A stretch of DNA of 52,736 bases from Spirochaetales bacterium. GTDB taxonomy: Bacteria; Spirochaetota; Spirochaetia; DSM-2461. The stretch spans positions 1-52,736 of the forward strand of contig JAQQAM010000085.1 in the NCBI GenBank assembly GCA_028532905.1, given 5' to 3'. Position 1 is the stretch's first letter. Each line of letters starts with the position of its first letter. The notes under the pieces are model-generated. The model saw nothing but the letters and a program-made list of their open reading frames with translations, did no database searches and was not told the DNA's origin. Below are positions 1 through 52,736 of this stretch, piece after piece. Made by a program: the position numbers and the translations under genes.

Positions 1-319
1 GTGGTTCCATATAGGGTTTAACCTGAGGAGCCATAATTCCGGTTTGTACACCGAAAACATCCAGATCTTCTCCAGAAGCTAATGCCAAAGGAAGTCTTTC
101 CTGATAAGCCTGAGATTCAAAAGTTGTCAGCTCAACCTTAATATCGGGGTTTTGCATTTCAAAAGCATCTATAGCCTCCTGAATTGTCGCTTCACCAGGA
201 TACCAGGTCCAATACGTAATCACTGTAGGACCTTCCACCTGAGATTCCTGCTGTCCATTTGCCCATACAGAACCAAGGGTCAAAAGAATAAACAACGATA
301 CAACGAGTATTTTCTTCAT
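1..319 (-). CDS. ABC transporter solute-binding protein, family 1 (partial, N-terminal 106 residues)
   Basis: Cut by the left window edge; only the N-terminus is present. The ATG at 319-317 has an AGGAGT ribosome site directly upstream (322-330). The product begins MKKILVVSLFILLTLGS, a Sec signal peptide ending near WANG, and the mature part starts GQQE. Then comes VITYWTWYPGEATIQEAIDAF and a region rich in E, T and F, the usual beginning of CUT1-type sugar-binding proteins (ABC solute-binding family 1). It should sit in the periplasm or be membrane-bound and deliver a sugar to permeases that would lie to the left. It is downstream of, and on the same strand as, the AraC regulator at 513-1352. 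Substrate unknown. Confidence 0.85.
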   Translation of the reverse strand, partial: MKKILVVSLFILLTLGSVWANGQQESQVEGPTVITYWTWYPGEATIQEAIDAFEMQNPDIKVELTTFESQAYQERLPLALASGEDLDVFGVQTGIMAPQVKPYMEP

Positions 320-341
320 ATAAAACTCCTTTCACATAAAT

Positions 342-495
342 TAAACATGTTCAATTTATTATCCTTTACGATTTCTGCGTTGTCAAGAATTATTTTACTA
401 CTCACCACCAACAAAACCTATCTCCAATGCAATTTAAAGACTACATCTTGTAATAAACGATAATAAATTCAAATTTTTAAATAAACATGTTCAAT
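342..495. repeat. 14-bp operator-like direct repeat, two copies 140 bp apart
   Basis: TAAACATGTTCAAT occurs at 342-355 and again, identical, at 482-495. Its core AACATGTT is self-complementary. One copy overlaps the predicted transcription start of the binding-protein gene. The other lies just beyond the stop codon of the araC-type gene. Two identical sites a fixed distance apart fit a DNA-looping repressor or a dimeric regulator, but the regulator is not identified. Confidence 0.55.
344..386 (-). promoter_or_regulatory. sigma-70-type promoter of the left-edge binding-protein gene, with operator at the start site
   Basis: On the minus strand TTGACA (386-381) is followed after exactly 17 bases by GATAAT (363-358). 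The first matches the -35 consensus completely, the second in five of six bases. The palindromic core AACATGTT (344-351) lies right after the -10 where transcription would start, which suits repression. Confidence 0.75.
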
Positions 496-512
496 ATTAC
501 AAGAGTGATATT

Positions 513-1352
513 CTATCGAAATCGTTCCCTATATATTCTAGGAGAATATCCATTCTGATTTTTAAACTGCTTGGAGAATATATACTGATCCTTGTACCCC
601 AGACATGAGGCAATCTCTTTAATTGAAAAATCACTATAAAGGAGAAGATATTCAGCTCTGAGGGTTTTAATTCTAATCATATATTGATGAGGTGTCGTTC
701 CATATATATTCCTGAAAGTCCTAATAAAGGCCTTTTCAGAATAGCCGCAGATCTCTGCCAGTTCTTTGACAGAGAAGTCCTCTATATTATCCAGTTCACT
801 GATCCGGGATATCAGAAACTGCACTCCATCCTGTCTTTTTCGCAGATTATTCCGGAATATCAACAGGATACGGATAACAGAGCTATTAACCGTATAAGTA
901 TGGAATCTGTCCAGTGAGGGGAAGTTAACAGAAGAGCAGTCCTTAAGAGAATCTAGCAACTGTTCTGCTTCATTCCAATGAAGGATCTTAAAAACATAAT
1001 TAGCCCCGACCTCCACATCTTTCAGGCTGAAATGGATAGAATTGATTTCTAGGGGCTCCGAAGTTGATGTATAAATGGAATGCTTTTGCCCCGGAGTAAT
1101 CAAATATACAGAACCAGGACCAAGATCATACGCCCTTCCGTCTAGCTGGAGCTGTCCCCGCCCCACCCCGACAATGGAAAAAAGAAAACATCCAAGCTTT
1201 CGCTCTTCGATCCTCCAATTGGAGGGAACTTTCATCATGAATACATTGTGTGTTTTTACTCTATCAAGGGCATCTCCCCGGGATAGAAGCTGATCAAGAA
1301 GAGACTCAATAAAAAATGATTCTTTCTTCAATTTCATAATAGTGACAATCAT
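513..1352 (-). CDS. AraC-family transcriptional regulator (cupin sensor + HTH)
   Basis: This 279-residue protein has the usual AraC layout. The N-terminal part (about residues 35-130) has cupin-like beta segments with the typical LDGRAYDLGPGSVYLITPG pattern for ligand sensing. The C-terminal 100 residues form the double helix-turn-helix: FSVKELAEICGYSEKAFIRTFRNIYGTTPHQY, then IKEIASCLGYKDQYIFSKQFKNQNGYSP. It probably controls the sugar-binding-protein gene that follows on the same strand. Neither the ATG at 1352 nor the alternative ATG at 1337 has a good ribosome site, so the exact start is uncertain. No membrane segment is seen, so it is a cytoplasmic DNA-binding protein. Confidence 0.9.
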   Translation of the reverse strand: MIVTIMKLKKESFFIESLLDQLLSRGDALDRVKTHNVFMMKVPSNWRIEERKLGCFLFSIVGVGRGQLQLDGRAYDLGPGSVYLITPGQKHSIYTSTSEPLEINSIHFSLKDVEVGANYVFKILHWNEAEQLLDSLKDCSSVNFPSLDRFHTYTVNSSVIRILLIFRNNLRKRQDGVQFLISRISELDNIEDFSVKELAEICGYSEKAFIRTFRNIYGTTPHQYMIRIKTLRAEYLLLYSDFSIKEIASCLGYKDQYIFSKQFKNQNGYSPRIYRERFR

Positions 1353-1431
1353 ACACTATCGGGAACTTTCTGACATCTTTATGATACAGAATGGCATTTC
1401 AGCTCTACCCAATTACTCCTATTATTCTGAT

Positions 1432-2216
1432 ATGAAAAAGAAAAATGTACTGTTTATCACAACTGACCAGCAGCAGCCTTCCGGTAAGTGAGTACTGCCT
1501 GGGAGACTATTTGAAACACAAAGGATATGAAACCCATTTCAAGTCTCAACAGGAAGAAGTTCATTCCTCGACCTATGTGGGAGATCAAACCAGCAGCTAT
1601 GAGAATCTTGAAGATGATCCGAACCTCGAGAATTATCCAAAAGTAGTAGAAAACTACCTTAAAACGGGACGTATGCCTTACTTTAACGGCGGAGGCCTCA
1701 AAGTCACCGACGATAAGGATATCGAAATCATCATAAGAGCTTACTGGGGGGGGGGCCATTTCTCTGATTGATAAAAATATTGGGCGTATCATGAAGATCC
1801 TGAAAGATGCAGGACTACGGGATGACACATTGGTCATCTTTACGACAGATCACGGGCAATACTTGGGTGCCCATGGAATGATAGAGAAAAGTAGGGGTCT
1901 GCTGGGAGGAATTTATCAATGGACACTTTTCTCCTTTATAGATATTGTTCCGACGATTCTGGATTTTCTTGGAGTCCTTGAAGAAAACGGTCTTCCAGCA
2001 ATACCCTGCGACGGGATTTCACAAAAAGCGAGGCTTCAGGAGAAAGAGGAAGGCCGCAGAAAATCACTGACTGCTAATCATACCAATTCTGTCCTGGATA
2101 CAGCCTTAGCTGATCAGCAATACATAATTGTAAAGCACAAAATAATCGAGGTCAGTTGCCGGGAGTTCAGTAATTCCATACTGAACAACGCTCTGAAATT
2201 CCTTCGTATCGGGTAG
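1432..2216 (+). pseudogene. sulfatase pseudogene (multiple deletions and frameshift)
   Basis: Sulfatase pieces are recognisable in order. The first is MKKKNVLFITTDQQQ (start 1432), the classic metal-binding N-terminus, which ends at a stop after residue 19. Next is SEYCLGDYLKHKGYETHFK in another frame, then AISLIDKNIGRIMKILKDAGLRDD, then LVIFTTDHGQYLGAHGMIEKS. The last piece is DIVPTILDFLGV. The segment that should carry the catalytic C/S-x-P-x-R is missing, and parts of the middle and the region after GMIEKSRG are also gone. A run of ten G at 1746-1755 breaks the frame; nine would join the two halves as YWGGAISLID. The gene cannot make an active sulfatase. An intact, different sulfatase lies at 6633-8150. 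Confidence 0.85.
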
Positions 2217-2306
2217 ACACCAGTCGCTGAAACCTAAATACTCCACTTCATTCATTATCTGAACCCAGACCAGTGAATCTACCCATGTCCGTCCGTAATA
2301 AAATTT
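2106..2306 (-). pseudogene. DUF1566 domain remnant
   Basis: Read on the minus strand, 2306-2106 encodes an open stretch with no start codon. It contains YYGRTWVDSLVWVQIMN, GFSDWCLPDTKEFQSVVQYG and TELPATD. The G-x-S-D-W-x-L-P-(T/D)-x-K-E-(L/F)-Q-S pattern is the hallmark of DUF1566 (Lcl C-terminal domain), a domain of secreted proteins. Stops precede the segment and nothing of the protein remains on either side, so this is a fragment left by deletion. It overlaps the tail of the decayed sulfatase on the other strand, and the junction between the two remnants lies near 2105-2150. Confidence 0.6.
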
Positions 2307-2412
2307 TCATCATTTTCTGAGAGGAGAGACCCTATAGTTGTCAAATTGAATAATGAATTTAAGTTATAGCAGGTACAATGACAAATACAGTTGTAAATAA
2401 ACTGTCCTATGA

Positions 2413-3360
2413 TTATGAATAACCACCACAGGTCCTATCACCGGCTGGCAAAACCGGTCCCTCCATCCCCAGTTGAACTGACTCTCTGACAATCTCCAGA
2501 TATCGTCGGATATAATCTTTTTCCAGAGCCGACTTCCTGTAGATGACTCCGCTGGGAAAGGTTGCACGACGCATATCTGGATGAATTTCTTTCAAACCGA
2601 ACTGTTCGGCAATGGTATGAATAAACTGGGGTAGAGAAGTAATGTATTCTGTGGCGCTGACTACTTCCAGAAGGTTGATCATAGAGCCGCTGATATATTT
2701 TATTCTCGTTCTGAAGGCGGCGCTGATCTGATGATCGTCCTTTGCATCTTCTGCGATCTGGTTATTATGAGAAAAAACAGCAAAATCATACAGTCGTAAA
2801 TCCATCTCGCTGTGACTCTCTTTTGCAAAAACAGGATGCCTCCAGGATGCGAAGAAAGAGAAAAAGACATTCATGAGATGCTCGAAAACAACTCCTTCGG
2901 ATGGTTTTAAAGATCCAATATCGCAAAAGATCAGATCAAAATGCCCTTCCAGAAACTGCTCATATAGAGTTTGAGAATACCCGGTGATAATTTTCATCTG
3001 CATATCAGGGAATTCCTTTGAATACTGCAGAACAGCATTGGGAAGAACGCCGTACTGCCACACAAGACCTGAGCCCACTCGTAACTGGCGGATATCTTTG
3101 TTCTTTATATAGTCAATTTCCTGAAGGGCGTAACGGAATTCATTTCCCATAGAGCAGACCTGTTTGTAGAGAACTTTACCGTATTCGGTGATCTCCACGC
3201 CCTTGTTTCTGCGAATAAATAAGGGGACATCCATTATCTCTTCCAGGATTTTTAAGCTGCGGGAGAGAGCAGGTTGGGAAATATGCAGCTTTTCCGCCGC
3301 CCTTAGAACCGATGAAGTCTCGGCTACCGCTTGAAAATGCTCGAGATATCTATGAAGCAA
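2413..3360 (-). CDS. LysR-family transcriptional regulator
   Basis: The N-terminal winged HTH has the LysR pattern: LEHFQAVAETSSVLRAAEKLHISQPALSRSLKILEE, then VPLFIRRNKGVEITEYG. A periplasmic-binding-protein-like effector domain follows to the end. The chosen start is the TTG at 3360-3358, because GGGGGAGA lies just upstream and the protein then begins at the usual distance from the HTH (315 residues). In-frame ATGs at 3411 and 3408 would add 17 residues but have no ribosome site. It is divergent from tctC, the standard arrangement for a LysR activator of a transport operon, and probably senses the carboxylate that TctCBA imports. Confidence 0.9.
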   Translation of the reverse strand: MLHRYLEHFQAVAETSSVLRAAEKLHISQPALSRSLKILEEIMDVPLFIRRNKGVEITEYGKVLYKQVCSMGNEFRYALQEIDYIKNKDIRQLRVGSGLVWQYGVLPNAVLQYSKEFPDMQMKIITGYSQTLYEQFLEGHFDLIFCDIGSLKPSEGVVFEHLMNVFFSFFASWRHPVFAKESHSEMDLRLYDFAVFSHNNQIAEDAKDDHQISAAFRTRIKYISGSMINLLEVVSATEYITSLPQFIHTIAEQFGLKEIHPDMRRATFPSGVIYRKSALEKDYIRRYLEIVRESVQLGMEGPVLPAGDRTCGGYS

Positions 3361-3440
3361 AAATCTCCCCCTTCCACTTTTGATATAATATTTTATTATA
3401 CCCAGCATCATTTATTATATTAGACAGTATAACAGACTGA

Positions 3441-3457
3441 GTGTTTAATAGAAACAC
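3441..3457. promoter_or_regulatory. 17-bp palindrome in the lysR-tctC divergent region
   Basis: GTGTTTAATAGAAACAC has perfect 6-bp arms around a 5-base centre. It lies between the two divergent genes, about 45 bp before tctC. LysR proteins bind 15-bp T-N11-A palindromes in such places, and T3442-N11-A3454 fits. It is the best candidate LysR operator here. Confidence 0.5.
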
Positions 3458-3501
3458 AGGATGTAATTACACCATATTCATTTTTCTAAAGGAGTCTATT
3501 G

Positions 3502-4506
3502 ATGACACGCAAAAGTATGGCGGCAATACTGCTATTATGCTGCCTAATCATTCCCGCTTTCTCTAATGGTCAGGGAGAATCCAATTTCCCCAACCGGCCC
3601 GTACAGAATGTTTTTCCCTGGAGCCCAGGTTCAACCTATGCGGCATCTCAGGTCGTTGCAAATGCTATGGCCGAAAACATGGGAACCACCATGAGCGTCA
3701 CCTCCACAACAGGAGCCGGCGGGGTCAAAGCTGCTATGACTGTCATGTCCAAACCAGCCGACGGATATACTGTATTTGATGCATATGTTGCTCCTCTCAT
3801 CCTGGCCCCTCTTTTCGGAAAGGCCGACTATACATTTGAAGACTGGAAACCCCTCTACGGTGTAGCTTCAAACGCTTTTACAATAGTTGTCCGCAAAGAT
3901 GATGAGCGTTTTCCAGACCTTACCGCACTGATAGAATACGCCAAAGCCCATCCGGGAGAGTTGAAATACTGTGCCGGAGGAGATGTATCTCTTCCTCATA
4001 TGGCCGCAGCATCACTTTTGAAAAATACGGGGGCTGTAACCAGGCACGTTCCGTATAATGATACCAACGAGGGCATCAAGGACATGCTGGCGGGTGAGTT
4101 GGATTTTGACATTATGAACTCCGGAGGCTATCAGACCTTCAAGGACGATGTCCGCATTCTAGCAGTCCTGAGTGATCTGCCCCAGCCAGCCTTCCCCGGT
4201 CAGCCCCTGGCTAAAGATTTCGGCTACTGCATTGGTCTTGACGGGTTGGCTGCGACCGGTTGGACCTGGTGGGTCGTACATAAAGATACTCCCGATGATA
4301 TCACAGAAATTCTCCGTACAGCACTGAAAGAGGCACTGGATGATCCGAAAGTTCAAAAATCCCTTTCGGATATGGGATACCTGCCTATGCCAACAGATGT
4401 TTACAGCCCTGAGAACTATACGGAAGAATGCACCATCATGACCGCCCAGCTCAAATCGGCTCTTGCTGCAATTGAATGGGAAAAAGAAGAAATTAAAAAA
4501 TACTAG
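3502..4506 (+). CDS. tctC: TctC/Bug-family tricarboxylate-type binding protein
   Basis: 334 residues with a signal peptide (MTRKSMAAILLLCCLIIPAFS) and a mature start NGQGES. The body has the Bug/TctC pattern: FPNRPVQNVFPWSPG, GAGGVKAAMTVMSKPADGYT, then FEDWKPLYGVASN and YAKAHPGELKY. It is the periplasmic receptor of a tripartite tricarboxylate transporter and binds a carboxylated small molecule. GGAG at 3491-3494 is 7 bases from the ATG at 3502 and only 4 from the TTG at 3499, so ATG is preferred. It is first gene of tctC-tctB-tctA-sulfatase. A hairpin follows the stop, which may raise its yield over the membrane genes. Confidence 0.93.
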   Translation: MTRKSMAAILLLCCLIIPAFSNGQGESNFPNRPVQNVFPWSPGSTYAASQVVANAMAENMGTTMSVTSTTGAGGVKAAMTVMSKPADGYTVFDAYVAPLILAPLFGKADYTFEDWKPLYGVASNAFTIVVRKDDERFPDLTALIEYAKAHPGELKYCAGGDVSLPHMAAASLLKNTGAVTRHVPYNDTNEGIKDMLAGELDFDIMNSGGYQTFKDDVRILAVLSDLPQPAFPGQPLAKDFGYCIGLDGLAATGWTWWVVHKDTPDDITEILRTALKEALDDPKVQKSLSDMGYLPMPTDVYSPENYTEECTIMTAQLKSALAAIEWEKEEIKKY

Positions 4507-4515
4507 AAATTAATA

Positions 4516-4553
4516 AGGGATCGATGTCTGAGAAATTTGCCGCAACGATCCCT
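4516..4553 (+). other. intercistronic hairpin between tctC and tctB
   Basis: AGGGATCG at 4516-4523 pairs perfectly with CGATCCCT at 4546-4553 (8-bp stem, 22-base loop). No T run follows, so it is more likely a message-stabilising or attenuating structure than a full terminator. Confidence 0.45.
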
Positions 4554-4597
4554 ATCAAAACCCCTGTCCCAGAAAAGGGATGGGGGTGGAGGTCTTA

Positions 4598-5101
4598 ATG
4601 AATATGAAAAAAAAAGATGTATCCGAACTTTTTGTGACCTGGCTTTTTGCCTTACCTGTTTTTGTGGCTCTTTTTGAAATGCACACAAAATTTGTAGAAA
4701 AAGGGATGCACCAGGGAGGTGGTGAAACCAATGCTGCCATGTTCCCGAGAATGCTCAGCTGGCTTTTACTCTCCCTGATAATTGTCAGAACAGCGGATAT
4801 TCTCATAAAATCACGTAAAAAACATGAAAATCATGAACCTGTTATCCTATTTGAAAAGGCGGGAAGAAAACGCCTGGTTATGATTTCCGGCATACTTGTC
4901 CTTTACTTCTTCGGATTGGGAATTTTAGGTTATTATGCGGCCACTCCTCTGGCGCTGGCAGGATTCTTTCTGGTTTTGGGTCTGAAGAAGCCCATCATTC
5001 TGATTCCTCTCTGCCTGGGGGTCACCGTTGCAGTATGGTATGTGTTCGGCATCCTGCTCAAAGTAATCCTTCCCGTCGGCCGATTCGGTTTGTATATCTA
5101 G
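4598..5101 (+). CDS. tctB: TctB-family small membrane subunit of tripartite tricarboxylate transporter
   Basis: About 167 residues, with four hydrophobic segments: FVTWLFALPVFVALF, MLSWLLLSLIIVRTA, LVMISGILVLYFFGLGILGYYAATPLALAGFFLVLG and IILIPLCLGVTVAVWYVFGILL. This is the TctB (DUF1468) layout of the small integral subunit paired with TctA. The start at 4598 is chosen because GGAGG lies five bases upstream; an in-frame ATG at 4580 lacks a site. The end FGILLKVILPVGRFGLYI is typical for the family. Located between tctC and tctA, with tctA beginning 8 bases later. Confidence 0.88.
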   Translation: MNMKKKDVSELFVTWLFALPVFVALFEMHTKFVEKGMHQGGGETNAAMFPRMLSWLLLSLIIVRTADILIKSRKKHENHEPVILFEKAGRKRLVMISGILVLYFFGLGILGYYAATPLALAGFFLVLGLKKPIILIPLCLGVTVAVWYVFGILLKVILPVGRFGLYI

Positions 5102-5109
5102 GAGTCTAA

Positions 5110-6636
5110 ATGTTTACTGAAATTCTATCCGCCGGATTTCCGGCTTTCTTCGGAATCCAGCAGCTCCTATTTACAGGATTTGGCGTTTTAATGGGGATCA
5201 TCATCGGCATCCTGCCGGGGTTAGGCCCCCTCTTGGGATTAACTCTTCTGACACCACTGGCCATGAATATGAATCCCTTTACCGGGATGGGACTACTCAT
5301 CGGAATATTCGTTGGAGGGACCGCTGGAGGAGCTATCAGCGCCATACTTCTTAGGATTCCCGGAACCCCTATTGCAGCAGCTACGTTGCTGGACGGCTAT
5401 CCCCTGGCCTCAAAAGGCAAGGCGCCATTCGCGGTAACCCTGGCCATATCCACATCCGCTATCGGAGGAATCATCGGAGGAATTTATCTGATCTTCTTAT
5501 CTCCTCTCCTGGCACGTGTAGCCCTGAAGTTCTCTCCTCCAGAATATTTTGCCCTGGCTCTAACCGGTGTGGTCTGTATCGCTGTGGTCTCCAGGGAGTC
5601 AACAATAAAGGGGCTGATGGTTGGAAGCCTGGGACTTCTTCTGTCCACCATAGGGATGGATCCATTTATGAGCAATTTCCGGTTTACTTTCGGAACTATT
5701 GCCCTGGCAGGAGGGATCGGGATCGTCCCGATGGTCATCGGCCTATTCGCTATCAGCGAAATGTTAATTCAGGTGGAACAGGGGGATTTCGAAAGGTCTC
5801 CTCATCTGAAAGCATTCCTCCCTCCTCTGGCCGGCATCACCGAAAACTTCAAACAGCTCTTTAACCTTTTCCGGTCCAGTTCACTGGGAACATTCATCGG
5901 AGCCCTCCCGGGAGCTGGATCAGTGATAGCCAGTTTCGTTTCTTATGCTGTAGCAAAAAACAGCTCCCGGTACCCAGAAAAGTTCGGTACTGGAATCCCA
6001 GACGGAGTCATAGCCACTGAATCGGCAAATAATGCCTGCTGCGGAGGGACTCTCATTCCATCTCTCACACTGGCTCTCCCAGGCGATCCCTGCTCGGCCA
6101 TGCTGCTGGCGGCTCTTATGCTTCTGGGATATATTCCAGGACCCCGACTCTTCGTCCAGAGTCAGGATCTGGTAGGGGGCATTTTCCTGGCTTATATAAC
6201 TTCAAATATTTTTCTTTTGTTCCTGGGACTAGCCTTCCTTCCTCTCTTCGTCAAAGTGCTGAATGTAAAGAAAAAGTACCTGATTCCTGTGATTCTGATC
6301 CTCTGTGCTGTTGGTTCCTATGGTATGGAAACCTCAATAAACGATCTGTGGATAACTCTCATCTTCGGGATTCTGGCCTTTGGCTTGAGAAAGTTCGAGT
6401 ACCCTCTTGCCCCATTCGTGATCGCCAATGTCCTTGGCCCCATTATGGAAGAGAACTTCAGGCGATCTCTTATTATGTCCGGAGATGATCCTGCTATATT
6501 TTTCACGAGACCTATTTCAACAAGCATACTGGCGGCCAATTTTCTGCTCCTTGCTATTACCCTCATACCCTTCCGTAAAATACGGAGGAAGAGGACCCTA
6601 GAAAAAAACATCACAGAGGAAAACATAACATCATGA
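5110..6636 (+). CDS. tctA: TctA-family large permease of tripartite tricarboxylate transporter
   Basis: 508 residues with about a dozen hydrophobic segments. Family motifs are seen near the start (GVLMGIIIGILPGLGPLLG) and in the middle (LGTFIGALPGAGSVIASF), the two glycine/proline loops shared by all TctA proteins. ESANNACCGGTLIPSLTLALPG is also conserved. It is the transport channel of the secondary, ion-driven carboxylate importer. AGGAGTCTAA precedes the ATG. Its stop overlaps the sulfatase start by four bases (ATGA at 6633-6636), so the sulfatase is translationally coupled to the transporter. Confidence 0.95.
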   Translation: MFTEILSAGFPAFFGIQQLLFTGFGVLMGIIIGILPGLGPLLGLTLLTPLAMNMNPFTGMGLLIGIFVGGTAGGAISAILLRIPGTPIAAATLLDGYPLASKGKAPFAVTLAISTSAIGGIIGGIYLIFLSPLLARVALKFSPPEYFALALTGVVCIAVVSRESTIKGLMVGSLGLLLSTIGMDPFMSNFRFTFGTIALAGGIGIVPMVIGLFAISEMLIQVEQGDFERSPHLKAFLPPLAGITENFKQLFNLFRSSSLGTFIGALPGAGSVIASFVSYAVAKNSSRYPEKFGTGIPDGVIATESANNACCGGTLIPSLTLALPGDPCSAMLLAALMLLGYIPGPRLFVQSQDLVGGIFLAYITSNIFLLFLGLAFLPLFVKVLNVKKKYLIPVILILCAVGSYGMETSINDLWITLIFGILAFGLRKFEYPLAPFVIANVLGPIMEENFRRSLIMSGDDPAIFFTRPISTSILAANFLLLAITLIPFRKIRRKRTLEKNITEENITS

Positions 6637-8150
6637 AAACGATATTCCTTTTATTCGACTCACTGAACCGCAAAGCCCTCGGGCCCTACGATTCTTCTGT
6701 ACCAACACCGAATTTCGACCGATTGGCCCAAAAAAGTATTACTTTTACAAACCATTACGCTGGCAGCATGCCCTGTATGCCTGCCCGCCGGGATCAGCAG
6801 ACCGGCCGATACAATTTTTTCCACAGCGCCTGGGGCCCCATGGAACCCTATGATAATTCCCTACCTCGTCTACTGAGAGAAAGAAAAGGGGTTTATAGCC
6901 ATATCACTACCGACCATGCTCACTACTTCGAAGATGGCGGTGCTTTCTACTGCACCAATTTCAACACATGGGAGTTCCATAGAGGACAGGAATATGACCC
7001 CTGGATTCCGGAAATTAATCCCGATATGGAGATCTTGCGCAAACGCTATGATTCCAGGCACTATGATTTTTCTCACAGCTCCCGGAGCGAACACAAACTC
7101 CAGTTTGCCAAGAATAAAAATCACAGGATGAAAAAATCATCAGAATTTCCGATGGTTCGCTGTTTCGATTCAGCAATGGAATTTCTGGATATTAATAAAA
7201 ATGCAGAGAACTGGTTCCTTCAGCTGGAAACTTTCGACCCCCATGAACCTTTTGATATTCCGGAGGAATATCTTGACCGATATAATATAGACAAAACTAC
7301 GGTAATGAACTGGCCTAATTATGCACGGCCCGTAGAAAGCCCCGAAGAAATAGACCGAATCCGTCGAACTTATGCTGCTCTGGTGGCGTTCTGCGACGAT
7401 CAGCTCGGACGCCTTCTGGACAGAATGGATGCCGATAACATGTGGGACGATACATCATTAATCGTATCTACAGATCATGGGTTCCTCCTTTCTGAACATG
7501 ACTGGTGGTCTAAAGTCATCATGCCCAATTACCAGGAGATATCCCACATCCCCTTGTTTATTCATCATCCGAAGTACAAAATGAATGCCGGAACACAAAG
7601 AAATACTGTCACATCGGTCATTGACCTGATGCCAACCGTACTGGACTGGTATGACTGTGATATTCCGGAAGAAGTTAAAGGGCACTCCCTGACCGCACTG
7701 TTGGAAGAAGACAGGGATGAAGAGCGTGTTGTGAGCTGTGGAGTATTCGGAGGAACAGTTCTCATTACCGACGGCCGCTACGCATACCACCTTTGTCCAC
7801 AGCATCTGGACAGTACGAATTTATATGAATACAGGATACACCCCTGCCATATGAGGGGACAGTTTTCAATAAAGGAAATGCAGGATTCAGAACTATATAA
7901 TGGATTCAATTTTACCAAAGGAATGCCCTTGCTGAAGATAAAGGGACGAGATGATTCCCAACGGGTGCCCAATCATGATGCCCAGGGATTCCAGGATACT
8001 AAGACCAGGCTTTTCGACCTTTTCACCGATCCTACCGAAGAGAACCCCGTTTCCAATCCTCAGGTGGAAGCCCGTCTGAAATCTAGATTCCGACAAATTA
8101 TGGAAGACCATGACGCACCACAGGAGATGTTCGATAGATATGGAGTTTAA
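6633..8150 (+). CDS. cytoplasmic sulfatase (formylglycine type)
   Basis: 505 residues of the alkaline-phosphatase-like sulfatase fold. The metal site begins FLLFDSLNRKALGPYD. The signature Cys48-Met-Pro-Ala-Arg52 is the site where Cys is oxidised to formylglycine. LETFDPHEPFD, then LIVSTDHGFLLSEHDWWSK and HIPLFIHHP complete the active site. There is no signal peptide, so the enzyme acts in the cytoplasm and should cleave a sulfate ester after uptake. Coupling to tctA by a 4-bp overlap suggests the transporter brings in a sulfated carboxylate; this is inference. Activity needs a maturase (FGE or anSME), which is not in this window. Confidence 0.9.
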   Translation: MKTIFLLFDSLNRKALGPYDSSVPTPNFDRLAQKSITFTNHYAGSMPCMPARRDQQTGRYNFFHSAWGPMEPYDNSLPRLLRERKGVYSHITTDHAHYFEDGGAFYCTNFNTWEFHRGQEYDPWIPEINPDMEILRKRYDSRHYDFSHSSRSEHKLQFAKNKNHRMKKSSEFPMVRCFDSAMEFLDINKNAENWFLQLETFDPHEPFDIPEEYLDRYNIDKTTVMNWPNYARPVESPEEIDRIRRTYAALVAFCDDQLGRLLDRMDADNMWDDTSLIVSTDHGFLLSEHDWWSKVIMPNYQEISHIPLFIHHPKYKMNAGTQRNTVTSVIDLMPTVLDWYDCDIPEEVKGHSLTALLEEDRDEERVVSCGVFGGTVLITDGRYAYHLCPQHLDSTNLYEYRIHPCHMRGQFSIKEMQDSELYNGFNFTKGMPLLKIKGRDDSQRVPNHDAQGFQDTKTRLFDLFTDPTEENPVSNPQVEARLKSRFRQIMEDHDAPQEMFDRYGV

Positions 8151-8232
8151 TAAAAAGGAACAATCGACAATCCGGGATCAGAAAACTACATTAGACAACA
8201 AATATCCATGCATGTTCAGCTGAAAAATCTGT

Positions 8233-8249
8233 TTATATCCCGGATATAA
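8233..8249. repeat. 17-bp near-perfect palindrome after the sulfatase gene
   Basis: TTATATCC-C-GGATATAA has 8-bp arms around a single base. No T run follows, so it is not a normal terminator. It lies in the 265-bp gap between two convergent operons. Otherwise this gap holds only the terminator at 8311-8342. Function unknown. Confidence 0.4.
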
Positions 8250-8310
8250 CCTTTGAAAGTCACACGTCATAAATCGACACCTCGATTTGACATAGGATCA
8301 ATATCTCTTT

Positions 8311-8342
8311 AAATTAAAAACGGCCCCATAAGATGAGGCCGT
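8311..8342 (-). terminator. rho-independent terminator of the CUT2 importer operon
   Basis: On the minus strand ACGGCC (8342-8337) pairs with GGCCGT (8325-8320), extended by CAT/ATG pairs inside. TTTTTAATTT (8320-8311) follows at once. It ends the operon that finishes at 8416. Confidence 0.85.
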
Positions 8343-8415
8343 AGCCTGTACTGAATCTCAATCGGTCTGTGGTTTCAGAGCTCAGCCCGGTGTAAGGGAT
8401 TCTTTACAGGTTTTT

Positions 8416-9390
8416 TTATCCATTGAATTTTTCCACAGCATTACTAGGAGTAATCATTTCAGACTGCACTTCATAAACCTTTTCAGGGGTGAAATCGGGG
8501 TCTCTCATGATCTTATTACCAATTTCAACTGCTTTGTCTGTACACAGGGGATATGTAAATGTAGCGGCGAGAACTCCGTCTACGACTTTCTTGATTCCTC
8601 CGGCTTCTCCCTGAAGACCATCAACACCAACAAACAGGATATCCTTTTCCCGTCCCAGATCTCTCGCCGCAAGATAGCCGCCTACAGCCATGGGATCGTT
8701 ATGCCCATAAACAATATCAATATCAGGATGAGCCCGGAGGATTTCGGTCATTCTCACACGTGCATCACTCTGAAGCCAATTGCACACGGCCTCAGCTTCC
8801 TGAGTGATACCGCTATAAGTGTTCATGACATCCCAGGCTCCGTTAAATCTCTTCTGCTCTCCTTCCACACCAAGAAGGCCGCGCAGATCTACAATTTTCC
8901 CTTCTGGGGCTCCGTTTTTCACTTTAAGCATTTCAACCATATACTCACCGGCCAGTTTACCGATTGAGTAATTGTCACTCATAATCCAGGTTGTATAATT
9001 TTCAGCATCGACAATATCACGCTCGAGACAGATTACGGGGATTCCCGCTTTCTTTGCCTTACCCATAACCGCAGACAAGGGTCCCCTTTCATTGGGCGCC
9101 ACAATCAACAGATCGGGATTTTTCACAATAGCGGTCTCAATCTGAGAAATCTGACGGCTGTTGTCCTGCTGAGCATCCTGAATCTCAAATACGACATCGT
9201 CATACTGACTCCAGAGTGCCTTGAAAGAATCATTCTGAGCCGCTCTGTAGGGTTCGGCATTGTTACACTGGCTGAAAATTACCAGATAGCCGCTCTTTTC
9301 TGTGCTAACCTCCTTCTGACCTTCTCCAAAAACCGGCAAGGCCATAAAACACAGACACAGGATAAGAAAAACGGTAAGTCCTTTTTTCAT
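8416..9390 (-). CDS. sugar ABC importer, periplasmic binding protein (RbsB-like, CUT2)
   Basis: 324 residues. Signal peptide MKKGLTVFLILCLCFMALPVFG, mature start EGQKEVS. The type-I periplasmic binding fold of the RbsB family is plain: LVIFSQCNNAEPYRAAQNDSFKAL, then ETAIVKNPDLLIVAPNERGPLSAV and AGIPVICLERDI. KIVDLRGLLG, DIDIVYGHNDPMAVGGYLAARDLG and DILFVGVDGLQGEAGGIKKV complete it. It captures a sugar or related polyol for the permease and ATPase encoded upstream on the same strand. AAGGAGGAAAG before the ATG is a strong ribosome site, better than those of its partners, as expected for a protein needed in excess. The substrate cannot be read from sequence. Confidence 0.93.
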   Translation of the reverse strand: MKKGLTVFLILCLCFMALPVFGEGQKEVSTEKSGYLVIFSQCNNAEPYRAAQNDSFKALWSQYDDVVFEIQDAQQDNSRQISQIETAIVKNPDLLIVAPNERGPLSAVMGKAKKAGIPVICLERDIVDAENYTTWIMSDNYSIGKLAGEYMVEMLKVKNGAPEGKIVDLRGLLGVEGEQKRFNGAWDVMNTYSGITQEAEAVCNWLQSDARVRMTEILRAHPDIDIVYGHNDPMAVGGYLAARDLGREKDILFVGVDGLQGEAGGIKKVVDGVLAATFTYPLCTDKAVEIGNKIMRDPDFTPEKVYEVQSEMITPSNAVEKFNG

Positions 9391-9435
9391 TTTAGACTTT
9401 CCTCCTTAAAAATATTTTATCCGTCAACAACGGAT

Positions 9436-10464
9436 TCATCCTTTAGATCTGGCTTTTCGGGGCTGCTGCAGCCAGACAGCAACAATTATGATAACGGCTT
9501 TGGCCATCATCTCAATGTTGATATCTACCCCTTTCAGGCGGAAGGTATTGGTCAGGATGCCCATAATGAAAACTCCGATAATCGTTCCCACAATACTTCC
9601 TTTCCCTCCAGTCATTTTGGTTCCCCCGATAACGACTGCGGCAATGGCATCCAATTCATAGGAGACTCCATCATTGGGGCTTCCCTGATGATTCTGGGCG
9701 GCATGGAGCACTCCCGCAACACCGGTCAGCAGACCTGAGAGAGCATATGTGAACAGAAGGGTTTTGGTAACCGGAATACCGGCGTAACGGGAGCCGATGC
9801 TGTTGTCCCCAATAGACTTGACCCTGAGACCGAAGACAGTCCTTCCTAAAATAATCGACATAATCACCGCGATGACAACAAAGGTGGTGATGACCACAGG
9901 TTTGGGAGATATTAGGTTGGCGAAAACAGCGGAAATGTCATCGCCGAATCCGATGTCGATATTAGCGTTGTTTGTAAGGAACCTGGCGAATCCCCGCAAA
10001 CCGATCATTCCAGCCAAAGTTATGATGAACGGCTGGATATTCAGTTTTGAAATCAACAGACCATAAAGAGCACCGAATCCTGTGGTCAGCATGAGTGGAA
10101 GAAAAATAGCCAAGAAAATGTGCAAAGGTTGTCCGATTGACGGATTCATCTGCGTCAGGATTTTGGCGCAGAGTGTGGCCGCCAGAGCCAAAAGACTTCC
10201 AACACTCAAATCGATGCCTGAAGTTAGAATGATAAAAGTCATACCAATGGCAATAATGCCGTTTTCGGATACCTGACGGAATATGTCAGACAGGTTTTCG
10301 GGCGTCAGAAAAAGAATGCGACCCGTTCCATGCTGCCTCGGACTGAGAATCACAGCAAGGAACAGTATAAGAACCAACCCTGTAAAGCTTTGAAATTTCT
10401 TCAGTGTTCCTGTGCTCTTTTTAAAAACTGCCGGTATGGATTGTACTCCTTCGTTTAACCTCAC
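9436..10464 (-). CDS. sugar ABC importer, permease (RbsC-like, CUT2)
   Basis: 342 residues with 8-10 hydrophobic segments. Family landmarks are IIAIGMTFIILTSGIDLSVGS and PFIITLAGMIGLRGFARFLTN. GSRYAGIPVTKTLLFTYALSGLLTGVAGVL and LDAIAAVVIGGTKMTGGKGSIVGT follow. It forms the inner-membrane channel of the importer. It starts with GTG at 10464, four bases inside the end of the ATPase gene (GTGA), with AGGAGC upstream, so it is translationally coupled. The first 25 residues are a hydrophilic cytoplasmic tail. Confidence 0.92.
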   Translation of the reverse strand: MRLNEGVQSIPAVFKKSTGTLKKFQSFTGLVLILFLAVILSPRQHGTGRILFLTPENLSDIFRQVSENGIIAIGMTFIILTSGIDLSVGSLLALAATLCAKILTQMNPSIGQPLHIFLAIFLPLMLTTGFGALYGLLISKLNIQPFIITLAGMIGLRGFARFLTNNANIDIGFGDDISAVFANLISPKPVVITTFVVIAVIMSIILGRTVFGLRVKSIGDNSIGSRYAGIPVTKTLLFTYALSGLLTGVAGVLHAAQNHQGSPNDGVSYELDAIAAVVIGGTKMTGGKGSIVGTIIGVFIMGILTNTFRLKGVDINIEMMAKAVIIIVAVWLQQPRKARSKG

Positions 10465-11984
10465 CTTGTTGCTCCTTTATTTTTAGATCCTGCGACAACC
10501 GACGCGGTCGCATAGGACATAATTTCCTGTTGTGTCGTCTCTTTGCATTTCAGAACGGCGGTTGCCCTTCCTTCCGACAGCACCATGATTCTATCACAGC
10601 AGCGGAGAAGCTCCGGAAGTTCCGAACTGACGAAGATCAAACCTTTCCCGCGGGAGGCGAGGGAAGTAATGATCTCATAGATGTCCTCTTTGGCTCCCAC
10701 ATCAACGCCGCGGGTCGGATCGTCCAGAAACAGGACTTCCGGGTCGACCATCAGCCATCTGGCGACGAGAACCTTCTGCTGATTACCACCACTCAGGGTG
10801 TCAACACAACTGTTACCGGAAGGAGTCTTAATCCTGATATTGTCGATCAGACTGTCCACGTTTTTTACAATTTTGGAATTATCCAGAAATCCCTTTCTGT
10901 TCAAATCATCGAGGGTCGACAGTATCATATTCTCCTGAACACTCATGCTCATCATTAACCCCTGGAGTTTGCGGTCTTCAGGAATGAAGCCGATGCCCTT
11001 TTTAATGGCGTCTCCGGGATTATTTAGTTCCAGCTCCCCATCCTCGGTTCTGATACTTCCGGACCGCACCGGCTCCAGGCCAAAAAGAGCTTCTCCCAGT
11101 TCAGTACGTCCAGCGCCCACAAGCCCTGCAACTCCCAGTACTTCTCCCTTGTGAAGGTCAAAAGAGACATCCTTCATTTTAGGGGTAATCAGATTCCTGA
11201 CAGACAAGCATACATCACCGGTTGCCCAGCTGCGCTGTTTCTCCTTTCCGGAAACAGTACGACCGACCATCATTTCAATAATGTCAGTGGGATCTGTTTC
11301 GTCTGCGGACTTTTTACCGATGAACTCTCCATCTCTCATGACAGCAATTTCATCGGCTATTTGAAAAATTTCATTCATTTTATGAGACACGTAAATGATC
11401 GTGACATTATCTTTCTTCAGATCTCTGATGAGAGAGAAAAGGTTATCCACTGCATCATCCGTTAAGGAACTGGTCGGCTCATCCATAATAATGAGCCGGC
11501 AATTCATGCTGAGAATTCTGGCGATGACCACCAGCTGAATTTGAGCCATAGAGAGTTCTTCCATGGGCTTTCCCGGATTAACATCCAGCCGTACTTTCTC
11601 AAGCCAGGGCTTCACTTCTTCATTAATATTGTTGCTGTTTAGAAATCCCTTCTCCAGATGGGCGAAGGACATATTGTTCAAAATGATGTTCTGGGCAACT
11701 GATAAACTGGGAAAAACATCCAGTTCCTGCAGAACCAGTCCAATTCCCTTCTTCTGAGCCTCCAGTGGATTATCAAAAACAAGCTTTTCACCGTTAAGCC
11801 TGATTTCTCCACTGTCCAGAGCATAAATACCGGCGATCATCTTACCCAAAGTACTCTTTCCGGCTCCGTTCTCTCCCATTAAGGCACAAACTTTCCCTTC
11901 ATTAAATCGCAGACTTACATCTTTTACTGCATGAATGCCTCCGAAATGCTTGTTAACATTTTTCAGGACTAAGATTTCATCCAT
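10461..11984 (-). CDS. sugar ABC importer, double ATPase (RbsA-like, CUT2)
   Basis: About 507 residues with two ABC ATPase halves, as in RbsA/MglA. The first half has Walker A GENGAGKST, the modified signature LSMAQIQ and Walker B LIIMDEPTSSLT. The second half has a degenerate Walker A (GLVGAGRTE), the full signature LSGGNQQK and LFLDDPTRGVDVGAK; this asymmetry is normal for CUT2. It energises import through the next gene. The ATG at 11984 is preferred because AAAGGA precedes it; the ATG at 11999 lies closer to the predicted start of transcription and has no site. First gene of the operon, driven by the sigma-54 promoter at 12016-12035. Confidence 0.93.
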   Translation of the reverse strand: MDEILVLKNVNKHFGGIHAVKDVSLRFNEGKVCALMGENGAGKSTLGKMIAGIYALDSGEIRLNGEKLVFDNPLEAQKKGIGLVLQELDVFPSLSVAQNIILNNMSFAHLEKGFLNSNNINEEVKPWLEKVRLDVNPGKPMEELSMAQIQLVVIARILSMNCRLIIMDEPTSSLTDDAVDNLFSLIRDLKKDNVTIIYVSHKMNEIFQIADEIAVMRDGEFIGKKSADETDPTDIIEMMVGRTVSGKEKQRSWATGDVCLSVRNLITPKMKDVSFDLHKGEVLGVAGLVGAGRTELGEALFGLEPVRSGSIRTEDGELELNNPGDAIKKGIGFIPEDRKLQGLMMSMSVQENMILSTLDDLNRKGFLDNSKIVKNVDSLIDNIRIKTPSGNSCVDTLSGGNQQKVLVARWLMVDPEVLFLDDPTRGVDVGAKEDIYEIITSLASRGKGLIFVSSELPELLRCCDRIMVLSEGRATAVLKCKETTQQEIMSYATASVVAGSKNKGATR

Positions 11985-12015
11985 TCCTGTTCCTTTCATT
12001 TGATTTTATCCAATA

Positions 12016-12035
12016 CAAAGCATGTTCCATGCCAA
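12016..12035 (-). promoter_or_regulatory. sigma-54 (-24/-12) promoter of the CUT2 importer operon
   Basis: On the minus strand TTGGCATGGAACATGCTTTG carries the invariant GG (12033-12032) and GC (12021-12020) with exactly 10 bases between them. It matches TGGCAC-N5-TTGCA well. Transcription should start near 12008, about 24 bases before the ATPase ATG. A sigma-54 activator (12135-13490) is encoded divergently next door. Confidence 0.8.
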
Positions 12036-12058
12036 CCCTGCTTCTGTTGAGGAAGAAG

Positions 12059-12089
12059 ATTTCTAATAGCTCTGTACTCAAGTAGAAAT
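12059..12089. promoter_or_regulatory. 31-bp inverted repeat, candidate enhancer site for the sigma-54 activator
   Basis: ATTTCTA at 12059-12065 is repeated inverted as TAGAAAT at 12083-12089 (perfect 7-bp arms, 17-bp centre). It lies about 50-80 bp upstream of the sigma-54 start, where NtrC-type enhancer sites are often found. Confidence 0.45.
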
Positions 12090-12098
12090 AAAAAATAC

Positions 12099-12126
12099 TT
12101 TACAGATCCCAAAATCAGTGTATAAA
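12099..12126 (+). promoter_or_regulatory. sigma-70-type promoter of the response-regulator/kinase operon
   Basis: TTTACA (12099-12104), 16 bases, TATAAA (12121-12126): each box has five of six consensus bases. The start of transcription would fall at about 12133, within a few bases of the ATG at 12135, so the message may be leaderless. The 10-bp palindrome AGACATGTCT (12131-12140) covers both the start of transcription and the start codon. Confidence 0.65.
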
Positions 12127-12134
12127 TTTTAGAC

Positions 12135-13490
12135 ATGTCTACCCACAAGATGTCTAATAAATCGACAACCCCTGCAACAATACTCATTGTCGATGATAAA
12201 GAAAAAATTAGAACGAGCCTCTCTCTGTCTTTGAAAAACAGAGGATATTACCCTCTTTCTGCAGCCTCCATCGAGGAAGGCTGGGAAAAAATTATCTTAG
12301 AATCCGTCGATCTGGCTCTTATCGACATTAGACTGGGAGATGAGAATGGACTGGATCTCCTGCGAAAGATACAAACACTGGAATCTCCCATACCAGTACT
12401 GATCTTTACCGGACACGCGACCATAGAATCAGCCATTGAAGCGATCAAGCTTGGAGCTTTTAATTATCTGCAGAAACCGGTAAAGGTAGATCAGTTAGCT
12501 CCTATGATCGGCTCTGCTCTCAAACTCAGCAAACTGGAGCAGGAAAATAAAGAGTTACTCATGCAAATCCGGAAAAATGATGAACTCCTGATCGAAGGGG
12601 AAGTCCTTGAGAATTTATTTCGAAAAACTGTAAAGCTTGCCAAATCGGAATTACCTATACTGATCCAGGGAGAAAGCGGAACCGGTAAAGAGATGTTTGC
12701 CGAGCTGATACATAACAACTCATCCCGTAAAGACTGCCCACTTATTAAAATAAACTGCGCTGCTCTTCCTGAATCCCTCCTTGACGACGAACTGTTCGGA
12801 CACGAAAAAGGGGCATTTACCGGAGCAGACAAACAGTTCCGGGGTGTTTTCGAGAGAGCCCATGGGGGAACCTTATTCCTTGATGAGCTGGGGGATATGT
12901 CCCTGCAGACTCAGGCTAAAATACTGCGGGCAATTCAAAACCGTGAGATAAAACGACTTGGAGGAAACAGTGAGCTGGAAGTGGATGTCCGCTTTATAGC
13001 CGCTACGAACAAAGACCTGGATACAATGATGGCTGAGAAAATTTTCCGGGAGGATCTTTACTACAGACTCAGCACTGCCGTTATAACGATTCCTCCTTTG
13101 AGAGAAAGAAAGGAAACAATACTCCAGCTAACCGAACACTTCTTAAACCAATGTTCCGGAGACTCTATACGCAAGCAGACGCTCTCCCCCGATGTGAGTG
13201 ATTTCCTGGTGAGTTACGACTGGCCGGGCAACGTGCGAGAACTGAAAAGCACCGTCCAATACGCAAGTGCTGTAGCCTCTTCTCCGATGATATCTCTGGA
13301 TGATCTGCCCCGTAAACTGACCGACGCAATCCGTCCACGTACCAGCGGCAAGCTCCATCAGGAAATGGAGGAAGACCTGATAAAACGGGTAATGAAAGAA
13401 TGCGGCAATAACAAAAAAAGGACTGCCGAGATTCTGGGAATTAGCCGGGCGACATTATATAACAAAATAAAGGATTATAACCTGCCATGA
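12135..13490 (+). CDS. NtrC-type sigma-54-dependent response regulator
   Basis: 451 residues in three domains. The receiver (about 14-130) has phospho-acceptor Asp64 in LALIDIRL, acidic pocket DD at 20-21 and Lys114. The AAA+ domain has Walker A GESGTGKE (179-186), the sigma-54 contact loop GAFTGA (226-231), Walker B GGTLFLDELGDM and sensor II region YDWPGNVREL. The C-terminal Fis-type HTH is NKKRTAEILGISRATLYNKIKDY. It should activate the divergent importer promoter at 12016-12035. No ribosome site precedes the ATG, and the promoter would start transcription almost at that ATG. The gene overlaps the kinase gene by four bases (ATGA), so the pair is co-translated. Confidence 0.95.
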   Translation: MSTHKMSNKSTTPATILIVDDKEKIRTSLSLSLKNRGYYPLSAASIEEGWEKIILESVDLALIDIRLGDENGLDLLRKIQTLESPIPVLIFTGHATIESAIEAIKLGAFNYLQKPVKVDQLAPMIGSALKLSKLEQENKELLMQIRKNDELLIEGEVLENLFRKTVKLAKSELPILIQGESGTGKEMFAELIHNNSSRKDCPLIKINCAALPESLLDDELFGHEKGAFTGADKQFRGVFERAHGGTLFLDELGDMSLQTQAKILRAIQNREIKRLGGNSELEVDVRFIAATNKDLDTMMAEKIFREDLYYRLSTAVITIPPLRERKETILQLTEHFLNQCSGDSIRKQTLSPDVSDFLVSYDWPGNVRELKSTVQYASAVASSPMISLDDLPRKLTDAIRPRTSGKLHQEMEEDLIKRVMKECGNNKKRTAEILGISRATLYNKIKDYNLP

Positions 13491-15316
13491 CACGACCCGC
13501 CCTGATTACGTTAAAAGATGTGTCATATTCCTACGGTTCTGTAAAAGCCATAGAAGAGATAAATATTGAAATAACCCAAGGCGAGATACATGCCCTGATC
13601 GGTGAGCATGGCGCTGGTAAATCCTCTCTGGCACATATTCTAAGTGGATTTATTCAACCCAAAGGCTGTCTGTACTGGAAAGGCTCAGACTTAGGGGTCT
13701 ACAACTCAAAAATAGCCCGGAATCTGGGAATCTCCTACGTAACTCAGGGAACAGAACTTTTCGATTACCAATCAGTTGCCATGAACCTTTTCAACAACAA
13801 CCCGGGCGTCTTCAGTCGCTTTTTCTTCAATACTGCAAAAATTAATAAAAGAGCCGAAGAGTATCTGGAAAGGATAGGAAGCGATATCAATCCCCGTTCA
13901 CTGGTTGGTGAACTCTCAAAGCCCCAAAGGGTTTTTGTTGATATTCTGAGGCATATCTACAGAAACCCGAAGCTACTCATTTTGGACGAAGCGATTGAAA
14001 AACTAACTGCCGTAGACCTTTCCCGGGTTATGAAAATAATCAGGGAGCTGCGTAACAACGGTAGTACTATCGTATTCATTACGCACCGTATCGATGATGT
14101 TTACGAATTTGCAGATAGAGTCACCATACTAAGAAAAGGAAGAATAATAGTCACAGAAGCTGTCGAAAATATTGATAAGATAAACCTCATCAAGCTTGCC
14201 TACACTCAGATTACCCAAAGCAAGTCAATGATGAATGTGGATAAAGAATTTTATCATCTTCTCAAATATAATGAGGCCATTCTTGAGTTTCTTCCCATTG
14301 CCTTGTTTGTTGTCAACAGAGAGGAGAAGATCAAACTTATTAATACTTACGGCGAAAACTTCTTCGGCAGAAAAAAAGAAGAACTGCTTAACGAAGATTT
14401 TAATAAGATACTGGGACCGGAAAACAACGTACTGCTTGAGAAGATCCGCAGCCTCCTGAAAAAAAGGAAATGGGAGAATCTCTACCAGGTCCAAGTGAAA
14501 ATTGAACAGAAGATAATATGCGGCAATATTGTCGTTTACCCGATCCATGACGGGAATTATTACATGGGCAGCATCATCATTATTGATGACATGACCGAAC
14601 AGGAGGAATTAAGAAAAAAAATCCAGTTATCCGAGAAACTGGCATCCGTCGGTCTACTGGCTGCTGGGGTCGCCCATGAAATAAACAATCCTCTGGAAAT
14701 CATCAACAATTACCTGGATGTCCTCAAAGGATTGCAATCTTCGGACGAAGCTGTCTCCTTCATCAGATATATGGAGGAAGAAATGGATTCCATTGAGATG
14801 ATAATTGGAAACCTGATAACGTTTTCCGAGAAAAATCAATACGAAGACGAAGAACTAAATCTGCCTGATCTGCTCAGCCAGATGCTGAAACTTGTACAAT
14901 TTAATGCGCAGAAAAGGAATATTTCCATCAGTGCAGATTTCCCTGAAGAAGCTATCCGCATTAAGGCAAACAAAACAAAAATCAAGCAGGTTATTCTCAA
15001 CATTATCAGAAATGCATTCGATTCAATGACTGAAGGCGGAACGCTCACCGCAACAATCCGGACAACAGGAACGGATTCAGTAATTATTGAGTTTACCGAC
15101 ACTGGCACCGGGCTGCATGAAAAAGATATTAACAGTGTCATGCTACCCTTTTTTACAACAAAAGACGGTAATGAAGAAAACATGGGCCTCGGCTTATCCA
15201 TCGTATACGGTATTTTGAAAAGCTATAACGGTATGCTGGAGATAAAAAACCGGCAGGACAGAAGAGGTTGTATCGTAAGAATATCTCTACCTATGCTTTC
15301 AGCAAGAAATTCATGA
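13487..15316 (+). CDS. soluble histidine kinase with an N-terminal sugar-importer ABC ATPase domain (ABC-PAS-HisKA-HATPase fusion)
   Basis: 609 residues, no membrane segment. Residues 5-235 are an ABC ATPase like the N-half of RbsA. They show Walker A GEHGAGKSS (39-47), a Q-loop SYVTQG and an altered signature LSKPQR (143-148). Walker B is LLILDEAIEKLT (163-174) and the H-loop is FITHR (His200). The Walker lysine, the Walker B glutamate and His200 are kept; the usual DEPT is DEAI. Residues 260-370 look like a PAS domain. The kinase follows: GVAHEINNPLE with phospho-acceptor His397, N-box Asn509, DTGTG (538-542) and GLGL (567-570), of the NtrB type. It is coupled to the NtrC-type regulator and divergent from an RbsA-type importer. 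Inference: the ABC domain reads the state of the importer or its permease and sets kinase activity. I know no characterised protein of this layout. Confidence 0.93.
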   Translation: MTRPALITLKDVSYSYGSVKAIEEINIEITQGEIHALIGEHGAGKSSLAHILSGFIQPKGCLYWKGSDLGVYNSKIARNLGISYVTQGTELFDYQSVAMNLFNNNPGVFSRFFFNTAKINKRAEEYLERIGSDINPRSLVGELSKPQRVFVDILRHIYRNPKLLILDEAIEKLTAVDLSRVMKIIRELRNNGSTIVFITHRIDDVYEFADRVTILRKGRIIVTEAVENIDKINLIKLAYTQITQSKSMMNVDKEFYHLLKYNEAILEFLPIALFVVNREEKIKLINTYGENFFGRKKEELLNEDFNKILGPENNVLLEKIRSLLKKRKWENLYQVQVKIEQKIICGNIVVYPIHDGNYYMGSIIIIDDMTEQEELRKKIQLSEKLASVGLLAAGVAHEINNPLEIINNYLDVLKGLQSSDEAVSFIRYMEEEMDSIEMIIGNLITFSEKNQYEDEELNLPDLLSQMLKLVQFNAQKRNISISADFPEEAIRIKANKTKIKQVILNIIRNAFDSMTEGGTLTATIRTTGTDSVIIEFTDTGTGLHEKDINSVMLPFFTTKDGNEENMGLGLSIVYGILKSYNGMLEIKNRQDRRGCIVRISLPMLSARNS

Positions 15317-15431
15317 AAAGCCTGTGAAAACCCGAATTCACAAAGCCTGACAAACCCCACCCCATTTCAACATAAAAAAAACAAAAGAGCTTAACCCGGA
15401 CTCCCGGAGTAAGAACTATATTTCCTTTCGG

Positions 15432-15472
15432 ACACAAATCATCGGCAGCCCCTGCTCTCCTGAGATTTGTGT
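15432..15472 (+). other. hairpin between the kinase operon and the outer-membrane protein gene
   Basis: ACACAAATC (15432-15440) pairs perfectly with GATTTGTGT (15464-15472). The 23-base loop holds a further GCAG/CTGC pairing. Only a weak T-rich stretch follows. It may end the kinase transcript or structure the leader of the next gene. The rest of the 240-bp gap shows only a short ACTCC-C-GGAGT palindrome at 15400-15410. Confidence 0.4.
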
Positions 15473-15557
15473 TTCTACAAAGTTTTTATGATCTGCGTAT
15501 TCAGTGATTCCCTCCGGGACGTCACTCTGCCCCGCATGTCAATGAAAGGAATAATCA

Positions 15558-16778
15558 ATGAAAAAAGCTCTGTTAATTCTGCTGCTTACGACTGTATCTG
15601 TCTCTCTCTTTGCCGAAGAAGAAGCAACAGAAGACAAGGATATTGCAGTTGAAGAACAGGTCTCCGAGGAACGGATTCCTGAACCCTTCAAGCTCTACAA
15701 TGCCATAGTCCCCTTTATCGGCAACGCACCGGCTACAGGATTTTTTGGAGGAGTCGGTCTTTCCACAGGTATTTTCCTGGGAGATCCCTCCACCACCAAC
15801 ATGTCCAGTGCCATCACATCTGTGTCCTACTCTACAAAGAACCAGCTGAACTTCCTTTTGAAGTCCAATATGTTTACCAGCCAGAACCAGTGGAACCTGG
15901 TGGGAGACTGGCGGCTCTTTTTCTCATCCCAGGACACATTCGGTCTGGGAACCGGTCCTCAGCTTGATAATGATCAGGCCCTGGAAACCATGGGAGAAGG
16001 CATGGACTTCAACCTGGTCCGTTTTCACGAAACCGCCAGCCGTCAGATTATCCCCGGCCTGTATGCAGGTCTGGGTTACCACCTGGATGTGTACTCCAAT
16101 ATCCGGGATAACGCCAGTACCGAAGATTACACCGGCTTTCACCAGGAATACAGCCTGAGAAACGGCTATGATCCCACGGGCTACATGATGTCCGGGGTGT
16201 CTGCCAACCTGTACTACGACACAAGAGACAATGTGGCCAACCCCTACCAGGGCCGCTATGCCATGGCCAGCTACCGGGTTATGCCGGAATGGCTGGGTAA
16301 CGACAATAACGGAAGCACCCTCTGGCTGGAATACCGGGACTACCTGAGACTCCAGAAATCCAATCCCCGTCATATGATCGGATTATGGACCTACGGCCAC
16401 TTCTCCTACGGAACCCTCCCCTATATGGGTCTGCCCTCAGTCGGCTGGGACCAGATGGGACGCTCCGGCCGCGGTTTTGCCCAGGGCAGATTCAGAGGGG
16501 ATCACATCTACTATGCAGAAATCGAATACAGATTCCCCATCCCCTTCCCCTGGGTAAAGAACAATCCGGATTTTCTGGGAGGAGTTCTTTTTACCAACGT
16601 GACCACAGTTGCGGACAAACACAATGGTGTGGATCTGTTTGACTACCTGGAACCTGCTTTCGGCGGTGGTATCCGGATCATGCTTCAGAAAGAATCCAGG
16701 GCCAACCTGAACATCGACTACGCCGTCAGAATGGATGGAACCGGTGCTCTTTACATCAACATAAATGAGTCCTTCTGA
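15558..16778 (+). CDS. Omp85/BamA-like outer-membrane beta-barrel protein (surface antigen family)
   Basis: 406 residues. Signal peptide MKKALLILLLTTVSVSLFA, then an acidic stretch (about residues 20-42), then alternating aromatic/glycine beta strands to the end. YYDTRDNVANPYQGRYAMASYR is close to the D-x-R-D-x-x-x-P-x-x-G motif of the bacterial surface antigen (Omp85 C-terminal) domain. GGIRIMLQKESRANLNIDYA and the final Phe give a C-terminal beta-signal for barrel insertion. No POTRA domains are present, so it is the barrel-only type also seen in patatin-linked and orphan forms. It begins an operon with the exported alkylsulfatase and may let its substrate cross the outer membrane; the role is inference. 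GGAATAATCA precedes the ATG. Confidence 0.85.
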   Translation: MKKALLILLLTTVSVSLFAEEEATEDKDIAVEEQVSEERIPEPFKLYNAIVPFIGNAPATGFFGGVGLSTGIFLGDPSTTNMSSAITSVSYSTKNQLNFLLKSNMFTSQNQWNLVGDWRLFFSSQDTFGLGTGPQLDNDQALETMGEGMDFNLVRFHETASRQIIPGLYAGLGYHLDVYSNIRDNASTEDYTGFHQEYSLRNGYDPTGYMMSGVSANLYYDTRDNVANPYQGRYAMASYRVMPEWLGNDNNGSTLWLEYRDYLRLQKSNPRHMIGLWTYGHFSYGTLPYMGLPSVGWDQMGRSGRGFAQGRFRGDHIYYAEIEYRFPIPFPWVKNNPDFLGGVLFTNVTTVADKHNGVDLFDYLEPAFGGGIRIMLQKESRANLNIDYAVRMDGTGALYININESF

Positions 16779-16835
16779 TAAAAAGAAGCGACCTGAAAAT
16801 TAAAAACAAATTAACAATAAGAAGGAAAGAAAAGT

Positions 16836-18851
16836 ATGTTTAAAATTTCAATTTTAATGATACTACTGGCTGTTGTATCACCCCTTTTTGCAGAAGGACA
16901 GTATGAAGCTGATGTCAGCTCCTATGAGTTTACAAATGAGAGCAAAGAGGCGACTGAGTTCACAGCCGAAGCCAATGCCGAGCTGTATGATATTCTGGAC
17001 TTTGAAGACAGAACCGCCTTTGAAAATGCAGACAGAGGATTTATCGCCCCCCTGATCAATGACGGTAATATTGACGGCATCTACTTTAACAGCGGTGTTC
17101 AGTTCATGATGGACAAAGAAGCTCCGGCCGAAGTAAACCCCAGTCTCTGGCGTCATGCCCAGCTGGTAAACAGAGGCGGACTGTACGAAGTTATGGAAGA
17201 CAAGATCTACCAGGTGCGCGGTCAGGATGTGAACACACTGACCATCATTGAAACTGAAAACGGAATTATCCTGTACGATCTCTGCCTTGTCCCCGAAACT
17301 TTTATTCAGGCCTACCAGCTGTATGAACAGGAAAGAGGAAGACGGGATCTGAAAGCCGTTATCATCTCCCACAACCATACCGACCACTACGGCGGAATCT
17401 CCGGTATCATCGATCTTGGCCTGGCTACCCAGGAACAGTTTGACTCAGCCGAAATTCCCGTTTACGTCCCTGAGCATTTTCAGAGAGAACTTGTTTCAGA
17501 ATCGGTTCTCTACGGAAATATCATGTCCAGAAGAGCCCTGTACCAGTACGGTTACGGACTGGCCTTCAGTCCCCGGGGTATCATTACAGCCGCTCTGGGT
17601 CCCCTGACTCCTGCCGGACAGAACGCCATGCCCAGTTCTGTTGTTGAAATAACTGAAGACAACCTGAACATTACCGTAGACGGCCTGGACATCGAGTTCA
17701 TGCTGGTTCCCGAATCGGAAGCTCCTGCGGAAATGGTTTTCTATATCCCCGAATGGAAGGCTCTGACCATGGCTGAAGTTGTCAACCAGCTGCAGCACAA
17801 CGTGTACACCCTCAGGGGAGCACCCATCAGAGACGCCAACAAATGGGCACAGTACATTCACGATGCCATTATCAGATGGGGTGATGATGTGGAAATCCAC
17901 TTTGGTCCTCACACATGGCCTGAATGGGGCAATGAGAATGTCAACAACTACCTCAAAGCTCAAAGAGATATCTACAGAGCTATCTTTGACCAGACTACAC
18001 GCCTGGCCAACTACGGTTACCGCCCCTATGAGATTGTTGAGAGGATTGATATTCCCGAGCCCATCATGAACAACTTTGCCAACCGCGGTTACTACGGACA
18101 GTTTGAGAACAACGTATACGCCACCTATGTCAACAACATCGGTTGGTTCAATGCCAACCCCACCGAGCTGGCCCGTCATACCGACGCCGAATCCGGAAGA
18201 CGTTATGTGGAAGCCTTCGGCGGTGAAGAAGTGGTTATTGCCAAGGCTCTGGAATACTTCAAAGACGGAGACTACAAGTTCACAGTTGAGCTTCTCAACC
18301 ACATCATCTCCTACAACGGAGAGAACAAAAAAGCCAACTACCTTGCGGCGGATGCCTTCGAGCAGATCGGTTACCAGGAAGAGTCCGCTCTGGCCCGTAA
18401 CTGGTTCCTCATGGCCGCCCTGGAACTGCGGAGAGACGACAATGTTCCTATGATCGTAAACTCTGCCGGTCCCGGTGTCCTGAATGCCATCCCCGCCGAG
18501 CTGATGCCCACTGTTCTTTCCACCCAGGTTGATCCCCGAAAGGGACTCGAGGCGGGAGAGCTGAAACTGACTCTTATTCTGAACGGTACAAGTCTTGATC
18601 TTATTGCAGAAAACGGAGTTCTTAACGGTGCCGTATCTAAGGGAGTCCTGGAGACAGACGTAACTGTAGAAACAAACAATGTGGCATTTTTTGCCCTGCT
18701 CACCGGTGCTGTGGATTTAGAAACCGTAGAAAAAGCCGGTATGATTGAGATCGATGGAGATGTATCTGTATTCGAGAAATTCCTCGGAATCATCGACACT
18801 GAAATCCCCAACAACTACAACCTGGTAAAACCCCGTTATATCAGCGAGTAA
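16836..18851 (+). CDS. exported SdsA-type alkylsulfatase (metallo-beta-lactamase fold)
   Basis: 671 residues with signal peptide MFKISILMILLAVVSPLFA and mature start EGQYEADVS. The metal site is His179-x-His181-x-Asp183-His184 in IISHNHTDHYGG. Further metal ligands match the SdsA1 family: Glu in ESEAPAEMVFY, Glu in MAEVVNQLQHNVYTLRG and His in FGPHTWPEWG. The helical dimer region (QRDIYRAIFDQTTRLANYGYRPYEIVE) and an SCP2-like C-terminal domain (about 540-671) complete the family layout. It hydrolyses linear alkyl sulfates in the periplasm, releasing sulfate and an alcohol. It shows strong, uniform codon bias (frequent CTG, CCC and AAC), suggesting high expression. Cotranscribed with the Omp85-like gene. 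Confidence 0.92.
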   Translation: MFKISILMILLAVVSPLFAEGQYEADVSSYEFTNESKEATEFTAEANAELYDILDFEDRTAFENADRGFIAPLINDGNIDGIYFNSGVQFMMDKEAPAEVNPSLWRHAQLVNRGGLYEVMEDKIYQVRGQDVNTLTIIETENGIILYDLCLVPETFIQAYQLYEQERGRRDLKAVIISHNHTDHYGGISGIIDLGLATQEQFDSAEIPVYVPEHFQRELVSESVLYGNIMSRRALYQYGYGLAFSPRGIITAALGPLTPAGQNAMPSSVVEITEDNLNITVDGLDIEFMLVPESEAPAEMVFYIPEWKALTMAEVVNQLQHNVYTLRGAPIRDANKWAQYIHDAIIRWGDDVEIHFGPHTWPEWGNENVNNYLKAQRDIYRAIFDQTTRLANYGYRPYEIVERIDIPEPIMNNFANRGYYGQFENNVYATYVNNIGWFNANPTELARHTDAESGRRYVEAFGGEEVVIAKALEYFKDGDYKFTVELLNHIISYNGENKKANYLAADAFEQIGYQEESALARNWFLMAALELRRDDNVPMIVNSAGPGVLNAIPAELMPTVLSTQVDPRKGLEAGELKLTLILNGTSLDLIAENGVLNGAVSKGVLETDVTVETNNVAFFALLTGAVDLETVEKAGMIEIDGDVSVFEKFLGIIDTEIPNNYNLVKPRYISE

Positions 18852-18874
18852 TACGATCAGTTAATTGAATGGAT

Positions 18875-18898
18875 TCCGGGGCGTTAGCACGTCCCGGA
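18875..18898 (+). other. intercistronic hairpin after the alkylsulfatase gene
   Basis: TCCGGGGCG pairs with CGTCCCGGA (9 bp with one G-U) around a TTAGCA loop. No T run follows. It probably limits read-through or protects the upstream message. Confidence 0.5.
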
Positions 18899-18914
18899 TT
18901 TCCAGGTGACCACA

Positions 18915-19865
18915 ATGAAAAAAATAGTAGTAGTATTAGCCCTTATGACTCTGGGATTCAGAGTTTTTGCCTGCGCTTTCCACTTTGACTTTGATGCAGA
19001 GACATTAAGGGCAATGTTTGCCGAATACCTGCCCCCTGAAACAGGGGAGGGAATGACTGAAACCTTTGACCGAATCGATGCCCTTGTCGATAAAGAGAGT
19101 AAAGAGCAGCCCTCCGGTTCAGGTTCAACTTCCTCTTCTCAGACCACCGGTTCTATTGCACAGGAGCTGGGATCCCTGGGTTATGATGTGACTGCGGAAG
19201 CCGGTGGTATCGGTTTTACAGGCGTAATGTCAAATGGAGAGGGACCCACCCTTTTATTCCACACCCCTGTTGATGCCGTTGGAAGGGATGAAGAATCGGG
19301 ATACATCCTCAACTGGCTGATCTCCCTGGGTAGAACCATGGCAGCTTTATCAGAGAGCTGGAGCGGGACCCTCGTCCTGGCAGCCTGGCCTGCAGATAAG
19401 CTCATCCAGGGAGCCGACCACAACCTCTTTCAGGATCATGAAATCCCGACACCCGACACCGTCCTGTCCCTTCAGACTGCAAATCTTCCTTTGGGCAATA
19501 TTGCTGTCACCTCCTCTCCCCGGTCAGGAGATTCCCCTGAGAATGACGGGCAGACTCCTATGGGTACGGAGAATAGCGATCTCATCAGCTACCTCCACAC
19601 AGTGCTGGGGGCTTCCGGGGATATCACCCATGTGTTTGATGAAATCCCCTTGACCGATGAAATGGCAGCCGGGATTCAGGGTTTTGAACAAACAGCTTAT
19701 CTGTTTGTTGGAATAGCTGGCAGCCCCGGTATGAATAATGCCATGGCCTCCCCCATTCCCAACCCGATGCAAGCCGGAAGAAGTCAAACCATCCAGGTCA
19801 TACCTCTGGGGTCCAGAATTGCTGCCAAACTGGCGATATCAGTGTTTCATAGGGACGGTGAATAG
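18915..19865 (+). CDS. exported M20D amidohydrolase-like protein lacking the metal site
   Basis: About 316 residues. The N-terminus MKKIVVVLALMTLGFRVFA is a signal peptide. A Ser/Gly/Gln-rich linker (about 60-80) is followed by segments that parallel the M20D aminoacylase family. These are IAQELGSLGYDVTAEAGGIGFTGVM, NGEGPTLLFHTPVDAV, WSGTLVLAAWPADKLIQGA and PDTVLSLQTANLPLGNIAV. The metal-binding CGHDxH segment is absent. The usual PAEE is PADK. The protein is also over 100 residues shorter than active members. It is therefore probably a non-catalytic relative or a decayed gene still open. ATG 18915 has AGGTGA five bases upstream; the in-frame GTG at 18906 is inside that site. Third gene after Omp85-like and alkylsulfatase. 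Confidence 0.7.
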   Translation: MKKIVVVLALMTLGFRVFACAFHFDFDAETLRAMFAEYLPPETGEGMTETFDRIDALVDKESKEQPSGSGSTSSSQTTGSIAQELGSLGYDVTAEAGGIGFTGVMSNGEGPTLLFHTPVDAVGRDEESGYILNWLISLGRTMAALSESWSGTLVLAAWPADKLIQGADHNLFQDHEIPTPDTVLSLQTANLPLGNIAVTSSPRSGDSPENDGQTPMGTENSDLISYLHTVLGASGDITHVFDEIPLTDEMAAGIQGFEQTAYLFVGIAGSPGMNNAMASPIPNPMQAGRSQTIQVIPLGSRIAAKLAISVFHRDGE

Positions 19866-19906
19866 CTGCTGATTCAATCCATTTTCAATAAATATGACTA
19901 AATTAC

Positions 19907-19962
19907 TTGACTTTATCATTCCGCTCAATTACACTCTTGTATATACAAAAGTTGTACATACA
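19907..19962 (+). promoter_or_regulatory. marR promoter with tandem operators
   Basis: TTGACT (19907-19912), 17 bases, TACACT (19930-19935). The perfect palindrome TTGTATATACAA (19937-19948) begins one base after the -10, over the start of transcription. A near copy, TTGTACATACA, starts at 19952, fifteen bases further. This is the layout of MarR self-repression. Confidence 0.65.
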
Positions 19963-19971
19963 GAGGTCAAA

Positions 19972-20430
19972 ATGAGTATACATACAGATATCAAGGTTCC
20001 CAGATTTAAAAATCCCTATAACAAAGGGGTTGTCAACATTATCTACACAGGCCACTGGCTGGTGGATGCCATGAACCAGGCCCTGAAAGGAGTTGATCTG
20101 ACGGAACCTCAATACAATGTGCTCAGCAGCCTCTACGGAGCAGGCGACACGCCTTTAAACGTTTCTCAGCTGCAGCAGAGAATGGTTCAGAAATCCAGTA
20201 ATGTAACCCGCATTATCGATAAACTGCTTCGAAAAAATCTGGTGGACCGTCAGATATGCCCGGAGAATCGAAGAAAGGTGAACATAAGCATTACTGATGA
20301 AGGAAAGAATCTGTTCCGTCTTGCCAGAGAACAGGTTTGGACCAGTCAAAGTCAGACAGAACATCGCTTGAGCGATGAGGAACTGGATCTTCTGTCTGCC
20401 CTTCTGGATAAACTGAGGGATTCAGAGTAG
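19972..20430 (+). CDS. MarR-family transcriptional regulator
   Basis: 152 residues. Winged-helix core: LTEPQYNVLSSLYGAGDTPLNVSQLQQRM, then SSNVTRIIDKLLRKNLVDRQICPENRRKVNISITDEGK, the MarR recognition helix and basic wing. One cysteine (in RQICPENRR) lies in the wing. ATG 19972 is chosen because AGAGGT precedes it and the operator lies just upstream; an in-frame ATG at 19894 would put the operator inside the gene. It leads an operon with an FMN reductase and a DODA-type dioxygenase. MarR regulators next to such enzymes often respond to quinones or electrophiles; that role is inferred here. Confidence 0.9.
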   Translation: MSIHTDIKVPRFKNPYNKGVVNIIYTGHWLVDAMNQALKGVDLTEPQYNVLSSLYGAGDTPLNVSQLQQRMVQKSSNVTRIIDKLLRKNLVDRQICPENRRKVNISITDEGKNLFRLAREQVWTSQSQTEHRLSDEELDLLSALLDKLRDSE

Positions 20431-20455
20431 ATCCGGCAACACACAGGAGTTAAGG

Positions 20456-20998
20456 ATGTCAAAAACAATAAAAGTATTATTAGGAAGCGTCAGATCACAG
20501 AGAGCCGGAAAGGCCGTAGCCGATTGGGTCCTGAGCAAAGGGGAAGAAAATTCAGTACCCCTCGAATTACTGGATTTAAAAGAATGGGATCTCCCCTTCT
20601 ATGATGAGCCGGCTCCCCCTATGGCAGGAGAGCCCTATAGTCACGATTCTACTAAAGAATGGAGTCAGGCCGTTGATGAAGCCGATGGCTTTATTATCGT
20701 AACCCCCGAATACAACCATGGCTACTCACCTGTATTAAAAAACGCACTGGATCATCTTTATAAGGAATGGAAAGACAAACCTGTCGGATTCGTCGGTTAC
20801 GGCGGCAGCGGTGCTGTAAACGCCATAAATCAGCTGACTCCCATAGTCGAGTTTCTGGGCATGAAACCAGTAGCGGAACAGGTGGGGATCAGCCCTGTAT
20901 GGGAGGCCTTTGACGAAGAGGGAAATCTGCAGGAAGACAAGGTTTCCGGTGATATTACAAACCTGTTCAAAGGGATTCAGGAAGAGATTCAAAGTTAA
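20456..20998 (+). CDS. NADPH-dependent FMN reductase (flavodoxin-like)
   Basis: 180 residues. The N-terminal phosphate loop of FMN is GSVRSQRAG. VTPEYNHGYSPVLKNALDHLYKEW is the family signature of NADPH-dependent FMN/quinone reductases (SsuE/ChrR/AzoR-like group). GFVGYGGSGAVNAINQL covers the remaining flavin contact. A soluble flavoenzyme that reduces flavins or quinones with NAD(P)H. AGGAGTTAAGG precedes the ATG. Second gene of the marR operon, 25 bases after marR, consistent with a detoxification role. Confidence 0.9.
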   Translation: MSKTIKVLLGSVRSQRAGKAVADWVLSKGEENSVPLELLDLKEWDLPFYDEPAPPMAGEPYSHDSTKEWSQAVDEADGFIIVTPEYNHGYSPVLKNALDHLYKEWKDKPVGFVGYGGSGAVNAINQLTPIVEFLGMKPVAEQVGISPVWEAFDEEGNLQEDKVSGDITNLFKGIQEEIQS

Positions 20999-21008
20999 GA
21001 AAGAAAGA

Positions 21009-21052
21009 GGGCCGGCCCAATGTACTATTAAATGTTTCCCCCGCCGGCCCTG
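21009..21052 (+). other. intercistronic hairpin between FMN reductase and dioxygenase genes
   Basis: AGGGCCGGC (21009-21017) pairs perfectly with GCCGGCCCT (21044-21052). This GC-rich 9-bp stem should be very stable, yet no T run follows. It may reduce read-through into the dioxygenase gene. Confidence 0.55.
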
Positions 21053-21077
21053 TCCTTCTGATTATGAGGAGAGTACC

Positions 21078-21842
21078 ATGAAAATGCCTGCCCTTTTTGT
21101 CGGACATGGGTCACCCATGAATGCGATAGAGGATAATCCCTTCACAAGGGAATGGAAGAGAATCGGTCTTTCTGTAAAACCAAAAGCCATCTTGATGATT
21201 TCAGCCCATTGGTTTACTAAAGGTACACGGATTCAGGACAAGGAAGAACCTGATGTCATCAACGATATGTACGGGTTCCCCCGGGAACTGTATGAACTTG
21301 ACTACAGGGTAAGAGGATCTAAAGAACTCACAGATACGATTATTCAATCCCTCTCGGTGCCGGTAGATATAAGAAACGACTGGGGGCTTGATCACGGGGC
21401 CTGGTCCGTTCTGACTCATATGTATCCCCACAAGGATATTCCTGTAGTACAGATCAGTGTGAATGCCCAGGCGTCACCGGAGGATCATTTCAAACTGGGC
21501 CGTGAACTCAAGACGCTCAGGGATGAAGGGGTATTTATCATCGGTTCAGGAAATATAGTCCATAACCTGAGACGGATGGACTTTAACCTTCCCCGCTCCG
21601 GAACAGAATGGGCCAATGACTTTGACCTCTTTGCCAAAGACGCCATACAGAACAGAGACTACGGTTCTGTACTGAATTACACCAGTCAGAAAGAAACATC
21701 TGCTCTGGCTGTGCCGACAACAGATCACCTTGATCCTCTTTTCTACATACTGGGAGCATCAGACAGCGAGGATAACATCACCGTATTGAATGAGGCCAGG
21801 ATAATGGGGTCCTTGTCTATGACAAGTTATCTGTTTGATTAG
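21078..21842 (+). CDS. ygiD: DODA-type extradiol aromatic ring-opening dioxygenase (YgiD-like)
   Basis: 254 residues of the class III extradiol dioxygenase (LigB-like) fold. Metal-site segments of the YgiD/4,5-DOPA dioxygenase family are all present: ALFVGHGSPMNAIEDN, LMISAHWFTKG, LDHGAWSVLTHMYP and GSGNIVHNLR. The family end PTTDHLDPLFYILGA is present too. It opens catechol rings such as L-DOPA using a divalent metal. The start at 21078 follows GAGGAGAG; an in-frame upstream extension would run through the hairpin and the previous gene. Last gene of the marR operon. With the flavin reductase it fits clearance of catechols and quinones. Confidence 0.92.
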   Translation: MKMPALFVGHGSPMNAIEDNPFTREWKRIGLSVKPKAILMISAHWFTKGTRIQDKEEPDVINDMYGFPRELYELDYRVRGSKELTDTIIQSLSVPVDIRNDWGLDHGAWSVLTHMYPHKDIPVVQISVNAQASPEDHFKLGRELKTLRDEGVFIIGSGNIVHNLRRMDFNLPRSGTEWANDFDLFAKDAIQNRDYGSVLNYTSQKETSALAVPTTDHLDPLFYILGASDSEDNITVLNEARIMGSLSMTSYLFD

Positions 21843-22047
21843 TTCAGATCAGCATAGAATCCTCTTAATACATTCAATAAAACGGAATACAATCCAATTC
21901 TTCCCTCAATACCCCTTAGCATTTATTGCAAAAAATGTTACTGTCCTGATTCTGACGTAAAAATTCCGGTCTTTTACCAAATCTTGAAAATAATTTCGCC
22001 TGGACTGGGCAATAGACAATTGCAGGCAGAATCCAGGAAAAATAATA

Positions 22048-23349
22048 ATGACATTTGAAGAACTGGGCCTTTGCCCTGAGATCCTCCGTGCTCTGAAATC
22101 CAGAGGATACAAAACCGCCACCGCCATACAGGCTCAAGCCATTCCGGCAATCCTTAAAAAAAATGATGTCCTGGGAGGAGCCCAGACCGGTACAGGGAAA
22201 ACAGCCGCATTCGCTCTTCCCATTCTGGAAAAACTGAGTCATGAAAAATCAAAAACAAAGCATCCTAAGGTTCTGGTGCTGACTCCTACAAGAGAACTGG
22301 CCGATCAGGTAACAGAAAGTTTCATAAGCTATGGCCAAAACCTTGATGTCCGTTCCATAAAGATTTACGGCGGTGTAGGAATATCAAAACAGATCAGCAC
22401 TCTCAGAAAAGGATGCGATGTTGTCATCGCGACACCGGGAAGACTCCTTGATCATTTAAGCCAGAAAACTATTGATATGAAAATGATTCATACTCTGGTT
22501 CTTGATGAAGCCGACAGAATGCTGGATATGGGATTTATCCATGACATTAAAAGGATAATCAAATATCTGCCGAATAAACGGCAGAATCTTCTGTTCTCGG
22601 CTACCTATGCCAAGGAAATAATGGCTCTGGCCAACAGTATCCTCGACAATCCGGTATCCATTGAAGTGGCCAGACGTAATACGGCGGCAGAAAAAGTAAT
22701 TCAGAAGCTTCATTATGTGGAAAAAAACAGGAAAAGAGATCTTTTGATCCACCTGATCAAAGAAAAAGGCTGGTTTCAGGTTCTTGTATTCGTAAAAATG
22801 AAACATGCCGCCAGCAGGTTGGCGAAACAGCTGGAGAAAGCGGGAATCCCGTCAGCCGCCATTCATGGTGATAAAAGTCAGGGAGCCAGGACCAGAGCCC
22901 TCAAGGAATTCAAAACGGGAGAGATTCAGGCTCTCATAGCAACGGACATTGCGGCAAGAGGGATTCAAATAGATAATCTTGATCAGGTTGTTAATTTTGA
23001 TCTCCCCCAGGTCCCCGAAGATTATATTCACAGAATTGGAAGAACCGGTAGGGCCGGATTAAGCGGAAATGCTGTTTCCTTTGTTTCCCAGGAAGAGCAT
23101 TCAATCCTCAAAAGGATTGAGAAATTACTTGAGAAGCCCATTCCTGATGAAAAGATAGATGGGTTTGATGCGGGAGATGTTTACCCGTCAATAAGAAAAG
23201 ATTCTGGTAATACGGGGAACAGAAACAAAGGCAAGTCCGATAATCCTGCATTCGGGAAAGTTCAAGGTGGCCATAGAGGGAGATCCAGGAAAAAGAGTGC
23301 CCAAATATCCTCCCGGCAGAAGGGGCAGAACAACTGGGGAAAAAAATAA
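22048..23349 (+). CDS. rhlE: DEAD-box RNA helicase (RhlE-like)
   Basis: 433 residues with every helicase motif in order: Q-motif FEELGLCPEILRALKSRGYKTAT, I AQTGTGKT, Ia PTRELADQ, Ib TPGRLLDHL and II DEAD. Then III SAT, IV LVFVKMKHAA, V ATDIAARGIQID and VI HRIGRTGRAG. The last 60 residues are basic and low in complexity (Lys, Arg, Gly, Asn, Ser), typical of RhlE tails that bind RNA. Motif V ends ARGIQI instead of the usual ARGIDI, a mild change. It unwinds short RNA duplexes in ribosome assembly or mRNA decay. CCAGGAAAA lies upstream of the ATG. The 205-bp gap before it holds nothing I can identify. Confidence 0.95.
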   Translation: MTFEELGLCPEILRALKSRGYKTATAIQAQAIPAILKKNDVLGGAQTGTGKTAAFALPILEKLSHEKSKTKHPKVLVLTPTRELADQVTESFISYGQNLDVRSIKIYGGVGISKQISTLRKGCDVVIATPGRLLDHLSQKTIDMKMIHTLVLDEADRMLDMGFIHDIKRIIKYLPNKRQNLLFSATYAKEIMALANSILDNPVSIEVARRNTAAEKVIQKLHYVEKNRKRDLLIHLIKEKGWFQVLVFVKMKHAASRLAKQLEKAGIPSAAIHGDKSQGARTRALKEFKTGEIQALIATDIAARGIQIDNLDQVVNFDLPQVPEDYIHRIGRTGRAGLSGNAVSFVSQEEHSILKRIEKLLEKPIPDEKIDGFDAGDVYPSIRKDSGNTGNRNKGKSDNPAFGKVQGGHRGRSRKKSAQISSRQKGQNNWGKK

Positions 23350-23385
23350 GGCGGATTGCTGTATGTAAAGAATCTGTATAGAGAG

Positions 23386-23565
23386 TTATAGGATTCCGGA
23401 AGCTGATTCAGGCCAGACCATCTTCAATTGATACTCAGCAAATCTTTCCAGTTCTCTGAATCATATTTCCTATTTTCTTAATAATCAGTTAATTGTAGAA
23501 ACTTGGACTAGGCCAATTTTAAGGCATTCGAGCTCCATGGAATCTTCTGTCCAGAGGACTCTCAT
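23386..23565 (-). pseudogene. ParE/RelE-family toxin remnant downstream of the orphan antitoxin
   Basis: The ATG at 23565 overlaps the stop of the antitoxin gene (ATGA), the standard toxin position. It begins MRVLWTEDSMELE, as ParE-type toxins do, but stops after 26 residues (23485). In another frame 23460-23386 reads FRELERFAEYQLKMVWPESASGIL. This resembles the ParE N-terminal helix (D-L-x-x-I-A-E-Y-x-L-x-x-x-G-P-E-S-A). The toxin has been destroyed by rearrangement or small deletions. Confidence 0.6.
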
Positions 23566-23750
23566 TTTTTACTGCGGATTCTCGTTCTTACATCATCGGA
23601 AGTATAAAGTTGACCCTGTTCTGCATCTTTTAATCCATTTTCAATTTTCTGACGAACATAAATTTGCTGCATCAAATCATCCCAACTAACATTTTCAGGA
23701 AGCTGCGCAAAAATATCATCTGTTTTTATTTTCAGTTCACTCTTTCTCAT
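23562..23750 (-). CDS. orphan antitoxin (addiction-module component type)
   Basis: 62 residues with a strong ribosome site (AGGAGGT) and its own promoter. LPENVSWDDLMQQIYVRQKIENGLKDAEQGQLYTSDDVRTRI follows the pattern W-D-D-x-(M/L)-x-x-I-Y-V-R-x-K-I-E-x-G-L-x-D-x-E-x-G of small antitoxins that partner ParE/RelE toxins. The C-terminus would neutralise the toxin, and the tail is basic (RSKK). Its former toxin gene follows with an ATGA overlap but is broken. The antitoxin appears intact and could still neutralise a related toxin elsewhere. Confidence 0.75.
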   Translation of the reverse strand: MRKSELKIKTDDIFAQLPENVSWDDLMQQIYVRQKIENGLKDAEQGQLYTSDDVRTRIRSKK

Positions 23751-23777
23751 ATCAACCTCCTATAATCCGATAAAACT

Positions 23778-23807
23778 ATTATACCATTAAATTGTTAAAA
23801 AAATCAA
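23778..23807 (-). promoter_or_regulatory. sigma-70-type promoter of the orphan antitoxin gene
   Basis: On the minus strand TTGATT (23807-23802), 18 bases, then a perfect TATAAT (23783-23778). Transcription would start about 20 bases before the ATG. Confidence 0.6.
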
Positions 23808-23853
23808 AATCCAGCCACGCCCGGACCCCGATATTGTTGCCTCCCTGGCTTTA

Positions 23854-23934
23854 TCATCTGAGCAACTTCAGATGATACTCAGCGATATACTCAAGATCTC
23901 TGACTGCCGGAGCAAGAAATTCCAGCGGGAACAT
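23854..23934 (-). pseudogene. truncated ParE-type toxin (N-terminal 26 residues)
   Basis: MFPLEFLAPAVRDLEYIAEYHLKLLR then stop. A-x-R-D-L-x-x-I-A-E-Y is the first helix of ParE toxins, which normally run to about 95-105 residues. Nothing recognisable follows. It starts two bases after the stop of an antitoxin remnant (TGATCATG), the usual spacing in a toxin-antitoxin pair. Confidence 0.55.
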
Positions 23935-23936
23935 GA

Positions 23937-24092
23937 TCACCTGGAGTAGATATCATTCAAACGGGCTCTCATATCTTCAAGGGAAACAGTTAATTCTCCG
24001 GAGAGTCTCAAGAGTTCAATTTCCAGAACCTCTTCCCTATACGACAGGATTTTATCGCGCTCCTCGTAGCCCCGGTACTTATTACAAGCAGA
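23937..24092 (-). pseudogene. antitoxin C-terminal remnant (Phd/RelB-like)
   Basis: A 51-residue open stretch without a start codon, bounded upstream by a stop. GYEERDKILSYREEVLEIEL and SGELTVSLEDMRARL resemble the toxin-binding tail of Phd/RelB antitoxins (x-G-x-x-(V/Y)-S-L-E-D-x-x-A-R-L). It is directly followed by the truncated toxin at 23934-23854. Together they are the wreck of a second toxin-antitoxin pair. Confidence 0.5.
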
Positions 24093-24146
24093 TTACTTTG
24101 GAACAACTGACTTTCTCTGTCTTCAAAGTGATGAAAAGAGATGCTA

Positions 24147-24458
24147 TTAGTCAAGGAGACCGGTATTCAAAAGCTTCTTCATCAGACTGTAAATGTCTTT
24201 TTTATCCCCCTCTTTCCTGATCCCTACATTGATGACGACTACAACTACCTCTCTTTCGAGAACCTTATAGATAATCCTATAACGTTGGCCTGCTGCTCTG
24301 ATAGTGCGATACTCCTTTAGTGGACCTGAAAGGGATTTTCCCAACTGAAGGGGTGATTCTTTCAGTTCTTCAATGCGGGAAATGATTTTATTACGAGTAC
24401 CGGCATCAAAGCTGCGGAGGGAATCCGCTGCTGTTTCGGTCAGTTTTATTTTATACAT
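24147..24458 (-). CDS. RelE/ParE-family toxin
   Basis: 103 residues, the typical size. MYKIKLTETAADSLRSFDAGTRNKIISRIEEL, then PLQLGKSLSGPLKEYRTIRAAGQRYRIIYKV and VVVVVINVGIRKEGDKKDIY follow the RelE fold. The basic residues R-x-x-R-x-x-x-Q-R-Y-R-I-I-Y and a C-terminal KKxxxY are of the kind used for mRNA cleavage at the ribosome. Its ATG overlaps the end of the antitoxin gene by eight bases, so synthesis is coupled. It appears intact. If RelE-like it would cut mRNA on the ribosome; if ParE-like it would poison gyrase. Sequence alone does not settle this, though the length and the R/K set favour RelE. Confidence 0.85.
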   Translation of the reverse strand: MYKIKLTETAADSLRSFDAGTRNKIISRIEELKESPLQLGKSLSGPLKEYRTIRAAGQRYRIIYKVLEREVVVVVINVGIRKEGDKKDIYSLMKKLLNTGLLD

Positions 24459-24717
24459 TGAATTCGGACTTTAAATCATCCAGATCAATCAGATTACCAT
24501 TTGCCAGATCCTGGATTCCCTGTTTCAGTTCGCGGGAGAGTTCTTCATCCGAAAGGATTTCCAGTGTCTCTGCTATTGCTTCATAGGCTTCCCAGCGCAG
24601 CAGAGCCAGAACCTCTTTACCATGGCTGGTGACAGAGATTGTATCTTCGACTGAAAGGTCTTTTTCAAGAGATGTAATCTTCTTGCGTGTTTCTGTGATG
24701 GACAAATATCTAACCAT
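24451..24717 (-). CDS. Phd/YefM-family antitoxin
   Basis: 88 residues. MVRYLSITETRKKITSLEKDLSVEDTISVTSHGKEVLALLRWEAYEAIAETLEIL has the Phd/YefM layout: an N-terminal DNA-binding fold, then the V-T-x-x-G-K-x-V-L-A-L-L strand. The acidic helical tail (LSDEELSRELKQGIQDLANGNLIDLDDLKSEF) wraps the toxin. It is first in the pair, with GGAG three bases before the ATG. It should neutralise the RelE/ParE toxin and repress its own promoter through the repeats just upstream. Confidence 0.85.
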   Translation of the reverse strand: MVRYLSITETRKKITSLEKDLSVEDTISVTSHGKEVLALLRWEAYEAIAETLEILSDEELSRELKQGIQDLANGNLIDLDDLKSEFNV

Positions 24718-24744
24718 AGTCTCCGCCTTATTTATTACATTATA

Positions 24745-24776
24745 TTGTACATTTTAAACATTTGTTTTGTACATTT
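24745..24776. promoter_or_regulatory. paired operator repeats upstream of the antitoxin gene
   Basis: TTGTACATTT occurs at 24745-24754 and again at 24767-24776, 22 bp apart (about two helical turns). They lie 28-60 bp upstream of the antitoxin start, where Phd-type antitoxins bind for autoregulation. Confidence 0.5.
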
Positions 24777-24858
24777 CAATACTTAACAAGGCGCAGTATT
24801 GTATATAACACCTGAGCTGTCCGGCAGACAACCCAGGTACCAGATAGCGCTCAGGCTC

Positions 24859-25290
24859 TCAAATCAAAACCTCTTCCATCTCTTCCTCGACTATTTCTTC
24901 AGAGGATTCAGCCAGGTTCTCTTCTTCCGATTCATTCGAGTCTCCCGGTCCGGCAGAGGCGGTATTCTGGGGTTTGAACTCCACATGCTCCCCCACCACT
25001 TTGATTCTGTTGTGGGAACCTCCTTCCTCGTCGGTCCAGCGGTCCTGTTTCAGGCGGCCCACCACCCGGACGCCACGGCCCTTCTGCAGATGCTTCTCAC
25101 AGGCTTCGGCCACCCGGGACCACACTTCCACATCAAAGTAGGAGACTTCACTCTGACGGACGCCTTCAGATTTGTAGTAACGGTTGCTGGCCACGGCAAA
25201 ACGGCACACCGGGGTGCCCTTGGGGGTCAGTTTGGCTTCGGGATCTCTTACCAGATTTCCTTCTAAAATGACACTGTTCAACTGATTCAT
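24859..25290 (-). CDS. ssb: single-stranded DNA-binding protein with atypical C-terminus
   Basis: 143 residues. The OB fold is clear from the start: MNQLNSVILEGNLVRDPEAKLTPKGTPVCRFAVASNRYYKSEG, then YFDVEVWSRVAEACEKHLQKGRGVRVVGRLKQDRW and VVGEHVEFKP. It binds single-stranded DNA as a tetramer in replication and repair. The acidic tail ends EEEMEEVLI, not the usual D-D-D-x-P-F. The tail is where partner enzymes dock, so its altered tip is notable. It may be a second SSB with a special role, or a lineage-specific tail. Confidence 0.92.
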   Translation of the reverse strand: MNQLNSVILEGNLVRDPEAKLTPKGTPVCRFAVASNRYYKSEGVRQSEVSYFDVEVWSRVAEACEKHLQKGRGVRVVGRLKQDRWTDEEGGSHNRIKVVGEHVEFKPQNTASAGPGDSNESEEENLAESSEEIVEEEMEEVLI

Positions 25291-25437
25291 ATTGAACTCC
25301 TTAATTATGGATTTGCTTCCTATTACGCAGGAGTCTGAGGTATTGATTCAAAAAAAGTAAAAAAAAGTTACTCCCAAAGATACAGAACACAACTTATGCA
25401 ATGTGGGGAGGCAGGATTCGTTATGAGCAATGCCGCC

Positions 25438-26931
25438 TTATCTGGCCACGACCCTGTTCCGGCCGCTTTTTTTTGCTTCATACATAGCTTCATCAGCCTT
25501 ATTGAGAATTGTTTCATAATTAAGATCGGATGAGAACTCCAATGCATTGAAGATACCAATGGAAATGGTCAGAGGAACTGTCCCCTCTGAAAGCACAAGG
25601 GGCTTGGCTTCAACGTTGCACCTGATTCGTTCAGCAATACTCTCCGAAGTCTCCGCCGTATCGCAGTGCAGGAGGATCACAAATTCCTCTCCACCGAAAC
25701 GGGCAGCGAAATCATCATCCCTCAGGGTATTCTGCATTATCCGGGTAACATGTTTCAATGCCTTGTCTCCCACCGCATGACCCCATGTGTCATTGACTTT
25801 TTTAAAATCATCAATGTCCAGCAGAAGAAGGCTGAACTTTTGTCCCTTGTTCTGCAGGTCCTCTATCATTTGCGTAAAACGACTGTCGAAGGATCCACGG
25901 TTGGCTATTCTGGTCAAAGGGTCCAGGGAAGCCTTGCGGTAGAGTTCCTCCTCTCTTTCCTTACGTTCAGGAATATCAATCATAATTCCGGACATTTTCT
26001 CCATACGTCCTTCCGAATCAAGACTTATTTTTGCAATCACCTCACTCCACACAAATTGCCCATCACGGTAAATACGCAGATCTTTTCGGAAGTTCTGATC
26101 TTTTCGCCGGAGCTGATTGCGGAGGTAGTCAAAGGTATCTTTAAGGTCATCGGGATGTATGTACTCCAATACCTGCCGGAGGGGCTGGTGAAGATTGTCG
26201 CTGAGTCCTTTCACCCGGGAAATGATTTTTGAATTAAACCAGCAGTATGCCGTATTGAAGTCCAGTTCCCAGGCGCTGGATTCGGTAAGATTTGATAGAA
26301 TCTCGAATTGCCTGTTGGCAGAGCTTAACCGGTTGAGGAGAACTGCATTGGAAATTAAATGAGCTGTCATACGTAATAGGGCAATCTCCTCATCACTCCA
26401 CTGGTGAGGTGATGAGCAATCATCAAGACCCAGAAGCCCCCACCATTCTCCCTGAACCATGACAGGAATACTGACAGTGGACTGAACACCCTGATCTGTC
26501 TGGTAATCCTTAAAGTCACACTCCTCCAGTTCTCCTATAAGAGCTGTTTGCCATTCCCCCCGTCTCCGGCTTTCAACAAGAGTACGATAAGTGCGTGAGC
26601 AGGTTTCGAACTTCCAGCGTTTTGTGTCAAAACGAGGTTTCTTCTTAAGAGCATGTTTCTGATCATCCACCCATTCAAATGGAAAATTCATAAGCATCTG
26701 CTCATCACTGAGTTCCAGAATCTGAAAGAGCCAGACGCGATTGACACCGGTGATGCGTCCCAGATCCGCAATCAGTCCGGAAACGCCATCAGGCCAGCCT
26801 TTTCCACTGCTCAGAACTTCAGCACCCCGAGCCAATGCGGGAAGCAAAAGATTCTGCCTGTCCTTTCCCAGTGGCGCAAGATCTGCAATTTTACCGATCC
26901 GTACCCCCGGGACATTTCCTGTAGCTTCCAA
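25438..26931 (-). CDS. GAF-PAS-GGDEF diguanylate cyclase
   Basis: 497 residues, no membrane segment. A GAF-like domain spans about 30-205 (GVNRVWLFQI, then STVSIPVMVQGEWWGLLGLDDC). A PAS/PAC domain covers about 215-330, ending SGIMIDIPERKEREEELYRKA. The GGDEF domain (about 335-497) has DPLTRIANRGSFD, LLLDIDDFKKVNDTWGHAVGD and the active RFGGEEF. Arg-Asp-Asp-Asp five residues before GGEEF is a canonical RxxD product-inhibition site. It makes cyclic di-GMP under control of two sensor domains. The start is TTG at 26931, with GAGGGGA upstream. A T-rich, weakly paired stretch follows its stop. Confidence 0.92.
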   Translation of the reverse strand: MEATGNVPGVRIGKIADLAPLGKDRQNLLLPALARGAEVLSSGKGWPDGVSGLIADLGRITGVNRVWLFQILELSDEQMLMNFPFEWVDDQKHALKKKPRFDTKRWKFETCSRTYRTLVESRRRGEWQTALIGELEECDFKDYQTDQGVQSTVSIPVMVQGEWWGLLGLDDCSSPHQWSDEEIALLRMTAHLISNAVLLNRLSSANRQFEILSNLTESSAWELDFNTAYCWFNSKIISRVKGLSDNLHQPLRQVLEYIHPDDLKDTFDYLRNQLRRKDQNFRKDLRIYRDGQFVWSEVIAKISLDSEGRMEKMSGIMIDIPERKEREEELYRKASLDPLTRIANRGSFDSRFTQMIEDLQNKGQKFSLLLLDIDDFKKVNDTWGHAVGDKALKHVTRIMQNTLRDDDFAARFGGEEFVILLHCDTAETSESIAERIRCNVEAKPLVLSEGTVPLTISIGIFNALEFSSDLNYETILNKADEAMYEAKKSGRNRVVAR

Positions 26932-27065
26932 TCAAATATCCCCTCAAAGCTGATGTTATATAGACTTTTCTGAATGATTAAATTTTAGAAAAATAAAAAT
27001 TACTTGTCAAATCATAAAATCACATTTGGACAGGGTGCCCGGAAAGTGAATCCAAAAGGAAAACA

Positions 27066-27095
27066 TTGCAGAGTCACCGAATGTAGGCCTATAAT
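27066..27095 (+). promoter_or_regulatory. promoter of the lipoprotein binding-protein gene, possibly leaderless message
   Basis: TTGCAG (27066-27071), 18 bases, TATAAT (27090-27095). Transcription would begin near 27102, only about four bases before the ATG at 27106, and no ribosome site is visible. Confidence 0.5.
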
Positions 27096-27105
27096 CACCT
27101 TTATT

Positions 27106-28524
27106 ATGAAATACTTATACTCCTGTCTTCTGATACTCGCGATGATCCTGACTGTCTCCTGCACTGAGCAGAAAGATGAAAACCAGACCGCCTTCGAATT
27201 CACAGCCTATCTGGACACCATCATTCAGGACTGGGAGGGACAGGACGAGTTTATTCAGGAGTATTACAAACTCACAGGGATCAATCTGAAGATTGTTCAG
27301 CCCCCCCATCAGCAGTATATGGAAAAACTGATGGTCAGCTTCACCGAATCCGACTCGCCCGAGGTCTGTGAGGTTCTGCCCGAATACATTTCCCTGATGG
27401 TATCCAAAGAGATCCCCCTGGCCCTTGATGAGTTTATTGAAAGCTCCAACTATATGAAGGATTTTCCTGATACCCTGCTGGACTCCCTCAGAGCCAGGGA
27501 CGGAAAGATATACGGTTTTCCCACCAGAGACGGCGGCGGATGCGTCACCTATATCAGAAAAGACTGGCTGGATAATCTGGGCCTGGATATTCCCCGAACC
27601 TGGGATGATTTTTACCAGGTGCTGTATGCCTTTACCCACAACGATCCCGACGGCAACGGCATCGATGATACCAGAGGCTATACGGATGTCAGTTCCGGAG
27701 CCGAAGACTGGTATAACAGGGCGGTTATGCTGGATGCCCGGGTGGAAATCTATTACAGGGACGGAGAATGGGTGGACGGGTTTACCGAAGACGCCATGAT
27801 TCCGGCGCTGGAGCGCCTGAGAAAGATCTATCAGGAAGGCCTGACGGATTCCAATATCCCCACCAATACGACCTTTACCGCCCGGAACCGTTTTTTCAGC
27901 GGCGATGTCGGGGTAATCACCTACTGGGGAAATCACTGGGCCCGGAATATTCTGGAAAGGACAAGGGCGGTAACCGGCCCTCATGTGGAGATTGTCGCGA
28001 TTCCCCCTCTGGAAGACGGATACTACATAAAGCGGTCCGCTCCTCTTCTGCTGATAAACCGGAGCGCTGATGACTCTCAGCGGATTTTTACCCATTTTAT
28101 TGACAGGCAGTATGACAAAGGGGAAATTCAGTCCCTCTTCACCTACGGCGTTCAGGGGTATCACTGGGATTATGTCGATGGAGAGCTGCGTTTTCTGACA
28201 AATAAAAATGATCCCTACAAGGCGTCCTTCACCAAGGCCTTTGTTCCTCCCATTGCTGTGATCAATGACTGGGAACAGCCCATGCCCCGGGATGAGATTA
28301 TTGATCCGGTCCTGACTCTTCTGAATGAGAACTCCCGGCAGCAGAGGCTGAAATTCGGGGAGGAATACTTCAGCAAGTACTATCTGGAGATTGAACGGGT
28401 GTTAAAGCCGGAAATTATCAGCCGGATCATTCTGGGAGAACTGGAAATTGAAGAGGGTCTGGCTCTCTACCGGAAAAGAGCGGAGGAACTGTATCTGAAC
28501 AGGATTCTGGCGGAACTGAACTAG
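27106..28524 (+). CDS. lipoprotein ABC binding protein, family 1 (pectin-oligosaccharide locus paralogue)
   Basis: 472 residues. MKYLYSCLLILAMILTVSC is a lipoprotein signal with lipobox Leu-Thr-Val-Ser-Cys19, so the protein is anchored in a membrane. The body is a family-1 binding protein: YKLTGINLKIVQPPHQQY, then GGGCVTYIRKDWLDNLGLDIPRTWDDF. The EF-hand-like loop DPDGNGIDDT is the calcium site known in AlgQ-type proteins. It closely resembles the soluble binding protein at 32928-34361. Its gene ends 15 bases from the end of the convergent AraC gene and has no permeases of its own side. It may be an alternative receptor for the CUT1 permeases at 31-32.9 kb, or a sensing partner of the membrane regulator. 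Confidence 0.85.
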   Translation: MKYLYSCLLILAMILTVSCTEQKDENQTAFEFTAYLDTIIQDWEGQDEFIQEYYKLTGINLKIVQPPHQQYMEKLMVSFTESDSPEVCEVLPEYISLMVSKEIPLALDEFIESSNYMKDFPDTLLDSLRARDGKIYGFPTRDGGGCVTYIRKDWLDNLGLDIPRTWDDFYQVLYAFTHNDPDGNGIDDTRGYTDVSSGAEDWYNRAVMLDARVEIYYRDGEWVDGFTEDAMIPALERLRKIYQEGLTDSNIPTNTTFTARNRFFSGDVGVITYWGNHWARNILERTRAVTGPHVEIVAIPPLEDGYYIKRSAPLLLINRSADDSQRIFTHFIDRQYDKGEIQSLFTYGVQGYHWDYVDGELRFLTNKNDPYKASFTKAFVPPIAVINDWEQPMPRDEIIDPVLTLLNENSRQQRLKFGEEYFSKYYLEIERVLKPEIISRIILGELEIEEGLALYRKRAEELYLNRILAELN

Positions 28525-28539
28525 CCCCCTGCCAGGGTT

Positions 28540-30837
28540 CTAGGATTTCAGACTTTCCCGGAACTGACCGGGGCTGATCTTGTAGATTTTCTGAAAAACC
28601 CGGCGGAAGGTCTTATCGCTGTTGTATCCGACTTTGCCGGCAATAATATGGATGGGTTCATCACTGCGGCTCAGCAGCTCCCGGGCATTTTCGATTCTGA
28701 TTTTTTCCAGATATGTTGAGAAATTCGTACCCGTCTGCTCCTTGAAAAAGGAGGAGAGATAAGACTCGCTCAATGAAAAATGCTCGGCCACCATCAGAAG
28801 GCTCAGGTTCCGGTTGATATAGTTTTTCTGCAAGAAGTCCTGAACCTTATCAATAAGAGAAACATTGTGGCTTTTCTTGTTGCGGTTCTGAGCTCCGCAG
28901 AGTTCTTCCAGAAAGCCCTTTATACTCTGAAAGTCCAGCTGAGGATTATACCTGTCGGGAACAGATGTCAGGTCCTCCTTTACAGAATCGGATACCTGAC
29001 TCAGAACCCGGAACCCCGCGTTCAGCAGAGCGGACAGAAAGAGCTCCTGCTCCTGACTTTCAAGAACTCTCTTTTCCATATTCTCAGAATACAGGGAGCT
29101 CAGCAGTTCCGCTACGGTTACGGTGTTTCCCGCTTTGACCGCGTTGATCAGCTGGGATTCCAGTTCCAGAGGGAAATAATAGTCTTCCAGCTTGCTGTCC
29201 AGAACCCTGTAGTGGATGATGTTTCCCGAGCCCTGTCCGTCGCTCCGGGAGAGGACCTCCATGGCCTGCAGATAGGAACTGTGTACTTTCATCAAAGATT
29301 CCACTGTCTCCCCCAGGGCAATGGTCAGATTGTCGGTATACAGAGACGGCAGAGTGGAACAGTAGTTTCCCAGAGCCTGTTCCACCGCCTCTTCATGAGC
29401 CTTGCTGCTGCCCGAGGATGTCATCAGAATCAGGACCAGCCCGCTGTTCTCCAGATCGGAGATCATAAGCCGCAAGGGGAATTCCTGCTGGAGCTGCAGC
29501 TTTAATATGGTATTGACCCTCACCATCTCATCAAAGGATTCGGTCGTTCCCGCTCCTTCCACTCCTTCCTGAAAGAAGACGGCAATGCTGAAGTACTTTT
29601 CACTGATACTGAAACCCAGGTGCTCCAGATAGGACTGCAGATTCTTCTCATTCCGGAAAAAGCCGTTTATCAGGCGGTTCACAAAAGCATTGTGCACAAA
29701 GACCTGCTGGTCCAGAAGTTCATCCTGCATTCCCTCGCTGTAGTGGATGAGCTCATTCACATTGCTGTTGAGTGAACGGAAGGAGATCTGCCCTGCCTCC
29801 TCCTTTTTAAGATAGCCTGAGATGGAGTTGAAACTCCTCATAATCGGTTCGGACCAGCGCTGGGAAAGGGAATAGGCCGCAAAGAGGCAGAACACCAGGG
29901 CGATCAGCATCACAAGGGCAGAGATGATCTGGTAGTATTTAACGCTCTTCAGAACCCATTCCTCCGGAAGAACAGAGACATATTTCCACTTGTTTTTCTG
30001 ACTGGTGGTGTAGATGACAAACATTCTGCTGCCGTCGACATCCCACTCCATCATTCCCTCATCCCCCTCGAGGTCCAGGGGTTTGAACTCACCGGCTCCC
30101 TTTGAGACAAGGGAAATCAGATTATTCTGTTCATCCGCAATATAGGAGACACTTCCGGGGGGCAGTTCTTCGTGGTCCAGAAGACTGATAAAATCCGCCT
30201 CGCCGATCAGATAGACAATGGCTCCCTCAATCTTGCGGATATCCCGGTTCAGATCCACCGGCAGGGTCTGCACATAGGGGATCATCCTTTTGTTTTTAAA
30301 GTCCTCAATCAGTACCGAACGGACAGGGAGGATACTGCCGTGAAAAAAGCGGGTACTGATGGCCGAATGCCACTCCACAGAACTGATCCCGTCCATCTGA
30401 AAAAAGTTAATGCTGTCATTGAAGTCACTGTGGGTGTATATGGAATAGGGGGTGATGATGGTATCCTGGTCTTTGAGAAACACATAGAAAACCGAATTGA
30501 ATGAGGTGTTGTATAAAAGAGAGTTCCGAAGTTCCATCATGGTTTCCCTGATCAGGGAGGACCGTTCCATCTCACTCAGGGTTCTGTCTTTGTCGGAAAT
30601 CAGTCTCTGCAGTTTGGCATTGCCTGCCAGCTGGTAGGTGGACCACTTGATATCATCGATAAAACTCTCCAGGACATCCTGGGTTTTCTTCAAGTGGGTG
30701 AGGTGGGAGTGCCGCACATGATGCTCGTACTCCCGGACAATAGCTCCGTTCATAAAGATGCCCGCAATCAGAGGAATCAGAATCAGAACCGTATACGCCG
30801 TTAGAAAATTGATGAAAATTCTGTTGACCGAACGCAT
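28540..30837 (-). CDS. membrane-bound AraC-family regulator with extracytoplasmic sensor
   Basis: 765 residues. TM1 is about residues 8-30 (IFINFLTAYTVLILIPLIAGIFM) and TM2 about 302-325 (IISALVMLIALVFCLFAAYSL). Between them lies a roughly 270-residue outside sensor of the kind seen in large AraC sensors of Firmicutes and spirochaetes. After a HAMP-like linker and a helical region, the C-terminal HTH pair reads NRNLSLLMVAEHFSLSESYLSSFFKEQTGTNF, then PIHIIAGKVGYNSDKTFRRVFQKIYKISPGQFRE. It fuses signal reception and DNA binding in one membrane protein. GGAGGGTGA precedes the ATG. It is divergent from the permease operon at 31050, which it should activate when pectin-derived oligosaccharide is present. 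Confidence 0.92.
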   Translation of the reverse strand: MRSVNRIFINFLTAYTVLILIPLIAGIFMNGAIVREYEHHVRHSHLTHLKKTQDVLESFIDDIKWSTYQLAGNAKLQRLISDKDRTLSEMERSSLIRETMMELRNSLLYNTSFNSVFYVFLKDQDTIITPYSIYTHSDFNDSINFFQMDGISSVEWHSAISTRFFHGSILPVRSVLIEDFKNKRMIPYVQTLPVDLNRDIRKIEGAIVYLIGEADFISLLDHEELPPGSVSYIADEQNNLISLVSKGAGEFKPLDLEGDEGMMEWDVDGSRMFVIYTTSQKNKWKYVSVLPEEWVLKSVKYYQIISALVMLIALVFCLFAAYSLSQRWSEPIMRSFNSISGYLKKEEAGQISFRSLNSNVNELIHYSEGMQDELLDQQVFVHNAFVNRLINGFFRNEKNLQSYLEHLGFSISEKYFSIAVFFQEGVEGAGTTESFDEMVRVNTILKLQLQQEFPLRLMISDLENSGLVLILMTSSGSSKAHEEAVEQALGNYCSTLPSLYTDNLTIALGETVESLMKVHSSYLQAMEVLSRSDGQGSGNIIHYRVLDSKLEDYYFPLELESQLINAVKAGNTVTVAELLSSLYSENMEKRVLESQEQELFLSALLNAGFRVLSQVSDSVKEDLTSVPDRYNPQLDFQSIKGFLEELCGAQNRNKKSHNVSLIDKVQDFLQKNYINRNLSLLMVAEHFSLSESYLSSFFKEQTGTNFSTYLEKIRIENARELLSRSDEPIHIIAGKVGYNSDKTFRRVFQKIYKISPGQFRESLKS

Positions 30838-31049
30838 TCACCCTCCGCTGCAGATCTAAAAATTATCTTAGAATACCTTGAAACCCGGCAGAAGTAAAAT
30901 TTCCGTCCCGAATTCCAAATTCATGAGTGCCACCTAAAGAAATGTCCCTGTGTCCATCGTAAAAAATACCTCCATTTCCAAACTTTTGGGTTCTAGGCAA
31001 TTCCGAATTCCGGCCCTGATAATGAAGAGGAAACTTAATAAACGAGGTA

Positions 31050-32000
31050 ATGAGATTGATGCAGCGGAAAGCGGCAATGGCCCGTTCCGGAAGTTTAAAC
31101 CCAGACAAATACAGGCTGTGGAACAGAGTCTACAAGTACAGAATGTTCTACCTCCTGATGCTTCCGGGATTTGTCTATTTAGTATTATTCAGGTACCTGC
31201 CCATGCTGGGACTGCGGTACGCATTTTTTGACTACGACCTGCGGGGCGTAGGGGACTTCATCGGATTTGAACACTTTAAGGATGCCTTTACCAGCGAGGG
31301 CTTTATCAGAGCCTTCCGGAATACCCTTATTCTGAGCTCCGCCAATATTGTGATTCAGATGACCCTGACCATAACCATTTCCCTCCTTTTGAACGAGCTG
31401 AAGAATCAGGTGTTCAAGAAATTTGTCCAGACCGTTGTCTACCTGCCCCACTTTCTCTCATGGGTGGTTGTGGGAGCCCTGTTCACACTGATCCTGTCCC
31501 GCCAGGGCGGTCTGGTGAACATGTTTCTCGAGTCCACCGGTCAGGAACTCAAGTACTTTCTGGGAGATGTCAAACTCTGGCGGGGAACCTACCTGTTCAT
31601 TTTGAGCTGGCGTGAAGTGGGCTGGGGAACGGTAATTTTTCTGGCCTCCCTCTCGGGGATAGATCCTCAGCTGTACGAGGCGGCTCTTATGGACGGCGCC
31701 AACAGATGGAAGCAGATGATCCATATCACCATTCCCCATCTGGTTCCGGTCATCGTGATTGTGCTGATTATGAATCTGGCCAAGATTTTCAACCTCTTTG
31801 AATCGGTATTCGTTCTGTACAACCCTCTGGTCTACAAGGTATCCGATGTGATTCAGACCTATGTCTACCGCTCGGGGATTGCTGAGTTCAGGTTCGGATA
31901 TGCCACTGCCGTCGGACTGTTCCGGTCTGTTATCGCCTTTGTACTGGTTATGACTGCCAACCGGGCCGCCAAGCTGATCCGCGGCGAGTCGGTGCTGTAG
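31050..32000 (+). CDS. lplB: CUT1 sugar ABC permease, LplB type
   Basis: About 316 residues with six membrane segments. The start MFYLLMLPGFVYLVLFRYLPMLGLRYAFFDYD is the LplB signature. The EAA loop that docks the ATPase is YEAALMDGANRWKQMIHITIPHL. It forms half of the importer channel. The ATG at 31050 has GAGG almost touching it. The ATGs at 31059 and 31077 are alternatives, 31059 being 11 bases from the site. Overlap with the upstream divergent gene is nil. The partner ATPase (MsmX type) is not in the window, which is normal for this family. Confidence 0.92.
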   Translation: MRLMQRKAAMARSGSLNPDKYRLWNRVYKYRMFYLLMLPGFVYLVLFRYLPMLGLRYAFFDYDLRGVGDFIGFEHFKDAFTSEGFIRAFRNTLILSSANIVIQMTLTITISLLLNELKNQVFKKFVQTVVYLPHFLSWVVVGALFTLILSRQGGLVNMFLESTGQELKYFLGDVKLWRGTYLFILSWREVGWGTVIFLASLSGIDPQLYEAALMDGANRWKQMIHITIPHLVPVIVIVLIMNLAKIFNLFESVFVLYNPLVYKVSDVIQTYVYRSGIAEFRFGYATAVGLFRSVIAFVLVMTANRAAKLIRGESVL

Positions 32001-32012
32001 GAGAGAGAAAGA

Positions 32013-32885
32013 ATGAAACAGAATAAATCACTACACAGACCCTCTCCCGGCTATCTGGTGTTCAGAACCTTCAATGCTCTTTTTATGGTGACCCTCACAC
32101 TGGTTATTATGATTCCCATTCTGAAGATTGTGATCGACTCCTTTGATGAGAAAGCTTCGGAAACCGTATTCCGGATTATCCCCGAAACCTTCACTCTGGA
32201 TGCCTACAAATTGATCATAAGCCGGCCGGCCATGTTCAGGCCCCTGATGATAAGCTTTATCACAACCGTGTCGGGAACCCTTGTGGCCATGACCGTCACC
32301 TCCCTGTATGCCTACGGTCTGGCACAGAAAAATCTGCCGGGTCGAAAGTTTCTTCTGGGCATTGCTCTGGTCACCATGGTCTTCCGGGCGGGGATGATCC
32401 CCCTCTTTCTGGTTGTCCGGAACCTGGGACTGATGAACTCCCTGCTGGCGGTCATCCTGGTTCATGCCATGGATGCCTACTACCTGCTCCTTCTAAAGAA
32501 TTTCTTTGAGGGAATCCCGGTGAGCATCTTTGATGCCGCTGAAATCGACGGCTGTACACCCATGCAGACATTTATCCGGGTGGTTCTGCCCCTGTCCAAA
32601 CCGGGGCTGGCGGCCATCGGCCTGTTTTATACAGTGTTCTACTGGAACCAGTTTTTTGACTACATCCTGTATATCCAGACCAAACCCCATCTGCATAACT
32701 TCCAGGTGTTCCTCAGGAGCCTGGTAATTGAAACGGACACTCAGGGATTCGAAGGATTCTCCTTCGCCACCCAGAGTCTTAAGAATGCGGCAATCACCGT
32801 ATCCATCATTCCCGTTCTGATTCTCTACCCCTTTGTTCAGGGCTACTTCGTGAAGGGAATCAATCTGGGAGCGGTGAAAGGTTAG
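32013..32885 (+). CDS. ytcP: CUT1 sugar ABC permease, LplC/YtcP type
   Basis: 290 residues, six membrane segments. It starts with the family pattern FNALFMVTLTLVIMIPILKIVIDSFDEK. AYGLAQKNLPGRKFLLGIALVTMVFRAGMIPLFLVVRNLGLMN and the EAA loop FDAAEIDGCTPMQTFIRVVLPLSKPGLAAI are typical of LplC/YtcP, ending in YFVKGINLGAVKG. Second half of the channel, 12 bases after lplB with GGAGAGAG before its ATG. Homologues carry oligogalacturonides or rhamnogalacturonan pieces, matching the GH28 and GH105 genes downstream. Confidence 0.93.
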   Translation: MKQNKSLHRPSPGYLVFRTFNALFMVTLTLVIMIPILKIVIDSFDEKASETVFRIIPETFTLDAYKLIISRPAMFRPLMISFITTVSGTLVAMTVTSLYAYGLAQKNLPGRKFLLGIALVTMVFRAGMIPLFLVVRNLGLMNSLLAVILVHAMDAYYLLLLKNFFEGIPVSIFDAAEIDGCTPMQTFIRVVLPLSKPGLAAIGLFYTVFYWNQFFDYILYIQTKPHLHNFQVFLRSLVIETDTQGFEGFSFATQSLKNAAITVSIIPVLILYPFVQGYFVKGINLGAVKG

Positions 32886-32927
32886 GAATCAGCAGGCTAT
32901 GAGCCTGTAAATATAATGGAGGATTTT

Positions 32928-34361
32928 ATGAAATCTAAGTTGAGTTTAGTATTGGTACTTCTGATGCTCCCCATGGCGCTTTTTGCCGCAGGACAGCAGG
33001 AAGCAGAGAGCGGCAGTGAAGCAGGTCTGAAGAAGATCTCCGCTGTGTTCGACAGAATTCTGACTGAAGAAAACGGTCAGAAAGAGTGGGCGGCGGCCTT
33101 TGAAGAGCTGACGGGAACCAAAATTGATATTGTGAAGCCCGTTCACAACCAGTATTCCCAGATTCTGGGAGCCACTTTTGCCACAGGCGACCTTCCCGAT
33201 CTGGTTGAGATTCAGACCAACGACTACCTCTCCTATGCCAAATCAGGCAATCTGGTCCCCCTGGAGGACTACATTGACAAATCTACAGAACTGAAGGCTG
33301 TCAACAGAGACCTTCTGGAAGCCTACCGCTTGAAAGACGGACACATCTACGGTGTTCCCACCTACAACGGCGGGGGCTGTGTGACCTATATCAGAAAAGA
33401 CTGGCTGGATAACCTGGGTCTGGATGTTCCCACCACATGGGATGAGTACTACAATGTTTTGAGAGCCTTTACAGAAGATGACCCCGACGGAAACGGAGTG
33501 AACGACACCATGGGTCTGACCCTCCCCTTCCAGACAGGATTCGAGTTTGACTACTACAACAGATTCATCATGCAGGATGCCATGTTCGGCTTTCAGGAAA
33601 AGAACGGTGTGTGGGTAGACGGTTTCCTGGAACCCGCCATGAAAACAGCTCTGGCCCGGTTCAACAAACTCTATGAAGAAGGCTACCTGGATAATGAGTT
33701 CTTCACAAACAAAACATCCACAGCCAGAAGCAAGATCTACGAAGGCCAGGCCGGTGTAATGGAATACTGGTCCGGTACCTGGGCTGTCCGTTTCAACGAC
33801 AGTGCCAAAAACTCCAACCCCGGAGCCGAAGTGATCTCCATCGAGCCCATCGCCGAAGCCTTCTACATCAACAGAGTGGGACCTGCCTTCTCCATCACCA
33901 AAGCCGCAAAGAATCCCGAGGCTGTGTTTGATACCTTTATCAACACAATGCTGGACGAAGGGGAAGGACAGACTCTTTTCACCCACGGAATCGAAGGCAA
34001 ACACTACACCATGGACGGCGGCAAATATGTCATGATGCCCGAACCCGCCAACCCCGACAGACCCTTTGACAAAGCCTACTCCGACCCCACTCTGATCATG
34101 AACGGCTGGGAACCTCTGGTCCCCCTGACAGACCTGATTGTCAGATCAAGAACCATTCACAAGGCCAACGCCATTCAGCTGTCCCTTCCCCAGGGTGGAG
34201 AAACCTACATCAAACGTGTGGGTGAACTGCTGACTCTGAAACAGGAGATTTTCTCCCAGGCCGTAACAGGCGCACTGACTCCTGCCCAGGCTCAGGCCGA
34301 ATACAAAAACAAGGCAGCTGCCCTTGAACTGGACAAGGTTCTGGCAGAACTGAATATGTAA
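32928..34361 (+). CDS. CUT1 sugar ABC binding protein, LplA type
   Basis: 477 residues. Signal peptide MKSKLSLVLVLLMLPMALFA, mature start AGQQEAESGS. GVPTYNGGGCVTYIRKDWLDNLGLDVPTTWDEYYNVL and the calcium-loop pattern DPDGNGVNDT match LplA/AlgQ-like binding proteins and the paralogue at 27106. It captures pectin-derived oligosaccharide in the periplasm. The ATG at 32928 is used since GGAGG is five bases upstream; the in-frame ATG at 32916 overlaps that site. Its codons are strongly biased to C-ending forms, which fits high expression. A perfect 11-bp hairpin directly follows the gene. Confidence 0.94.
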   Translation: MKSKLSLVLVLLMLPMALFAAGQQEAESGSEAGLKKISAVFDRILTEENGQKEWAAAFEELTGTKIDIVKPVHNQYSQILGATFATGDLPDLVEIQTNDYLSYAKSGNLVPLEDYIDKSTELKAVNRDLLEAYRLKDGHIYGVPTYNGGGCVTYIRKDWLDNLGLDVPTTWDEYYNVLRAFTEDDPDGNGVNDTMGLTLPFQTGFEFDYYNRFIMQDAMFGFQEKNGVWVDGFLEPAMKTALARFNKLYEEGYLDNEFFTNKTSTARSKIYEGQAGVMEYWSGTWAVRFNDSAKNSNPGAEVISIEPIAEAFYINRVGPAFSITKAAKNPEAVFDTFINTMLDEGEGQTLFTHGIEGKHYTMDGGKYVMMPEPANPDRPFDKAYSDPTLIMNGWEPLVPLTDLIVRSRTIHKANAIQLSLPQGGETYIKRVGELLTLKQEIFSQAVTGALTPAQAQAEYKNKAAALELDKVLAELNM

Positions 34362-34386
34362 ACTGTCTGATTTTATGAAAACTTTG

Positions 34387-34412
34387 GAGCCCGGCGACCC
34401 ATCGCCGGGCTC
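34387..34412 (+). other. strong intercistronic hairpin after the binding-protein gene
   Basis: GAGCCCGGCGA pairs perfectly with TCGCCGGGCTC around a CCCA loop. It has a GC-rich 11-bp stem but is followed by TCCCTTTGG, not a full T run. Probably a partial terminator or 3-prime protector that gives more binding protein than downstream enzymes. Confidence 0.7.
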
Positions 34413-34417
34413 TCCCT

Positions 34418-35794
34418 TTGGAAAAGACGTTGAGTAAAGAAACACTATACATTGAAGAGAACCGCTCCGCCCCTATGGATACAGTACAGCAGGCGGTGGA
34501 TAAACTGAAAGGAAAAGGGGGTGTTGTTCATATCTGTGAAGGGCTCCATTATTCCGGCCCCGTCACCTTGAGCTCGGGAGTCCACCTCTATCTGGAGAAA
34601 CAGGCGGAACTCAGATTTGTCGATGACTTCTCCCTCTACCCTTCGGTTTACACCCGCTGGGAGGGAATCGGCTGTTTTGCCCTCCAATCCCTGATATTTG
34701 CAGAAAATGCATCAGATATTACCATATCCGGCGAGGGGACTCTGAACGGTCTGGGCCGCAAATGGTGGGATGCTTATAAAGGCATAAGAGACGGTAATAT
34801 CAGTCCGGAAGCAGAGGAGGTCAGAGACAGACTCCTGCCCCTGAATGTGGATGTGAAAGGCGGTTCGGGAGGCGGCGGAAGAGAGACCGGATTTCTGCGT
34901 CCCTCATTGATTCAGTTTAAAAACTGCAGCAATATATCCATTACCGGTGTAACTGTTGAAAACTCCCCCTTCTGGAACACCCATATTCTCTGCTGTGATA
35001 CTGTCATCATAAGGAATGTTCAGTTCAGAAATCCCACCGATGCCCCGAACACAGACGGTCTTGATATTGATTCCAGTGAAAATGTTCTGGTGGAATACTG
35101 CCGCTTTGATGTGGGTGACGACTGCCTGTGCCTGAAGGCGGGGATGGATGTACGGGAAGGGAAAGAGAACGGAGAAACATCGGATATCAGAATCAGGAAC
35201 TGTTCCATGAATAACGGTCATGGCGCCGTTGTATTCGGTTCCGAAACCTCCGGAGGTATCCGCAATGTGGATATTTCCGACTGTACTATGAACGGTACCG
35301 ACAGAGGAATCAGGGTGAAAACCAGAAGAGGCCGGGGCGGATTCGTAGAGGATATTACAATCAGGAACATCCGGATGGAGCATGTTGCGGCTCCTCTGGT
35401 ATTCAATATGTATTACCGCTGCGGGGCCGAAGCCAATGAGATTCCTGTTCTGGCAGACCGGAAAGCCCGCTCCTTTGATCAGAACACAACTCCCCTTATC
35501 CGGAATATCCTTATTGAAGATGTGACAGCGTCGGACATATCATCCTCTGCCGCCTTCTTTTCAGGCCTTCCCGAGAGTCCGATTTCCGGCGTGAAAATCC
35601 GAAACTGCAGGGTCTCGGCTCAAAAGGGATGCTCCTGGAGTGAACCGGCCATGGACTTCTCCCGGACCTCCCCCCGGGGACCGGAATTACTATCCACCCA
35701 CATTACAAACAGTGATTTAACCGGCATCACCATCAACAATGAATCCGGTAACACGGCCCCTGAACGGTTTATACAGGAGGAAAAAGAATGTTGA
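34418..35794 (+). CDS. GH28 polygalacturonase-like enzyme, cytoplasmic
   Basis: 458 residues of right-handed parallel beta-helix. GH28 motifs are NTDGLDID (211-218), GDDCLCLKAG (233-242), the histidine segment NGHGAVVFGSE (266-276) and IRVKT. The three catalytic aspartates and His are in place. No signal peptide is present, so it acts on imported oligogalacturonides or rhamnogalacturonan pieces, most likely as an exo-enzyme. It starts with TTG at 34418 or 34430; neither site is strong. The final codons carry the AGGAGG for the next gene, and the two genes overlap by 7 bases. Confidence 0.9.
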   Translation: MEKTLSKETLYIEENRSAPMDTVQQAVDKLKGKGGVVHICEGLHYSGPVTLSSGVHLYLEKQAELRFVDDFSLYPSVYTRWEGIGCFALQSLIFAENASDITISGEGTLNGLGRKWWDAYKGIRDGNISPEAEEVRDRLLPLNVDVKGGSGGGGRETGFLRPSLIQFKNCSNISITGVTVENSPFWNTHILCCDTVIIRNVQFRNPTDAPNTDGLDIDSSENVLVEYCRFDVGDDCLCLKAGMDVREGKENGETSDIRIRNCSMNNGHGAVVFGSETSGGIRNVDISDCTMNGTDRGIRVKTRRGRGGFVEDITIRNIRMEHVAAPLVFNMYYRCGAEANEIPVLADRKARSFDQNTTPLIRNILIEDVTASDISSSAAFFSGLPESPISGVKIRNCRVSAQKGCSWSEPAMDFSRTSPRGPELLSTHITNSDLTGITINNESGNTAPERFIQEEKEC

Positions 35795-36642
35795 ATATTG
35801 GCGTAAGAGCCCACGATTTCGGGAAAATGAATCCAAAGGAGCTCTCAGAGTCTGTCTCCCGGTATGGCTTCGGCCATATTCAGCTGGCATTGAAAAAGGC
35901 AGTGGCCGGAATTTCTGATGATCATGGCAAGTTAAGCCCGGGTATGGGGAATTATCTTGAGGACTGCTTTCTGAAAAAGGGAATCCGGATCTCTGTGCTG
36001 GGCTGTTATATCAACCCGGTTCACCCGGATTCCAGAGAACGGGCCATCCATCTGGAGCGTTTTACCGAGCACCTCTTGTATGCCCGCAGCTTCGGCTGTT
36101 CCATTGTGGGTACAGAAACAGGCTCCCCTCTACCTGACTGCTCCTACACAGACAGAATTTACAATGAAGAGACATTTCAGGATTTCATTGCCAGTCTGAG
36201 AGTCCTTGTAGCCGCCGCCGAAAAAACCGGAACCATCGCCGCCATTGAAGGTGTTGCGGACAAGAACTGTATTTACTCTCATGAAAGGCTGAAGCGTACA
36301 CTGGAACTGATCCCCTCTCCCAACCTGGGCATCATCTACGATCCGGTCAACTTTCTCCCGTCTTCCAGAGAGAAAGAGAGCGACGGGCTGATGAAAGAAG
36401 CCTTTGAAATGTTTGCTCCGAAGATTGTTGCGGTTCATGCCAAGGACTACAGGATGGAAAACGGCCGGAAAGACGGAACCCTGCCGGCAGGCAGGGGGAA
36501 GCTGAACTATCACCTGCTGCTGGATCTTATCCGCTTCTACAAACCCTGGGTTCCGGTTCTTCTGGAAAACAACAGTCCCGGAACCATGGAAGAGTCTCTA
36601 GGCTTTATAAAATCAATAGAAAAGGAACTTACGACCCCATGA
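35788..36642 (+). CDS. sugar-phosphate isomerase/epimerase (xylose-isomerase-like TIM barrel)
   Basis: 284 residues. Metal and active-site strands of the AP-endonuclease-2 superfamily are recognisable: IGVRAHDFGKM, YGFGHIQLALKKA, ISVLGCYINPVHPD and VGTETGS. Then come TIAAIEGVADKN, LGIIYDPVNFL, IVAVHAKDYR and VPVLLENNSPG. The conserved Glu-Asp-His-Glu set binds the metal. It probably isomerises or epimerises a sugar released from pectin (uronate or rhamnose type); the exact reaction is not readable. AGGAGGAAAAAG lies before the ATG, inside the GH28 gene. Its stop overlaps the next start by four bases (ATGA). Confidence 0.85.
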   Translation: MLNIGVRAHDFGKMNPKELSESVSRYGFGHIQLALKKAVAGISDDHGKLSPGMGNYLEDCFLKKGIRISVLGCYINPVHPDSRERAIHLERFTEHLLYARSFGCSIVGTETGSPLPDCSYTDRIYNEETFQDFIASLRVLVAAAEKTGTIAAIEGVADKNCIYSHERLKRTLELIPSPNLGIIYDPVNFLPSSREKESDGLMKEAFEMFAPKIVAVHAKDYRMENGRKDGTLPAGRGKLNYHLLLDLIRFYKPWVPVLLENNSPGTMEESLGFIKSIEKELTTP

Positions 36643-37742
36643 TTCAGGACTATATTGACAGTTTGCTGCACAGTACACCGGAACATCCTCTGTGGAATCA
36701 GGAATGGATCAGACAGAATAAAAAAGCCGGCTGGAACTACATCGACGGCTGTATGATGACCGCCTTCCTCTCTCTCTACGATAAAAAACGGGAGAGGAAG
36801 TATCTGGATTTCGTGAAGAATTATATTGATTATTTCATCCAGGATGACGGCAGTATAAAGACCTACTGCGAAGAGGAATACAATCTGGATAATATCAACG
36901 AAGGGCGTGTCCTCTTCAGGCTCTATGACGAGTTTGGGGAAGAGCGCTACAGAAAGGCGATTGAAACTCTCTACACACAGCTTCAGAATCAGCCCCGGAC
37001 CAAGGAAGGCAACTTCTGGCACAAAAAGATCTATCCTCATCAGGTCTGGCTGGATGGTCTCTATATGGCTCAGCCCTTCTATCTGGAATACGAAAAAAGA
37101 TTCAACAGCAGGAAAAACTACGGGGATATTCTCAGACAGTTTCTGAATACAGAAAAATACTTGAAAGATCAGGAGACGGGGCTGTACTACCATGCCTATG
37201 ATTCATCCCGGAAAATGTACTGGTGTGATCCGGAAACCGGCCGGTCTCCCCATTTCTGGCTCAGAGCTATGGGCTGGTATTACATGGCTCTGGTGGATGT
37301 TCTGGAAATTCTTGATAGTGAGGACAAATACAGAGGCAGCTATATCAGACTATTCCAGGATCTGACACTGGCTCTGCTGAAATATCAGGATGACTCAGGG
37401 ATGTGGTACCAGATCATAGACAAGGCCCATATTCCTCCCAATTATCCGGAAACCAGCGGTTCTGCCATAATTGCCTATGCTCTTTTTAAAGCGGTCAGAC
37501 TCAATATTCTTCCTGCAGAAATCCGGGGCAGAGCTGAAAAAGCCTTCAAGGGAATTTCCGAAAAGTATCTGACGGTCAGGGAAGAAGAGATCAGCCTGGG
37601 GGGAACCTGTCTGGTGGCCGGCCTGGGAGGAAAGGAAGAACGGGACGGCAGCTTCCGCTATTATATGTCCGAGCCGGTAGTGGAGAATGAAGCCAAGGGG
37701 ATTGCCCCCTTTATTCTGGCCTATATATATACCCTGAACTAG
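36639..37742 (+). CDS. GH105 unsaturated rhamnogalacturonyl hydrolase (YteR/YesR type)
   Basis: 367 residues of (alpha/alpha)6 barrel. NINEGRVLFRLYDEFG and QVWLDGLYMAQPFYLEYE (the Asp at W-L-D-G) match the catalytic and substrate regions of YteR/YesR. LYYHAYDSS, SPHFWLRAMGWYYMALVDVLE and the end TCLVAGLGG also match. It removes the unsaturated galacturonyl end left by rhamnogalacturonan or pectate lyases, a cytoplasmic step as no signal peptide is present. Its presence implies that the imported oligosaccharides come from lyase action. It is coupled to the epimerase gene by an ATGA overlap and is the last gene of the pectin locus. Confidence 0.93.
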   Translation: MIQDYIDSLLHSTPEHPLWNQEWIRQNKKAGWNYIDGCMMTAFLSLYDKKRERKYLDFVKNYIDYFIQDDGSIKTYCEEEYNLDNINEGRVLFRLYDEFGEERYRKAIETLYTQLQNQPRTKEGNFWHKKIYPHQVWLDGLYMAQPFYLEYEKRFNSRKNYGDILRQFLNTEKYLKDQETGLYYHAYDSSRKMYWCDPETGRSPHFWLRAMGWYYMALVDVLEILDSEDKYRGSYIRLFQDLTLALLKYQDDSGMWYQIIDKAHIPPNYPETSGSAIIAYALFKAVRLNILPAEIRGRAEKAFKGISEKYLTVREEEISLGGTCLVAGLGGKEERDGSFRYYMSEPVVENEAKGIAPFILAYIYTLN

Positions 37743-37775
37743 TCAAAGAGGCAAATGATCCTGAAGTATATCTCA

Positions 37776-37811
37776 AGGGGCTGCGGCTAAGGTCAAATGG
37801 CAGCAGCCCCT
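37776..37811. terminator. hairpin between convergent GH105 and glutamate dehydrogenase genes
   Basis: AGGGGCTGC (37776-37784) pairs perfectly with GCAGCCCCT (37803-37811). It serves two converging transcripts; neither side has a long T run, so strength is uncertain. Confidence 0.6.
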
Positions 37812-37819
37812 ATTGTAAT

Positions 37820-40660
37820 CTAAGCGAACAGCTTGGCGCTGATTGCCTCTGCCTCCGGATTATAGAGCAGAGTCTCGGGATGCCTGAAACAGGGAAGCAG
37901 TTCGATTTTTGCCTTCTCCGGCATACTGCTCCAAAGCTCATCCCGCTTTTCCTCATTCAGCTTCAGCAGCGAGGCTGTCAGTATCCTCAGAATAGAACTG
38001 GAAAATCCGGCTGTCTTCAAAGAGATACCCTGATCGGCAGACTTCCTGAAATCCTCATTCAGGGCGGCAAACATGATGTCCCTCAGGATCATATTCCAGC
38101 GGGCAGTGATCTCGTCCGATTCCTGTTCCATCAGGATCTCTTTAATCCTGCTGCGGAACTCGGGCATGATGTAGGAGTCCATCACAGCCATGTCAAACTC
38201 CACCTTCTTGATCACCTCCGCCTCATAGCGGAAACGTTCCGTCAGGTTTCTCAGCCATTCAAAATAGGAGGCGGTCACCCCGGCTCCGTTGGCAAGGAAG
38301 TCGTATATGATGGTTTTCCCCTTGTTCTGCAGAATCAGCTCGGCCTTGGAGGTGATGGGTCCGTTACTGCCGCAGGCGACAATCTGAGCCTGGATTTTAT
38401 CGGCATTGTGAATGGTGATGGTATTCTCCAGGGCGGCCAGAACCAGAATATCCGCGTCTTGTTCCAGGATCTCAGTTCCCTCCACGGCACCGGCGACCCG
38501 TCCTGTTACATTCTGTTCACAGTTGTACACGGTTCCCGTCTTCATGGCCTGTTCCAGAAGCTCATCCACATCCAGTCCGTCTCCGTAGACAACACCGTCT
38601 TTATCCGCAACACCCACTATGGACACCTGATACCGGGATAGTTCCTTGATCACAGAGCTGCCGACCTTACCGCTGCCCTGTACCAGCACGGTCTTTCCTT
38701 TCAGCAGCTTGATGAATATGGATGTATTAAACTCATCCCACAGGGCATCAGGAATAATATCAAAACCGTCCTGGTCCAGAATGGTCTGCTCATCAATTTT
38801 CGTCAGGCCCGTAACCTTCTCCACTTCCTCCGGGGTCAGCTCTTCACCGGGAATCCACTGTCCCCGGACATAGCTGTTTACCACGGTGGCCAGAATGACA
38901 TAACACAGCCCCCGGCCGGTAGCGCCTGTCCGGGCATCGATCCCCATCCTGGGTTTCCCTGTAATCTGGGGAGCGGTTACCAGCTCCAGGTATTTTTCAT
39001 TCACAATGAGCTCATTGACTATGGTGTTGTCCCAGTAATCGATATCGAAATGGTTCTGGAGAATATTCCGGGCCTGTTCCAGAGAAACCACCTTGTTCCC
39101 CAGTACAGCACTGGTCTTCTTCATCCCGTTGGCGATCATGGCAATGTCGTAAAGGGCGGATTTAAAGCCTTCGAACATATGGCCGATCTCCTGGGCGCCG
39201 CATCCCACATCCCCCGCCGGAACATCTTTGGAAGGACCGGTAACCAGAAAGAGAGCTCTTCCGAAATTGGAGAGGGTGTCAAAAAAGTCAATTTTATTAT
39301 CTATGTAATCCTTGGGATTGATCTTCAATCCCCCCTTTCCTCCACCAAAGAGGATTTTGGACCGGGCGCACTTCCAGGTCATCATAAACGAGAGGGCGGC
39401 CACTTCCGAGAACTCTACAATCATATCATTCCGTATGCCCCCTTTATTTGTCCCACGGACCGAATTGTGTTTCGTCCGGAATCCCTCGGTGTTGATGATT
39501 TTTTCACCCTTCCTGGTATTCACCCAGAACTCGTCAAAGGCATCAAAGGCAATGAGCAGCTGGAGGATTCTGTTATGATTTTCCAGCTCCAGATACTCCA
39601 TGGCTGTAAAGAAGTCGGATAAGGAGTTAAGCAGATAGTTGCCTGCCTCTGTGGTCTGGCTGAGATCCTTATTTCTGAGAACCAGCTCTTTCAGATAGGC
39701 CATTTCCCGGTCCAGCTCTTGCGGACCAAGGTCTTTCCGGCTCAAGGTCCGGATAATATGCTCCAGCTCCTGCTCCATACTGACGGCGGGGCTTTTCACG
39801 GGAGCCTCTTTTCGGGAAAGGGATTTTATCTGCTGCCGGAACTCATTGGTATCCACACCCTTGTGGATATACACGGACATGATCCCCACAGAATAATCCT
39901 TATCCCTGTTGTCAAAAAGGTCAAAATAGGACTTGGACATATTCAGGTTAGCATCTTTCACAATCCGGAGAACTTCCAGGGGAAATTCTTTGCTGCAGTT
40001 AAAGCAGCCGATAGTAAAACGCTGCTCAAAGCCGGTCTCTCCCTCTTCGGTGAAAATGCCGTCATTCCGGACTGCGTTTTCAAATATTTTCAGGTGGCGG
40101 ATGATTCTGGGTTCGGCTGTCCGGCTGTTGATCTCCTCTTCCAGATAGCCTCCGGGAATATTCTGGAGAAACTGCTCTGTGTATTTATAGGCCAGCTCCT
40201 TCCCTTTATTCCGGACTGCTTCAAACAGACCGGCAAGCTGTTCCTGCTCTTCCTGATTGCCCGGGGTAAAGGGCCGGCCCCTTTTTCTGATGGACACAAT
40301 ACGGACGCCCGATTTCAGTTTGAAGGAATCATAGGATGTAAAATCAATGTTCCTGTTTTCCTGAATCAGTTTATACAGTTTTCCCTGAAAGTCCCGTCCT
40401 ATATTGATGAAATAGGTTATCTCCTTGCCGTCATCACTTATTTCGGTAATATGTTCTGTATTGGCATTGAGTAGCTGGGTCAGAATAAACAGATGCCGGG
40501 AAATCTCTTCAGGGGACTTACTGTTAATGTACCAGTCGGCCAGATACCCCTCTGCAAAGAAACTCGAGGTGATCCGTTCCACCGTAACCACATCCATCTT
40601 ATAATCCGATTCCATAATACGGCACACAGCATGCTGTTTTTCCATTAATGCTTTATTCAT
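37820..40660 (-). CDS. gdh: large (946-residue) NAD-type glutamate dehydrogenase
   Basis: The C-terminal two-thirds are Glu/Leu/Phe/Val dehydrogenase. VRGTNKGGIRNDM (401-413) and KCARSKILFGGGKGGLK, with catalytic Lys442, bind substrate. GPSKDVPAGDVGCGAQEIGHM (475-495) carries the catalytic Asp. VLVQGSGKVGSSVIKEL is the nucleotide Rossmann motif, and NGPITSKAELIL follows. The first 390 residues are an added region with ACT-like pieces, so this is not the usual 420-450-residue hexameric enzyme nor the 1600-residue form. Its length resembles the 115-kDa NAD-linked class. It deaminates glutamate to 2-oxoglutarate. It lies 143 bases after the LuxR-type regulator in a glutamate/aspartate cluster. 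The start at 40660 has GGAGTGAG about ten bases upstream. Confidence 0.9.
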   Translation of the reverse strand: MNKALMEKQHAVCRIMESDYKMDVVTVERITSSFFAEGYLADWYINSKSPEEISRHLFILTQLLNANTEHITEISDDGKEITYFINIGRDFQGKLYKLIQENRNIDFTSYDSFKLKSGVRIVSIRKRGRPFTPGNQEEQEQLAGLFEAVRNKGKELAYKYTEQFLQNIPGGYLEEEINSRTAEPRIIRHLKIFENAVRNDGIFTEEGETGFEQRFTIGCFNCSKEFPLEVLRIVKDANLNMSKSYFDLFDNRDKDYSVGIMSVYIHKGVDTNEFRQQIKSLSRKEAPVKSPAVSMEQELEHIIRTLSRKDLGPQELDREMAYLKELVLRNKDLSQTTEAGNYLLNSLSDFFTAMEYLELENHNRILQLLIAFDAFDEFWVNTRKGEKIINTEGFRTKHNSVRGTNKGGIRNDMIVEFSEVAALSFMMTWKCARSKILFGGGKGGLKINPKDYIDNKIDFFDTLSNFGRALFLVTGPSKDVPAGDVGCGAQEIGHMFEGFKSALYDIAMIANGMKKTSAVLGNKVVSLEQARNILQNHFDIDYWDNTIVNELIVNEKYLELVTAPQITGKPRMGIDARTGATGRGLCYVILATVVNSYVRGQWIPGEELTPEEVEKVTGLTKIDEQTILDQDGFDIIPDALWDEFNTSIFIKLLKGKTVLVQGSGKVGSSVIKELSRYQVSIVGVADKDGVVYGDGLDVDELLEQAMKTGTVYNCEQNVTGRVAGAVEGTEILEQDADILVLAALENTITIHNADKIQAQIVACGSNGPITSKAELILQNKGKTIIYDFLANGAGVTASYFEWLRNLTERFRYEAEVIKKVEFDMAVMDSYIMPEFRSRIKEILMEQESDEITARWNMILRDIMFAALNEDFRKSADQGISLKTAGFSSSILRILTASLLKLNEEKRDELWSSMPEKAKIELLPCFRHPETLLYNPEAEAISAKLFA

Positions 40661-40803
40661 TTATTTCTCACTCCAGACCAGAAAGGCTTACATTAATGAC
40701 AACACGATATAACCGGGGCGTATATGGACCAAATTAAGTGAATTGAGAGACGAACGGATGGATAGGGATGAAGAATATACACCAATAGATGTACAGGAAA
40801 TTT

Positions 40804-41454
40804 CTATAGATTATCCAGAAGATTTTCATCGATGACTTTTTTGATGAATTCCACCTTGGAGCTTACATTCAGTTTGCGGTAAATATGGAGAATATGCTTT
40901 TTGGCTGTTGAGGAAGCGATATTGAATTCCTCTGCCATCTCCTTGTAGGTATACCCTTCCACAATGGCTTTGAAAATTTCAATTTCCCGGGGAGTCAGGT
41001 TGTAGTCTTCCGCGGTTTTCCAGTGTTCATCCTTCTGCCTGACTTCATCCAGCAGGGCCCGTGCGACTCCGGGGCTGATGGGAGATCCGCCGGCCACAAG
41101 GCTTTTGATCTGATCGGCCAGTTCTCCGGGAGAGGTGTTTTTCAGAAGATATCCGGTGGCACCGGCCTGAACGGCCTTTATGATTTTTTTCTGGTCTTCA
41201 AATATGGTGAGAATCAGAATATTGATATCCGGGTATCTGGATTTGATCTCCCTGGTGGCTTTTATACCGTTCATCCCCGGCAGTTCAATATCCATCAGAA
41301 TCACATTGGTATGCTCCAGAATGTGTTCCTGCTCAAAGAGTTCCTCTGCCGACTCACAGGCTTTCAAGACACGAATGTCGTTCTGGAGTTTCAGAAGGTA
41401 TTTAAAACCTTCCCGGGTGTCATAGGAGTCTTCCACGATTACAAGGTTAATCAT
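40804..41454 (-). CDS. NarL/LuxR-type response regulator
   Basis: 216 residues. The receiver has phospho-acceptor Asp55 (VILMDIELPGMNG), acidic pair ED near 8-9, and Lys near 104 (YLLKNTSPGELA). The C-terminal LuxR HTH is LTPREIEIFKAIVEGYTYKEMAEEFNIASSTAKKHILHIYRKLN. Its start overlaps the end of the kinase gene by four bases, so it is the kinase partner. It should control the symporter-racemase operon upstream and/or the dehydrogenase gene immediately downstream. Confidence 0.95.
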   Translation of the reverse strand: MINLVIVEDSYDTREGFKYLLKLQNDIRVLKACESAEELFEQEHILEHTNVILMDIELPGMNGIKATREIKSRYPDINILILTIFEDQKKIIKAVQAGATGYLLKNTSPGELADQIKSLVAGGSPISPGVARALLDEVRQKDEHWKTAEDYNLTPREIEIFKAIVEGYTYKEMAEEFNIASSTAKKHILHIYRKLNVSSKVEFIKKVIDENLLDNL

Positions 41455-43220
41455 GTCTGGTTAATCCTGAAATGAAACTCAAATTTAGCCCCCTGTCCCT
41501 CTTTCGTTTGAATCTTCAGAATCCCTCCGTTCCTCTCGGCACGATTCATTAATCCCTGAAGACCGAAACCGTTTTTCATGGCCTCTTTCAGTATGAATCC
41601 CTTTCCATTGTCTTTGTAGATAAAGGAAACCTTTTGAGACTCTATCTTCATGGAAACTTTGACTTTTGAAGCATTGGAGTGTTTCATCGTATTGGACACC
41701 ATCTCCTGAATGATCCTCTCCAGATTATAGAGAAGTTCTGAATCCAGCAGAGACAGCTCTTCCGACCCGGGGAGGTCTGCCGAGAGCTTTATATCCTTTA
41801 ATTCCAGACGCTCCCGGATATCCTTTTCAACATACAAGTTGAGCTCCTGCCTGGGCTTCATATCTTCCTTGCCGGCTTTCAGAATCTGATTCAGATCCTC
41901 TATGCCCATCATTGTGTTCTTCTCGATCCGTTCAAAGGTTTCAGTCAGAACCTCCGAGTCTCCAATTTCAAAGGCATTTCTGGCCACATGGTTGCTGATA
42001 TTAATGCTGGTGAGCCGCGCTCCCAGGGAGTCATGAAGATCTCCGTAGAGCCTCTCCTTCTCTTCAATAATTCTCAGCCGGACATTTTCCTTCTGAAGCT
42101 TGATGATTGCTTTGGTCCTCTTGTCCACCTTCTCTTCCAGCTTCTGGGAAGACTCTTCACTGATATCGGTGAGTCTGTTGAACAGGCGGGCCATCAGATT
42201 GAACTCCTTGATCTTCAAAGGCTGGATACGGGCGGAAAGGTCTCCCTGTTCATACCGGCTTAAAGTGGAAATGATATCCTCCAGGGGAGCGGTTACCAGA
42301 TAGCGGGTAAAAAAGGTGATCAGGATTCCCATCAGAAAGATCAGGATCAGATCCATAAAGATAATATACAAAATGGTCTGATGAGAGAATTTCATGATCT
42401 CCCCATAGGGGATAAACAGCAGCATGGACCAGCCGGTCATCCTGTTGACCCGGTTGGTGATCATATACCTGTCGCCGAAAATATCATCTATCACAAATCC
42501 GTCGATGTAGCTCTGATACTCGGGGTAGGAGAACATTTCCAGCTCTGTTATTTTTTTACTGGTCGGAGTGAACTGATTCACCAGAATCTCACCACTCTGA
42601 TCCAGAAGGATGATCCGCCCCCCCATGGGCACCTTAAGGGAATTGACAACGTTCTCCAGGCCGTAGAGGATCAGGTCCAGGCCGATCACACCCACAAGAT
42701 TACCCTTGTTGTAAACCGGCTTGGCGGCAGTAATTCCCAGGGCTTCAATGCTGGCGTAGACATAGGGAGACGTCAGCCCGTAATCCTGAGTCTCCGCTGC
42801 CAGCCTGTACCAGGGCCGGATTCGGGGATCATAATCTTCCGGAAATTCGGGCATGTTATCGGTAAATCCTTCACCCATCCCCCATTCGAACATCCGGCCG
42901 TCACTGGTCCCCAGGTAGATTGCCCGGACATTCTTGTTTCTGACAAAAACATTACTGATAAACAGTTCGGACATGTCTTCTACATCCACTTCCCGGACGG
43001 CCCGCAGAGTTGACATGGAACCGACGATGGCCTCAATTTCATCAAATATGATATCCAGCTGGGAATCGGCACTTTCCAGAATAAGCTTTGAGGTCCTCTG
43101 GGCATTGTCCAGTGAAAAATCTCTTAACAGTATGTAGTTGAAAAACAGCAGAATCGTGAGAAAAAAGAAGAGGATCGAAATGATATAAAATGTGTTTTTT
43201 CCCTGGATAGACGAAAACAT
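41451..43220 (-). CDS. dCache-HAMP sensor histidine kinase (HisKA_3 type)
   Basis: 589 residues. TM1 is about 10-30 and TM2 about 283-305. The outside part is a double Cache sensor with YDPRIRPWYRLAAE and GVIGLDLIL, the domain type that commonly binds amino acids or carboxylates. HAMP (about 305-355) and a coiled coil follow. The phospho-acceptor His396 is in YGDLHDSLGARLTSI, and the ATPase domain has SNTMKHSNASKV and DNGKGF, then GFGLQGLMNRAE. Pairs with the LuxR-type regulator. Given the neighbouring symporter, racemase and dehydrogenase, glutamate, aspartate or a dicarboxylate is the likely signal (inference). Confidence 0.94.
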   Translation of the reverse strand: MFSSIQGKNTFYIISILFFFLTILLFFNYILLRDFSLDNAQRTSKLILESADSQLDIIFDEIEAIVGSMSTLRAVREVDVEDMSELFISNVFVRNKNVRAIYLGTSDGRMFEWGMGEGFTDNMPEFPEDYDPRIRPWYRLAAETQDYGLTSPYVYASIEALGITAAKPVYNKGNLVGVIGLDLILYGLENVVNSLKVPMGGRIILLDQSGEILVNQFTPTSKKITELEMFSYPEYQSYIDGFVIDDIFGDRYMITNRVNRMTGWSMLLFIPYGEIMKFSHQTILYIIFMDLILIFLMGILITFFTRYLVTAPLEDIISTLSRYEQGDLSARIQPLKIKEFNLMARLFNRLTDISEESSQKLEEKVDKRTKAIIKLQKENVRLRIIEEKERLYGDLHDSLGARLTSINISNHVARNAFEIGDSEVLTETFERIEKNTMMGIEDLNQILKAGKEDMKPRQELNLYVEKDIRERLELKDIKLSADLPGSEELSLLDSELLYNLERIIQEMVSNTMKHSNASKVKVSMKIESQKVSFIYKDNGKGFILKEAMKNGFGLQGLMNRAERNGGILKIQTKEGQGAKFEFHFRINQT

Positions 43221-43275
43221 AACGTATTGAAGATTCCTCTGTTTAATTATGACTCACTATATCATCAGATTATCA

Positions 43276-44073
43276 TTATAATCTTACTTTCAACAGTTTT
43301 TCCGGAGCCGCCTCGTTCACCAGTGCCCTGGCCAGGACTTCCATGGGGTTGAGCAGAGGTATTCCCCGGAATGTTTTTTCCGGCAGAACAAGAGGAAGCT
43401 CCGTACAGGCCAGTATAATCAGCTCCGCCCCCAGACCGGCCAGTGCCCGGGCCTCCTGCTTCAACGCGTTACCGGCTTCGGGTGTCACTTCCGGATGAGC
43501 CTTGAGGCCCCACTCTCTGTTATAGATGATTTCATGGGTTCTTTTCTGACCGTCCGGTTCCAGGACAGTGAAACCTGCCTCCTTAAGGGGATCGCTGTAG
43601 ATTCTCTCAGCACTGGTCCCTTCTGTAGACAGGATGCCGATTGATGCTCCAGGCCGCAGTGACTCTGAGACAGACTGCAGGGTTTCATCAATCATATTCA
43701 GGATTGTTAATCCCGGTGCTCCGGTTTCTGCCGGTCCGGAAAGCGGATCAGCCTCCAGTTTTTCCAGAAACAGATTCCAGATGGAACCGGCATGAAAGGT
43801 GTTGCAGGCGATGCCCGCAACGGCTGGCTGATTTAAATCCCGGCAGACAGAATAGGCTGCCCTGATGGAGGCAGCCATTCCCATAGCCGGCAGATCCGGT
43901 CTGCCGGCCTTTAGCGAATCAGTACGATCGGGAATATCTGCTGAAAAACTCATGTGTATGGTCTTCAGAAAATCCTGATCCTGACGGGCTTTGGTATTAT
44001 CAATAACCAATCGGTGAAGAATCAGGCCGGCAGCCGGCCCGACTCCTCCGCCGATAATAAGGGTTTTTTCCAT
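43276..44073 (-). CDS. aspartate/glutamate racemase family protein
   Basis: 265 residues. Both catalytic cysteines of the Asp/Glu racemase family are present: Cys90 in GIACNTFHA and Cys223 in LIILACTELPLVL. The N-terminus LIIGGGVGPAAGLILH is typical for aspartate racemase (YgeA type). It interconverts D- and L-forms of an acidic amino acid without cofactor. It follows the symporter gene after three bases and precedes the sensor kinase, placing it in an uptake-and-use pathway for D- or L-aspartate or glutamate. YgeA itself prefers other amino acids, so substrate is not certain. Confidence 0.88.
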   Translation of the reverse strand: MEKTLIIGGGVGPAAGLILHRLVIDNTKARQDQDFLKTIHMSFSADIPDRTDSLKAGRPDLPAMGMAASIRAAYSVCRDLNQPAVAGIACNTFHAGSIWNLFLEKLEADPLSGPAETGAPGLTILNMIDETLQSVSESLRPGASIGILSTEGTSAERIYSDPLKEAGFTVLEPDGQKRTHEIIYNREWGLKAHPEVTPEAGNALKQEARALAGLGAELIILACTELPLVLPEKTFRGIPLLNPMEVLARALVNEAAPEKLLKVRL

Positions 44074-44076
44074 GAA

Positions 44077-45399
44077 TCAGATGGCTGAGTTTGACTCGGG
44101 TTCCAGATTTTTCTTTCCGTTCAGCACATCCAGATCCACCTGTTTTTCGCTTTTGGCAACAACCAGGGTTCCGGTCATATCACCGGTGACATTCACACAG
44201 GTTCTACCCATATCCAGGATCGCATCGATACCGAGGATCATGGCATAGGCTGCGGCCACAGGGGTTCCGGCTTCAACAGGCAGGCCGATGGAATTGAGAA
44301 CCATCAGAAGCATAATGGCACCGGCACCGGGGACACCGGCTGTACCGATGGAGGCCAGAACGGCTGTGAGAATAACTGTCAGCTGCTGACCGAGAGTCAG
44401 AGGCATACCGATGGCAAATCCGATAAAGATGGCACACACACCCTGATAGATGGCTGTTCCGTCCATATTGATGGTGGCTCCCAGAGGCAGGGTAAAGGAG
44501 TAGACATTTTTATGAACACCGAATTTCTCTTCAGCGGCTTTCATGGTTACAGGAAGTGTTCCAGAGGAACTTCTTGTTACAAGAGCTGTAATCATGGGAG
44601 TTCTGGCACCCTTGAAAAAGGTAATGGGATTCACTTTGGAAATAATCAGAATGACAGTGTATACAATCGCCACATGCAGGATATACCCCAGGAAGGCGGC
44701 AAGTGTCACGGTTCCCAGAGGACCCACAGCCTTGGCGCCCTGGCTTCCGAACACAACAGCGATCAGAGCAAATACACCAATAGGTGCATACTGCAGAACA
44801 CCCCGGACAATCAGGTACATGGCTTCTGCCAGACCATCGAATACTTTAAAGAGCATTTCACCGCTGCTTTGAATCCGTTCATCCTTACTCTGTCTCAGAT
44901 AGGATATGGCAATACCCAGAATAATGGCAAAGAAGATTGTTGGCAGAACAGCGCCGCTGGCAACTGAGCCAAAGGGGTTCTTGGGAATAATGGCAATCAG
45001 TGTATCTGCCAGACTGGGTTTGGAGAGCTCTTTTCCGGCTACATCCGCAACGGCTCCCAGTTCCAGACCCATACCGGGTTTGAACAGGTTCCCCATCAAT
45101 AAACCCACACCTACGGCAAAAGCAGAGGTGATCAGATAAAAGGCAAGGATCTTCACACCGATTTTTCCCAGTGTGGACGGATTGATACTGGATGCACCCA
45201 CAACAAGAGTTGCAAGAACAACAGGCATAACAATCATCTTAAGCAGATTGACGAGAATAGAACCAAAGGGCTTCATCCAGGCAACGCTCGGTCCAAAGAT
45301 GATACCCACTACAGCACCGGCAACAAGACCGATCAGAATTCGAATTAGCAGATTTGATTTGAAATACCAGTCTAACGGCTTTCTCTTTTCAGAACTCAT
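44077..45399 (-). CDS. dicarboxylate/amino acid:cation symporter (DctA/GltP family)
   Basis: 440 residues with eight membrane helices and two hairpin loops. Family marks are [15 protein letters not shown]-type serine-rich loop ([17 protein letters not shown]), [39 protein letters not shown] and [14 protein letters not shown]. It imports glutamate, aspartate or C4-dicarboxylates with Na+ or H+. The ATG at 45399 is chosen because GGGGGA lies five bases upstream; the TTG at 45411 is part of that site. First gene of the minus-strand glutamate/aspartate cluster. Confidence 0.95.
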
Positions 45400-45620
45400 A
45401 ATTTCCCCCAAAGTGTTTTAATTAATCACACCATATGAGGATACAGCCGTAAATAGACCATAAGGAGTAGAAAACCTGCACTTATTAAACCCGAGGCCCC
45501 GGCAATCTACATCTTTTGATGAACAGACCTGTAATTCAGCCACACAAAACGGCCGGGGAAGCCCGGGAGCACAGAAAAACAGGATTGCATTTCCCTTCAA
45601 AAAGGAACTATTATTTAAGG

Positions 45621-47198
45621 ATGAAACTGAAGGCGGAACAGATCAGGTATCACTTTATAATCATGCTCCTCTTTTTCCTGTCCATGATTTTTCTGGTCAC
45701 CTACGCCTTCCTGTTCAAATATTTCAAAGAAACAGAACACCAGATCTATGATAGTCATATTGAAAAGCTGCAGGACGATTACCTGATTATGACCGGCGGC
45801 TATACGTCCATTGCCAACCTGATATTCCGGAGCTCCATACAGACCGATGACGTTCTGAATATTCTGGATAAACTGGACAGGGCAACAGAAGAATCTGTAA
45901 AAGATGCATATAGACAAGAGTTGAACGCCGAGCTGGATGATGTGTATGCCGTTATGAAAAGCTACGGCTTCCGGCAGCTCCATTTCCATGACTCCCGGAA
46001 CATAAGCATCTACAGATTTCACAAACCGGAAAAATACGGGGATGATCTGACAGGTATCCGCTACTCTGTGGAATATGTAAATACAAACAGGGAAATGATC
46101 TCCGGTTTTGAAGAAGGGCGTATTTTCAACGGATACAGAAATGTTTATCCCCTCGAGAGAAACAGGAGGCATATCGGTTCTGTTGAACTGAGTATTTCCA
46201 TGGCTGCCATAACACAGCAGATTGAATCCAAGTTCAAACAGGAGTCTCAGTTTATCCTCCTGAAATCAGTTGTTGATAAAAAAGTCTTTGACAGTGAGCA
46301 GGCCAATTACACAGCCTGGTCGGTTGATGATTCCTATGTTCTGGATGTAAATATTTCACCAACCTGCTTTCTGGAGAACACCATAACTCCCGGCGAATCC
46401 GGGCAGATCAGGACGGCCCTGGCCGCAGCCCGGGCAGATGAAGAGCCCTTTTCTCTCCGAATCAGGAATAAAATGAGAAGCAATGTGCTGACCTTTCTTC
46501 CTGTCTATAACTTTGAAAAAGAGGTTGTAGGATTTCTTTTTACCGCAGCCGATGATAAGAGTATCAGGTCACAGACTCAGTCCTTTATGGCAGTGACCAC
46601 AGCCTTTGCCATTCTCATGCTGCTGTCTCTCATTTTTATGTATTACTTTTCAATTACCAACAGAAAAATTCAGAACATGATTCAATACGATCTTCTGACC
46701 AAAGCCTATACCCGCAGACTGATCTTCCAGAAGCTGGAAGAGGAACACCAGAGGTTCCTGAGATACGGGAATACCTATTCGGCCTGCATGATTGATATCG
46801 ACCACTTTAAAAAGATTAATGATCAATACGGGCATCAGACAGGAGATTCCGTGCTGGCGGAACTGTCCCGGATTATAATGAGCCGGATTCGCCAGTCTGA
46901 TGAATTCGGGCGTTACGGAGGAGAGGAATTTCTTCTGCTTATGCCGGAAACAGAGCTGGAAACAGCAGCCCGGGTTATGGAAAATATCAGAGTCATCATA
47001 GAGAAGCACAGCTTCTCTTTAGTGGGGCATATAACCGTCAGTGCAGGGCTGGCTGAAGCAGATTCAAACCTGGAAAAGACAGCCGATCTAGTTGAACAGG
47101 CTGACAGTAATCTCTACACAGCCAAAAAGAAGGGACGGAACAGAGTGTTTCCCTCCCCTGTTTCGGATCAGAATCAGGATCAGAAGAAAACAGTCTAA
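45621..47198 (+). CDS. membrane diguanylate cyclase (periplasmic sensor + GGDEF)
   Basis: About 525 residues. TM1 is near residues 10-33 (FIIMLLFFLSMIFLVTYAFLF) and TM2 near 323-345 (FMAVTTAFAILMLLSLIFMYYF). A roughly 290-residue extracytoplasmic sensor between them shows dCache-like features (LHFHDSRNISIYRFHKP, GYRNVYPL). The GGDEF domain has DLLTKAYTRRLIF, MIDIDHFKKINDQYGHQTGD and active RYGGEEF. Arg-Gln-Ser-Asp five residues before it is an RxxD inhibition site. It makes cyclic di-GMP in response to an outside ligand. The start is set at the ATG at 45621; the upstream in-frame 35 residues look non-coding. It is divergent from the symporter gene. Confidence 0.88.
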   Translation: MKLKAEQIRYHFIIMLLFFLSMIFLVTYAFLFKYFKETEHQIYDSHIEKLQDDYLIMTGGYTSIANLIFRSSIQTDDVLNILDKLDRATEESVKDAYRQELNAELDDVYAVMKSYGFRQLHFHDSRNISIYRFHKPEKYGDDLTGIRYSVEYVNTNREMISGFEEGRIFNGYRNVYPLERNRRHIGSVELSISMAAITQQIESKFKQESQFILLKSVVDKKVFDSEQANYTAWSVDDSYVLDVNISPTCFLENTITPGESGQIRTALAAARADEEPFSLRIRNKMRSNVLTFLPVYNFEKEVVGFLFTAADDKSIRSQTQSFMAVTTAFAILMLLSLIFMYYFSITNRKIQNMIQYDLLTKAYTRRLIFQKLEEEHQRFLRYGNTYSACMIDIDHFKKINDQYGHQTGDSVLAELSRIIMSRIRQSDEFGRYGGEEFLLLMPETELETAARVMENIRVIIEKHSFSLVGHITVSAGLAEADSNLEKTADLVEQADSNLYTAKKKGRNRVFPSPVSDQNQDQKKTV

Positions 47199-47216
47199 CG
47201 CAAAAAGCCTCTCTGC

Positions 47217-47248
47217 AAAAAAAGGGGCTGCCTCCGCAAGACAGCCCC
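47217..47248 (-). terminator. rho-independent terminator of trpB
   Basis: On the minus strand GGGGCTG (47248-47242) pairs with CAGCCCC (47230-47224) around an 11-base loop, followed by seven T (47223-47217). It may also act on the GGDEF gene arriving from the other side. Confidence 0.88.
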
Positions 47249-47271
47249 CCAATCACACTATAGGCACAGAA

Positions 47272-48477
47272 TCAGCCGATTCCATAATCCTTTCCATGGT
47301 TTTCCACGACAAAGTCGATGTCCTTGTCTCCCCTTCCGCTGAGGTTGACGAGTATAGACTGTCTTGGTTTTTCCTGAGCCAGTTTACAGGCATAGGCAAC
47401 GGCATGAGCTGACTCCAGAGCAGGAATAATCCCTTCCAGACGGCTGAGTTCAAAGAATGAATCCAGGCAGTCCTTATCGCTGGCGGTCACATAGTTAACC
47501 CGTCCCAGATCCTTGAGCATGGAATGCTCGGGTCCCACACCGGGGTAATCCAGACCGCTGGCAATGGAGTATACAGGAGCGGGCTCGCCCTTCTCATCCT
47601 GAAGGTTATAGCATTTGAATCCGTGGATCATTCCAGGAGTTCCCTTGGTCATGGTAGCCGCATGGTCTCCCAGATTGAGAGACCGTCCCGAGGGCTCCAC
47701 ACCGTAAATTTCACACTCTTCATCTTCAATATAGGCAGAAAACAGACCCATGGCATTGGAACCGCCGCCTACACAGGCAACCACATTGTCAGGGTGTTCA
47801 CCGGTCATGTCATAGTACTGCTCTTTGGCTTCCACACCCACAACCATCTGAAAATCTCTTACCATCATGGGGAAGGGATGGGGTCCGACAACCGAGCCGA
47901 TGCAGTAGATTGTGTTGACAGGATCCTGCAGGTACGCGCCGAATGCTGAGTCCACCGCTTCCTTCAGAGTTTTCAGTCCAAAGGATACTGGAACGACCTT
48001 GGCTCCCAGGATTTCCATTCTGACCACATTGGGATGCTCTTTGGCAATGTCCACTTCACCCATATGGATTTCACATTCCAGACCGAAGTAGGCTGCTGCT
48101 GTTGCCAGGGCCACACCATGCTGTCCGGCACCCGTTTCGGCAATCAGTTTTTTCTTTCCCAGATATTTGGCCAGAAGCGCCTCACCCATACAGTGGTTGA
48201 GTTTATGGGCCCCTGTATGGTTCAGATCTTCCCGCTTCAGGTAGATTCTGCCTCCGTATTTTTCACTGAGGGTCTTTGCATAGTACACAGGAGTGGGTCT
48301 TCCCTGAAAATGCTTTCTGATTGATCTCAACTCTGTGATGAAATCATGCGATTTGCTGATGGAGTAGTAGGCATCAGTGATTTTATCCATCTCCACCCGA
48401 AGTTCGGGGGGAATGAATGATCCGCCGTATTCTCCGAAATTACCTTTCTCGTCGGGGTTGATTTTAAAGTATCCCAT
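47272..48477 (-). CDS. trpB: tryptophan synthase beta chain, stand-alone
   Basis: 401 residues of the main TrpB1 type. Key segments are [27 protein letters not shown] and [15 protein letters not shown] with PLP-binding Lys92. Then [37 protein letters not shown] (PLP phosphate) and [10 protein letters not shown], with [15 protein letters not shown] and [19 protein letters not shown] near the end. It joins indole and serine into tryptophan. No trpA lies beside it and no other trp gene is in the window; the gene has its own terminator. Alone it could salvage indole, or trpA may lie elsewhere. The gap to the flavodoxin gene shows nothing notable. Confidence 0.95.
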
Positions 48478-48576
48478 TCTGTGTTCCTTTCCTGTATTTT
48501 TTAGTGAGTATGGGGAATTGTAACTGTTTCTATGAATAGAAGCAAGCTTTTTCTTTATAAATAATATGAGGCCGGA

Positions 48577-49122
48577 TTAACCTTCTATCTCCCAGCTTTC
48601 CAGCTGGCTCCTGTACTGCTCTTCCGGAGCGGTTTTGCCGGGAGAGGCACCATGAAGAGCCAGAGTTCCCGCCACGGTTCCACCGGCATTTTCCACTCTT
48701 CCTTTCAGATATTCCAGAACTCCCGGTGCCGAACCTAATTTGGGATCGGCCTGAAAGAGATACAGATAGACCCGTTTATCTTTCAGATCCGCTTTATCCA
48801 GAAAGGCATTAACCGCCGGTGTGCCGTTGCCGGCCCAGACAGGACTGCCCAGAACCAGCAGCTCCTTATCCCGGCACTGTGCCCAGGGATCTCCCTCCAG
48901 TCCGACCCTCTTCTTCCGTGAGGCCATATAACCGGATCGGAGAAAACCTGTTTTTCGCTCAGGTGTCAGCTCAATCAGCTCCGCTTCGAGACGCCTGGCC
49001 AGAAGGGCTGCGGCTCCTTTTGTGCTCCCGTTCCGGGAGAAATAGATCACTGCTTTGTTACTCATATCCCTAAAAATGAGCGAATTTTCAGTAAATTTCA
49101 AATAAATTCCCTTTTCCGGCAT
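48577..49122 (-). CDS. flavodoxin-fold protein
   Basis: Up to 181 residues. VIYFSRNGSTKGAAALLARRL is the FMN phosphate loop and helix. LLVLGSPVWAGNGTPAVNAFLDK and KRVYLYLFQADPK follow the flavodoxin fold. It is likely a small electron carrier or flavin reductase partner. The ATG at 49122 has AAGGAAAG at a good distance; the ATG at 49065, where the fold begins, has AGGGAT too close. The 19 extra residues are of no known type. It is divergent from the YtrA-like ABC operon. Confidence 0.82.
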   Translation of the reverse strand: MPEKGIYLKFTENSLIFRDMSNKAVIYFSRNGSTKGAAALLARRLEAELIELTPERKTGFLRSGYMASRKKRVGLEGDPWAQCRDKELLVLGSPVWAGNGTPAVNAFLDKADLKDKRVYLYLFQADPKLGSAPGVLEYLKGRVENAGGTVAGTLALHGASPGKTAPEEQYRSQLESWEIEG

Positions 49123-49152
49123 TGACTTTCCTTCTATCTGGACTTACTTTAA

Positions 49153-49178
49153 TAGTGTATTACTTTGGTAGTACACTA
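49153..49178. promoter_or_regulatory. 26-bp operator of the YtrA-type GntR regulator
   Basis: TAGTGTATTAC-TTTG-GTAGTACACTA is an inverted repeat with ten of eleven arm bases matching; the outer 7-bp arms are perfect. It lies 33 bases before the ABC ATPase start, in the divergent gap. YtrA-type GntR regulators bind operators of this general type. Confidence 0.65.
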
Positions 49179-49210
49179 ATATTGCAATAAAATTACAGAA
49201 GGAGAAAACA

Positions 49211-50038
49211 TTGAAAACTGTAATAGACATAGAAAACATGATCTTCGGCTATGGAAAAGAGCCCCTGTTTGATGAACTGAATCTGAATGTCACTCCCGGA
49301 CTCTACGGACTGCTGGGGAAAAACGGAGCCGGAAAATCCACTCTGCTCAAAATCATTTCCGGACAGCTCTATCCCCATGGAGGCAGCTGTCTGACCCTGG
49401 GTGAGAATCCGGGAGACAGAACACCCTCCCTCCTTTCCCGGCTCTACTATCTGCCCGAGGATATATATGTTCCCGAGATAAAGGGCAGCAGATATGTGGA
49501 GCTTAATGCCCCGTTCTACCCTGATTTCGACCATAAGGCATTCAGACGGTCTCTGGAACTCTTTGAGGTAACAGACAACAAAAAGCTGAACACCCTCTCC
49601 TACGGGCAGAAGAAGAAATTTCTTATTGCCTTTGCCGTGGCAACGAACTGCCCCCTCATCCTTCTGGATGAGCCCACCAACGGACTGGATATTCCTTCCA
49701 AGAGTCAGTTCCGCCAGGTGGCTGCGAGCATGGATCTGGAACGGTGCGCCGTCATTATTTCGACCCATCAAGTCAGGGATATGGAGATGCTCATAGACCC
49801 CATCATCATAGTGGACAAGGGAAAAATCATCATGAATAAAAGTATGGATGAGATTATGAACAGCTGCCATATCGAGTTTCAGGAAGAGGATCCTGCCGGT
49901 TCAGATGCCGTTTACTGGGAAAAGGTTCTGGGAGGATACACAGTGGTCAAAAGAGGCCCCTCAGAGGATGCCCGGAATATGGATCTGGAATTTCTGTTCA
50001 ATCTGACCATTGCCAAAGGACCTGCCGCACTGGACTGA
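49211..50038 (+). CDS. ABC transporter ATP-binding protein (YtrB-like)
   Basis: 275 residues. Walker A GKNGAGKST, Q-loop region YYLPEDIYVPE, signature LSYGQKKK, Walker B LILLDEPTNGLD and H-loop STHQ are all present. It belongs to the group of ATPases tied to YtrA-type regulators and export-type ABC systems. It starts with TTG at 49211, with GAAGGAGA seven bases upstream. First gene of an operon with a six-helix membrane partner, a GntR regulator and a DUF2807 protein. Confidence 0.93.
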   Translation: MKTVIDIENMIFGYGKEPLFDELNLNVTPGLYGLLGKNGAGKSTLLKIISGQLYPHGGSCLTLGENPGDRTPSLLSRLYYLPEDIYVPEIKGSRYVELNAPFYPDFDHKAFRRSLELFEVTDNKKLNTLSYGQKKKFLIAFAVATNCPLILLDEPTNGLDIPSKSQFRQVAASMDLERCAVIISTHQVRDMEMLIDPIIIVDKGKIIMNKSMDEIMNSCHIEFQEEDPAGSDAVYWEKVLGGYTVVKRGPSEDARNMDLEFLFNLTIAKGPAALD

Positions 50039-50096
50039 TAATCACTGGAAACGGATTCCGGTTACGGAAGGAATATGAGGATATAAGGAAAACGAA

Positions 50097-50891
50097 ATGA
50101 ATATTGAGAATACATTCAATCCAAAGAGATTTATGCTGCTTTTTAAAAAGGACCTGATCCAGGGATACAGGCCCCTGCTGATAACCCTGGCAGCCGCCGT
50201 GGGAGCAACCTTCTTTCTGCTGCTGGTATCCACACCCGGAGAAGTCAGCCAGGAAGTTCATATGGGTCTGTTCACTCCCATGCTCTGGGCAGGGGGACTG
50301 ATTTTCACCAGTCTGATCTTCAAAGAGGCTCACGCCCTGAATCAGATACACGGATGGCTTATGACACCGGCCTCCAGACTGGAAAAATATCTGCAGAAAC
50401 TGCTCCTGACAACTGTCTTTTTCACCCTTGCCCTGATTGTTACTTTTTTTACGGCCAGTGCCCTGAACACTCTGGTGTATCTGCTGTTCTTCAGTCAGCG
50501 GCCTCCCCTGTTCAACCCATTCCAGTCCTGGGTATGGATTAACATAGGGCACTATATGATTGTGCAGTCCATCTTTTTTCTGGGGGCCGCCTGGTTCAGA
50601 AAATTCAACTTTGTCAAGACTGTCCTGACCCTGAATGTTCTTCAGATTGCGGCGGCTCTGGTGCTGGGACTGATAGCCGGTCTGGTGTACTGGACACCCA
50701 TCCGGGAAGCATCCCACGGAAATGCCGCCTGGTTTATGGAAGCCGGACAGATTCTGACTCTCCGCTTTACATCGGTCAATCCGGCGCTCATCACCATTGG
50801 TAAAGTCGTCTATTTCGGCCTGCTGGCTCCCTTCTTCTGGATTGTGTCCTGGCTGCGGATGAAAGAGATCGAGGTAAAAGATGGAATTTAA
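50097..50891 (+). CDS. ABC transporter membrane subunit (YtrC/D-like, six helices)
   Basis: 264 residues with six hydrophobic segments: LLITLAAAVGATFFLLLVS, MLWAGGLIFTSLIFK, LLTTVFFTLALIVTFFTASALNTLVYLLFF, YMIVQSIFFLGAAWF, VLQIAAALVLGLIAGLVY and VVYFGLLAPFFWIVSWL. NQIHGWLMTPASRLEKYLQK after the second segment is a common feature of ABC-2-like permeases in GntR-linked operons. Together with the preceding ATPase it should move an unknown substrate. Its last 11 bases overlap the GntR gene. Confidence 0.85.
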   Translation: MNIENTFNPKRFMLLFKKDLIQGYRPLLITLAAAVGATFFLLLVSTPGEVSQEVHMGLFTPMLWAGGLIFTSLIFKEAHALNQIHGWLMTPASRLEKYLQKLLLTTVFFTLALIVTFFTASALNTLVYLLFFSQRPPLFNPFQSWVWINIGHYMIVQSIFFLGAAWFRKFNFVKTVLTLNVLQIAAALVLGLIAGLVYWTPIREASHGNAAWFMEAGQILTLRFTSVNPALITIGKVVYFGLLAPFFWIVSWLRMKEIEVKDGI

Positions 50892-51279
50892 GGAGAAAAA
50901 GTCAATCTATATGCAGATTGCCGACTACTTCTTTGACAATATCCTGAAAGAGGTCTGGCAGAAGGATGACAAGATTCCTTCCGTCCGGGAGATGGCAGTC
51001 CAGTTGGAAGTGAATCCCAATACAGTCATGAGGGCCTATGCCCATCTGCAGGACAAAGGGGTTATCTACAATAAACGGGGGATAGGATATTTTGTGTCTC
51101 CCCAGGCGGAACATGAGGTTAAAGCCATGAAAAAAGAAGATTTTATGAATACAGCCCTCCCTGAGTTTTACAAAATGGTGAAACTTCTGGGAATTGATTT
51201 TAACGAGTTGAGTGAAGGATACAAAGCCTTTCTGGAAAACCCTTCGGACAAGACCACCAGTCACCAGAGCTCAAAATGA
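50881..51279 (+). CDS. GntR-family regulator, YtrA subfamily
   Basis: 132 residues. The N-terminal winged HTH is KSIYMQIADYFFDNILKEVWQKDDKIPSVREMAVQLEVNPNTVMRAYAHLQDKGVIYNKRGIGYFVS, the GntR pattern. A short two-helix C-terminal dimer region of the YtrA kind follows, not a large ligand domain. It should repress its own operon through the operator at 49153-49178. GAGG in the end of the permease gene serves as ribosome site. Confidence 0.93.
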   Translation: MEFKEKKSIYMQIADYFFDNILKEVWQKDDKIPSVREMAVQLEVNPNTVMRAYAHLQDKGVIYNKRGIGYFVSPQAEHEVKAMKKEDFMNTALPEFYKMVKLLGIDFNELSEGYKAFLENPSDKTTSHQSSK

Positions 51280-51323
51280 GCTTTGGCAGGATAGAGTGAA
51301 CGAAAAGAAGTAGGAGATATAAA

Positions 51324-52037
51324 ATGAAAACAAGCACAAAGGTACTGGGTTCGGCCCTGATTCTGCTGATGGCCATAGGGTCTGTGGGAATTATTGCCTC
51401 ACGCCTGTATCTGAACAGACATATTGATACCGATTCCATGACAAGAGGTGATATTATTCTGGAAGACAGTGAAACCATAAACTTCGAAATTGACGGTTTT
51501 GATGAAATAACCTTTATGGGAGCCTGGGAAGTGGATATCACCCGGGGCTCATCTTATGAAGTGACCGTTGAAGGCCCCGGCAACCTCCTGGGAGAGGTGG
51601 AATTCAAACAGACAGGCTCAAAACTGACCGTCCGGAATGATTTTAAGCCGACCTTCGGTTCTGAAGGGTTCCATATCCGAATAACCCTGCCGGAGCTGAA
51701 AGGCATTGTCATTGACGGCGGGGCCGACCTCAGTCTCGACGGCTTTACAGGTGAAACCCTGAATGTCAGCCTGCTGGGTGCCGGACGGATCAGAGCCTTT
51801 GATTCCCGTTATGAGAATCTGAAGGTTGTCTGTGCCGGAGCCGGACAGCTGGATCTGACAGACCTGGAAAGCAGGAATGCCGAGATGAATCTGAGCGGTG
51901 CCGGAGAGGTTCTTCTGAATATGAACGGAGGAGAGCTGAGCGGTTCCCTCAGCGGTATGGGGTCCATAAAGTATAAAGGCCGCATTGGAAAAGAGAGCAT
52001 CCGGGTTTCCGGTCTGGGAGAGGTCAGCCCCAGATAA
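51324..52037 (+). CDS. DUF2807 (GIN-domain) envelope protein
   Basis: 237 residues. A membrane segment (about 7-26, LGSALILLMAIGSVGIIASRL) is followed by an outside beta-solenoid. Repeats of the DUF2807 putative adhesin type are LKGIVIDGGADLSLDGFTGETLNVSLLGAGRIRAFDSRYENLKVVCAGAGQLDL and LSGAGEVLLNMNGGELSGSLSGMG. The recurring G-A-G/S-G-x-G turns are characteristic. Its function is not known for the family. It is last in the YtrA-like ABC operon and has a terminator after it. Membrane-anchored, outside the inner membrane. Confidence 0.85.
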   Translation: MKTSTKVLGSALILLMAIGSVGIIASRLYLNRHIDTDSMTRGDIILEDSETINFEIDGFDEITFMGAWEVDITRGSSYEVTVEGPGNLLGEVEFKQTGSKLTVRNDFKPTFGSEGFHIRITLPELKGIVIDGGADLSLDGFTGETLNVSLLGAGRIRAFDSRYENLKVVCAGAGQLDLTDLESRNAEMNLSGAGEVLLNMNGGELSGSLSGMGSIKYKGRIGKESIRVSGLGEVSPR

Positions 52038-52062
52038 AACTTAAAAGCATCCCGTTTTCATG

Positions 52063-52094
52063 AAGCGTCTGCATAAAAAGCAGGCGCTTTTTTC
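52063..52094 (+). terminator. rho-independent terminator of the YtrA-like operon
   Basis: AAGCGTCTGC pairs with GCAGGCGCTT (one G-U) around a short A-rich loop, followed by TTTTTCG. It closes the operon that ends with the DUF2807 gene. Confidence 0.88.
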
Positions 52095-52200
52095 GTTTTT
52101 CGTACCTTTTTCATGGTTTTCACTTTTTACCTGAAAGTATATTCCATTCAACAAAACTACATAAATGCAATATTTCATGACAAAACTACTCAGATATCCC

Positions 52201-52227
52201 CTGTCACAGTGAAACAAAGTGTGACAG
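52201..52227. promoter_or_regulatory. 27-bp palindrome upstream of the sigma-54 promoter of the amino-acid binding-protein gene
   Basis: CTGTCACA (52201-52208) and TGTGACAG (52220-52227) are perfect inverted 8-bp arms. They end 7 bases before the -24 box, close for an NtrC-type activator, so it could instead hold a repressor or a bending protein. Confidence 0.55.
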
Positions 52228-52233
52228 ACACAA

Positions 52234-52250
52234 TTGGCACGGCCTTTGCA
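52234..52250 (+). promoter_or_regulatory. sigma-54 (-24/-12) promoter
   Basis: TTGGCACGGCCTTTGCA matches TTGGCAC-N5-TTGCA at every consensus base. GG (52236-52237) and GC (52248-52249) are 10 bases apart. Transcription should start near 52261, 35 bases before the ATG at 52296. Confidence 0.9.
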
Positions 52251-52295
52251 TTAACAGAACTCCATACAATTTTATTATTTACTGGAGAAAATAAA

Positions 52296-52736
52296 ATGAT
52301 CAAAGAGCTTACGAAAAAAATACTGGTACTGGCTGCTGCTCTGACAGTATCAGGAATTCTGTTTGTGTCCTGTGGTTCCGGAGAGGCACCTGCTGCATCA
52401 GCCGAAGCAGCTCCTGCCCCTGTAGTGAAAGCCAAGTCCACCCTGGAGATCGTGAAAGAACGGGGAAAAGTCATTGTGGGAGTAACCGCCGGTGTTCCCG
52501 GATACTCAGCCCCCGACAGCGAGGGAAAATGGCAGGGATTTGATGTGGATCTGGGAAGAGCCGTTGCTGCAGCCGTTCTGGGGGATGCCGATGCCATCGA
52601 ATGCCGACCCCTTTCAGCCAAGGAGCGGTTTACAGCCCTGCAGTCCGGAGAAATTGATGTTCTTTCCCGTGTAACCACATGGACCGCTACCAGAGACTCG
52701 GAACTGGGAGTGAATTTCGCAGGAGTCAACTATTAC
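52296..52736 (+). CDS. aapJ: general L-amino-acid ABC binding protein (AapJ type), partial
   Basis: First 147 residues; the gene continues past the right edge. A lipoprotein signal (LTVSGILFVSC, Cys at residue 24) is followed by an Ala/Pro-rich linker. Then comes the binding domain: LEIVKERGKVIVGVTAGVPG, WQGFDVDLGRAVAAAVLGDADAIECRPL and SAKERFTALQSGEIDVLSRVTTWTATRDSELG. This is close to AapJ, receptor of the general L-amino-acid importer. AapJ is usually a soluble periplasmic protein; here the Cys lipobox would anchor it. A near-consensus sigma-54 promoter upstream fits nitrogen-linked control. CTGGAG lies before the ATG. Confidence 0.9.
   Translation, partial: MIKELTKKILVLAAALTVSGILFVSCGSGEAPAASAEAAPAPVVKAKSTLEIVKERGKVIVGVTAGVPGYSAPDSEGKWQGFDVDLGRAVAAAVLGDADAIECRPLSAKERFTALQSGEIDVLSRVTTWTATRDSELGVNFAGVNYY

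Follow-up and report, generated by a model that had tools for sequence, protein, structure and literature searches.

The tctC-tctB-tctA genes of a Spirochaetales bacterium and the sulfatase gene that follows them most probably encode an import-then-desulfate module; judging from the sequence, we put the probability of this reading at about 0.75. The operon lies in the window, which here means the whole analyzed stretch of 52,736 nucleotides (contig JAQQAM010000085.1). In the proposed mechanism TctC would capture a small sulfate ester in the periplasm, and TctAB would move it over the inner membrane, driven by an ion gradient as expected from the TTT family. The co-translated cytoplasmic S1 sulfatase, with Cys48 converted to formylglycine by the anSME encoded in the genome, would then release sulfate and a desulfated carbon compound, the latter presumably entering sugar or sugar-acid catabolism encoded elsewhere. 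We infer that the substrate of the sulfatase is also the cargo of the transporter. This cargo is probably a sulfated sugar or sugar acid of mono- to oligosaccharide size, from which carbon, and not sulfur alone, would be used.

Organization of the operon

The order tctC-tctB-tctA followed by a sulfatase gene, with an ATGA in which the stop codon of tctA overlaps the start codon of the sulfatase gene, was proposed in the initial annotation and is borne out by the open reading frames (Table 1). The TctA, TctB, and TctC domains all scored above the curated Pfam cut-offs and the genes are adjacent, which places the transporter in the TTT family. An alternative start is possible for tctC (TTG at 3499), and tctB may start at the ATG at 4598. 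The gap between tctC and the LysR gene is approximately 90 bases. A LysR gene was found in the same position in Marispirochaeta (64% identical) and divergent LysR genes were also found at alphaproteobacterial sulfatases of the same family; the LysR protein probably controls the TctCBA-sulfatase operon. The stem-loop downstream of the sulfatase gene has a T tail in the minus-strand reading only, and the number of stem-loops found was close to the shuffled mean.

Table 1. Features of the TctCBA-sulfatase operon and its surroundings in the window.
Feature	Position	Strand	Evidence
LysR-family regulator gene, divergent from tctC	2413..3411	-	HTH_1 70 bits, LysR_substrate 69 bits
tctC (substrate-binding protein)	3502..4506	+	PF03401 107 bits, cut-off 27
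tctB (small membrane subunit)	4580..5101	+	PF07331 57 bits, cut-off 29.1
tctA (large membrane subunit)	5110..6636	+	PF01970 461 bits, cut-off 29
ATGA, tctA stop and sulfatase start (4-base overlap)	6633..6636	+	read directly
Sulfatase gene, cytoplasmic formylglycine-type (S1)	6633..8150	+	PF00884 123 bits, cut-off 25
Terminator-like stem-loop between the sulfatase gene and a convergent ABC operon	8320..8342	-	consensus match only

The sulfatase and its maturation

The last gene encodes an S1 (formylglycine) sulfatase by its PF00884 domain and (C/S)xPxR motif, and the protein is predicted to cleave sulfate esters. The motif reads CMPAR at residues 48-52, and its Cys, Pro, and Arg were invariant across 34 aligned sulfatases. 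The putative catalytic and metal-binding residues Asp9, Cys48, Arg52, His97, His204, Asp281, His282, and Lys294 were likewise invariant in the 34 sequences, and the positions align with those of phosphonate monoester hydrolases (PMHs) and sulfatases of solved structure. That the protein has no signal peptide, as first noted, was confirmed: no in-frame alternative start was found upstream of the open reading frame, and all 34 aligned relatives share this N-terminus. In the predicted structure Asp9 immediately follows the first strand (residues 2-8), and there is therefore no space for a signal peptide. The operon thus combines a sulfatase without export signal with a gene position contiguous with importer genes, the two properties by which an import-coupled cytoplasmic sulfatase module is defined here.

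The sulfatase model (pLDDT 91) resembled ulvan sulfatase 6hhm (Z 35.1) and 2w8s (Z 34.1). Ulvan sulfatase, PMH, and iduronate-2-sulfatase were almost tied as structural neighbors, and no one substrate is singled out. Scores were far under the cut-off of every named equivalog family. Assignment as choline-sulfatase (TIGR03417, 107 bits against a curated cut-off of 433) or as arylsulfatase (far under the curated cut-offs) was therefore rejected. The score for the PMH PehA likewise fell far short (NF045661, 134 bits against a curated cut-off of 900). It could still be argued that the enzyme belongs to the PMHs or phosphodiesterases within this superfamily, with a phosphonate or phosphodiester imported by the transporter, since PMHs are the best phmmer matches of the sulfatase and near-top structural matches, with the Asp-His metal pair, the CxPxR motif, and the fold in common. 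We consider this quite improbable given the PehA score, the equally good match of carbohydrate sulfatases to the fold, and the presence of the sulfate-handling genes TauE/SafE, SulP, and CysDN beside some copies of the sulfatase. A TauE/SafE gene lies within the second Salipiger operon, and in a Bacillota genome SulP and anSME genes come after a family sulfatase and TctBAC; TauE/SafE and SulP would provide ways for the released sulfate to leave the cell.

The genome that contains the window encodes an anSME, a radical-SAM maturase (TIGR03942, 407.7 bits, cut-off 349.45). Maturase genes also adjoin sulfatases of the family at other loci, where they are either of the anSME type or, at several loci, of the FGE type (228-282 bits).

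Recurrence of the TTT-sulfatase pairing

A sulfatase gene next to tctA was found to recur in Spirochaetota, Alphaproteobacteria, and Bacillota, which supports the coupling of import to subsequent desulfation suggested in the initial annotation. Since the pairing recurs in such distant bacteria, some bacteria probably import sulfated sugars or sugar acids whole and desulfate them after import.

Within the same genome, three of the six TctA genes are flanked by a PF00884 gene. With the reported pair left out, the probability that at least two of the other five would be so flanked by chance is approximately 1e-3; one of the two further partner sulfatases (C63) carries an in-frame TGA. At locus C202 of this genome tctA and tctC have a family sulfatase gene between them. 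In Marispirochaeta the orthologue of the C202 operon has no sulfatase (TctA 74%, TctC 60%, and PdxA-like protein 67% identical), and the counterpart of the window operon has the same gene order as in the window (TctC 77% and sulfatase 72% identical).

A search of 72,556 plasmids with TctC alone as query, the sulfatase not being consulted, returned three records (Chelativorans, Salipiger, and Martelella), and in 3/3 the TctC gene is directly next to that of a family sulfatase, with a LysR gene alongside. The same query, run against 385 Alphaproteobacteria and 296 Spirochaetota, identified a close relative in three genomes, each time with an adjoining sulfatase; only one of these genomes (G341) is independent, because the other two were pre-chosen centers. 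In the TctA tree one clade (support 100/99) unites the window protein with those of Marispirochaeta and six alphaproteobacteria, and its members are so far always linked to a sulfatase (8/8). Together, the plasmid records, the eight-member clade, and the probability within the genome rule out chance adjacency. Other family sulfatases pair with other TctA lineages, and the pairing therefore arose or was lost several times; on the sulfatase tree, the well-supported branches require that association with TTT changed at least 10 times. The gene orders found were TctC-B-A-Sulf, Sulf-TctC-B-A, and TctB-A-Sulf-TctC, and a fourth, TctC-Sulf-TctB-TctA, was found with another S1 subfamily.

Most TTT operons have no sulfatase (0/13 with one in a sampled alphaproteobacterium, 1/9 in Marispirochaeta), the genome holds about 27 sulfatase genes, and the C202-type transporter occurs in Marispirochaeta without a sulfatase. 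These observations would fit an operon shared only because both parts serve growth on the same debris, with the transporter importing an ordinary acid and the sulfatase substrate entering by another system. The independent plasmid records, the exclusive linkage of the TctA clade, the variety of gene orders, and the repeated formation of new pairs make this explanation a very unlikely one.

The ligand site of TctC

In the TctC protein of the window the GGxTD ('TD') motif, a feature of the ligand site that does not define fold or family, is without its conserved Asp. The Asp is missing, together with a one-residue deletion, in 8/8 members of the sulfatase-linked TctC clade, whereas it is kept in all 27 distinct unlinked TctCs sampled and in the aligned solved structures. 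Because the clade lacks this Asp, the ligand may be anchored by its sulfate instead of a carboxylate. The idea that loss of the Asp marks all sulfatase-linked systems was rejected. The residue is retained by four further TctCs linked to family sulfatases and by two whose partners are other S1 sulfatases, and the lineage of the C202 TctC is without it whether or not a sulfatase is present. Since linked TctCs not belonging to the main clade have the usual motif, their cargo may be ordinary.

It is conceivable, if somewhat doubtful, that the TctC clade of Spirochaetota and Alphaproteobacteria gave up the carboxylate site and recognizes its ligand via the sulfate ester. The TTT family would then include dedicated sulfated-sugar importers that serve a widespread, importer-exchanging cytoplasmic sulfatase family.

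The cargo

The initial annotation proposed that the cargo is a small sulfated carboxylate, for instance an aromatic or sugar acid carrying sulfate; on this reading TctC would bind it via its carboxylate, as other TTT binding proteins do. The known ligands of TTT proteins are indeed mostly carboxylates, sulfolactate and terephthalate among them (PMC5812351), and the TctC model (pLDDT 81) resembles TphC, MatC, and Bug proteins including BugD. The altered TD motif of the clade argues against such binding, as do the other importers of the sulfatase family, which are sugar importers, and no recurring aromatic-degradation genes were found at the sulfatase-family loci read, so that an aromatic sulfate was rejected as cargo. 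A carboxylate-bound cargo of this kind thus appears unlikely. Of the initial proposal, the coupling of import to desulfation is supported, and the small sulfated carboxylate only in part.

Besides TTT, the sulfatase family is associated with CUT1, CUT2, and taurine-type ABC, PTS, and TRAP importers, and orthologous sulfatases adjoin both sugar ABC importers and PTS permeases. Since the family swaps partner types, the importer as such is what stays. Neighboring genes encode sugar and sugar-acid enzymes, namely IlvD/Edd dehydratase, 2-keto-3-deoxygluconokinase-like kinase, DUF4432 protein, Gfo/Idh oxidoreductase, and D-mannonate oxidoreductase; the first two adjoin the TTT-sulfatase locus in Salipiger. 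A sulfated sugar or sugar acid therefore suits the cargo better than an aromatic compound. The window operon itself contains no catabolic enzyme gene, and the carbon product is therefore guessed from other genomes.

Implications and comparison with known systems

Bacteria are usually described as removing sulfate from polysaccharides outside the cell or in the periplasm. The tie of a sulfatase family to importers suggests that some of the available sulfated carbohydrate may enter cells still sulfated, and uptake with the sulfate on would alter how genomes are read for the utilization of glycans from algae and hosts. Within the TTT family, for which few cargoes are known, this would delimit a group whose ligand class can be tested and whose binding site shows a clear residue change.

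Import-coupled cytoplasmic sulfatases are already known in outline. The Pseudomonas sulfatase AtsA works with the AtsRBC importer. The choline-sulfatase BetC is likewise an import-coupled cytoplasmic sulfatase (PMC5870055). As in these systems, a formylglycine sulfatase without export signal adjoins an importer in the window, and import would precede desulfation. The window differs in that its importer is a secondary transporter of the TTT type and its sulfatase scores far under the choline-sulfatase and arylsulfatase cut-offs. No description of a TTT-sulfatase pair was found in the open-access full-text literature searched.

The enzyme shares with the PMHs (2vqr, 2w8s) and the dimeric sulfatases SpAS1 and SpAS2 the fold, the CxPxR motif, the Asp-His metal pair, and the active-site His and Lys. 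Unlike them, it has a DHxH segment in place of the usual Lys-x-His, and it is only about 20-25% identical to them over aligned residues and far under the PehA cut-off. With the known TTT systems (TC 2.A.80; SlcHFG, Vibrio sp. C42) the operon has the TctA, TctB, and TctC subunits in common. The initial annotation called a sulfated carboxylate an unusual substrate for this family, a claim softened by known cargo that includes a sulfonated acid (sulfolactate, SlcHFG) and the sugar diacids galactarate and glucarate (PMC5812351) as well as acidic oligosaccharides, the alginate oligosaccharides imported in Vibrio sp. C42 (PMC13390454). Compared to the known TTT operons, the window operon stands apart by its partner enzyme, a predicted sulfate-ester hydrolase, and by a TctC clade without the TD Asp.

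Operon layout and properties of the sulfatase

The genes for a tripartite tricarboxylate transporter (TTT), comprising the binding protein TctC and the membrane subunits TctB and TctA, are followed in the window by an S1 sulfatase gene. The initial annotation had described this order with the sulfatase start overlapping the tctA stop, and direct reading of the sequence agrees, the bases ATGA being common to both.

Features of the window and of other loci
Feature	Coordinates	Strand	Remark
Remnant of another S1 sulfatase	1445-2216	+	apparently broken; weak PF00884 match, 26 residues
LysR gene	2413-3411	-	divergent from tctC
tctC	3502-4506	+	Pfam match above cut-off
tctB	4580-5101	+	Pfam match above cut-off
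tctA	5110-6636	+	Pfam match above cut-off
Sulfatase gene	6633-8150	+	Pfam match above cut-off
Ribose-type ABC sugar importer	8416-11999	-	convergent with the TTT-sulfatase operon
Sigma-54 response regulator	12135-13490		adjoins the fusion protein
ABC ATPase-histidine kinase fusion	13487-15316	+	sugar-type ATPase domain (residues 23-170) joined to PAS, HisKA and HATPase domains
Alkyl sulfatase, metallo-beta-lactamase class	16836-18851	+	second, unrelated sulfatase type (Alkyl_sulf_dimr 143 bits); N-terminus resembles an export signal
C63 pair	L036:7355-8712		
Salipiger abyssi pPABY1	L122:9593-15786		single gene run TctC-sulfatase-TctB-TctA-TauE/SafE-TIGR02186
Enterobacter hormaechei plasmid	L124:6314-9485		PTS IIC and IIB genes immediately precede a family sulfatase

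The absence of a signal peptide was likewise borne out. Because the first strand lies at the very N-terminus of the sulfatase and is followed at once by Asp9, and no in-frame start was found upstream of the ORF, the enzyme is cytoplasmic as far as sequence tells. It contains the formylglycine motif CMPAR, and the source genome encodes an anaerobic sulfatase maturase (anSME) scoring well over the cut-off. Asp9, Cys48, Pro50, Arg52, His95, His97, His204, Asp281, His282 and Lys294 were invariant in a 34-sequence alignment. They align with residues that bind metal, act as nucleophile or provide acid-base catalysis in phosphonate monoester hydrolases and S1 sulfatases; roles of the equivalent residues are taken from choline-sulfatase (PMC5870055). 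The AlphaFold model (pLDDT 91) matched ulvan sulfatase 6hhm (Z 35.1, rmsd 3.5, 395 residues), phosphonate monoester hydrolase 2w8s (Z 34.1, rmsd 3.0, 384 residues) and iduronate-2-sulfatase 5fql (Z 33.8, rmsd 3.2, 378 residues), predicted fold matches too close in score for choosing among them. Identities as choline-sulfatase, arylsulfatase or PehA were rejected, the enzyme belonging to none of these curated families.

Recurrence of the TctA-sulfatase pairing

The initial annotation had raised the question of how often TctA neighbours a sulfatase, and the pairing was found to recur in the source genome, on plasmids and in sampled Alphaproteobacteria and Bacillota genomes. Of the six TctA genes in the source genome, which holds about 27 genes for sulfatases, three have a sulfatase next to them (the window and loci C202 and C63). 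With the window pair left out, the chance of two of the five remaining TctA genes being so flanked is about 1e-3. C202 has the order TctB-TctA-sulfatase-TctC, its sulfatase being of the window's family (42% identical). The C63 sulfatase belongs to a different S1 subfamily and represents either a pseudogene or an assembly error, because it has one in-frame TGA close to its start; it is 43-50% identical to those of Alteribacillus and another spirochaete (L059).

A search of 72,556 plasmid records with TctC as the sole query returned three records, and a family sulfatase abuts TctC in all of them. The sampled genomes were chosen for holding a family sulfatase, so that pairing fractions are not unbiased rates; most of their TTT operons lack a sulfatase, and the pairing is far from universal. 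As a genomic association it is firm; its biochemistry is putative. Salipiger abyssi pPABY1 carries a second TTT-sulfatase operon a few kb from the first.

The TctC binding protein

The window TctC falls in a clade of eight, the other members being 37-77% identical to it and TctCs outside the clade less than 29%. In the clade, PG(A/S)T(M/Y) or a close variant takes the place of the GGx(T/S)D of other TctCs; the Asp is absent and one residue has been lost. A GWxWW segment is invariant in the clade. The Asp was kept in all 27 distinct unlinked TctCs sampled; characterised TTT binding proteins also conserve it, and ligand binding by the Vibrio alginate binding protein requires it (PMC13390454). 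Sulfate may take the place of carboxylate as ligand anchor in this clade. Since four other TctCs linked to family sulfatases retain the Asp, its loss is a mark of this clade rather than of linkage to sulfatases as such.

Substrate and exchange of importers

In other genomes the neighbours of family sulfatases include DUF4432 genes, an IlvD/Edd dehydratase with a 2-keto-3-deoxygluconokinase-like kinase, a Gfo/Idh oxidoreductase and D-mannonate oxidoreductase with L-rhamnose mutarotase. Genes for sulfate handling were found within a Salipiger TTT-sulfatase operon (TauE/SafE) and in a Bacillota locus (SulP), both putative exit routes, and close to a Sinorhizobium copy (CysDN); FGE or anSME maturase genes accompany several copies. 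By analogy, these neighbours favour a sulfated sugar or sugar acid, serving as carbon source, as the probable cargo in the window, where the TTT-sulfatase operon itself contains no catabolic enzyme.

The TctA tree groups the window, Marispirochaeta and six alphaproteobacteria in one clade (support 100/99), with a family sulfatase adjoining TctA in 8/8 members; other family sulfatases accompany other TctA lineages. Well-supported branches of the sulfatase tree force at least 10 changes of TTT association. Non-TTT partners were CUT1 sugar ABC importers (commonest) and PTS permeases, both confirmed through record annotation, and CUT2, taurine-type ABC and TRAP importers, assigned by similarity to representatives recognised on reading and not by family search. 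On the Enterobacter hormaechei plasmid an aryl-sulfate sulfotransferase gene lies upstream of the PTS-sulfatase genes.

In the Marispirochaeta orthologue of the C202 operon, tctA is followed directly by tctC. The sulfatase is missing there, yet the surrounding genes are orthologues (TctA 74%, TctC 60%, PdxA-like 67%, epimerase 70%), so the C202 sulfatase was gained or lost within a pre-existing sugar-acid-type operon. Loci L037 and L178 are orthologous TctBAC operons with and without an inserted sulfatase, and carry PdxA-like, 5-keto-L-gluconate-epimerase-like and split transketolase genes.

Relation to known systems

We found no description of a TTT-sulfatase operon in the open-access literature searched. 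Dedicated importers with cytoplasmic sulfatases are known in general (Ats, Bet). The cargo of TTT systems already includes sulfolactate and galactarate/glucarate (PMC5812351) as well as alginate oligosaccharides (PMC13390454).

Follow-up and report, generated by a model that had tools for sequence, protein, structure and literature searches.

The NtrB/NtrC and AtoS/AtoC two-component systems have a common response regulator architecture that combines a receiver, an AAA+ and an HTH_8 domain. At glnA, the sites of NtrC are tandem 17-bp dyads placed about three helical turns apart. In the Bce type of flux sensor, the kinase BceS has two transmembrane helices and the transporter BceAB is described as exporting peptides. 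Passages of one paper describe KsAmt5 as a histidine kinase to which a transporter-derived part is fused as a sensor (PMC8534201).

The locus analyzed here lies in a window of 52,736 nucleotides (the whole stretch of Spirochaetales DNA under study). Its regulator has the receiver, AAA+ and HTH_8 architecture of NtrC and AtoC, the core of its kinase is closest to AtoS, and its two candidate regulator sites, D1 and D2, are tandem dyads with a spacing similar to that of the NtrC sites. Unlike NtrB and AtoS, however, the kinase carries an ABC ATPase domain at its N-terminal end; the target would be the adjoining sugar-type ABC importer, and the sites overlap the regulator's own start. The features that identify a Bce-type flux sensor, a kinase with two transmembrane helices and a BceAB-type transporter, were not found at this locus. 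The kinase, which carries an importer-like ATPase domain, looks soluble, with no clear membrane span in a crude hydropathy profile (maximum of 1.49); the transporter genes are those of a sugar-type importer, and the output is of the sigma-54 type. KsAmt5 resembles this locus in the transporter-derived sensor part carried by a histidine kinase (PMC8534201). It differs in that its fused part is a membrane transporter domain, whereas the locus kinase has taken up no more of an ABC importer than the ATPase half. The front of the kinase resembles the N-half of the CUT2 ATPases RbsA, MglA and YtfR, but their second ABC half is absent, with PAS-HisKA-HATPase in its place.

Coordinates of the genes, predicted promoters and candidate sites at the locus
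Feature	Position	Strand	Basis or remark
Importer substrate-binding protein (Peripla_BP_4, RbsB/YtfQ type)	8416..9390	minus	domain/family matches
Importer permease (RbsC type, BPD_transp_2)	9436..10464	minus	domain/family matches
Importer ATPase (RbsA/MglA type)	10461..11999	minus	domain/family matches
Predicted sigma-54 (-24/-12) promoter of the importer operon, TTGGCATGGAACATGCT	12019..12035	minus	motif and conservation
Inverted repeat ATTTCTA-N17-TAGAAAT	12059..12089		perfect 7-bp arms
Predicted sigma-70-type promoter of the regulator-kinase operon (TTTACA-N16-TATAAA)	12099..12126	plus	score 10.5 of 12.5
Dyad D1, TGTATAAATTTTAGACA, proposed regulator site over the -10 box of the regulator-kinase promoter	12119..12135
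Dyad D2, TGTCTAATAAATCGACA, second proposed regulator site	12151..12167		32 bp from D1
NtrC-type response regulator (receiver, sigma-54 AAA+, HTH_8), from predicted start codon	12135..13490	plus	domain matches
Fused sensor kinase, 609 aa: CUT2-type ABC ATPase (about 1-240), PAS, HisKA, HATPase	13487..15316	plus

The regulator carries the receiver, Sigma54_activat and HTH_8 domains in this order. Its best NCBIfam matches are AtoC and NtrC, both below their cut-offs, and with a score of 393 against the curated TIGR01818 cut-off of 558.6 it is not called an NtrC orthologue (NR-I). The fused kinase gene overlaps the regulator gene by 4 bases. On the other side, the start codon of the importer ATPase is likely at 11984, because the orthologue in locus L047 starts with MDEIL. 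Next to the end of the importer operon (window positions 4580-8150) there are transporter-like genes, which from their length and sequence are likely of the TctB/TctA type, followed by a sulfatase-like gene.

A search with the kinase only gave a match at E 1e-40 or better in 27 of 61 genomes (the genome of the window included and partial matches counted), and within the class 30 of 394 genomes matched at E 1e-110; a search of plasmid DNA returned nothing. Sixty-five sequences (the window and L047-L110) were examined, of which 57 have the regulator directly before the kinase; the other eight (L062, L063, L064, L067, L071, L082, L099, L108) did not pass the rules for a full regulator and a kinase start. 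After removal of the duplicates L105, whose sequence equals that of L055 (Thalassospirochaeta, genome G048), and L106, which equals L096, 55 modules remained, 44 divergent and 11 not. The matches include named spirochaete records, L105 among them, which assign the window to the spirochaetes. The divergent modules were selected by kinase homology alone; the modules are related and some loci are close relatives, so that the counts below do not represent independent events. The closest orthologues of the window are L047 and L048 (kinase identity of 59 and 55%), the same layout is found in L107 and L109, titled KSB3 and Acidobacteria, respectively, and the genome of the window encodes several fused-kinase paralogues (C196, C57, C175, C128), each adjoining an importer and a regulator. 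A single in-frame stop interrupts the matched kinase stretch in each of L054 (TAG), L093 (TAG) and G004:C16, which is L064 (TAA).

The explanation that we favor, and that we regard as probable when taken as a whole, is a relay from the kinase to the regulator at D1 and D2 and on to the sigma-54 promoter of the importer, with autorepression and with the state of the importer as the signal. The fused kinase would phosphorylate the NtrC-type regulator. The active regulator would then bind D1 and D2 where its own gene begins, the 32-bp spacing placing both on one side of the helix, and loop over approximately 94-126 bp to sigma-54 RNA polymerase at the importer promoter, firing the divergent operon for ATPase, permease and binding protein. 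Binding to D1 over the -10 box would also hold down production of the regulator. What the kinase senses is probably the importer's own state: the kinase ABC domain could dock with either the permease or the importer ATPase, because it resembles the first half of this ATPase and has Walker A and B motifs without the signature motif.

The surprising part of the locus is the fused kinase. In an alignment with YtfR, its residues 7-246 correspond to positions 2-241, and the N-halves of other sugar-importer ATPases match in a similar way. Across 55 kinases, the ABC domain displays a Walker A motif in 53 and LSGG in none; among 56 importer ATPases, the N-half has Walker A in 54 and LSGG in none, and the C-half carries LSGG[NT]QQ in all 56. 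With a Walker A motif and no LSGGQ signature in the same domain, the kinase does not have the makeup of a self-sufficient ABC ATPase homodimer; since Walker A is kept and LSGG is absent, its ABC domain could bind ATP, and a complete site would require a partner. The HisKA domain with its H-box and the HATPase_c domain place the protein among HisKA-type sensor histidine kinases, and it is apparently a soluble fusion of ABC ATPase, PAS and histidine kinase parts. A structure model (7 sequences, mean pLDDT of 75, pTM of 0.44) is good for the ABC domain and poor for the arrangement of domains. The 50 PDB matches listed include ABC proteins as well as kinases or photoreceptors, and none of the chains is described as combining the two. 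Among the open-licence PMC papers listed by literature searches, no description of this fusion was found.

The likeness of the kinase to importer ATPases suggests that sensing is coupled to transport. We tentatively put forward a specific version, in which a captured N-half of a CUT2 ATPase, fused to the kinase and docked on its own importer, reports import to the NtrC-type regulator that switches on the sigma-54 promoter of the importer. In the docked state, the ATP site of the kinase ABC domain could be completed only with the C-half of the importer ATPase; alternatively, the domain could sit on the permease as an additional ATPase. The idea that a kinase monitors an ABC importer by means of a captured ATPase half can be tested directly. 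It is also possible, if somewhat doubtful, that the kinase responds through its PAS and ABC domains to a cytoplasmic small molecule or to the ATP level and makes no contact with the importer, as would suit an apparently soluble protein with a PAS domain; yet its ABC domain belongs to the importer-ATPase class, the kinase is kept beside an importer of this very class, and the motif pattern of the N-half is preserved.

The signal relay that we favor places the regulator at D1 and D2, 17-bp TGT-N11-ACA dyads that overlap the regulator start and lie 30-80 bp farther from the importer promoter than the inverted repeat. A scan made without guidance, which looked for two 17-bp dyads separated by 28-35 bp and was evaluated against 300 shuffles, settled on the same place in the window, L047 and L048 (-61, -60 and -61 from the receiver start, with a spacing of 32, 31 and 32 bp, respectively) with a p of 0.003 for each, which is the floor for 300 shuffles; p was 0.05 or lower in only 8 of the 44 divergent modules. 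The TGT-N11-ACA motif, which was chosen after the dyads of these three loci had been seen, was searched for in 160 bp per module and found in 29 of 55 (shuffle mean of 3.6, maximum of 9). The searched 160 bp of the other 26 modules do not contain it, and several of these modules carry other palindromes, as judged by eye. Pairs with a spacing of 31-34 bp are present in 14 of 55 modules (mean of 0.007 and maximum of 1 in 300 shuffles), L052 alone has pairs at other spacings, and dyads with other gap lengths were found in 0-2 modules. In the 12 divergent modules that have both elements, the distance from the -24 element to the center of D1 is 94-188 bp; it is 94 bp in the window and exceeds 128 bp only in L104. 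D2 overlaps the coding start in the window, L047 and L048, and precedes the start codon in L080, L087 and L089. Genome-wide, the single-dyad pattern with 1 mismatch is not enriched (51+60 versus 60+49 for the control) and single dyads therefore do not define a regulon; exact single dyads occupy three places in the genome, namely D1, a place beside the paralogous module of C175, and C11:20539, which is not beside a paralogous module. Overall, D1 and D2 are likely the landing sites, or enhancer, of the regulator.

A recognition helix with the sequence SRATLYNK is found in four modules (the window, L047, L048, L104), and the more specific motif TGTC-N9-GACA occurs at -28/-29 only in these four; L101 and L102 carry it at -82/-83. 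The association of helix and motif has a Fisher p of 4e-5 with L101 and L102 counted, a value that is uncorrected for relatedness and derives from a post hoc grouping. Coding does not explain the motif, because the L104 copy is in another codon phase. With candidate sites, promoter and recognition helix now named, binding specificity becomes testable. By eye, other palindromes (of the TGCAC, TGGGAA and GGTAA types) and other helices are seen before the regulator in several modules (L073, L076, L078, L079, L077, L083, L072, L081, L084).

D1 also bears on the expression of the regulator itself. The sigma-70-type promoter predicted in the window has a p of 0.055 for the region alone, and 16 of the 55 promoter calls across the modules reach p 0.05. 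The best -10 box in the window begins 2 bp inside D1, and a -10 box that begins 2-4 bp into a TGT-N11-ACA dyad is found in 13 of 55 modules, an overlap that is partly built in: TGTATAAT contains a -10 box, and the left half of D1 is in part the box itself. Because the -10 box of the promoter predicted for the regulator lies under D1, we infer that D1 would serve both autoregulation and activation of the importer. The position of D1 would equally suit D1 and D2 being purely autoregulatory, with another enhancer-binding protein activating the importer from unmarked sites, and sigma-54 activators can work from elsewhere; we consider this unlikely, given that the 44 divergent modules keep regulator, kinase and importer in synteny, and given the non-divergent modules. 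Seven of these 11 have a sigma-54 site scoring at least 7 (see below) just past the kinase, six of the seven with an importer behind it (in L065 none was found within the limit of the script), and TGT-N11-ACA is present within 260 bp upstream of the relocated promoter in five of the seven.

An earlier note on this DNA had pointed to a different operator, the inverted repeat ATTTCTA-N17-TAGAAAT. The repeat is there as described, with perfect arms and about 50-80 bp upstream of the expected importer start, and it is the only exact copy in the genome. That the regulator binds this repeat and activates the sigma-54 promoter from there is nevertheless very improbable, for all its perfect 7-bp arms, uniqueness and suitable position. 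When the 135-bp region was shuffled 500 times, 113 of the shuffles held an equal or better perfect repeat (arms of at least 7, gap of up to 25). At up to 2 mismatches and with a spacer of 14-20, the repeat is in none of the 54 other modules, that is, in 1 of 55 overall, and in L047 and L048 it is absent even at 3 mismatches. The genome scan for further copies near sigma-54 promoters that the note had proposed came back empty, in that none of the 16 other TTGGCAYN6TGCW sites that were examined has the repeat upstream, and the pattern with up to 2 mismatches gave 25 sites genome-wide versus 23 for the control. We rejected the repeat as an operator; it is probably a chance occurrence. Of the physical link between regulator and importer that had been drawn from this region, the conserved sigma-54 promoter and a likely role of the adjacent NtrC-type activator are retained, and the repeat is not.

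The sigma-54 promoter itself, also proposed in the earlier note, is borne out. TTGGCATGGAACATGCTTTG occupies positions 12035-12016 of the minus strand, with the GG at 12033-12032 and the GC ten bases away at 12021-12020. The sigma-54 promoter consensus is YTGGCACGN4TTGCW, and besides the fixed GG and GC the site matches it at 7 of 9 scored positions; from the GC, transcription of the importer is expected to start at about 12009. In each module, the best importer-strand site in the 450 bp that precede the receiver domain was scored in the same way, GG and GC being required and nine more positions counted. The score is at least 6 in 39, at least 7 in 34 and at least 8 in 12 of the 44 divergent modules, and none of the 44 reaches 6 on the regulator strand or inside the kinase gene. 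In 100 shuffles, the mean count was 1.95 (maximum of 7) at a score of 6 and 0.4 (maximum of 2) at a score of 7. Four of the five modules that fail the strict test have TTGGCAC and a -12 GT that replaces the GC, and L090 has neither form. Conservation upstream of orthologous importers, on which both elements of the note were to be judged, thus holds for the promoter (43 of 44 once the -12 GT is allowed) and fails for the repeat. The genome encodes rpoN (E 4e-57) and contains 18 TTGGCAYN6TGCW sites versus 0 for the reversed control. The genes behind these sites include an ammonium transporter and a PspA family protein, which are classical sigma-54 targets.

Tested across homologues and with 18 versus 0 genomic sites, the promoter predicted before the importer is far beyond chance and we take it to be real; that the -24/-12 match, with its two departures from the consensus, is fortuitous is hardly credible when 34 of 44 modules score at least 7 and shuffles give a mean of 0.4 and a maximum of 2. 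The adjacent NtrC-type regulator is likely the activator of this promoter. If the relay through D1 and D2 is right, many spirochaetes, together with at least one KSB3-titled and one Acidobacteria-titled assembly, reuse one wiring plan, and importer, sensor and regulator evolve as one unit.

A second strong sigma-54-like site, TTGGCACGGCCTTTGCA, is located at window positions 52234-52250 of the plus strand, 45 bp upstream of a gene that encodes a family 3 binding protein and extends past the edge of the window.
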